Below, in pieces: positions 1 through 28,828 of a DNA stretch of 28,828 nucleotides. A program made the translations under genes and the position numbers. Below the pieces are notes generated by a model. It was not told where the DNA came from. It was given only the letters and a program-made list of their open reading frames with translations, and did not search any database. Location: positions 1 through 28,828 of IMG/VR virus record IMGVR_UViG_3300017963_000639. The stretch is one strand, 5' to 3'. Every line of letters begins with the position of its first letter. The first letter of the stretch is position 1. This DNA is from a virus.

Positions 1-137
1 CGCGACTGTGATATGCCGGAGAAAGAACCTAATTTTTTGCTTTTTTTGCTGTTATCCATGACCGTTTAAGCGGAAGGGTTGTTCTGAAATATTTTCATAA
101 GTGTTGACCATGACCCTTGAAGCGGAATGGGTTGTTG
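1..137 (-). repeat. Left-edge imperfect direct repeat and possible partial ORF
   Basis: Two copies of a roughly 27-bp sequence lie at 57-83 and 109-136; both begin CATGACC and end in GGGTTGTT with a few differences. The second copy directly follows the stop of the zinc-ribbon gene. On the minus strand each copy holds an ATG. The first (right-hand) ATG gives only about 19 codons. The second, at 59, stays open to the window edge (begins MDNSKKSKKLGSF) and could be the start of another gene, but no good ribosome site precedes it. Confidence 0.3.
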
Positions 138-599
138 TCAACCTTTGTCCTTCCATTGTGACCAATTGCCAAGACCGCTAATCTTCTGGGGAGAAGAAAC
201 GCTTGGGTCTTGTTCCCGCTGCCCAATGATTGTGTCCGGGGCGGGGTCTTCAAAGCAATAGGGACAAGGAACGTTTTCCTTGATATGATGTTTGCATTGG
301 GGGCAAATGTTGCAAGTGGTGAAAGACAGATTATATGTTTTGGGGCTTTGCTGCCGATGTCGCCAACTATCCCGGGCGTCAACCGCTTTGTCAATTGCTT
401 CATCGCAAGACTTGCAAAGACCGTCCGGAACCGGGTGTCCGTCCGTTGCGTTGGGGTCAATCGGCAACCGACAAGCCAAGCAAACCTTGACCGTCTTCAA
501 AGCCCGGGATGACTTCCGCAAATATTCGGCAACTTCCTTCAATCGGTTTCTTTGATTGTCAACTTCCCAATCAATCTTGTCCCCGTCAATCTTTGGCAT
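138..599 (-). CDS. Double zinc-ribbon protein, 153 aa
   Basis: Function unknown. Two zinc-binding modules are visible: CLAC followed about 20 residues later by CKSC (residues 40-65), and CNICPQC followed by CPYC (residues 95-114). These look like structural zinc ribbons of a small nucleic-acid- or protein-binding factor. The start ATG at 599 follows AAAGG with normal spacing. The upstream neighbour ends at 619, and the gap carries the tail of one AATAAACCCC element. Left of the stop lies a copy of a short direct repeat. It is the last recognised gene of the leftward block. No enzymatic motif is seen. Confidence 0.75.
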   Translation of the reverse strand: MPKIDGDKIDWEVDNQRNRLKEVAEYLRKSSRALKTVKVCLACRLPIDPNATDGHPVPDGLCKSCDEAIDKAVDARDSWRHRQQSPKTYNLSFTTCNICPQCKHHIKENVPCPYCFEDPAPDTIIGQREQDPSVSSPQKISGLGNWSQWKDKG

Positions 600-618
600 T
601 GGTTCAACCTTTCTTCAA

Positions 619-921
619 TCACTTGTTTGAAATGTTGGGGTTTATTGGTGAAACGGTTTCAAGGCAATTCCGTTCTTTGGGGAGTTGGGCCCAATGTTTC
701 GGACAAAACTTGTTTCCGTATCCGTCCCGGTATAGAACGGAACCCATTGGGGCGGGTGAACCACAAACGGAACAAGCGTCTTGGTTGGGCATTGTTGCCA
801 ACCATTGCTTCATCACAATACCTTTCCCTTCCAGCTTGCCCCGCAATTTGCCAACCCAGAAGCCCCGCAACCAACCAAAGACATACCCCAACGCGAATAA
901 TCCGAGATAAGCCCAAAACAT
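619..921 (-). CDS. Small membrane-anchored zinc-finger protein, 100 aa
   Basis: Residues 1-25 are hydrophobic and aromatic (AYLGLFALGYVFGWLRGFWV), giving one membrane segment that may act as an uncleaved anchor. A probable zinc site follows: CSVCGSP at about residue 50 and FCPKHW at about residue 74. The ATG at 921 lies one base after the TGA of the csrA-like gene, and its AAAGGG ribosome site is inside that gene, so the two are likely translationally coupled. The last codons (SPINPNISNK) are written by a copy of the repeated AATAAACCCC element, so the element overlaps coding sequence here. Function unknown; the topology suggests a role at the host membrane. Confidence 0.7.
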   Translation of the reverse strand: MFWAYLGLFALGYVFGWLRGFWVGKLRGKLEGKGIVMKQWLATMPNQDACSVCGSPAPMGSVLYRDGYGNKFCPKHWAQLPKERNCLETVSPINPNISNK

Positions 922-922
922 A

Positions 923-1129
923 TCATTTCCCTTTCAATAGCTTGGGAACCGGCTTGACCAATCCCCTTTGAATTGTGTCTTGTTCATTCATCAACTTGAA
1001 GACCGTTGTTTCCCCGTTGGGGAAATTGACCCGCAACCGGACAACCGGTCCGCGGACCCTTTCAACAATGACTTCAAACTTCCCGTCAATCATAACCGCT
1101 TCCGCGGTTTTTCTGGAAAGAATCAACAA
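923..1129 (-). CDS. csrA: CsrA/RsmA-like translational regulator, 68 aa
   Basis: The first 50 residues match the CsrA fold: LILSRKTAEAVMID, then FEVIVERVRGPVVRLRVNFP, aligning with LILTRR-GETLMIGD and VTVLGVKGNQVRIGVNAP of bacterial CsrA. CsrA dimers bind GGA motifs in mRNA leaders and block or alter translation. The usual C-terminal RNA-contact segment (VHREE) reads VFKLM, so Lys stands where Arg44 is expected. I chose the TTG at 1129: it follows AAAGGGG, starts 4 bases after the upstream stop, and gives the family length of 61-70 residues. A GTG at 1201 in the same frame would add 24 residues but overlap the upstream gene by 68 bases. The family assignment is good; its target is not visible. 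Confidence 0.82.
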   Translation of the reverse strand: MLILSRKTAEAVMIDGKFEVIVERVRGPVVRLRVNFPNGETTVFKLMNEQDTIQRGLVKPVPKLLKGK

Positions 1130-1133
1130 GGGT

Positions 1134-1526
1134 TCAACCCCTTTCCGCCCCCGGGCAATCATCGAAACAAACGCCCCCAACCGGGTCTTGGCAGTCTTCA
1201 CAATCCCAAGCGTCTTGGGACGCTGCCCCGCGTTTGTCGTGAATGGGTGTTAACTTGTTGTCCAAGACCAACCGCTTGACCCATACTTCATCAAGGAACG
1301 GTTGAATGAAGCTTGACTTGGAAATCCCCGGGAAGATGAAAAGCGTTTGATTGATGAATGTCAACGCTTTTTGATAGTCCTTCTGCCCGAAGCTTCCCGC
1401 GGGGACATCCAAATCAATATACGCTTGAAGCGTCTTGATTAGGTGGGAAAGTTGGTCATGTTTCCTTCTCAGACATTGGGCTTCAATGACCGCTTTGCAA
1501 ACCTTCAAAAATTTCTTTGTCTTCAT
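1134..1526 (-). CDS. Hypothetical protein, 130 aa
   Basis: Not recognised. The N-terminal half is basic and helical (KTKKFLKVCKAVIEAQCLRRK). The C-terminus is rich in Cys and Asp (CEDCQDPVGGVCFDDC, residues 109-124), which could be a small metal-binding knot. The ATG at 1526 has AAGGG about 8 bases upstream. It sits between the primase-ATPase and the csrA-like gene, ending 4 bases before the latter. Its leader carries a GTGTAAACA motif and a copy of the AATAAACCCC element, so it may open a new transcription unit that runs through the csrA-like gene to the left. Confidence 0.65.
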   Translation of the reverse strand: MKTKKFLKVCKAVIEAQCLRRKHDQLSHLIKTLQAYIDLDVPAGSFGQKDYQKALTFINQTLFIFPGISKSSFIQPFLDEVWVKRLVLDNKLTPIHDKRGAASQDAWDCEDCQDPVGGVCFDDCPGAERG

Positions 1527-1553
1527 CCTTCTTTTCCCTTCTTCAAAGTGGAA

Positions 1554-1563
1554 GTGTAAACAC
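1554..1563. promoter_or_regulatory. GTGTAAACA intergenic motif, copy 1
   Basis: GTGTAAACAC, an inverted repeat of GTGT around AA, lies between the repeated element and the 1526 start. It is one of five copies of this 9-mer, all between genes or at gene ends. Confidence 0.4.
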
Positions 1564-1567
1564 CTAG

Positions 1568-1598
1568 TTTCAAACCATGGGGTTTATTGGAGAATCAA
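1568..1598 (-). repeat. AATAAACCCC element, copy 2
   Basis: On the minus strand it reads TTGATTCTCCAATAAACCCC, then ATGGTTTGAAACTAGG. Its first bases supply the TGA stop of the primase gene (1597-1595), and it ends just before the leader of the 130-aa gene. Confidence 0.75.
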
Positions 1599-3775
1599 CG
1601 GGCTTTCAATCCTGCCCCCAACCAAAGCTTCCGGACATTGGGCTTCAATACAAACAAGTGAAGATTCCGTCCGCGGACCCCGGACTTGTTGGGGACTTCC
1701 TTCCGTTCAAGGATTGACAATTCCCTCATGTCCGCGGTATAGCGTTCAATGGAAGACTTCCCAAGCCCCAAAGCGGTTGCAATTTGACCGCAAGACAACC
1801 CGTCTTTGTATTTCATCAACAGACGGATGATTTCAAATTGGAAACCATATCCGGTGTCTAATCCAATCTTCCGAACAATCCGCAAACAATCCGCGTCAAC
1901 CTTTGACTTGCCCAAGACGATTGCCAAGCAAATTGCAAGCTTTGTGAATTGGGCAGTCAACCGGGTTGCCAATTCAACCCGCGGTCTGTAAGCAATTTCG
2001 GACTTGTCCCGTTTGACTTGTGCCCGGCAAAAGGAAACGGTTTGACCCAACGCTTGGATTTTGTGGTCAACCTTCTCCGGGACGGTTATCCTTGCCGATT
2101 GAATCAACTCCCCCTTCAAGTGATTGACAAACCCAAAAGAAGCTTGTTTCAACGTTAACATCTTGTTGGTTGTTTGGTTGTCTTCCAGGAAGGAAAGAAT
2201 TTGATTAGCAGTATTATTGAACGCGGCTTGAAGGAACGGGGTTTGGTCTTCTTCTCCCAAGATTTCACAATCAAGGAAACGTTCCCCCAAATGGGTCCGG
2301 TTCAAGTTTCGGATTTCATCCGTAGCACACAAAACAAACGTCATCCGTAAAGATTCATAATCATGAGCAACCTTATTCCGATAGCTTGCCCGGGAAGTTC
2401 CGTCATATAGGTCCCGAAGTTCCGCTAATATCTTGTCCCGGTTGGGGGCATTCAATAGCGTATCTCCATCCTTGATGATTGTTGTTTTCCTATCCATTTT
2501 CGGAACAAGGGAATTGTCTTCTGCCCTTGCCTTGGCGGAACGTCCTTCCGTAAAGCCCGAATGAAGACCGGTGATTGATGAAACAGGATAGACATAATCC
2601 CGGGCAGGGGACAAGCATTCCGCAAGTGTTGTCTTTCCACTTCCCGGGGGTCCGATAACCCGCAACCAAAGTTGTTCCCCGGGCAACTCGGTTGAAGCCA
2701 TGACCGCAAGCATTGTTGCCAACGTATCTTGAAGAATCGGTGTCCAATGAAGGGTTTGTTCAAAATCCTTGCAAAGTTCCCGGAAGGAAGACCGGGGAAT
2801 TGGTTCAATGACGGGTCCTTCATCTTCTGGGGATGATAGCTTCTTCCCGGTCAAGACGCTTGAAACCTTCTTCATCTTGGACAGAAGGAACGCAAGCCCC
2901 TTTTGCGGACCCCTTTCCCCAAATAGGTCCCGGACATCATATCCGTCTTCAAAGTCCTTGGAATGGCCCCGCTTGCCCCAATATAAGCGTTCTAGCCCCT
3001 TGGGTCCTTCTCCATTGGCTTCCCCGCAAACCTTCCCAACGCGTTTCATACCATCCCACCCGGGGCGGACGGACTTCCCGCTTGGGGTCTTCCGGGGCCA
3101 ATCATTGTCATAAGCCAAACGGACCGTCTTCCCGGCAAGCAAAGGGACCCATTCCGCTTTGAAGGTATTTGCCCCCGGGGTTGCAATGACCGCTTCCTTT
3201 GCCCCAAGGGACTTCTTTGGGTTGCGGGTCTTGACCAACCGTTGGCCATTGTCCCGGGTTTGTTGCAACGCCCCCCAGACGGACATTCCGTCCCAAGGAC
3301 CCTCTTGAAGCCAAACAACCTTTTGACCCTTCTTCAACAGATGAAGACCAAAAGGCCAAATCTTCAACCCGGGTGTTGACATTGCCCGGGGATTGTCAAA
3401 GCCCCATTTGTAAAGGTTTGCAAGCTTCCCCTTGTTGTTATATGCCGGAATCAACCAATCCCCGTTCAACGGGTTCCGGGCAACTTGCCAAGCTTTCAAG
3501 ACATCCGGTTCAATCCCCCGGTCATCCGTCAATTCTTCAAAGTCTTTGTCCGTTGTTGACTTGATGGACATTTCCAGCAACCGAGAAAGAAAACCGTATA
3601 TGTTTCCGGTTTCCCCGCAAGACTTGCAATCCCATTGTCCCGTTGATTTATTGATGAAGAAATGTCCGTCTTTGTCGCAAAGGGGGCAAGCCCCTTCCGC
3701 TTGTTCCCCTTCCCAATCCAAGTCAAGACCATGAAAAACAAAAGGTTTCAATTTTGCGGGTGTTGTCTTCTTCAA
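1595..3775 (-). CDS. DNA primase-ATPase (TOPRIM primase fused to P-loop helicase-like domain), 726 aa
   Basis: Likely primes and drives phage DNA replication. In order: a CHC2-like zinc finger (C30, C33, C50, C53); a TOPRIM domain with EGPWD (158-162) and a YDND acidic pair (223-225); a P-loop ATPase with GPPGSGKT (375-382) and a Walker B-like IIKDGD (433-438); and a C-terminal winged helix (LSCGQIATALGLGKSSIERY). The ATPase resembles a AAA+ or superfamily 3 type rather than a RecA-type DnaB helicase. I chose the TTG at 3775: it follows AAAGGA with 7-base spacing and lies after the polymerase stop. The longer frame from 3829 would overlap the polymerase. The stop codon lies inside a copy of the repeated element. 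Confidence 0.88.
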   Translation of the reverse strand: MKKTTPAKLKPFVFHGLDLDWEGEQAEGACPLCDKDGHFFINKSTGQWDCKSCGETGNIYGFLSRLLEMSIKSTTDKDFEELTDDRGIEPDVLKAWQVARNPLNGDWLIPAYNNKGKLANLYKWGFDNPRAMSTPGLKIWPFGLHLLKKGQKVVWLQEGPWDGMSVWGALQQTRDNGQRLVKTRNPKKSLGAKEAVIATPGANTFKAEWVPLLAGKTVRLAYDNDWPRKTPSGKSVRPGWDGMKRVGKVCGEANGEGPKGLERLYWGKRGHSKDFEDGYDVRDLFGERGPQKGLAFLLSKMKKVSSVLTGKKLSSPEDEGPVIEPIPRSSFRELCKDFEQTLHWTPILQDTLATMLAVMASTELPGEQLWLRVIGPPGSGKTTLAECLSPARDYVYPVSSITGLHSGFTEGRSAKARAEDNSLVPKMDRKTTIIKDGDTLLNAPNRDKILAELRDLYDGTSRASYRNKVAHDYESLRMTFVLCATDEIRNLNRTHLGERFLDCEILGEEDQTPFLQAAFNNTANQILSFLEDNQTTNKMLTLKQASFGFVNHLKGELIQSARITVPEKVDHKIQALGQTVSFCRAQVKRDKSEIAYRPRVELATRLTAQFTKLAICLAIVLGKSKVDADCLRIVRKIGLDTGYGFQFEIIRLLMKYKDGLSCGQIATALGLGKSSIERYTADMRELSILERKEVPNKSGVRGRNLHLFVLKPNVRKLWLGAGLKAR

Positions 3776-3788
3776 CGCTTCATCCTTT

Positions 3789-5786
3789 CTACAATGCAAG
3801 GGCAACGCCATTGGCCCAATTGTCTTCAATCAAATCACAATCAACCGGGGTGGGAAGTCCCAAGACATCCCCCGCGGTTTCCATCAAATTCTTCACCCTG
3901 CGGATTTTGGCAATGTTGCCCTTCCGCTTGGGGAAATCCAAAACAATTTCATCATGAACCGTCATAATCATTTTGAATTCATCCCCCAACCGGTCAAGGT
4001 AAGCATTGACACCAATCAACGCGTGAATCAAACCCCAACCCGCGGACCCTTGAACAAAGTAATTGACCGCAGCGTGGGGCTTTGAACGGGGGACTTCCAG
4101 ACGATACCCGCCAAGGGTTGTGACAAACCCGTTTTGTTTGGCTTCCCGGTTCTTTGAAGCCATGAATTTGTCAATCAAGGGAAGTTGTTTCCGTATCATT
4201 TGATAAGCGTTGGGAACGCGGTAGGTTGCATTGGCCCGGGCAATCCCCGCCCCATATATCAACGCAAAGTTTCCATTCTTCACCCAACGGTATTGTTCCG
4301 TCTTCGCAAATCCTTCTGGTCCGAGTTTGGCAAATAGCTTGGGGTGAAGTTGTTCCCCAATAACAAGATGAACGGACTTTCCTTCTTCAAACGCGTCAAT
4401 CAAACGTTGGTCCCCGGATTGGTAAGCAAAAATCCGAAGTTCTATATTCATATAATCCAACGCAAACCAAACCCGCCCCGGGGCAGGGCAGAAGACTTGA
4501 CGCAAGTTGAAGTTTTCTTTCTTTGAAATGTTTTGGGCGTTTGGGTCATTGGAAGACAGACGGGTTGTCTTCGTCCCGGTAATGTTGAAGTTGGGAAACA
4601 ACCGCAACCAAGACGGGTTGCCCCCGTTGGGACCCCTTTTTGATTTGGTGGGGTTTATTAGAAAACAACCATCCGTTCCAATGGGGAACGATACCTTCCC
4701 ATATGTTTCAAGGTAATCATCCGCTTTCCCGGTCTTGCGGAACGCTTGAAGGTTTGCCATGAAATGGAACGCTTTGGAACGGGTCTTGACTTGAAGCTTC
4801 AATTCTTCAATGGTGTCATTGTTCGTTGAATAGCCCGTCTTGGTTTCCATTTTGGCGGTTGGCTTCAACTTGAAGTTCCCATATAGGACCCCTTGAAGCT
4901 GCGGATAAGAACGCAAGTTGTCAATCTTCCCGTTGGCAAGACGGACACATTTTCTTTCCGCGTCTTCATTGGCTTGACTGAATTGGGCAACCGCTTTGTC
5001 AAGCTTCCTGCGGTCAATGGTGATTCCGTTTTCTTCCATCTTGAAAGTGATTGAAAGAAGCTTCTTCCGCGTTTGGTATAACTCCCAAAGTCCTTCTTCC
5101 TTCAACGCGTCTTCAAAGATAAGCCAAAGACCCATTGTCCTTTCCGCGTCAAGCAAACCATAGGTTGAAAGAACATTCCACCAAAGGTGGTCTTTGGGAT
5201 ATTTTTCATCCTTGGCAATTGCCCGGGGAAGCCAAGTGTCGAAATAATGCCAGCTTGAACCATGGGAAGCCCGTTTCAAGTGGGGCCAATGGGGGTCATG
5301 GGGTCCGGCAATCCGCCAACCCTTCTTCTTTCCAATTCTCCGGGCTTTGATTGTTTCTTCTGCCAACGCGTCTTGGTCTTCAACGCTGATGTCAAGGAAT
5401 TCCGCGGCAAGGTCTTTCAAGCCATGGGGGGCGGAAGACATCAAGACATGAGAAGCAATCAAGGTGTCTTCACAATCTTCCAGCGTTTTCAACGCTTCCG
5501 GGAAGGATATGATTCCTGCTTTGTAATGGGCCCGGACATCAAACTTGGCATTGTGGAAAACCAACCGATTGTCCCGGTATACTTCATGAATTTGACGGAC
5601 TTCCTTCTTTGGCATATTCGGAAGACGGGTCTTGGGGTCAACATCCCATTCCCATCCGTTCATGGTCCCTTCTTCGTCACAAATGGAAGTGAAGAACGGA
5701 AGACAACCATGATGAAGGGAAACCCCGGTGTCTTCGGTATCCAACGCAACAAGGGGCTTCCGGGCTTTGCGGATCGGTTTGACCAT
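3789..5786 (-). CDS. polA: DNA polymerase I family (family A), 665 aa
   Basis: Replicative family A polymerase with a 3'-5' proofreading domain and no 5'-3' nuclease domain, as in T7-like polymerases (about 700 aa). Exo motifs: DTEDTG (16-21), HNAKFD (78-83), YGLLD (209-213). Polymerase motifs: A, DYMNIELR (444-451); B, KNGNFALIYG (503-512); C, VHDE (610-613). F507 sits at the position of E. coli Phe762. The start ATG at 5786 follows AAAGGG by 8 bases, and the protein opens with the basic tag MVKPIRKARKP. It is followed by the primase gene after 13 bases and preceded by a PD-(D/E)XK gene, so replication genes are clustered. A copy of the AATAAACCCC core lies inside the gene at 4641-4668 and encodes FLINPT. 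Confidence 0.96.
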   Translation of the reverse strand: MVKPIRKARKPLVALDTEDTGVSLHHGCLPFFTSICDEEGTMNGWEWDVDPKTRLPNMPKKEVRQIHEVYRDNRLVFHNAKFDVRAHYKAGIISFPEALKTLEDCEDTLIASHVLMSSAPHGLKDLAAEFLDISVEDQDALAEETIKARRIGKKKGWRIAGPHDPHWPHLKRASHGSSWHYFDTWLPRAIAKDEKYPKDHLWWNVLSTYGLLDAERTMGLWLIFEDALKEEGLWELYQTRKKLLSITFKMEENGITIDRRKLDKAVAQFSQANEDAERKCVRLANGKIDNLRSYPQLQGVLYGNFKLKPTAKMETKTGYSTNNDTIEELKLQVKTRSKAFHFMANLQAFRKTGKADDYLETYGKVSFPIGTDGCFLINPTKSKRGPNGGNPSWLRLFPNFNITGTKTTRLSSNDPNAQNISKKENFNLRQVFCPAPGRVWFALDYMNIELRIFAYQSGDQRLIDAFEEGKSVHLVIGEQLHPKLFAKLGPEGFAKTEQYRWVKNGNFALIYGAGIARANATYRVPNAYQMIRKQLPLIDKFMASKNREAKQNGFVTTLGGYRLEVPRSKPHAAVNYFVQGSAGWGLIHALIGVNAYLDRLGDEFKMIMTVHDEIVLDFPKRKGNIAKIRRVKNLMETAGDVLGLPTPVDCDLIEDNWANGVALAL
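4641..4668 (-). repeat. AATAAACCCC element-like sequence inside the polymerase gene
   Basis: The minus strand reads TTTTCTAATAAACCCCACC, then AAATCAAAAAGGGG. It keeps the core and a terminal AGGGG but is fully inside the polymerase frame. It could be an internal regulatory copy or chance. Confidence 0.4.
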
Positions 5787-5831
5787 TGTTCAAACCCTTT
5801 CTTCTTTTTGATAGGACAAAGACGCGGGAAG

Positions 5832-6566
5832 CTATTTGGTCAACTTCTTCATTGCTTCCCGTCTTTGTTTGATGATTTGACGCTTTGACGCTGCCCCGGT
5901 CATTTCCCGGGCATAATCCAACGGACCCTTCTTTCCGGGAGCCCGGAACGGGGGAAGGGGATGTTTCCCGGTAATGTCAAAGCGGTATAGCCCCGCGGTC
6001 TTGATTGCCGTTTCACAATCTGGCCATTGAACCGGCATTGAAAGACATTCCGCTTTGATTGTCTTTTCAACCTTCTCCGGTTTGATGTCCTTTTCCGCCA
6101 TGGTGTCAAACCCGGCAAGGGTAGACATCCCCGGGACCCAAAGCTTTGGTTGGCCTATATAGAAATCGCCAATTCCCAACGTCAATTGAATTGGCATTTC
6201 CGGAAGGAATGCAAACAAGCCCCGCAGATATTCAACGGACGGGATTGTTGGCTTGACTTCCAGAAGACCGGGGAAGGATGACCATTGAAAGAAGAAGTCC
6301 GGGGTATATTCCCAACCGTTTTCAAGACGGAATGTCTTTGGCTCATACTGCCAACCGTCCATCAAGTGGTAATAGTCAAAGAAAACCGCCCAACGGGCTT
6401 CAAGACGGGACTTGAATTCAACGTCCCGGTATATTGTGGGTTTGGGTTCAATCACCTTCCGGACGGGCTTGGGGGGCTTTCTACGGGCTTTCTTCAACGC
6501 TTGGCGGGTCCGTCCCTTTTTGGTCTTCCGCTTGTATGCTCTTTTTGCTTTCTTCTTCTTTGCCAT
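5832..6566 (-). CDS. PD-(D/E)XK phage nuclease, 244 aa
   Basis: Probable DNA endonuclease or exonuclease. The core FKSRLEARWAVFFD, then YTPDFF, then LLEVKP gives the catalytic set E56, D90, E103-x-K105 of the PD-(D/E)XK fold, in the arrangement common to small phage nucleases with a 'shape, WEYEP, PDF, EVKP' pattern. The first 45 residues are very basic and include PPKPVRK (31-37), a tag shared with other replication proteins here. The ATG at 6566 has AAGGG upstream, provided by the end of an AATAAACCCC element. It lies upstream of the polymerase. A role in recombination or break processing fits the context but is inferred. Confidence 0.85.
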   Translation of the reverse strand: MAKKKKAKRAYKRKTKKGRTRQALKKARRKPPKPVRKVIEPKPTIYRDVEFKSRLEARWAVFFDYYHLMDGWQYEPKTFRLENGWEYTPDFFFQWSSFPGLLEVKPTIPSVEYLRGLFAFLPEMPIQLTLGIGDFYIGQPKLWVPGMSTLAGFDTMAEKDIKPEKVEKTIKAECLSMPVQWPDCETAIKTAGLYRFDITGKHPLPPFRAPGKKGPLDYAREMTGAASKRQIIKQRREAMKKLTK

Positions 6567-6580
6567 GGTCCGGACCCTTG

Positions 6581-6612
6581 TTTGAAATCGTGGGGTTTAT
6601 TAAGAAATCAAA
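6581..6612 (-). repeat. AATAAACCCC element, copy 4
   Basis: The minus strand reads TTTGATTTCTTAATAAACCC, then CACGATTTCAAACAAGGG. The terminal AAGGG is the ribosome site of the 244-aa nuclease gene, 9 bases before its ATG. Confidence 0.75.
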
Positions 6613-6614
6613 GT

Positions 6615-6623
6615 GTGTAAACA
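6615..6623. promoter_or_regulatory. GTGTAAACA intergenic motif, copy 2
   Basis: GTGTAAACA beside the repeated element, between the acidic-linker gene and the nuclease gene. Confidence 0.35.
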
Positions 6624-6639
6624 ATGAGTTTGGGAAATG

Positions 6640-6715
6640 CGGAAGCCCGGGTTTGGTCATCCTCGGAACTTGCACCCCGGGGATACTTGGATTTAGACAG
6701 CCCCCCGGGCTTCCG
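6640..6715 (-). terminator. Long-loop hairpin between genes (possible terminator or structured leader)
   Basis: CGGAAGCCCGGG at 6640-6651 is the perfect complement of CCCGGGCTTCCG at 6704-6715, a 12-bp stem closing a loop of about 52 bases that contains the palindrome CCCCGGGG. It lies just after the stop of the acidic-linker gene. There is no T-run, so a simple intrinsic terminator is doubtful. Confidence 0.35.
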
Positions 6716-6726
6716 GTCCCCTTGCC

Positions 6727-7557
6727 TTATTCGTCCCCTTCAAGGTTGTCCCAAGGAACGTTGGCTTTCTTCTTCCCGGACTTCACAAAGACCCCGGAAA
6801 CGGTCTTCTTCGTCTTGTTGACCGTCTTGACTTCAAATTCCGCGGGTTTGGCCCGGGGGGACGGTTTCAACATATAGACATCTTCTTTGTCCGGAACCCA
6901 ATCTTCTTCTTCGTCTTCGGGTTCTTCTTCTTCTTCTTCTTCTTCGTCTTCATCCTCCGTTTCTTCTTCGTCTTCATCCTCGGATTCATCTTCTTCATCC
7001 TCGGAATCTTCGTCTTCCGCTTCGTCTTCTTCTTCATCGTCTTCCGGGTCTTCGTCTTCATCTTCGTCCGGAAGGGGTTCATCTTGGTCTTCTGCCAACC
7101 CTTGAATGAAGACATACGTTCCCCCGTCTTCCGGGGCCCAAGTGTTGAAGTAGAACATTGGTTGGGCTTCCGCCAATTCCCCAAGGATGTCCGGAAGGTC
7201 ATCAATGTCTGAGTCTTCAACGGTGTCCGCCCCCAAAAGCTTCATGTCGGAAACAAGTCCTTCAAGCTTGTCTTCAACCGTCTTGTTTTCGGTTGCCCGG
7301 ATGAAGTGTTGAATCGAAGTCTTCACCCCGGCATATTCTTCCGGTTCCGCAACCTTGGCTTGAAGGAAGACATATGGGTTGCCCTTTTTGTCAACGTCCA
7401 ACTTGAAGCCCGTCAATTGGGCAACACCGCGGACAATGCCCCCGGGCAGCGTAGAACCCTTGGCTTGCCCTTCCGCTTCCCGGGCTTTCTTCCAAGACCG
7501 TCCCCCGCGTTTCTTCAACTTTGCCAACACCGCGGAACTTGCTTTCTTCTTTGCCAT
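6727..7557 (-). CDS. Protein with long Asp/Glu-rich linker, possible ssDNA-binding protein, 276 aa
   Basis: Residues 1-35 are basic (MAKKKASSAV, KLKKRGGRSWKK). Residues 40-150 form a beta-rich domain (GIVRGVAQLTGFKLDVDKKG, NPYVFLQAKVAEPEEYAG). Residues 156-220 are almost only Asp, Glu and Ser. A small C-terminal domain (EVKTVNKTKKTVSGVFVKSG) ends in DNLEGDE. The gene sits between a RecA-like ATPase and a nuclease, and no other single-strand-binding protein is visible, so an OB-fold DNA-binding role is plausible but unproven; the acidic tract could mimic DNA or recruit partners as acidic SSB tails do. AAAGGG precedes the ATG at 7557. Confidence 0.7.
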   Translation of the reverse strand: MAKKKASSAVLAKLKKRGGRSWKKAREAEGQAKGSTLPGGIVRGVAQLTGFKLDVDKKGNPYVFLQAKVAEPEEYAGVKTSIQHFIRATENKTVEDKLEGLVSDMKLLGADTVEDSDIDDLPDILGELAEAQPMFYFNTWAPEDGGTYVFIQGLAEDQDEPLPDEDEDEDPEDDEEEDEAEDEDSEDEEDESEDEDEEETEDEDEEEEEEEEPEDEEEDWVPDKEDVYMLKPSPRAKPAEFEVKTVNKTKKTVSGVFVKSGKKKANVPWDNLEGDE

Positions 7558-7612
7558 AACTCAAAACCCTTTCAATCAAAAAGTGAAAATAGAAAGAACG
7601 CTTTCCGGGGTG

Positions 7613-8503
7613 TTACCTTGACCCCGCTTTTTTGAAAGCTTTCACAAATTCGGAATAAGCTTCTTCGGATGAATCCCCCGCGTCAATGACGGGGTCAAGT
7701 TGAAACCAATTCTTTGCATCATAAGCGGGTGACCAATCGCAATATATCATCCTCCCTTCTCCATCGTCCTTGACTTTGGTTTTCGGACCCCGCTTTTTGG
7801 ACAAGTCAAGTTCAACCAAATAATTGTAGAACAAAACCCCTTGGGCCCAACGGTGAGTTGTTGACCAAGTTTCCGGGTCACAATAACAGATGAAGCGGTC
7901 ATAATCCGCCCCTTCCGGGTTGTTGTATGGTTTGACGCGGGAATGACCAATCAAGACAACATTGATTCCCGCTTTGCGGATCAAATCCAAGACATCAAGG
8001 AAGCGGGGCCAATCAACTTTGGCAGCTTGCTTGGGTCCCTTTTGGTAAGAATAGAAACCCTCGGTTGACCAATCCCCATCAAAGTATTCTTCGCAATGAT
8101 GGATGAAGCAAAGCTTTTCAAAACCGGTGATTGAATCAAAGACCGCGGTTTGAATGTCATATTCACCCGCGGCAATGTCTTCCCCAAGACTCAACAGATT
8201 TTCAAAAGAAGACGCTTCTTCCACAAAGACCGGTTGGGGACAAAGGTTGAATTCTGAAAGGGTCCGGATTCCTTCTTCCTGCGGGTCAATGATGAAGCCC
8301 GGTTTGGGGAAGTGTGAAGACCAAGACGTTTTGCCAACCCCGGAAGGACCGTATAAGACAAGCTTCAATGGGGACTTCCCAAAGAAACCCTTCCCGGTCT
8401 TCTCTGGGGAAGATTTGGCCCCGCGTTTCTTCGGTGTCTTCGTCCGTTTGGCTTTTGGTCTTTTCTTTTTGGGGCGTTTGGTTTGGGAAGAAGTTGTTGC
8501 CAT
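7613..8503 (-). CDS. RecA-like ATPase of phage Sak4/AAA_24 type, 296 aa
   Basis: Walker A is GPSGVGKTS (52-60) and Walker B is QTAVFDSIT (118-126), in a RecA-like layout with FIIDPQEEGIRTL after strand 2 and NVVLIGHSRVKP (sensor strand). This matches single-domain phage recombinases (Sak4) that anneal or exchange single strands, often next to an SSB and a RecB/Cas4-like exonuclease, as here. The first 40 residues are a Lys-rich tail (KRPKKKRPKAKRTKTPKKRG). The ATG at 8503 follows AAAGGG, which lies at the end of an AATAAACCCC element. It is flanked by the Cas4-like nuclease and the acidic-linker protein. Confidence 0.87.
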   Translation of the reverse strand: MATTSSQTKRPKKKRPKAKRTKTPKKRGAKSSPEKTGKGFFGKSPLKLVLYGPSGVGKTSWSSHFPKPGFIIDPQEEGIRTLSEFNLCPQPVFVEEASSFENLLSLGEDIAAGEYDIQTAVFDSITGFEKLCFIHHCEEYFDGDWSTEGFYSYQKGPKQAAKVDWPRFLDVLDLIRKAGINVVLIGHSRVKPYNNPEGADYDRFICYCDPETWSTTHRWAQGVLFYNYLVELDLSKKRGPKTKVKDDGEGRMIYCDWSPAYDAKNWFQLDPVIDAGDSSEEAYSEFVKAFKKAGSR

Positions 8504-8520
8504 GGGTCCGGGTCCCTTTC

Positions 8521-8550
8521 TTCAAATCGTGGGGTTTATTGGTGAATCCA
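8521..8550 (-). repeat. AATAAACCCC element, copy 5
   Basis: The minus strand reads TGGATTCACCAATAAACCCC, then ACGATTTGAAGAAAGGG. It fills the gap between the Cas4-like nuclease stop and the RecA-like start and supplies the AAAGGG ribosome site. Confidence 0.75.
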
Positions 8551-8576
8551 AATCGGGTGGGAATCTGTATTGTAAC

Positions 8577-9863
8577 TTATTCCAATTCCGGGAACAAGGT
8601 TTGAATCTTCATAAGCTTATCTTTCCTGCCGGTTGTCATATAGTCAAAGTATGAGCCCCGGAAACCGCTTGCCATGGAGTTATAGACACCCCAAGGGAAA
8701 CGCCAATGATAAGGGTTGGGAATCTTGGCAATCGGAACCCCTTTTTCAAAGACGGAAGTTTCCCAAGGGTTCAATGGGTCCGCTTTGATTGACTCCCACC
8801 AATCAAGCAACCCTTCAAGGATTGGGTTAAAACATTCCGTCTTGAATCGTTCAACGTCCTTCAAATAAATCCGGGACTTCCAGCGTTTGAAGTAATGGTC
8901 CCGGTCTTTGGCAATGTCCCCCTTCAACCGGTCAAGGAATTGGTCTTCCGTTTCCGCCCCTTTGCGAATCTTGACGGGCTTCCCGTCCTTCATGATGGGT
9001 TTCCCGTCCGGACCCTTTTTGTTGACTTCCCGTCCCTTCCGTTGTTTGATAGCGTGTTGGTCAGATAAGGGTCTTCGGATAACGTTGTATAAGACCCCGC
9101 GGATTGGCAACCGCCAAAAGTATTTGTTGAACGCTTCCCCTTCCTTCCCCCGCGGTTCCCAATCTTGAAGCGGTTCAAAGGGGGCTTTGTTCTTTTGGTA
9201 AGTGTGAAGGGCAATCAAATAAACCATGACTTGAAGATTTTCATGAACGGTTGAAAGAATCCCCGCTTCATCAATCCGCCCCTTGGTCTTGTTCTCCATC
9301 AACCAAATCCCTTTTGACTCCCGGAAGACTCCATCCCATTTGCCCCGCAGAAGGACAACCCGTCCGGAAGGGAGTTGATAGGGGACTTTGAAATCAACTT
9401 CCGCCAACAGCGTTTGACGCTTCTTTGTGTCCGGGTGTTTCTTCCACTTGCGGATATATTCCGGGAATTGTCGTATTGCGATTTTATACCACTTCACAAT
9501 TGAAGCTTCCGCCCCGGGATGATTAGCCCGAAGTTTGTCCCGGTATGCCCCCATTGATTTTTTCCAGTCTTTCCCCAATGCAAAAGCTTCTTCCGCTTCA
9601 TGCCACAATGAACCGAATTCAAGGGCAGAATTGAAACCTTCATCTTCTTCCAACCCTTCAACAACTTTCAAGCGGAAGCGTTCCCGGCATTCTAGAAAGC
9701 GGGTCAAAAGGGAAAAACTTATTCCGTCCCCTTCCGGACCGGGTCCCTTCCACAAAGACGCGGGAGTTGAAGAACGCTTGGCGGATTCAAAAAGCTCTTG
9801 TCCGCGTTGAACGCTTGAGGCTTTCCCTTTGCGGATCGGTTTTGGCGGTTTTCTTTTGCCCAT
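8577..9863 (-). CDS. Cas4/RecB-like PD-(D/E)XK exonuclease, 428 aa
   Basis: Belongs to the PDDEXK_1 group. H88 (GSLWHEAEEAF), D177 (GKWDGVF), E190-x-K192 (LMENKTK) and the following Q211 (ENLQVMVYLI) form the RecB/Cas4 nuclease signature; no iron-sulphur cysteine set is evident. It probably resects DNA ends for the neighbouring RecA-like protein. I prefer the ATG at 9863 because AAGGAAAG precedes it and the protein then opens with MGKRKPPKPIRKGK, the tag found in other replication proteins here. An ATG at 10001, overlapping the upstream stop as ATGA, would add 46 residues whose codons are unlike the rest of the gene. Confidence 0.85.
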   Translation of the reverse strand: MGKRKPPKPIRKGKASSVQRGQELFESAKRSSTPASLWKGPGPEGDGISFSLLTRFLECRERFRLKVVEGLEEDEGFNSALEFGSLWHEAEEAFALGKDWKKSMGAYRDKLRANHPGAEASIVKWYKIAIRQFPEYIRKWKKHPDTKKRQTLLAEVDFKVPYQLPSGRVVLLRGKWDGVFRESKGIWLMENKTKGRIDEAGILSTVHENLQVMVYLIALHTYQKNKAPFEPLQDWEPRGKEGEAFNKYFWRLPIRGVLYNVIRRPLSDQHAIKQRKGREVNKKGPDGKPIMKDGKPVKIRKGAETEDQFLDRLKGDIAKDRDHYFKRWKSRIYLKDVERFKTECFNPILEGLLDWWESIKADPLNPWETSVFEKGVPIAKIPNPYHWRFPWGVYNSMASGFRGSYFDYMTTGRKDKLMKIQTLFPELE

Positions 9864-9997
9864 TGTTTTCTTCTTTCCTTCTGGAATCTTCGGGTTGACA
9901 GCTTCTTCCGGGAACGGTTCTTCTTCTTTCCCGCTTGCCGATGTCCTTTGACTTTGCGTTTTCGTTTCATCGGTTTCCCATGTTAGGAATTCCCAAT

Positions 9998-10843
9998 TCA
10001 TACTTCCCACCAATTGAATTCATCAAGACCGTATTTGCGGGATAGGTATTCTCTGGAAGCGGATTGAATATCTTGAACCCCAAACATATTCCGCCCCTCC
10101 AAATACAACGGGTTTTCTTCTTCCTTCGGTTTGACATGAAGGGCAATTGATTCCGGACGGGTTCCGACATTGAAAGCCCGGGAGAATCGCCAAAAGAAAT
10201 CAAAATGTTCCCCGCCAATCGGGCAAAGATTGTCCCAACGTATCATTTGAACCGCTTTGGTTTCCGCGGCAAAGAAGTTGGCCCCATAATCAACGCGGAA
10301 GATACCGGGCCCAAGTTCTTCATGAACTTCCAGGGGAAGACGGTCAAGGACCCCGTTGAACATTCGCAACAAGCCCCAAAAGTTTTCACCCAACCATTGT
10401 TGGGGACAGCAAAGTTGAAGGTCATGATTGACAACCGCTTGAAGAACCAAATCAAGACGGGTGTTTTCGGTGAAGACAACATCATGATCCGAGTAAACCA
10501 TATACGGGGTTTCGATCAAATCAAGACCGAAGTTCCGCCCAAAGTTGAATTCCGAATAAAGCCCCGCAGAATTGACATTGTGGAATTCCGATTCAAACGG
10601 GGGACAAATAAGTTGAACTTTTCCCGCGTCAATGAACGGTTTGATTTCCAGAAGAAGAAAATCCCGTTCTTTCCAATTTGCAACAACAATGATTTCCCCC
10701 CAATCATAATATTCCAACGCGGACACAACCAACCGCTTGCAAGCTTGGGGGCGGTTGAACGTCTTGACCAAAAGGGTTGTGTCTTGCAAGTTGCGGACCG
10801 GACCCTTGAACGTTGGCAACGCTTTTCCCGTCAATGGCTTCAT
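9998..10843 (-). CDS. Glycosyltransferase (GT-A fold), 281 aa
   Basis: The N-terminal TTLLVKTFNRPQACKRLVVS is the usual start of a GT-A sugar-nucleotide domain. A metal-binding DxD appears as YSDHDVVF (119-121), and CPIGGEHFDFFWRF (208-220) looks like the acceptor or catalytic loop of GT2/GT27-like enzymes. It probably moves a sugar from a nucleotide donor to a virion protein, phage DNA base or host glycan; which one cannot be seen. The ATG overlaps the upstream stop as ATGA at 10843-10840. It sits beside recombination genes rather than beside the other two sugar enzymes (18037-20747). Confidence 0.82.
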   Translation of the reverse strand: MKPLTGKALPTFKGPVRNLQDTTLLVKTFNRPQACKRLVVSALEYYDWGEIIVVANWKERDFLLLEIKPFIDAGKVQLICPPFESEFHNVNSAGLYSEFNFGRNFGLDLIETPYMVYSDHDVVFTENTRLDLVLQAVVNHDLQLCCPQQWLGENFWGLLRMFNGVLDRLPLEVHEELGPGIFRVDYGANFFAAETKAVQMIRWDNLCPIGGEHFDFFWRFSRAFNVGTRPESIALHVKPKEEENPLYLEGRNMFGVQDIQSASREYLSRKYGLDEFNWWEV

Positions 10844-11112
10844 GCCCGGGCCCCTTCAAACTTTGCCCCGCGGTCAATTATCCTTTCTTCAATGATGACT
10901 TCCCGATTGACGGAAGCCAAGGACCGAAGAACCCGGTTGGCTTGTTGGAAGGTGGGGAAGTGTTTTGCCCGTTGAATCCAATCCGTCCATTGACGGGGGT
11001 TGTCATCTTCCAACCATGAATTTTGCGTCTTCCAGAAGATGACCCAACGTTTGATTCTGCGGGGTTTATTACCGGGACGATGGGGACGCTTGCGGACTTG
11101 TTTCTTTTCCAT
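10840..11112 (-). CDS. Small basic protein, 90 aa
   Basis: Not recognised. The first 25 residues are strongly basic (KKQVRKRPHRPGNKPRRIKR), followed by a helical part (RQWTDWIQRAKHFPTF, then ANRVLRSL). The basic end suggests nucleic-acid binding or the same tag function as in its neighbours. The ATG at 11112 follows AAAGGGAATAGA. It ends in an ATGA overlap with the glycosyltransferase. The segment encoding PGNKPRR carries a diverged AATAAACCCC core (11051-11075). Confidence 0.65.
   Translation of the reverse strand: MEKKQVRKRPHRPGNKPRRIKRWVIFWKTQNSWLEDDNPRQWTDWIQRAKHFPTFQQANRVLRSLASVNREVIIEERIIDRGAKFEGARA
11051..11075 (-). repeat. Diverged AATAAACCCC core inside the 90-aa gene
   Basis: The minus strand reads CCCGGTAATAAACCCCGCAG, then AATCAAACG. 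Only the core is conserved; the terminal AGGG is missing. It may be chance. Confidence 0.25.
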
Positions 11113-11150
11113 TCTATTCCCTTTCTGATAGATTGGATTGGGTTATTAGA

Positions 11151-11177
11151 TAGGTATATATATCTTATATATACTTA
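11151..11177. repeat. AT-rich inverted repeat
   Basis: GTATATATA (11154-11162) and TATATATAC (11166-11174) are perfect inverted copies around TCT; the arms extend to 11151 and 11177 with one G-T pair. It lies in the leader of the 90-aa gene, downstream of an AATAAACCCC element, and is the most AT-rich spot in the window. It could be an operator, an unwinding site or a cruciform. Confidence 0.5.
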
Positions 11178-11200
11178 CCCTAGAGAATTTTTGACCCTTC

Positions 11201-11231
11201 TGGAAATCTTGGGGTTTATTGGCGGATTCAA
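11201..11231 (-). repeat. AATAAACCCC element, copy 7
   Basis: The minus strand reads TTGAATCCGCCAATAAACCC, then CAAGATTTCCAGAAGGG. It begins right after the stop of the 93-aa gene and heads a leader of about 100 bases before the 11112 start. Confidence 0.75.
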
Positions 11232-11233
11232 AA

Positions 11234-11515
11234 TCACTTGGGCTTCCGCTTCAAACGCTTGGCAACTTTCCCGTCAACTTTGAAAGCCCGGACAACAATG
11301 GAATGGGTTTCCGGTTCCCGATTGACCCGGACTTTCAACCCGCAAGCTTTGGCAGCTTTCCGGCAATTATCATCCATGGTTGCCAATTCACATTGAAAGT
11401 CTTGACCCCGGGTCAATCTGCGGGTCTTCCCGTCAAGCCAAGTTGACCAAGGATAGATTGGAACCCTTCCGGACTTGCGTTTTGGGGGCTTATAGTTTTT
11501 CAATACTTTTGCCAT
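11234..11515 (-). CDS. Small basic protein, 93 aa
   Basis: Not recognised. It is basic at both ends (NYKPPKRKSGRV near the start, KVAKRLKRKPK at the end) with a central PWSTWLDGKTRRLTRGQDF followed by two cysteines. Small phage proteins with a 'PW-W-DG-RLTRGxDF' pattern occur widely but have no known function. The ATG at 11515 follows AAAGG. It is the first gene of the leftward block and faces the divergent, ORF-free region 11516-11956. Confidence 0.65.
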   Translation of the reverse strand: MAKVLKNYKPPKRKSGRVPIYPWSTWLDGKTRRLTRGQDFQCELATMDDNCRKAAKACGLKVRVNREPETHSIVVRAFKVDGKVAKRLKRKPK

Positions 11516-11956
11516 GACAACACCTTTGAAAAAAGTTTGGTTGACCCGTCCCTTTGGTTTCCTTTTCCTTGGGACGCTTTGTCCGGGGTCCTCAGACTAG
11601 CCAACCAAAACCGCGGTTGAAATAAACGGGACCCCGCGTCCGATTGTCCGGAGTTTGGCGGGGCCCCTTCCCGGGTTGACCCAAGGGGGCAATTGCTTCC
11701 CCAGAAAGCCAATTGACCGGGTTCCGGACCGGCAACTTTCAATCTATACCGGGGAACCCAAAGCAGTCAAGCGGATTTTCGGAATTGGTTAAACCCCTAT
11801 AAAATAAGGGTTTCCGGTCATGGGGCCCGGTCCGGATTGTTCAAAATGATTGCAATTTTGGAAAAGCTATTGATTCCAAACGCGGATTGATTTATTCTTC
11901 ATTGTTGGGGCAAGGGACCCCAACGGACCGAAGACCAAAGAAGAAAGGGAAGTTCC
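11516..11956. other. Divergent intergenic region, no gene seen
   Basis: 441 bases between leftward and rightward blocks with no credible ORF. It holds the 10-bp palindrome AACCGCGGTT (11609-11618); a CCCCGC/GCGGGG stem (11632-11663); AAACCC/GGGTTT (11791-11813) around CTATAAAATAA, whose TATAAA resembles a -10 box; and a perfect 7-bp hairpin GTTGGGG/CCCCAAC (11904-11924) 33 bases before the small acidic gene. It is the natural place for divergent promoters, an operator or a replication origin, but none is proven. Confidence 0.5.
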
Positions 11957-12136
11957 ATGGTCAAACGCGTTGAAATCTTACCGTTTCTTTCTGCCGAACA
12001 AATCAACCGGAACCCGGATTTGTTTGGGGACAATGACAGCGTCTTTGAACTGGGGTCTTTTTCTGGGGAAGATACGGAAGAAGAAACTTCCGCCCCGGAT
12101 GAAGACCCGCGGTTTGATGGGTTGCAACTTCTTTGA
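11957..12136 (+). CDS. Small acidic protein, 59 aa
   Basis: A short gene beginning MVKRVEILPFLSAEQ and ending FDGLQLL. The second half is acidic (GEDTEEE, then PDEDP). AAAGGG lies 7 bases before the ATG, the codons (CGG, GGG, GAA, TTG, AAC) match the surrounding phage genes, and it precedes the DGQHR gene by 43 bases in the same direction, so it is probably real although short. Size and charge would fit an early regulator or a DNA-mimic-like inhibitor; this is only a guess. Confidence 0.7.
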   Translation: MVKRVEILPFLSAEQINRNPDLFGDNDSVFELGSFSGEDTEEETSAPDEDPRFDGLQLL

Positions 12137-12152
12137 ACTGTTTTTCTGTTTT

Positions 12153-12176
12153 CACGTTTCACTATAGAAAGGGGAC
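12153..12176 (+). promoter_or_regulatory. Possible promoter with SP6-like core CACTATAGAA
   Basis: CACGTTTCACTATAGAAAGG lies just before the DGQHR gene. CACTATAGAA equals the conserved core and start site of SP6 RNA polymerase promoters, and CACGTTT matches the 3' half of the minus-strand AATAAACCCC element. The AAAGGGG part also serves as ribosome site. No phage RNA polymerase gene is in this window. Confidence 0.3.
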
Positions 12177-12179
12177 ATC

Positions 12180-13592
12180 ATGTCCGCAAAAGTAAAGTTT
12201 CAAAAGTTGGGTGTCGAGTTGCGTGCAAAGGGGCAGAAGGGGGGCCCGTTGGATGTTGACTCGGTCAAAGAATTCCTTGGTTGGGAAGAAGAACCGGAAG
12301 GGAAGGATTGGGGGGAAGACTACCTTTTCAAAGACTTGAACAAAAAGAAAGTCCGGTTGAACAACAACAACACAAACCGCCCATTCCGCAGAACGCTTGC
12401 CAAAAGGTATGCTTCGGAAATCCTGCGGAAGAAATGGAGGGTAAACGGGGAAACGTTTGTTGTTGACCGCTTCGGAAAAGTTCAAGACGGACAACACCGC
12501 GGGGTTGGTCTTGTCTTTGCAGAACAAGAGCGACAATCCGACAAAGAATATTGGGCGGAAAACTACGGTTGGAAGACCGCGGTTGCAATTGACGCGTTGT
12601 TGGTTTCGGGTATCTCGGACAAGTCCGAAACCGTTGACACTTTGGGACTTGGTCAGAAGCGTTCTTTGGGGGATGTCATTTTCCGAAGAAAAGAATTCAA
12701 GACCATTGGCGAGAAAGACCAAAAGCGGTTGGCAAACATCTTGTCCGGGGCGGTCCGGTTGGTCTGGATTCGGACGGGTGGGAAGTCCGTTTCAGACGCT
12801 CCATGGTTCCCCCATTCCGAAGCGTTGGAATTCCTTGAATCCCATCCGGGAATTGTGGAAGCGGTTGAAACCGTCTTCAAGTTGGAAGGTGGGGGCGGGG
12901 CAGACGGGAAGAAGATTTCCCGCAAGCTGTCTTTGTCCTATGCTGCGGGGCTTCTGTATTTGATGGGGACTTGCGGAACGGACCCGGACAAGTTTGAAGA
13001 CGGGGGCAAGGTTGACCGTAAGCATTGGAAGAAAGCCAAAGAATTTTGGTCTTCCTTTGCCGATCCGGATGAACTCGGAAAGGGTTCCCCAATCATGGCG
13101 GTCCGGAACGCGTTGGAACGTCTTGACGCTTCGGGAGCCATGGCAAGGGATGAAATCATTGGAACGGTTGTCAAAGCGTTCAACGCATTCCTTGACGGGA
13201 AGAAGGTTTCCAGCGTCAAAGATGTCAAAGTCAAACGGACAAAGAACAAGGAAACCGGAAAGATTGAATTGGGTGAAGACCCAAGACTTGGCGGACTTGA
13301 CCGCGTTCCCGCAGAAGAACCGGAAGAAGAAGATGAACCCGCAGCGGAAGCCCCGGTCCGCGGGAAGCGTTCCGGCAAGACTTCAACGGCAACCAAGGGT
13401 TGGAGAGTCAAAGACACTTGTTGGGTCATTGACAAAGATGACCCGGAAGGTTGTTGGTTTGGCAGCGTCAAGGGATTTTCAGATGACAAAAAGGTTGCTT
13501 GGGTGACCGCAAAGGAAGACGGGAAAGATTATGAAACCCCCGTTGATTCTCTGTCCATCGACAAGCCCCAAGCGGATGAATACGAGGATTGA
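12180..13592 (+). CDS. ParB-like 'DGQHR' protein, 470 aa
   Basis: The N-terminal 110 residues hold the phage ParB/sulfiredoxin-like signature: NRPFRRTLAKRYASEI, WRVNGETFVVDRFG, then VQDGQHR (102-107), where 'NRP - W-NGE - DGQHR' is typical. Such proteins are common in phages; activities proposed for ParB-like folds include DNA binding and nuclease or NTPase activity, but none can be assigned here. A central helical domain is followed by an acidic linker (AEEPEEEDEPAAEAP, about residues 380-394) and a C-terminal SH3- or Tudor-like barrel (CWVIDKDDPEGCWFGSVKGF). AAAGGGGACATC precedes the ATG. A strong intrinsic terminator follows. Confidence 0.72.
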   Translation: MSAKVKFQKLGVELRAKGQKGGPLDVDSVKEFLGWEEEPEGKDWGEDYLFKDLNKKKVRLNNNNTNRPFRRTLAKRYASEILRKKWRVNGETFVVDRFGKVQDGQHRGVGLVFAEQERQSDKEYWAENYGWKTAVAIDALLVSGISDKSETVDTLGLGQKRSLGDVIFRRKEFKTIGEKDQKRLANILSGAVRLVWIRTGGKSVSDAPWFPHSEALEFLESHPGIVEAVETVFKLEGGGGADGKKISRKLSLSYAAGLLYLMGTCGTDPDKFEDGGKVDRKHWKKAKEFWSSFADPDELGKGSPIMAVRNALERLDASGAMARDEIIGTVVKAFNAFLDGKKVSSVKDVKVKRTKNKETGKIELGEDPRLGGLDRVPAEEPEEEDEPAAEAPVRGKRSGKTSTATKGWRVKDTCWVIDKDDPEGCWFGSVKGFSDDKKVAWVTAKEDGKDYETPVDSLSIDKPQADEYED

Positions 13593-13623
13593 CCCCGCTT
13601 GACGATTGTTGACCCGGAATTCT

Positions 13624-13662
13624 GCCCGGGAGCCCCGGAAATGGGCTTCCCGGGCTTTTTTT
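13624..13662 (+). terminator. Intrinsic terminator after DGQHR gene
   Basis: GCCCGGGAGCCC pairs with GGGCTTCCCGGGC (one bulged T) and is followed by seven T. Confidence 0.9.
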
Positions 13663-13680
13663 ATGTCCTTCCGCCCCTAG

Positions 13681-13712
13681 TTTGAAAACGTGGGGTTTAT
13701 TGGTGAATCAAA
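13681..13712 (-). repeat. AATAAACCCC element, copy 8, between plus-strand genes
   Basis: A near-consensus copy; its first 28 bases, including CCTAG, are identical to copy 10. It keeps the minus-strand orientation although both neighbouring genes run rightward. As a promoter it would give antisense RNA across the terminator and the DGQHR gene. Confidence 0.75.
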
Positions 13713-13978
13713 AAACAACATTTCAAATCCCCCCTTCCGGGGGAAATTGAAAGAATTATGGGAAAAATTTCAGGATTGCTAATAATGAGGATTGACCCGG
13801 AAAGAAACTAAGCGTATAAACGGGGTGTTGGTTGTGTGTTCTTTGACAACTCGGAAACGCGGCAAGGAAGCCCACCCCGTTCCCTCCCATTTGCCGGGTG
13901 GTGATTGGAACAAAGCCCAAAGCGGGGAAAGAAAACGGCAAAGACAAACAAAACACAAACCTTGAAAGGGGAATAGAT

Positions 13979-14233
13979 ATGAAACGAGACAATTACTTTG
14001 TATATCTGACAGATTTGGACACTAAGCTTGGGCATCGACAATCAACGGACCAAAAGGGGATTGAATGGGTTCAACGGGATGAAGAAGTTGTTTGGGTTGC
14101 GGAATGTTACGTTTTGATTGACGGTGACCAAACGTTTGCTATCGTCAACACCTTGATTGGCGATGATTTCACACAACCGATTAAGGCCCATATGGAATGG
14201 GAAGTTGGTTTCATCCAAGACAACATGATTTGA
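13979..14233 (+). CDS. Hypothetical protein, 84 aa
   Basis: Not recognised. An acidic, aromatic, beta-rich small protein beginning MKRDNYFVYLTDLD, with WVQRDEEVVWVAECYVLID in the middle and HMEWEVGFIQD near the end. I chose the ATG at 13979 because GAAAGGGGAATAGAT precedes it; a longer frame from 13898 lacks such a site. The early codons (CGA, TAT, CTG, CAA-rich) differ somewhat from neighbours, which might mean recent acquisition. It lies 12 bases before the SprT-like gene with an almost identical ribosome site, so the two are probably co-transcribed. Confidence 0.6.
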   Translation: MKRDNYFVYLTDLDTKLGHRQSTDQKGIEWVQRDEEVVWVAECYVLIDGDQTFAIVNTLIGDDFTQPIKAHMEWEVGFIQDNMI

Positions 14234-14245
14234 AAGGGAATAGAT

Positions 14246-14869
14246 ATGACAGACAAATTGACCGCAGCAAACAAAAGTGAATTGACCCGGGAACAATGGT
14301 TGACGGAAGTTGTCAACATGGCGGAACCGTTCTTCAACGAAGCGGATTTGAAGCTTCCCAAAAATTGGCGGGTGTCTTGCGGGTTTCCTTCATCCGGTCC
14401 GCGGAAAGCTATTGGGGAATGTCATTATGAGTTGAACTCAGAAGACGGGGTCCGGGAAATGTTCGTTTCCCCAACGCTTGGAACTTCGGTCAAGGCAATC
14501 AAAGTCCTTCTTCATGAAGTGATTCATTGTTGCCTTGGTCCGGGCAAAGGACACCGCAAAGAATTCTCCCAAGCGGGGAAGCGGTTGGGATTTGAAGGGA
14601 AGCCAACCCAAATGGAACCCGCGGATGAAGATTGGGAACCGTTCTTCAACTTGGTTGTTGAAACGCTTGGGGAATACCCCCATGGGAAGTTGAATCTTTC
14701 CGGACGGAAGAAACAATCAACGCGGATGATTAAAGTAGAATGTACCGATGAAGACTGCGGTTGCGTTCTGCGGATGTCCCGGAAGTGGATTGAAACGCTT
14801 CCGTCCCTTCCCATCTGCGGTTGCGGTTGTGACATGAAGGTTGACTTGATGGGGTTGTTGGGAAGTTAG
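14246..14869 (+). CDS. SprT-like zinc metalloprotease, 207 aa
   Basis: HEVIH (90-94) followed by H103 (KGHRKEF) is the gluzincin-like zinc site of the SprT/Spartan family, preceded by the usual hydrophobic helix (AIKVLL). The C-terminus carries a zinc-ribbon-like Cys cluster (C165, C171, C173, C191, C193, C195), as in SprT proteins. Spartan enzymes cleave proteins cross-linked to DNA; phage members are widespread and their substrate is unknown. AAAGGGAATAGAT precedes the ATG at 14246. An intrinsic terminator follows and a helicase gene comes next, consistent with a DNA-maintenance role. Confidence 0.85.
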   Translation: MTDKLTAANKSELTREQWLTEVVNMAEPFFNEADLKLPKNWRVSCGFPSSGPRKAIGECHYELNSEDGVREMFVSPTLGTSVKAIKVLLHEVIHCCLGPGKGHRKEFSQAGKRLGFEGKPTQMEPADEDWEPFFNLVVETLGEYPHGKLNLSGRKKQSTRMIKVECTDEDCGCVLRMSRKWIETLPSLPICGCGCDMKVDLMGLLGS

Positions 14870-14884
14870 TTCTAAACATTCAAC

Positions 14885-14912
14885 GGGCCCCCGGGAAACC
14901 GGGGGTCCTTTT
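14885..14912 (+). terminator. Intrinsic terminator with GAAA tetraloop
   Basis: GGGCCCCCGG pairs with CCGGGGGTCC (one G-T) around the loop GAAA, then TTTT. The helicase ribosome site follows directly (CTGGAAGG). Confidence 0.85.
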
Positions 14913-14928
14913 CTGGAAGGAAGAAGAC

Positions 14929-16644
14929 ATGAAGAAGATTGACTTTGGGAAAGCGTTGGATAAAGCCCGGAAGAATGCCCGGACGGACGGAAAGAAAACC
15001 GCCCCCAAACCGGTCCGGAAGAAGACGCGGAAGCAACCGCGGAAAGTCAAGGACGGGAAACCTTCCCACATTGCCGTTGACGCGTTGGCGGGGACGGGAA
15101 AGACTTTCACGTTGGTTGTTGGGGTTGCTGCCCTTTTTGCTTCCGCAACCTTTGGACGGTCTTGGAAAACGGTTGTGAAGAAACTTGGGTTTGATCCCAA
15201 GCCAACCGCCCAACAATCCGGGGTTTGGAAAGCGTTGAAATCCGGTCCGCTGCCCCGGACAATTACTTACCTTGCTTACAACCGGACGATTGTTGACGAT
15301 TTTGGGGCGGAATGGAAATGCCTTGTTGATGTCTTGAAAAAGGACAACATCTTTTTCAATTTCCGGACTTGTCATTCTTTGGGATTTGGGGCTTGTTGCA
15401 AAGCTTACGGGTTGAAGCTTGAAAACGTCAACCAATTCAAGACCCAAGACTTGCTTGAACGGGAATTGGGTCAAGACTTGCGGGTTTATTCGGAAGAAGT
15501 TGACGGGGGTTCAACAATCGTTTCCGCGGTTGTCAAACTTGTTTCCCAATGTAAGTTGAACTTGGTCAACCTTTGGGAAAAGGATAAAGACGGGAAGTGG
15601 GAAGCGTTGGCAAACCTTGCAACCCATTTTGAGATTGACTTAGAAACGGAAGACGGGTTTGATTTGCGGGATGAAGTCTTCCGTCTTGTTCCGGTCATCC
15701 TTGACCAATCCAGGAAGGAAACCGGGACGATTGACTTTGATGACCAAGTTTGGTTGCCCAATGTCAACAATCTTCCGGTTGCGGTTTGTGATTTGCTGTT
15801 GGGGGATGAAGCCCAAGATTGGAACAAAGCCCAACAAGCATTGTTGACAAAAGCGGGAAGACGGATTGTCATGGTTGGGGATGTCAACCAAGCAATATAC
15901 GGTTTTGCGGGGGCGGATGTTGAATCCATTCCGAGAATGAAGACGGAACTTCAAGCTTCCCGCAAGTTGGAAACCTTCCCCTTGACGCAAACCCGCAGAT
16001 GTTCCAAAGCGGTTGTCCGGGATTGCCAACAATTGGTTCCGGAGTTTGAAGCGTTCCCGGAAAACCCGGAAGGGTCCGTTGAAGCCATGTCCGAAGAAGA
16101 CATGATGAAACGGGTTGCGGAAGGGGACTTGATTCTTTGCCGAACAACCGCCCCCTTGGTTGGCTATGTTACAAAGCTTGTCAAAGCGGGAATCAAAGCC
16201 AACATCAACGGACGGAACTTTGGTGAAGGACTGATTTCCTTGATTGACCGTTTGAAAGCCAAGACCCTTGAAGACTTGGTCTTCGGTCTGGACAATTGGC
16301 TTGCCAAAGAAACCGCCAAAGTGAATGCCCGGAAACATCCGAGCGAAGACGCGTTGATTGCTTTGACGGACAAGCGGGATTGTGTCCTTGCCTTTACGGA
16401 AGGGGCGGACAGCGTCAAGGATGTCAAAGACAACATCAACAAGTTGTTTTCCAATGACCGGGAAGGGGTCTTGGCTTCCACTATTCATAGAGCAAAGGGA
16501 ATGGAGTCAACCAACGTCTTCCTTTGTCATCCGGAACTTCTGCCCCACCCCATGGCAAAGACCCCTTGGGCAATCGGGCAGGAAAGAAACCTTGATTTTG
16601 TGGCACGTTCCCGGGCAAAATTGAACTTGTTCCGGGTTGAATAA
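14929..16644 (+). CDS. UvrD/Rep-like superfamily 1 helicase, 571 aa
   Basis: ATP-driven 3'-5' type DNA helicase. Motif I ALAGTGKT (52-59), motif Ia-like ITYLAYNRTIVDDF, motif II GDEAQD (292-297), motif III MVGDVNQAIYGFAGAD (about 315-330), motif IV LTQTRRCS, motif V STIHRAKGMES, motif VI NLDFVARSRAK. The length is at the short end for SF1A. Residues 1-45 form a basic tail containing APKPVRKKTRKQPRK, the tag shared with other replication proteins. AAGG and CTGGAAGG precede the ATG. It is flanked on both sides by terminators of the same design, so it may be expressed alone or by read-through. Confidence 0.92.
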   Translation: MKKIDFGKALDKARKNARTDGKKTAPKPVRKKTRKQPRKVKDGKPSHIAVDALAGTGKTFTLVVGVAALFASATFGRSWKTVVKKLGFDPKPTAQQSGVWKALKSGPLPRTITYLAYNRTIVDDFGAEWKCLVDVLKKDNIFFNFRTCHSLGFGACCKAYGLKLENVNQFKTQDLLERELGQDLRVYSEEVDGGSTIVSAVVKLVSQCKLNLVNLWEKDKDGKWEALANLATHFEIDLETEDGFDLRDEVFRLVPVILDQSRKETGTIDFDDQVWLPNVNNLPVAVCDLLLGDEAQDWNKAQQALLTKAGRRIVMVGDVNQAIYGFAGADVESIPRMKTELQASRKLETFPLTQTRRCSKAVVRDCQQLVPEFEAFPENPEGSVEAMSEEDMMKRVAEGDLILCRTTAPLVGYVTKLVKAGIKANINGRNFGEGLISLIDRLKAKTLEDLVFGLDNWLAKETAKVNARKHPSEDALIALTDKRDCVLAFTEGADSVKDVKDNINKLFSNDREGVLASTIHRAKGMESTNVFLCHPELLPHPMAKTPWAIGQERNLDFVARSRAKLNLFRVE

Positions 16645-16661
16645 TCGTTCTTTTGATAACC

Positions 16662-16691
16662 GGGCCCGGGGGTCTTCCCCGGGTCCTTTTT
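16662..16691 (+). terminator. Intrinsic terminator after helicase gene
   Basis: GGGCCCGGGG pairs with CCCCGGGTCC (one G-T) around a 5-base loop, then TTTTT and the next ribosome site CTGGAAGG. Its design copies the terminator at 14885. Confidence 0.85.
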
Positions 16692-16707
16692 CTGGAAGGA
16701 ATTTGAT

Positions 16708-17361
16708 ATGAGATTTGAAGTAAAGAACGGGGAAAACTTGGCAGCGTTGTTGAAAGCATTTCCCAACGCGAAAGTCCGGGCATTGATAACCCGCCCCAAG
16801 ATTGATTGTTGGTCTTTTGAAGTTCCGGAATTGCCCCAAGGAACGGGCCCCAACGCGGGTTTGACCGCTTTGCACTTGAAACCGGAAGACCCTTGCCCAA
16901 CTTGCGGGAAGGAATACCAACCCTATGTCATCCTTGATTACCGTTGCAATCATTGTCTTGACAAGTTGAAGAAGGAAAAGGGAACCGGACGGAATAAAAG
17001 TCTTCCCCTTCCAACTCCCTTGGATAAAAAACCGAAGACAACCGCAGGGGGCGGATACGGGGAAACGTCTTGGTCCGTTCCCAAACCCGCGGTCAAACTT
17101 GGGAACGCTGTCTTGGAACCCGGAAAGACTTTCCTTGCCCGGGTGGATAAGGGAATCAACGGGAAGCGGGTTTGGGCAATGTTTGACCAATTGTCTTCAA
17201 TGCTTGGCGGGGATGATGAAACCAAAAAGCAAATCATCCAACGTTGGGAAAAGATTGAACGGAAGTTTGTTGGGTTGGAAGACCCGGAACTTGTCCAGAT
17301 TCCCGGGGTGATTGACGCGGGGAAGTATGCCGCGTTGGTCCGGGAGTTTCAGGGGGATTGA
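16708..17361 (+). CDS. Zinc-finger protein, 217 aa
   Basis: Function unknown. One zinc ribbon is visible: CPTCGKEYQPYVILDYRCNHC (residues 63-83). N-terminal to it is a small beta-rich domain (FEVKNGENLAALLKAFPNAK); a Lys/Pro linker follows (about 88-115), then a helical C-terminal domain (WAMFDQLSSMLGGDDETKKQ). A zinc ribbon beside a helicase suggests a nucleic-acid partner. AAGGA precedes the ATG at 16708. It is the last gene of the rightward block and ends at a strong terminator. Confidence 0.72.
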   Translation: MRFEVKNGENLAALLKAFPNAKVRALITRPKIDCWSFEVPELPQGTGPNAGLTALHLKPEDPCPTCGKEYQPYVILDYRCNHCLDKLKKEKGTGRNKSLPLPTPLDKKPKTTAGGGYGETSWSVPKPAVKLGNAVLEPGKTFLARVDKGINGKRVWAMFDQLSSMLGGDDETKKQIIQRWEKIERKFVGLEDPELVQIPGVIDAGKYAALVREFQGD

Positions 17362-17379
17362 TTCCGCGTTGAAGACTCG

Positions 17380-17412
17380 GTCCGGGTCCCTTCGGGGGCC
17401 CGGGCTTTTTTT
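17380..17412 (+). terminator. Intrinsic terminator with TTCG tetraloop
   Basis: GTCCGGGTCCC pairs with GGGGCCCGGGC (two G-T pairs) around the stable loop TTCG, then seven T. It closes the rightward block. Confidence 0.93.
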
Positions 17413-17425
17413 GTGGAATTTGGTT

Positions 17426-17435
17426 GTGTAAACAC
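17426..17435. promoter_or_regulatory. GTGTAAACA intergenic motif, copy 3
   Basis: GTGTAAACAC lies 13 bases after the terminator T-run and just before the TTGACA palindrome. Confidence 0.4.
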
Positions 17436-17444
17436 TGAAATATT

Positions 17445-17469
17445 TTGACAATTAAATCTGTTTTAATTG
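17445..17469. promoter_or_regulatory. Operator-like palindrome overlapping TTGACA
   Basis: CAATTAAA (17449-17456) and TTTAATTG (17462-17469) are perfect inverted copies around TCTGT, overlapping a consensus -35-like TTGACA (17445-17450). No clear -10 box is seen at the right distance. Confidence 0.4.
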
Positions 17470-17540
17470 CTGAAAAGGATTTGACCGCAGAAGCCCCCAG
17501 AAGCCCGGAATGACGGGGGTTGGGGTTTGGGGGTGAAATC

Positions 17541-17622
17541 ATACCGGGAAGGGGCCCGGACGCTGCGGAAGGGGGCAAATCCGCGGGATTCTGCCCGAAA
17601 AGACCCGTCCGGGCCCCGGTAT
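17541..17622. ncRNA. Large GC-rich hairpin, possible structured RNA or bidirectional terminator
   Basis: ATACC plus GGGGCCCGGAC (17541-17561, with GGGAA bulged between) pair fully with GTCCGGGCCCCGGTAT (17607-17622), 16 bp in all. The enclosed arm can form smaller stems (GCGGA/TCCGC, GGGCA/TGCCC). It lies past the stop of the 119-aa leftward gene and past the rightward terminator. Confidence 0.4.
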
Positions 17623-17680
17623 TCCCAAGGGAAGGGGACATTCCCAAGGGACGGGACCCGGAACGGGCAGGGGACGGGCT

Positions 17681-18040
17681 TCAAGCTTCGTCTTGATTCA
17701 AAGCTTCCCCAAGCGTCTTGTTCCGTTGTTTGTCCAATTCTTCCTTCAACAGCTTGACGCAAGTTTCAAAGTCATTGGTTGGGAAGTCTTGAACGTTCCA
17801 TTGAAGATTGACTTGGGTTCCGTTGGGGGAGAATAAAGCGATGACCCAAGACCCGGCAACCGCCAACGGTTCCAACATCGGAAGAAGCAAAGCTTGAAGT
17901 TCCATCAAATCCGCTTCATCAACCCCTATCTTGGAAACGTGGGGTTTATTGGCGGAACGGTTCTTCCCCTTCCGGATCGGTCTTGGGGCGGAAACTTTTC
18001 CCCTTGGCTTCTTCTTCCGGATCGGTTTGGGATTCTTCAT
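17681..18040 (-). CDS. Basic-tagged hypothetical protein, 119 aa
   Basis: Not recognised. It opens with two copies of the basic tag (NPKPIRKKKP, then APRPIRKGK), followed by SANKPHVSK, which is the in-frame translation of an AATAAACCCC element. The rest is an amphipathic helical and beta domain (LQALLLPMLEPLAVAGSWVI, FSPNGTQVNLQWNVQDFP). The ATG at 18040 overlaps the upstream TGA (ATGA) and has a GGGGG-rich site before it. An internal ATG at 17905 would start after the element, but its ribosome site is poorly spaced. It ends a leftward operon of sugar enzymes. Confidence 0.62.
   Translation of the reverse strand: MKNPKPIRKKKPRGKVSAPRPIRKGKNRSANKPHVSKIGVDEADLMELQALLLPMLEPLAVAGSWVIALFSPNGTQVNLQWNVQDFPTNDFETCVKLLKEELDKQRNKTLGEALNQDEA
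17931..17962 (-). repeat. AATAAACCCC element, copy 9, inside the 119-aa gene
   Basis: The minus strand reads TTCCGCCAATAAACCCCACG, then TTTCCAAGATAGGGG. It is translated as SANKPHVSKIG within the frame starting at 18040. Confidence 0.7.
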
Positions 18041-19401
18041 CTTTTGGCCCCCCGCTTGAACGTCAAGGGTCCGGACGGAATCCGGATGAACCAAGACAAC
18101 CCTTTCCCAACTTCCACTTCCAACCCGTTCAAGCTTGCGAATTCATCAACCGCTTGTTTGACTCCAAACGCTGCCCCTTCCCGGGGCCCGTTATAATCAT
18201 GACCGGACAACCAACCCCCGGGTTTGATTTTCTTTGCCCAATGCAAATCTTCCCGGACTTGGGAATAACTATGAATCCCGTCAATGAAAACCAAGTCAAC
18301 ACTTTGGTCCGGAATTTGTTTCCGGGCTTGTTCGGATGTCTTCCGGATTAGTTGAACCCGGTCATCAAATGGGGCAAGCAACTTCCGGGTCAAGTTGAAA
18401 GCCCCGGCAAATTGACCGCAACCAATCTTTGACTTTTTGTCTTTGCTTAACTTGTATTCTTTGGAAGTCTTCCAGGGGTCAACACCAACGTATGTCAACC
18501 CTTTGTGTCGATGGAGAAGACACCGCGGGTTTGCACCTTGCCAAACCCCAACTTCCAACATCTTTGGAGCCCGTTCCCTTTCCAGACGGTTCAAGATTTC
18601 AACGGAGTATTTGCGGACAGAAGGAAACATCCCAAAGGACTTTTGAAGAAGGAAGGAAGCAAAGGAAGACCCGGTAAGGATTGCTTCCCGTCTTTCTTCC
18701 TTGAAGAAGTCCGGAATGATGTTGGTCAAATGCCAACAACAAGCGTTGGGATTGAAGCGTCTTGTTTCATGTTGCCAAGCGGGGGACGATTTCAAAAAGA
18801 CTTTCCGGGCCCGGTTCCAAGGGACGGGATTGTATCTCCATTGTTGAAGACGTTTGATTCTGAATTTGTCTTCCTTGGAAAGTTGAGAAAGCAACCCAAC
18901 CGAAGTTGCCCCATATGGGATTTTCTCCCCTTTGGAAATCTTCACAATCATTTCCCGGCAACGCTTCAACGCTTCCGCCATGAAGGGACTTTTTGGGGTT
19001 GCCCCAAACGGACAAGCAACCAACCCCAACGGACCGGAAGCCCAACCGGAACCGCGTTCCAAAGCTTTATGGTGAATCCCAACAAAATCATTTTCTTCCA
19101 TGGCATTCCAGAAGACGGAATCAAGGGGTCCGGTTGCGATAAAATCCGAATCAAACCAAACGCCCCCCTTTTCATGGATAAGCCAACAGCGTATTAAATC
19201 GGAACGTTGGGCAACCGGAACCCCGGAAGCAATGTCAAGGATTTCTTCCCCTCCCATTTCCTTGATGTCTTCCGGACCAATCAAACGGAAGGTGTTGTTG
19301 TTATGGTCAACCGATTCAAAACAAAGCTGTTGAAAATCGGAAACGGTTGCCCCCGGTTTGGTTTCCCAATAAGACCAAATATTCATCCCATATTCTCCCA
19401 T
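18037..19401 (-). CDS. Bifunctional GT32-like glycosyltransferase and SAM methyltransferase, 454 aa
   Basis: Two enzymes in one chain. Residues 1-240: a 'DXD sugar' glycosyltransferase (GT32-like), with RSDLIRCWLIHEKGGVWFDS leading to the DSD metal site (84-86). Residues 260-454: a class I methyltransferase of the Methyltransf_24 type, with MLEVGVWQGA (281-290) as motif I, YVGVDPW, VDLVFIDGIHSY (368-379) and PGGWLSGHDY. It could add a sugar and methylate it or a neighbouring sugar. AGGGGACACC precedes the ATG at 19401; an ATG at 19386 is also possible. It lies 8 bases after the GT25-sulfotransferase gene, so they form an operon. Confidence 0.85.
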   Translation of the reverse strand: MGEYGMNIWSYWETKPGATVSDFQQLCFESVDHNNNTFRLIGPEDIKEMGGEEILDIASGVPVAQRSDLIRCWLIHEKGGVWFDSDFIATGPLDSVFWNAMEENDFVGIHHKALERGSGWASGPLGLVACPFGATPKSPFMAEALKRCREMIVKISKGEKIPYGATSVGLLSQLSKEDKFRIKRLQQWRYNPVPWNRARKVFLKSSPAWQHETRRFNPNACCWHLTNIIPDFFKEERREAILTGSSFASFLLQKSFGMFPSVRKYSVEILNRLERERAPKMLEVGVWQGANPRCLLHRHKGLTYVGVDPWKTSKEYKLSKDKKSKIGCGQFAGAFNLTRKLLAPFDDRVQLIRKTSEQARKQIPDQSVDLVFIDGIHSYSQVREDLHWAKKIKPGGWLSGHDYNGPREGAAFGVKQAVDEFASLNGLEVEVGKGLSWFIRIPSGPLTFKRGAKR

Positions 19402-19409
19402 GGTGTCCC

Positions 19410-20747
19410 CTAAAGTCTTGGCTTGGAAGGTTTGACAGATTCGGACGCTTTCTTCACTTGTTCAGATGTTGGTTGAATCCGTAGAAACTTTTTGATTCTA
19501 GTGATTTCAACCCGCGGGTGTTTCAACAATCGTTCAAACTTGACCGTCAAAACTTGCTTTTCTGGAAGGGATTGAATCAACTCCCGCTTCCCCGCCAATA
19601 GCCAACGTTGGTGTCTTTCAACCGCTGCGGGTGGGATGTCCTTCCGGACAATATCCCAACGCGTTGACATTGACTTGATTGACTTTTTGACGGGTCTTTG
19701 AATGTCGATGACCCGCAGCGTTTCCCCGCAAATGTTTTTCAATTGGTTTCCCATTTGGCATAGTTGCGGGTATTTCAACGCGGGGATTGTCTGTTTGAAA
19801 TGGGCTTCCCGCTTCTTCTCATTGATGAACGCTTTCAACTTGCCCCAAAGCTGTCCCTTTTTGATTTTCAATTCAACCGCGGGGAACGGAATAGCTTCTT
19901 CGCAAATCTTCATCAACTGGATTGCTTCAAACCCGCAAGCTTTTTCCGGGTCCGTTCCATAGTATCCCGCAAGTTCATTGCCCAAGTGAAGCCCAAGATG
20001 ATATAGGACCCCCGCCAACGCGGAAGACCCGGATGAATGAAGACCCAAGACCGCAACAAACGGGACTTCATCCGGTTTGAATTCCGCAAGTTGTTCCGCG
20101 GGGGCCCAATAGCGGTTTGGAAATTGCTTGTCTGTAATATCGGAATCCCCTTCCGATTGTCCAACAATCCATTCCCAAGGACAATAAATTCTGCGGTCCC
20201 GTCTTTGATGGAGTCTTCCTAAGTGGTGGTCAATGTGTTGACGGTCAACCCAATCTTTCCGCGTCAAGTGTTTATAGACAACCTTCAACATTTCCCCCCG
20301 CAACCCAAAACAATGGGTCCGGTTTATATTGTACGGTTGGAAGACTGCCCGATTGATTTTCTTTGGCGGGTGTTTATCAACCCAAAGATGTTGTCCGCCA
20401 AGATAGATCATTTCCCAATCTTCCGGAAGATATTTGAAGAAGCGTTCCGTCTTGGTCCGGAAGTCCGCGGGAAAAATTGCGTCATCCTCAAAAATCAAAA
20501 GGGACTTTGTCCCGTTGGCAATTGCCCGTTCCAAGATTTTCAAATGGGAACGATAACAACCCCAAGCCCCGGGCCCGGACTTCCACCAATGAGGATGGGG
20601 AACAACTTGTCCGTCAACCGCGGGAACGCGTTTGATAGATCGGAACGGGAAGTCTTCCGGGACCCCATCAAGGAAGCGTTCCCAACGGTCCGGTCTTCTG
20701 GAAAGATTGACGCAAACAACCTTTTGAAAAGTGTCTTTCAAGTTCAT
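19410..20747 (-). CDS. Bifunctional GT25 glycosyltransferase and sulfotransferase-like protein, 445 aa
   Basis: Residues 1-210 match glycosyltransferase family 25: VVCVNLSRRPDRWERFL (10-26), GAWGCYRSHLKILERA, IFEDDAIF with the EDD metal site (87-89), and QHIDHHLG. Residues 229-445 look like a P-loop sulfotransferase: VAVLGLHSSGSSALAGVLYH (231-250) resembles the 5'-phosphosulfate loop of PAPS-dependent enzymes, and VKFERLLKHP near the end resembles the conserved 'YE-L--dP' helix. The product could be a sulfated glycan. I chose the ATG at 20747 (CAGGGGACACCG before it); the open frame to 20942 runs through an element and the upstream gene's end and is probably not coding. Confidence 0.84.
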   Translation of the reverse strand: MNLKDTFQKVVCVNLSRRPDRWERFLDGVPEDFPFRSIKRVPAVDGQVVPHPHWWKSGPGAWGCYRSHLKILERAIANGTKSLLIFEDDAIFPADFRTKTERFFKYLPEDWEMIYLGGQHLWVDKHPPKKINRAVFQPYNINRTHCFGLRGEMLKVVYKHLTRKDWVDRQHIDHHLGRLHQRRDRRIYCPWEWIVGQSEGDSDITDKQFPNRYWAPAEQLAEFKPDEVPFVAVLGLHSSGSSALAGVLYHLGLHLGNELAGYYGTDPEKACGFEAIQLMKICEEAIPFPAVELKIKKGQLWGKLKAFINEKKREAHFKQTIPALKYPQLCQMGNQLKNICGETLRVIDIQRPVKKSIKSMSTRWDIVRKDIPPAAVERHQRWLLAGKRELIQSLPEKQVLTVKFERLLKHPRVEITRIKKFLRIQPTSEQVKKASESVKPSKPRL

Positions 20748-20774
20748 CGGTGTCCCCTGATGTCTTGACCCTAG

Positions 20775-20806
20775 TTTGAAAACGTGGGGTTTATTGGCGG
20801 ATTCAA
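20775..20806 (-). repeat. AATAAACCCC element, copy 10
   Basis: The minus strand reads TTGAATCCGCCAATAAACCC, then CACGTTTTCAAACTAGGG. Its first bases hold the TGA stop of the 277-aa gene; it is followed by the leader of the GT25-sulfotransferase gene. Confidence 0.8.
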
Positions 20807-21636
20807 GTTGACCCCATGAATCCGGACCCCGCCCCATTTGCCAAGTGTATTGGGCCCCCTTGGGCAACGAGTATTGAACCGGAAGCGGAACCGGACCCGG
20901 ACCCGGACCCCGGGCAGCAATCACCCAAGTCAAGTTCAACATCCGTTCCCGCTTTCTTCCCGCAAAGTTTCCCGTTCCGGAAAGTCAATGTTTCAACGGT
21001 CAAAGTGATTGTTGGTTTTGAAAAGCTTCCCCCGGTAACAACATCAACGTCCCCGGTATAATTACAACCGGAAGTTGAAACCGATCCGGAAGCGGATATT
21101 GAAGACCCTCCCGAAGCGGAAGCGGAAACGGAACCGGAACCGGATTGGGAAGTTGAACAAGGGACGGAACAATCCGAAACAATGAATAAGTCCCCCCAGA
21201 CATCGGACACCGCAAACAACAGCGGTTCCCCAATTTCATCCCCGGACCCCGGACCACAAGACGGACCCGCGGTTGGTTGAATAGCTTCCCCGCAAAGATT
21301 GAAAACCCGGGCTTTGACTTGGGCCCCATCGTCATCCAAACGGGGAATCAACTTTGAAGACTTGACCGGGTTTTCAATTCTCCGGGCAACGTCTTCTTCT
21401 TCATTCTTTTCCCGTTGGTATATCTTGCAAATTCCGGACCCAAGGAAAAGACGGTTTCCAACACGTTTGGCCCCGGGGATGACCGCTTCCGGAACAACAG
21501 CATAAGCCCGGAGATAATTGAAACCGCGTTCCGGGAAACCAATGGAAGTTCCCCGGACCGGGTGGGAACGTCTTTCCCGGGCAAGTTGCTTGGCAAACAA
21601 CGCGTCCGTCTTATCATTGAAACCGTATATGGTCAT
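20803..21636 (-). CDS. Ser/Gly-rich probable virion protein, 277 aa
   Basis: Not assigned to a family. A globular N-terminal part (residues 1-155) is followed by a low-complexity linker SGSGSVSASASGGSSISASG (165-184), a beta-rich segment with several Cys (DCSVPC, GCNY, LCGKK, DCCPG), a second linker GSGSGSGSASGS, and a short Gly/Ala tail. Such Ser/Gly linkers join domains in tail or fibre proteins. Position after the tape measure and one other virion-type gene, and before the sugar-modifying enzymes, fits a tail or adhesin component, possibly their substrate. Start ATG at 21636 lies 8 bases after the upstream stop, with only a weak GAGAA site. Confidence 0.65.
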   Translation of the reverse strand: MTIYGFNDKTDALFAKQLARERRSHPVRGTSIGFPERGFNYLRAYAVVPEAVIPGAKRVGNRLFLGSGICKIYQREKNEEEDVARRIENPVKSSKLIPRLDDDGAQVKARVFNLCGEAIQPTAGPSCGPGSGDEIGEPLLFAVSDVWGDLFIVSDCSVPCSTSQSGSGSVSASASGGSSISASGSVSTSGCNYTGDVDVVTGGSFSKPTITLTVETLTFRNGKLCGKKAGTDVELDLGDCCPGSGSGSGSASGSILVAQGGPIHLANGAGSGFMGST

Positions 21637-21646
21637 GGGTTCATTC

Positions 21647-22552
21647 TCAGAAGGGGCCCAAGTTCAAATCATTGAAGTCCGCCCAAGGATAACGGTTGAA
21701 TTCTTTGAATTGCGGGTCTTCTCCGGTGTCCAGTTTCTTCCCGGTTCCGTTTTCAAGGAAGACTTGAGCGGGGTTTCCGTCCTTGTCCTCATATATCGCA
21801 ATTTTTCCGTCATCATTTTTATACTTGTACCCAACGTGAAGGACCCGGGCTTTCCAAGTTTGAACTTGAATTCCTTCAACGGGGAACTTGCGAATTTTGA
21901 ACTTCATCCGGTACGTCACTTGGACATATTTAATCCCTTCAATGCTTTCCTCTTGGGCTTCCGGGGGCATCATCAAAACGGTTCCCAAGGGAGCCCCATA
22001 GAACGTTGATGAGTTAACATGATTTCCATAATCAATAATAATGTTGGGGTCAAAGGGGTAGAATTCATACCGTTTGACTTCCAAAACCGCAATGACATTT
22101 TGAGTTGTCACAATCAACGGTTCTTCCGCGTCTGTCCGGATCGGTTCTTCTGTAATCAAATCCTTTTCAAGTGTTTCTTCTTCACTTTCCCCATACCAAC
22201 GGATTTGTGGGGTCTTGGCTTCCGGGGGTTGGTTTTGGTCTTCGGAAGCGTCAACATTGGAATCAAAGGAACAAGGGACTTCCCATATGATGGAGTTGAC
22301 CCCGGTGACCGGATGAATGATTCGGGAAACTTCCTTGGGATTTTGGGAAACACAAAACGCCCCTTGAAGGGAAGAAAACAAAGGGGGAATTCCCGTTGTT
22401 GCAACAATATCTTCTTCCGTATCGTCTTGGGTGTCTGCCAAAACAAGATAGGTCCGTTTGAACCGTTTCCGATTGGCCCAACTTTTGTCTTGTTGTTCAA
22501 GGGCAAGCGTCCCCCCGGAAGTTGCGTTCTTCAATCCTAAAACTTTGGGCAT
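21647..22552 (-). CDS. Probable tail-associated structural protein, 301 aa
   Basis: Not assigned to a family. A beta-rich protein with GIPPLFSSLQGAF, then IIHPVTGVNSIIWEVPCSFD (about residues 78-97), an acidic loop (EDQNQPPEAKTP), and a C-terminal region KYVQVTYRMKFKIRKF ending in FNDLNLGPF. It starts 3 bases after the tape-measure stop, which places it where distal-tail or baseplate proteins usually lie. The ribosome site is weak (GGGAG), and a GTGTAAACA motif overlaps the junction. Structural role is inferred from position and composition. Confidence 0.65.
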   Translation of the reverse strand: MPKVLGLKNATSGGTLALEQQDKSWANRKRFKRTYLVLADTQDDTEEDIVATTGIPPLFSSLQGAFCVSQNPKEVSRIIHPVTGVNSIIWEVPCSFDSNVDASEDQNQPPEAKTPQIRWYGESEEETLEKDLITEEPIRTDAEEPLIVTTQNVIAVLEVKRYEFYPFDPNIIIDYGNHVNSSTFYGAPLGTVLMMPPEAQEESIEGIKYVQVTYRMKFKIRKFPVEGIQVQTWKARVLHVGYKYKNDDGKIAIYEDKDGNPAQVFLENGTGKKLDTGEDPQFKEFNRYPWADFNDLNLGPF

Positions 22553-22561
22553 TGTTTACAC
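22553..22561. promoter_or_regulatory. GTGTAAACA motif, copy 4
   Basis: On the minus strand GTGTAAACA spans the tape-measure stop codon (GTG TAA) and touches the next ATG. Confidence 0.3.
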
Positions 22562-25012
22562 TCCCGCAACCGGTTCCGAATAGTCAACAATCAATTCATT
22601 TTGAGTTTCAAGCAACTCATTAGTTTTTTGGGCTTCCTTCAATTGCTTCTGTTGGGTTCCGTCCCGGAATTGAAGTTCAAGGATTTTTTGGGCAGCGGCA
22701 ACGGTTCCTTCTTCCAACGCTTTTGTTGGGGAAACCTTTGCCCCGGGAAGACCCGCCAACGCTGCCCCCGCCCCTCCCGCTTGGGCTTCCGTTTGTTTGG
22801 ATGTCATTTCTTCCGCTATCCTGACGGATTCGGCATATTCATCCAATGCTTCTGCCCCTTCAACTTGTTGTTTTCGGGTTCTGATTTCCTCCAACATTCG
22901 GTTCAAGTTTTCCTTTTCCCTTTTGATTTCATCGTCCCGAAGTTTATTCGATTTCCCAACGCGGTCATTCCATTTGGCAAGATTCTTCCCCGTTTGGACA
23001 GCGGCATTGTCAATCTTGTCATCGAACGTACCCCCAACGCTGCCCATTGCTTCATCAAAACCGTCATTGTAATTTTTCAAGCTGTTTTTCAGATCGGCAA
23101 TTTGTGCGTCAAGTTCCTGAATTGCTGGAAGCGGAACGGGTCTTCCCGCTTCCTTCTGCCCCATCAAGGATTGTCTTTCCGCTTGCAACATTTTCAAGCG
23201 GTCCCGAAGAATCTTCATCCGCTGTTGTTCCAATTGGGCGGACTTTGCTTTGGTTTCGGAAACATCCGTCCCCGCTATAACGTCAAAGACTTCCCCAAGG
23301 ACCCCCGCGTTTTCGGCAAGACTCAAAATCCCCTTGGCAATAGTTTTCTGGAGGGAAAACCAAGTTTGAAGGACTGCCATTTTGGCCCCTTCCCAAGCTT
23401 CAATGAAGAAGGTTGCAAATCCTTCCCAAGCTTCCGCCAATGTGTCAACAACTTGAAGCCAAGTAATTGTCAAACCTTGACCCAAGATTTCCCATGCGGC
23501 TTGAAGGTCACCCATTGCGATTGCATCGACGATACCGGAAAAGGTGTCCTTGATTGTCTGTCCAATCTGCCCAAACTTTTCCGCAAAGAATGAAGCAACT
23601 TGGGTCATGACGGACCGGGCAGAAGAAGAAAAGGTGAATAATGCTGCCCCAACCGCAACAATTGCGGCAATGACCAACCCCGGGGGTGAAATCAAAGCCA
23701 ACATCAACACCTTCACAACCGTCAACACGGTTGCCAATGCCCCCGCGGCAACGGCAACAAGTTTGATTCCAATAGCAAGGGCAATAAGACCCGCCCCGAA
23801 ACCGCCAACCGCAGCAACCAAAGAAACCAAAAGGATAATCAAACCCTTGTTGGCTCCCATCCATTCCGACAATCCGCCAAGGAAAATCAACAAGCGGTCC
23901 GCAATACGGGCAAGGGGCTTTTCCAAAGCTTCCCCAAGGGCAATCATGACACCTTCCCCCGCGGATATAAGCTTCCGGAAACTTCCGCCAAGTCCGCTGT
24001 CCATGATTTTAGCGGTCTTCTTTGCTTGCCCCGCAGCGTCTTTTTGAAGCTTGTTGAGAAGTTCAAAAGCGTCAATCGCTCCCCTTGCCGCCCCGGTTGC
24101 TTTTCCAAATTGGCGGACACCAAAAAGAATGGACAACAAGTCCCCGCGTTCCGCGGTTCCCAAATCCGCTGTCACTTCCCCAATTTCCTTCAACAAGTCA
24201 AGCGGAAGACGCAAATCCCCTTTTGCGTTTCTGAATTGAACCGCGGACTTTCCCAATGCTTGAAGACCCTTGTTGAACTTGCCGGTGAATTCCCCTTTGC
24301 TCATTCTGGCAAGGAAAGATTGAAGGGCAACCCCGGATTCCGAAGCGGTAATATTCAAGTTGGTCATTGAAGCCAACGTTGCAACCGTTTCTTCAAGCGT
24401 CAAACCGAAGTCCGAAGCAAGGGGCCCCGCTTTGGCCATTCCATCAAGCAACCCTTGAAGGGAAAAGTTGGAGTTGTTGACCGCGGTTGTGAAGACATCG
24501 GCAACCCGCCCCGCTTCAGAAGCTTCCATTTGATAAGCCCGAAGCGTTCCGGAAATCAAGTCCGCAGACATGACCGCGTCTTCTTCTCCACCTTCACCCG
24601 CTGCCCGGGCAAGGGCAAGGACATCGTCCGTCATTTCCTTGATTGCATTCCGCCCAAATCCTTTTTGGGCGAGCTTGGCTTGAAGGTCCCCAACTTGAAC
24701 CGCGGTGAAGGAAGTTGACCGTCCCAACTCTTGGGCTTGTTTGCGAAGTTCCGCCATTGATTGGGCGGTCCCGGATGACCGGGCTTCCACCTTCTTCATC
24801 GCATCATCAAAATCCGCAAAGCGTTTGACAGACAACCCAACCGGAACCAACGCGGCAAGGGACTTGGTCAACATGGATTGCCCCAACGCTTGCATCCGCA
24901 GGGCAAACGCTTTCATCTTGGCTTGAACCCTTCGCATAACCGCAGCGGTCCGGTCAACCGCTCCAATTACGATGAAAGCTTTTCCCGCTTTGATTCCACC
25001 TTTTGTTGCCAT
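22556..25012 (-). CDS. Tail tape measure protein, 818 aa
   Basis: Sets tail length and spans the tail tube. Residues 60-350 match the conserved tape-measure core (VKRFADFDDAMKKVEA, LRKQAQELGRSTSFTAVQVG, MAKAGPLASDFGLTLEETVA, ILFGVRQFGKATGA). Residues 390-461 are hydrophobic (LIILLVSLVAAVGGFGAGLI and on) and could insert in the host membrane at infection. The C-terminal third is helical and coiled (KILRDRLKMLQAERQSL, KREKENLNRMLEEIRTRKQQ). At about 3 bases per 1.5 angstrom of helix, 818 residues would predict a tail near 120 nm; this is an estimate. The ATG at 25012 has AAGG upstream. Confidence 0.95.
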   Translation of the reverse strand: MATKGGIKAGKAFIVIGAVDRTAAVMRRVQAKMKAFALRMQALGQSMLTKSLAALVPVGLSVKRFADFDDAMKKVEARSSGTAQSMAELRKQAQELGRSTSFTAVQVGDLQAKLAQKGFGRNAIKEMTDDVLALARAAGEGGEEDAVMSADLISGTLRAYQMEASEAGRVADVFTTAVNNSNFSLQGLLDGMAKAGPLASDFGLTLEETVATLASMTNLNITASESGVALQSFLARMSKGEFTGKFNKGLQALGKSAVQFRNAKGDLRLPLDLLKEIGEVTADLGTAERGDLLSILFGVRQFGKATGAARGAIDAFELLNKLQKDAAGQAKKTAKIMDSGLGGSFRKLISAGEGVMIALGEALEKPLARIADRLLIFLGGLSEWMGANKGLIILLVSLVAAVGGFGAGLIALAIGIKLVAVAAGALATVLTVVKVLMLALISPPGLVIAAIVAVGAALFTFSSSARSVMTQVASFFAEKFGQIGQTIKDTFSGIVDAIAMGDLQAAWEILGQGLTITWLQVVDTLAEAWEGFATFFIEAWEGAKMAVLQTWFSLQKTIAKGILSLAENAGVLGEVFDVIAGTDVSETKAKSAQLEQQRMKILRDRLKMLQAERQSLMGQKEAGRPVPLPAIQELDAQIADLKNSLKNYNDGFDEAMGSVGGTFDDKIDNAAVQTGKNLAKWNDRVGKSNKLRDDEIKREKENLNRMLEEIRTRKQQVEGAEALDEYAESVRIAEEMTSKQTEAQAGGAGAALAGLPGAKVSPTKALEEGTVAAAQKILELQFRDGTQQKQLKEAQKTNELLETQNELIVDYSEPVAGV

Positions 25013-25024
25013 GTCAAAACACCT

Positions 25025-25033
25025 TGTTTACAC
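25025..25033. promoter_or_regulatory. GTGTAAACA intergenic motif, copy 5
   Basis: On the minus strand GTGTAAACA is followed by AGG, the probable ribosome site of the tape-measure gene. Confidence 0.35.
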
Positions 25034-25055
25034 TTTGACTTTTCTGGAAAAGATT

Positions 25056-25298
25056 TCAAGCGGTTTCCGCTTTGAACCCGTTGGGCGGTTGGGCCCCGGG
25101 GTGGTTTTGTGTGCAAGTGATTTCCAAATTGTGAATCCGCTTTCCGTGTTGCAAGATTGAAGTGGAAATTCCGTTTGAAAGTTTGGTGTCAATTGCGGTC
25201 AATTTATTGGATACCTTGAAAGCCCAAGGAATAGCAAAGGTTGAAATAATTGTGAACAACAGCATGAAGACGGAAAGGATAATTTCGGGAGTTGTCAT
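25056..25298 (-). CDS. Small single-span membrane protein, 80 aa
   Basis: Residues 5-27 (EIILSVFMLLFTIISTFAIP) form one membrane helix close to the N-terminus, followed by a short helical region (KVSNKLTAIDTKLSNG) and a soluble tail. The layout resembles small phage membrane proteins with a coiled segment (for example class III holin-like or Rz-like accessory proteins), but no family motif is present, so lysis function is only possible. It lies between the tail-completion gene and the tape measure. Its codons are less biased than those of its neighbours (ATA, CTC, TCC mixed). Confidence 0.6.
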   Translation of the reverse strand: MTTPEIILSVFMLLFTIISTFAIPWAFKVSNKLTAIDTKLSNGISTSILQHGKRIHNLEITCTQNHPGAQPPNGFKAETA

Positions 25299-25316
25299 TG
25301 TCGCTTGAAGTCCTTT

Positions 25317-25832
25317 TCACTTGTGGAGAGAATTTGACCATATGGGTGGGATTTTGGCCCGGGCACGTTTGAACGCGGGAGCCATGAACTGACGCTTGGG
25401 AATCTTGACCGTTGATTTGATCGGTTCTTTGACTCCCTTTTTGAATCTGCCCGTTTTCTTATCCTTGTTCCGACTTTGCGGTTTGTTCTTCCAAATGATT
25501 GTTCTTTTGGTTCCCCCATGTTCATGAAGACCCGGAACCGGATTGGGTCCGCCAAAACCAACCATTCCGACAATGACGGAAGCCATGTCATTAGGAACGG
25601 AAAAAATCATCTTCATTTGTTTCCCCGGGTTTCGCATCCGGGGGGCGTTTGGGGAGGGGCGGGGCTTTGTGGTCTTCCGTTTAATCAACCGCCCAATTTC
25701 GGACTTGGCATTCCGGGCAACCATGGTCCCAAACTTTGAAAGGGGATTCTTTGCAAGCTTCTTCCAATTGCTGCGGATGACTTGTCTTCCAAAGAATTCA
25801 ATCTTGGGCTTTTTGATTTTCAAAGACAACAT
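25317..25832 (-). CDS. HK97 gp10-like tail-completion or neck protein, 171 aa
   Basis: Pattern of the HK97-gp10 family: an N-terminal helical region with the later conserved centre VGFGGPNPVPGLHEHGGTKR (about residues 91-110), then the C-terminal RQFMAPAFKRARAKIPPIW, where 'R-FM-PA' is typical. Members join tail tube and head-tail connector. The protein is basic. The start ATG at 25832 overlaps the upstream TGA as TGATG and has AAGGGGG 6 bases before it. It lies after the chaperone genes instead of before the major tail protein, a slightly unusual order. Confidence 0.72.
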   Translation of the reverse strand: MLSLKIKKPKIEFFGRQVIRSNWKKLAKNPLSKFGTMVARNAKSEIGRLIKRKTTKPRPSPNAPRMRNPGKQMKMIFSVPNDMASVIVGMVGFGGPNPVPGLHEHGGTKRTIIWKNKPQSRNKDKKTGRFKKGVKEPIKSTVKIPKRQFMAPAFKRARAKIPPIWSNSLHK

Positions 25833-26338
25833 CAACGCCCCCTTCCGCAATACGCGTTGAACGCAACCTTCAACATCTTGAAGTTGTCCCGGTCAATGGA
25901 CAACCCGCGTTTCTTTGGCGGTTTTCGGTATGGGTGCAAATCAAACATTGACTTTGGGGGAACCCTGGATTTTCCCATCATGTTGTGGACGGTGACCGTC
26001 AAATTGTAAAGCAAAGACCCAAGGGTTGCGGTATGGTCCCAAGCTTCAACCAATTTGGAGTCATAAGCAAAAATCAATTCCTTGTATGTCAAATCCCAAA
26101 TATCTTTTGGGGCCCAACCGAGAAAACCGGTTATTCCCCAAACGGTCCGCCAAGCTTCCGCAATTCTTCTTTTGCTTCCCGGACCCCCGCTTTGATTTCC
26201 TTTGTCATGACCGCTTCCATGTCTGGAATCAATGCTTGAAGTTCCAACCCTATCCTTTTCTCCCCCTTCTCCATCTGATGAATCAATGTCAATAATGCGG
26301 TCTGATGTTGTGGGAAAAAATTTGCAAGGGACCCCCAA
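25832..26338 (-). CDS. Probable tail assembly chaperone, frameshift extension (GT-like)
   Basis: The part from about 26175 leftward (AEAWRTVWGITGFLGWAPKD, then DLTYKELIFAYDSKL) resembles the T part of phage G/GT chaperones ('W-P-DIW-LT--EL'). It overlaps the upstream gene in the -1 frame, and the overlap segment from 26338 to about 26180 uses codons atypical of this phage (TCA, AGG, GGA, AGC), so it is probably not translated in this frame. Expression by a -1 slip near the end of the upstream gene, for example at GCAAAAG (26175-26169), is likely. The last residues (RKPPKKRGLSIDRDNF) are basic. Confidence 0.6.
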   Translation of the reverse strand: MGVPCKFFPTTSDRIIDIDSSDGEGGEKDRVGTSSIDSRHGSGHDKGNQSGGPGSKRRIAEAWRTVWGITGFLGWAPKDIWDLTYKELIFAYDSKLVEAWDHTATLGSLLYNLTVTVHNMMGKSRVPPKSMFDLHPYRKPPKKRGLSIDRDNFKMLKVAFNAYCGRGR

Positions 26339-26754
26339 AATGCCCTTTTGCCGCGTTCCATTGTTGGACCGTCCAAAGAATCAAGGAAAGCCAATTCCGC
26401 TTCATCATAGCTTTCCGCGGGGTCAATCCCAAGATTGTCCTTTGCCCGGTCTTGGTTCAACGTCCAAATCATGGCAAAGACCAATGAAGAATTGGTCATC
26501 AATTCCAGGAAGACCGCTTTTTCTGGGGAAAGAATGGAAAAGCCCAATTCCGTCAAATTGGAATAGTCCGCTTCGTCAATTCTCCGGGCCCCGCCAAGGG
26601 TCAAGGTTGTGTCCCAAGACTTCCCGTTCTTATCTTGAAAGACGGGGTTGAAGTCTTCGGGAATGGGGTCAACCCGTTTGGCTTCTGCCCGTTCCTTCCG
26701 GGCTTCCCGTTCCTTGATTTGCTTTTCCCGATTTGGCTTCTTCTTCTTTACCAT
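26131..26754 (-). CDS. Probable tail assembly chaperone (G-like), 207 aa
   Basis: Located just before the tail-completion and tape-measure genes and overlapped in the -1 frame by a second ORF, as in lambda G/GT systems. The protein has a basic helical N-terminus (KKKKPNREKQIKEREARKER), a central domain (SWDTTLTLGGARRIDEADYS, LGFSILSPEKAVFLELMTNS) and a charged C-terminus (EAKEELRKLGG). I chose the ATG at 26754 because AAAGGGGACACCA precedes it and codons become phage-like there; the longer frame from 26901 is not supported. It overlaps the preceding 118-aa gene by 86 bases. Confidence 0.68.
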   Translation of the reverse strand: MVKKKKPNREKQIKEREARKERAEAKRVDPIPEDFNPVFQDKNGKSWDTTLTLGGARRIDEADYSNLTELGFSILSPEKAVFLELMTNSSLVFAMIWTLNQDRAKDNLGIDPAESYDEAELAFLDSLDGPTMERGKRAFWGSLANFFPQHQTALLTLIHQMEKGEKRIGLELQALIPDMEAVMTKEIKAGVREAKEELRKLGGPFGE

Positions 26755-27025
26755 TGGTGTCCCCTTTGGCGGTTGGAGTTTGGAAAAGACCCGGGACAAA
26801 ATCCGGGTCAATGGCTTCAATGGTGTCAATGAAATCAATTGCCCGTTTGACCCGGTCAATGACTCCATCAACAACGCTTGCGACACCTTGAACGGTATCA
26901 ATCAACTCGGTTGCTTTGGCAACCAACGTGTCAACATCATCCACGAGACGGGCTTCCCGGATTTCATCCAACAGCTTGTTCAAACGGCAAGTTGTTGACG
27001 CAACATAGTTGGCAATTCGGGTCAT
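26669..27025 (-). CDS. Small helical protein, 118 aa
   Basis: Not recognised. Residues 10-75 form a long amphipathic helix with regular hydrophobic spacing (LLDEIREARLVDDVDTLVAK, VVDGVIDRVKRAIDFIDTIE), then a low-complexity tail rich in Gly, Glu and Thr. The tail overlaps the next gene by 86 bases and uses codons unlike those of this phage, so overlap pressure may shape it. The ATG at 27025 follows AGGG, which is the end of an AATAAACCCC element. Position between a peptidase and the tail chaperone suggests a virion or assembly role. Confidence 0.6.
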   Translation of the reverse strand: MTRIANYVASTTCRLNKLLDEIREARLVDDVDTLVAKATELIDTVQGVASVVDGVIDRVKRAIDFIDTIEAIDPDFVPGLFQTPTAKGDTNGKEEEAKSGKANQGTGSPEGTGRSQTG

Positions 27026-27040
27026 GGTCTTTTCCCTATT

Positions 27041-27071
27041 TTGGAAACGTGGGGTTTATTGGTGAATCAAA
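27041..27071 (-). repeat. AATAAACCCC element, copy 11
   Basis: The minus strand reads TTTGATTCACCAATAAACCC, then CACGTTTCCAAAATAGGG. It starts at the TGA stop of the peptidase gene and ends 9 bases before the next ATG, supplying its AGGG. Confidence 0.8.
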
Positions 27072-28065
27072 GAATCCCGGGTTGGATTCCCCCGGGGTGT
27101 CCTTCAAAGTCAAAATATCCGTACACTTCAACGCGGGAAGAACGGATTTCTTTTTCAACGTCTTCCATTTGATTCCAAGCCCCTCCCGGTCTTTCTCCGT
27201 TCAACGGTTGACCATGGGCATTGGGGCCCCATTGGTTGCCCCGGTAGAACGCGGGGAAGGGGTCCCGGATAATGTCCGTAAAGTGCATTTGATGACTCCA
27301 AGACCCGGACGGTTGGAAGGTATGGAATCCCTTATACTTCTTCACGTTGAAACCTTGACCGGAAGCAATCGTCAACAGAATTCCCGCGTCAAGACATTCC
27401 GCCATTTTTTCAACGTCCCGGATTCGGACAATTTTGATTTTGTTGTCTTGGGCAACTTCAAAGAATTTTTGATATACCGGATTGTTGACGTTTCTTTTGT
27501 TGCCCCATGAATCCGAAGTTCCGGAGTATGCCGGGACCCCTTCATCATCGGCAAATAGAACCCCGTACTGATTGACACCCCGGGCCCCCCAAGCCCCGGT
27601 TGACCCTGCCCCGGACATTCCCCCGCCAATTTGATTCCGGGAAATTGCGTAAAGCCAAGGGGTGAACCAAGGGCGGATTTTTTCTTCTTCCTTCATCAAC
27701 CGGGTTTCAAGGATTGACCGTTGTTGTCCCATCATTTCCAGGGCAGCGGCAACGCAATTCCCGGTGTCTTGTTGATGGATGGGGAAAGGGGCTTCCATAT
27801 CACCCGCGGCAACCGCTTCCGCTTCCAACTCCCAAGTCTTGGGACGCGGGTTTGAACCGATCCGGTCAAGACGGTCCGCCAAGATTTGATTGACCGCAGG
27901 GGCAGCGTCAACAAAGTCAAACGCATATCCCAACTCTTGGGCAACGTCAAAAGCTTTCCGTTCCGCTTCAATACCTTCCCAACCCATCAAGTCAAATGGG
28001 GCTTCATCGGAATTCAGAACAACCGTTGAACCCTTGGCGGGTTCCGGAAAAATTTGTTGAAACAT
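27067..28065 (-). CDS. Papain-like cysteine peptidase-type virion protein, 332 aa
   Basis: A Cys-His-Asn set in papain order is visible: Cys104 in QDTGNCVAAA (compare QGSCGSCW), His258 or His261 in GSWSHQMHF, and Asn277 in GNQWGPN (compare NSWG). The region RPWFTPWLYAISRNQIGGGM, then GAWGARGVNQYGVLF, fits the substrate-cleft part of C1-type folds. Roles open to it: cell-wall or surface-protein cleavage at infection, or virion maturation. It lies among virion genes upstream of the tail chaperones. AAAGGGGAATCAA precedes the ATG at 28065. The family assignment rests on motif order only. Confidence 0.68.
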   Translation of the reverse strand: MFQQIFPEPAKGSTVVLNSDEAPFDLMGWEGIEAERKAFDVAQELGYAFDFVDAAPAVNQILADRLDRIGSNPRPKTWELEAEAVAAGDMEAPFPIHQQDTGNCVAAALEMMGQQRSILETRLMKEEEKIRPWFTPWLYAISRNQIGGGMSGAGSTGAWGARGVNQYGVLFADDEGVPAYSGTSDSWGNKRNVNNPVYQKFFEVAQDNKIKIVRIRDVEKMAECLDAGILLTIASGQGFNVKKYKGFHTFQPSGSWSHQMHFTDIIRDPFPAFYRGNQWGPNAHGQPLNGERPGGAWNQMEDVEKEIRSSRVEVYGYFDFEGHPGGIQPGIL

Positions 28066-28108
28066 TTGATTCCCCTTTGACTTATGGGTTGCGAAGTTGG
28101 AAGTTCAA

Positions 28109-28396
28109 TCATCGACGAAAACGGAAGAAACGGAACAAGCGTCTTTTGGGTGTTGTCCGGTAATATCGGACCGGACTTGCCCGGGGTTTGACTTCAACCA
28201 TGACCGGGATTTTGATTGTTTCACCCGGAACAATTTCAATGATTTTGATTGGCGGAAGCGGGGCCAACGTTGGAACCCGGCAACTTCCCCCTTGGCAGTT
28301 ATCCGCGGAAGGGCAAGACCAACAGTCTTTGCCGGTTGCTTCCGGAATAAAACAAAGGACAGCGGCAACCATGACCGCAACAACAAGACCCCGCAT
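28109..28396 (-). CDS. Exported Cys-rich small protein, 95 aa
   Basis: Residues 1-22 (MRGLVVAVMVAAVLCFIPEA) form a signal peptide with a likely cleavage near EATG; Cys15 is not in a good lipobox. A Cys-rich stretch follows (CWSC, DNC, GGSC), then Pro/Ile-rich and strongly basic ends (YYRTTPKRRLFRFFRFRR). Export makes it a candidate for envelope disruption, lysis or superinfection exclusion; nothing more specific is visible. AAAGGGGAATCA precedes the ATG at 28396; a frame from 28459 also exists but would overlap the upstream stop. Confidence 0.65.
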   Translation of the reverse strand: MRGLVVAVMVAAVLCFIPEATGKDCWSCPSADNCQGGSCRVPTLAPLPPIKIIEIVPGETIKIPVMVEVKPRASPVRYYRTTPKRRLFRFFRFRR

Positions 28397-28407
28397 TGAT
28401 TCCCCTT

Positions 28408-28828
28408 TCATTGAACAAGACCCAAACCCGCGGCAATCCCCGAATATAGCTTGACCCATTCTGCTTTGGGAATTAAATCAAGATTGGGAATCTTCTTCCG
28501 GATTTGTTCTTCAAGGACCCGGTTGAATTTGACTTCCCAAACCAAGGACCGGGCACGCCCCTTGGTTGGGCTTCCGTATAATTGAACCAACGCTTGAACG
28601 TTGGCGGATTTGACCGCGGACCGAAGTTCCGCAGACGATTTGAAGACCCCCGCGGCATTGGCGGAAAGTGTGGCTTTCATCGCTTCGGACATTGCCCGGG
28701 CTTCCTTTGCCCGTTCCGGATCGGAAATCAACGCTTCCGCGTTTTCCTTTGTCCAGCGTTCCCAACCCGTTGGTTCCGGTTCCGGGGGTTCCGGTTCCGG
28801 TTCCGGTTCCGGTTCCGGTTCCGGTTCC
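28408..28828 (-). CDS. EP-repeat protein, C-terminal part (runs off right edge)
   Basis: The frame is open to the window end, so the N-terminus is missing. At the edge it encodes alternating Glu-Pro (EP) dipeptides written by GGTTCC repeats (28772-28828), which give a stiff, acidic rod. After it comes a helical domain (TGWERWTKENAEALISDPER, then ELRSAVKSANVQALVQLYGS, and ending YSGIAAGLGLVQ). A short frame beginning at 28731 is only an alternative start inside this gene. EP repeats are used as spacers in cell-envelope proteins such as TonB and in some virion proteins; the function here is unknown. Confidence 0.7.
   Translation of the reverse strand, partial: EPEPEPEPEPEPEPPEPEPTGWERWTKENAEALISDPERAKEARAMSEAMKATLSANAAGVFKSSAELRSAVKSANVQALVQLYGSPTKGRARSLVWEVKFNRVLEEQIRKKIPNLDLIPKAEWVKLYSGIAAGLGLVQ
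28772..28828. repeat. GGTTCC tandem hexamer repeat
   Basis: About nine near-perfect copies of GGTTCC, broken once by GGGGGTTCC, reaching the right edge. On the minus strand they encode Glu-Pro repeats. Confidence 0.95.

What the first reader, a model, noticed from the sequence alone, without database searches (positions are those of the whole stretch)
19410..20747. GT25 glycosyltransferase fused to a sulfotransferase-like domain
One chain joins EDD-type GT25 motifs with GLHSSGSSALAG, a PAPS-loop-like motif. A phage enzyme that may build a sulfated sugar is unusual and could mask virions or alter host surface glycans.
Basis: partly seen in the sequence, partly recalled or inferred. Interest (0 to 1): 0.62.

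Follow-up and report, generated by a model that had tools for sequence, protein, structure and literature searches.

The report
Two-domain sugar enzyme of phages
Phages of Planctomycetota bacteria carry an enzyme that joins a sugar-adding half to a sulfotransferase-like half, usually encoded next to a serine-rich tail-region protein that it probably decorates, though in this particular phage the sulfotransferase half has lost one key active-site residue.

Summary
Window 19410-20747 encodes, on the minus strand, one 445-residue protein: a glycosyltransferase family 25 (GT25) domain (residues 1-215; PF01755 above cut-off) and a C-terminal sulfotransferase-fold domain (residues 228-445). An AlphaFold model (pLDDT 91.9) matches COLGALT1 (GT25) and PAP-bound tyrosylprotein sulfotransferases. 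The fusion is a conserved architecture: 58 non-redundant relatives in IMG/VR contigs and mostly Planctomycetota genomes.

Two corrections. First, the 'PAPS-loop' GLHSSGSS lacks the Arg (Lys/Arg defines sulfotransferases) present in 42 of 58 relatives; the window lies in a single clade with Ser/Ala there. The 3'-phosphate motif R351...S359, K325 and E274 remain. Sulfation is plausible for the Arg clade and doubtful for this member.

Second, the surroundings suggest the substrate. In 37 of 55 loci a protein with long serine tracts lies just upstream on the same strand; controls: 0 of 55 antisense, 1 of 25 GT25-only viral loci, 1 of 160 random Planctomycetota segments. The window's neighbour is a milder version, and a glycosyltransferase-methyltransferase fusion follows.

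Best reading: a dedicated O-glycosylation module for a serine-rich virion protein, with sulfation as an additional step in most of the family.

The parts
19410..20747 (-). GT25-sulfotransferase-fold fusion, 445 aa, ATG at 20747, stop at 19410-19412
20103..20747 (-). GT25 domain, residues 1-215 (NLxRRxDR, EDD, NRTH, HIDHH)
   Evidence: PF01755 E 6e-8 above cut-off; COLGALT1 by sequence and by fold E 3e-11
20481..20489 (-). EDD motif, residues 87-89, invariant in 25 of 25 aligned members
19413..20066 (-). sulfotransferase-fold domain, residues 228-445
20022..20045 (-). 5'-PSB-like loop GLHSSGSS, residues 235-242; residue 238 (20034-20036) is Ser, Arg in 42 of 58 relatives
19926..19928 (-). E274, invariant in 58 of 58; candidate catalytic base (inferred)
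   Evidence: printed there as 277; that table's numbers run 3 too high; also present in the stand-alone Metabacillus relative by eye
19767..19775 (-). K325-Y326-P327; aligns with the K of KDP in TPST2
19671..19697 (-). 3'-phosphate-binding motif R351...S359, spacing 8
20803..21636 (-). upstream neighbour, 277 aa: conserved N-terminal domain plus Ser/Gly/Ala-rich stretches (18 Ser in 50 residues); proposed acceptor
18037..19401 (-). downstream neighbour, 454 aa: DXD-type glycosyltransferase domain plus Methyltransf_24 domain
   Evidence: cluster found in 22 of 57 loci
21647..22552 (-). 301-aa protein of the tail operon, conserved with the module in the near clade
22556..25012 (-). tape measure protein
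   Evidence: PHROG 28, E 6e-63

Best explanation
This is a soluble, late-expressed glycan-building enzyme of a tailed-phage group infecting Planctomycetota. The GT25 half transfers a sugar from a nucleotide-sugar donor through its EDD motif. The acceptor is most likely a serine-rich virion protein encoded directly upstream in the tail operon, either on its Ser residues or on a sugar already placed there. The sulfotransferase-fold half then acts on the same product: in most of the family (Arg clade) by PAPS-dependent sulfation of the glycan or protein. In the window's clade the loop Arg and a second acidic residue are replaced, so that half is probably slower, changed in chemistry, or serves to bind the acceptor. 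The neighbouring glycosyltransferase-methyltransferase fusion would add and methylate further sugars. Shown: domain identities, fusion conservation, residue changes, gene neighbourhood. Inferred: late expression, donor, acceptor, order of reactions, function on the virion.
For: GT25 assignment by profile, sequence and fold. Sulfotransferase fold by profile of relatives, by profile alignment to PAP-bound TPST2 with matching PRSGTT, KDP and R...S, and by fold search. Fusion and catalytic columns conserved across 58 non-redundant proteins. Gene order in the near clade is tape measure, 301-aa protein, Ser-rich protein, fusion, GT-methyltransferase. A Ser-rich ORF (at least 25 Ser in 50) lies within 3 kb upstream, same strand, in 37 of 55 loci; 0 of 55 antisense, 1 of 25 GT25-only viral loci (Fisher p 8e-8; after removing redundancy 1 of 15, p 5e-5), downstream 1 of 42, and 1 of 160 5-kb strand segments of five Planctomycetota genomes. 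All six Ser codons are mixed in the tracts, so selection is on the protein, not on a DNA repeat. Distribution is patchy in the phylum, 4 of 294 genomes, as expected of phage genes.
Against: The link to the Ser-rich protein is by gene neighbourhood only. The window's own neighbour is only moderately Ser-rich (18 in 50), and some loci (e.g. L013, L014, L073, L114, L164) have none within reach. The Ser-rich proteins have no PHROG match; that they are virion parts rests on position and on one weak match of an upstream protein to a virion structural family (L014). S238 removes the defining basic residue in this member. The acceptors of GT25 enzymes are diverse (LOS sugars, hydroxylysine), and direct Ser attachment by GT25 is not established by anything found here.
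Confidence: 0.5

Rival explanations
1. The enzyme modifies host surface glycans (seroconversion or exclusion of other phages) rather than the virion.
For: Bacterial GT25 enzymes characteristically add sugars to lipooligosaccharide, and temperate phages carry such genes (Pfam name of PF01755; PMC12619734).
Against: Position inside the tail operon, tight spacing (55 bp to the upstream gene, 8 bp to the downstream one), conserved coupling to a Ser-rich protein with controls negative. Exclusion genes usually lie outside late tail operons (general knowledge).
Confidence: 0.2
2. In the window clade the C-terminal domain is a pseudo-sulfotransferase that only binds the acceptor or the nucleotide, and the protein is a plain glycosyltransferase. 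This can be true together with the main model.
For: R238 replaced by Ser or Ala in 16 of 16 clade members, with one change on the tree; E263, invariant in the Arg clade, also replaced; tested clade members match Sulfotransfer_3 only in the C-terminal part or not at all.
Against: E274, K325, R351 and S359 stay, the domain is about as constrained as the GT25 half, and new clade-specific conserved residues appeared, which suits changed rather than lost activity.
Confidence: 0.45
3. The enzyme takes part in DNA hypermodification (glycosylated bases).
For: Some prophage loci carry a downstream GT2 protein with a sub-threshold match to TET-associated glycosyltransferases and a radical-SAM gene; phage GTs are known to modify DNA (PMC12619734).
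Against: The TAGT match is below cut-off and weaker than general GT2. No base-modification gene was noticed in the parts of the window scanned, and the gene is not in the replication module. GT25 and sulfotransferases have no DNA precedent known to me.
Confidence: 0.05
4. The Ser-rich association is a by-product of Planctomycetota phage tail proteins being Ser-rich in general; the enzyme has an unrelated target.
For: Much of the association comes from a few phage lineages, so loci are not independent; GT25-only controls seem to come from other host groups (inferred from their base composition).
Against: It holds across lineages with distinct tail genes, and random Planctomycetota DNA has almost no such ORFs (1 of 160).
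Confidence: 0.25

Closest known systems
COLGALT1 / GLT25D1 (procollagen galactosyltransferase, GT25; PDB 9evj, 8zgc)
   Same: GT25 domain by sequence and fold; EDD motif; a glycosyltransferase that acts on protein
   Different: The essential human DXD 461-463 aligns with D110-W-E112, whose second position is Gln in many relatives, and the RMQV stretch is absent; no second GT-A domain; fused to a sulfotransferase fold instead
Tyrosylprotein sulfotransferase TPST2 (PDB 3ap1) and PF13469 Sulfotransfer_3
   Same: Fold, GxxRSGTT-type loop, Lys of KDP, 3'-phosphate R...S with spacing 8
   Different: Loop Arg is Ser in the window; the substrate is most probably a glycan or a Ser-rich chain, not known to be Tyr; fused to a glycosyltransferase
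Serine-rich repeat glycoproteins of Gram-positive bacteria with dedicated glycosyltransferases (GspB, Fap1)
   Same: Ser-rich protein encoded beside glycosyltransferases; intracellular glycosylation before export (PMC5578698, PMC5207161; abstracts)
   Different: Phage tail operon, GT25 and sulfotransferase fold; GtfA/GtfB and accessory Sec were not looked for specifically; glycosylation here is inferred only
Mycobacteriophage virion glycosylation (Freeman et al. 2023, cited in PMC12691614 and PMC12619734)
   Same: Glycans on phage virion proteins
   Different: Capsid and tail-tube C-termini in mycobacteriophages; no sulfotransferase domain or Ser tract mentioned in the passages read
Single-domain GT25 of cyanophages, Streptomyces phages, giant viruses
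   Same: GT25 domain
   Different: Matches cover only the GT25 half; no sign of the fused sulfotransferase domain

Membership tests
Glycosyltransferase family 25 (PF01755) | Profile match above the curated cut-off | tested here: met
   33.2 bits against 24
Glycosyltransferase family 25 (PF01755) | EDD motif and GT-A-like fold | tested here: met
   EDD invariant in 25 of 25; fold match to COLGALT1 E 3e-11
Glycosyltransferase family 25 (PF01755) | Sugar transfer activity | not testable with these tools
   needs an enzyme assay
PAPS-dependent sulfotransferase (PF13469/PF00685) | Fold of the superfamily | tested here: met
   AlphaFold model matches TPST, CurM, OLS sulfotransferases, E about 4e-6 to 1e-5
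PAPS-dependent sulfotransferase (PF13469/PF00685) | Profile match above cut-off | tested here: not met
   window protein 20.5 bits against 27 and 21.8 against 22; close relative L001 and most Arg-clade members tested pass
PAPS-dependent sulfotransferase (PF13469/PF00685) | Lys/Arg in the 5'-phosphosulfate loop (PMC11625862) | tested here: not met
   Ser238 in the window; Arg in 42 of 58 relatives
PAPS-dependent sulfotransferase (PF13469/PF00685) | 3'-phosphate motif R(x7)S | tested here: met
   R351...S359, near invariant, aligned to TPST2
PAPS-dependent sulfotransferase (PF13469/PF00685) | Catalytic base | tested here: inconclusive
   E274 invariant in 58 of 58, but its role is inferred
Serine-rich repeat glycoprotein system | Ser-rich protein encoded beside its glycosyltransferases | tested here: met
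   37 of 55 loci; mild in the window itself (18 Ser in 50)
Serine-rich repeat glycoprotein system | GtfA/GtfB and accessory Sec genes | not tested
   neighbouring genes gave other families, but no targeted search for GtfA/GtfB or SecA2/SecY2 was run

The most novel reading that the evidence does not exclude
Phages of Planctomycetota build sulfated (and methylated) O-glycans on long poly-serine brushes of a tail protein with a single fused GT25-sulfotransferase; this would be a prokaryotic virus counterpart of mucin-like sulfated glycoproteins, with one clade having reworked the sulfotransferase half.
Probability: 0.3. Interest if true: 0.78.

Novelty: new variant of a known kind. Interest (0 to 1): 0.58.

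Why it matters
Virion glycosylation is known from few phages, and virion sulfation was not found in the papers searched. A widespread two-domain enzyme coupled to poly-serine proteins would give a defined enzyme-substrate pair to test both, in phages of a phylum whose viruses are little studied. It also gives a natural contrast of Arg-clade and Ser-clade enzymes to test which loop residue sulfotransferases really need.

Tried and rejected
A model from 4 sequences was poor (pLDDT 44); 25 sequences solved it. A C-terminal single-sequence scan found nothing, nor did the first genome scan with the full-length alignment. The idea that the fusion was a mis-called ORF or a frameshift join was rejected by the orthologues. 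The idea that Ser tracts were out-of-frame DNA repeats was rejected by codon mixing and conserved N-terminal domains. A common origin of the window's Ser-rich protein and the prophage ones could not be shown beyond a short VYNxC stretch; two other upstream families look related at their N-termini. A tape-measure scan for phages without the fusion as controls found only three relatives, all with it. NCBIfam gave nothing. Paper searches for phage sulfotransferase plus serine-rich found none.

Full report
What is there. The coordinates 19410-20747 are closed by stops when read in frame on the + strand. On the minus strand they hold one open frame of 445 residues, ATG at 20747. A longer mechanical ORF reaching 20942 overlaps the upstream gene. 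The gene starts 55 bases after the upstream gene and ends 8 bases before the downstream one, all on the minus strand.

First domain. Residues 60-125 match Glyco_transf_25 above its cut-off. The profile of 17 N-terminal domains finds COLGALT1 at E 2e-12 and Mimivirus R655 at 7e-7. EDD is invariant in 25 aligned relatives, as are NRTH and the H-D-H-H residues of HIDHH. In human GLT25D1 the DXD at 461-463 is essential (PMC3244457). Its counterpart here (D110-W-E112) is not kept as D/E at the second position in many relatives, so this is a GT25 of its own kind and not a collagen-type enzyme.

Second domain. In the window protein itself Sulfotransfer_1 and Sulfotransfer_3 fall below cut-off. Relatives with Arg in the loop mostly pass it, several over the full length, up to E 1e-15. 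The AlphaFold model from 25 sequences has mean pLDDT 91.9. Its fold search gives COLGALT1, and tyrosylprotein sulfotransferases with bound PAP, CurM and the OLS sulfotransferase. The profile of Arg-clade domains aligns to TPST2 so that HRSGSS meets PRSGTT, KYP meets KDP, and R351...S359 meets the R...S of the 3'-phosphate site (the loop part of this alignment is weak by itself).

The catch. Among 58 non-redundant proteins of the family the loop residue is Arg in 42, Ser in 15, Ala in 1. The Ser/Ala proteins form one group on the tree with one change of the Arg label. The window is in it. A second acidic residue (E263 position, invariant in the Arg clade) is also replaced there, while E274, K325, R351 and S359 stay. 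A review of polysaccharide sulfotransferases makes the loop Lys/Arg one of the defining features (PMC11625862). So the window protein is a member of the sulfotransferase fold but fails one defining test for an active PAPS sulfotransferase. It may work differently, weakly, or not at all; the C-terminal half is nevertheless about as conserved as the GT25 half.

Where it occurs. Scans of IMG/VR gave 67 loci for the whole protein (about half of them GT25 only) and 64 for the C-terminal domain; genomes gave 31, nearly all Planctomycetota, two from one Nevskiales bin and one stand-alone relative in Metabacillus. Only 4 of 294 Planctomycetota genomes carry it, as expected of prophage genes. Hits in cultured phages and giant viruses cover only the GT25 half.

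Surroundings. In the near clade the order is tape measure, 301-aa protein, Ser-rich protein, fusion, and a protein that joins a DXD glycosyltransferase to a methyltransferase. In prophages of Pirellulaceae an upstream protein carries Ser tracts of hundreds of residues, followed by a small protein, the fusion, and one or two GT2 glycosyltransferases. Counting a stretch of at least 25 Ser in 50 residues within 5 kb upstream on the same strand: 37 of 55 loci, all within 3 kb, against 0 of 55 antisense and 1 of 25 GT25-only viral loci; downstream 1 of 42; random Planctomycetota DNA 1 of 160. The tracts use all six Ser codons. The window's neighbour is a mild case, 18 in 50. Loci are related by descent, so the Fisher p-values (8e-8; 5e-5 after removing redundant controls) overstate the evidence.

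Interpretation. I read this as a virion-glycosylation module: the GT25 half, helped by neighbouring glycosyltransferases, decorates the Ser-rich tail-region protein, and the sulfotransferase half adds sulfate in the Arg clade. That the acceptor is the Ser-rich protein, that it is part of the virion, and that the product is sulfated are inferences. Rivals are host-surface modification, a pseudo-sulfotransferase in this clade (which can be true together with the main model), and DNA modification.

Novelty. Each domain is known. The fusion, its breadth, and its coupling to poly-serine proteins were not found described in the papers searched, which is a limited library. I file it as a new variant of a known kind.

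Noticed in passing
window 18037-19401 (-): A second two-domain enzyme next door: DXD glycosyltransferase (Gly_transf_sug/Caps_synth) joined to Methyltransf_24; its cluster occurs in 22 of 57 loci.
   Followed up: partly
window 9998-10843 (-): 281-aa protein with a weak GT2 match that clusters with the GT2 glycosyltransferases following the fusion in Planctomycetota prophages.
   Followed up: partly
window 14246-16644 (+): UvrD-like helicase and SprT-like protein on the opposite strand.
   Followed up: no
L075:4386-5633: In Planctomycetales ZRK34 the sulfotransferase domain follows about 200 residues of another tail-region protein instead of GT25; perhaps a deletion scar.
   Followed up: partly
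L078:1158-3737: 859-aa prophage protein with 320 serines; many relatives, no PHROG family.
   Followed up: partly
L037:8689-10503: Ser-rich ORF (49 of 50 in one stretch) lies downstream of the fusion rather than upstream in this locus.
   Followed up: no
L078:8526-9374: Radical-SAM protein conserved downstream of the GT2 genes in the prophage operons.
   Followed up: no
L138:1097-2806: TPSITPSISV repeats upstream of the fusion, a Thr/Pro/Ser variant of the Ser-rich neighbour.
   Followed up: no
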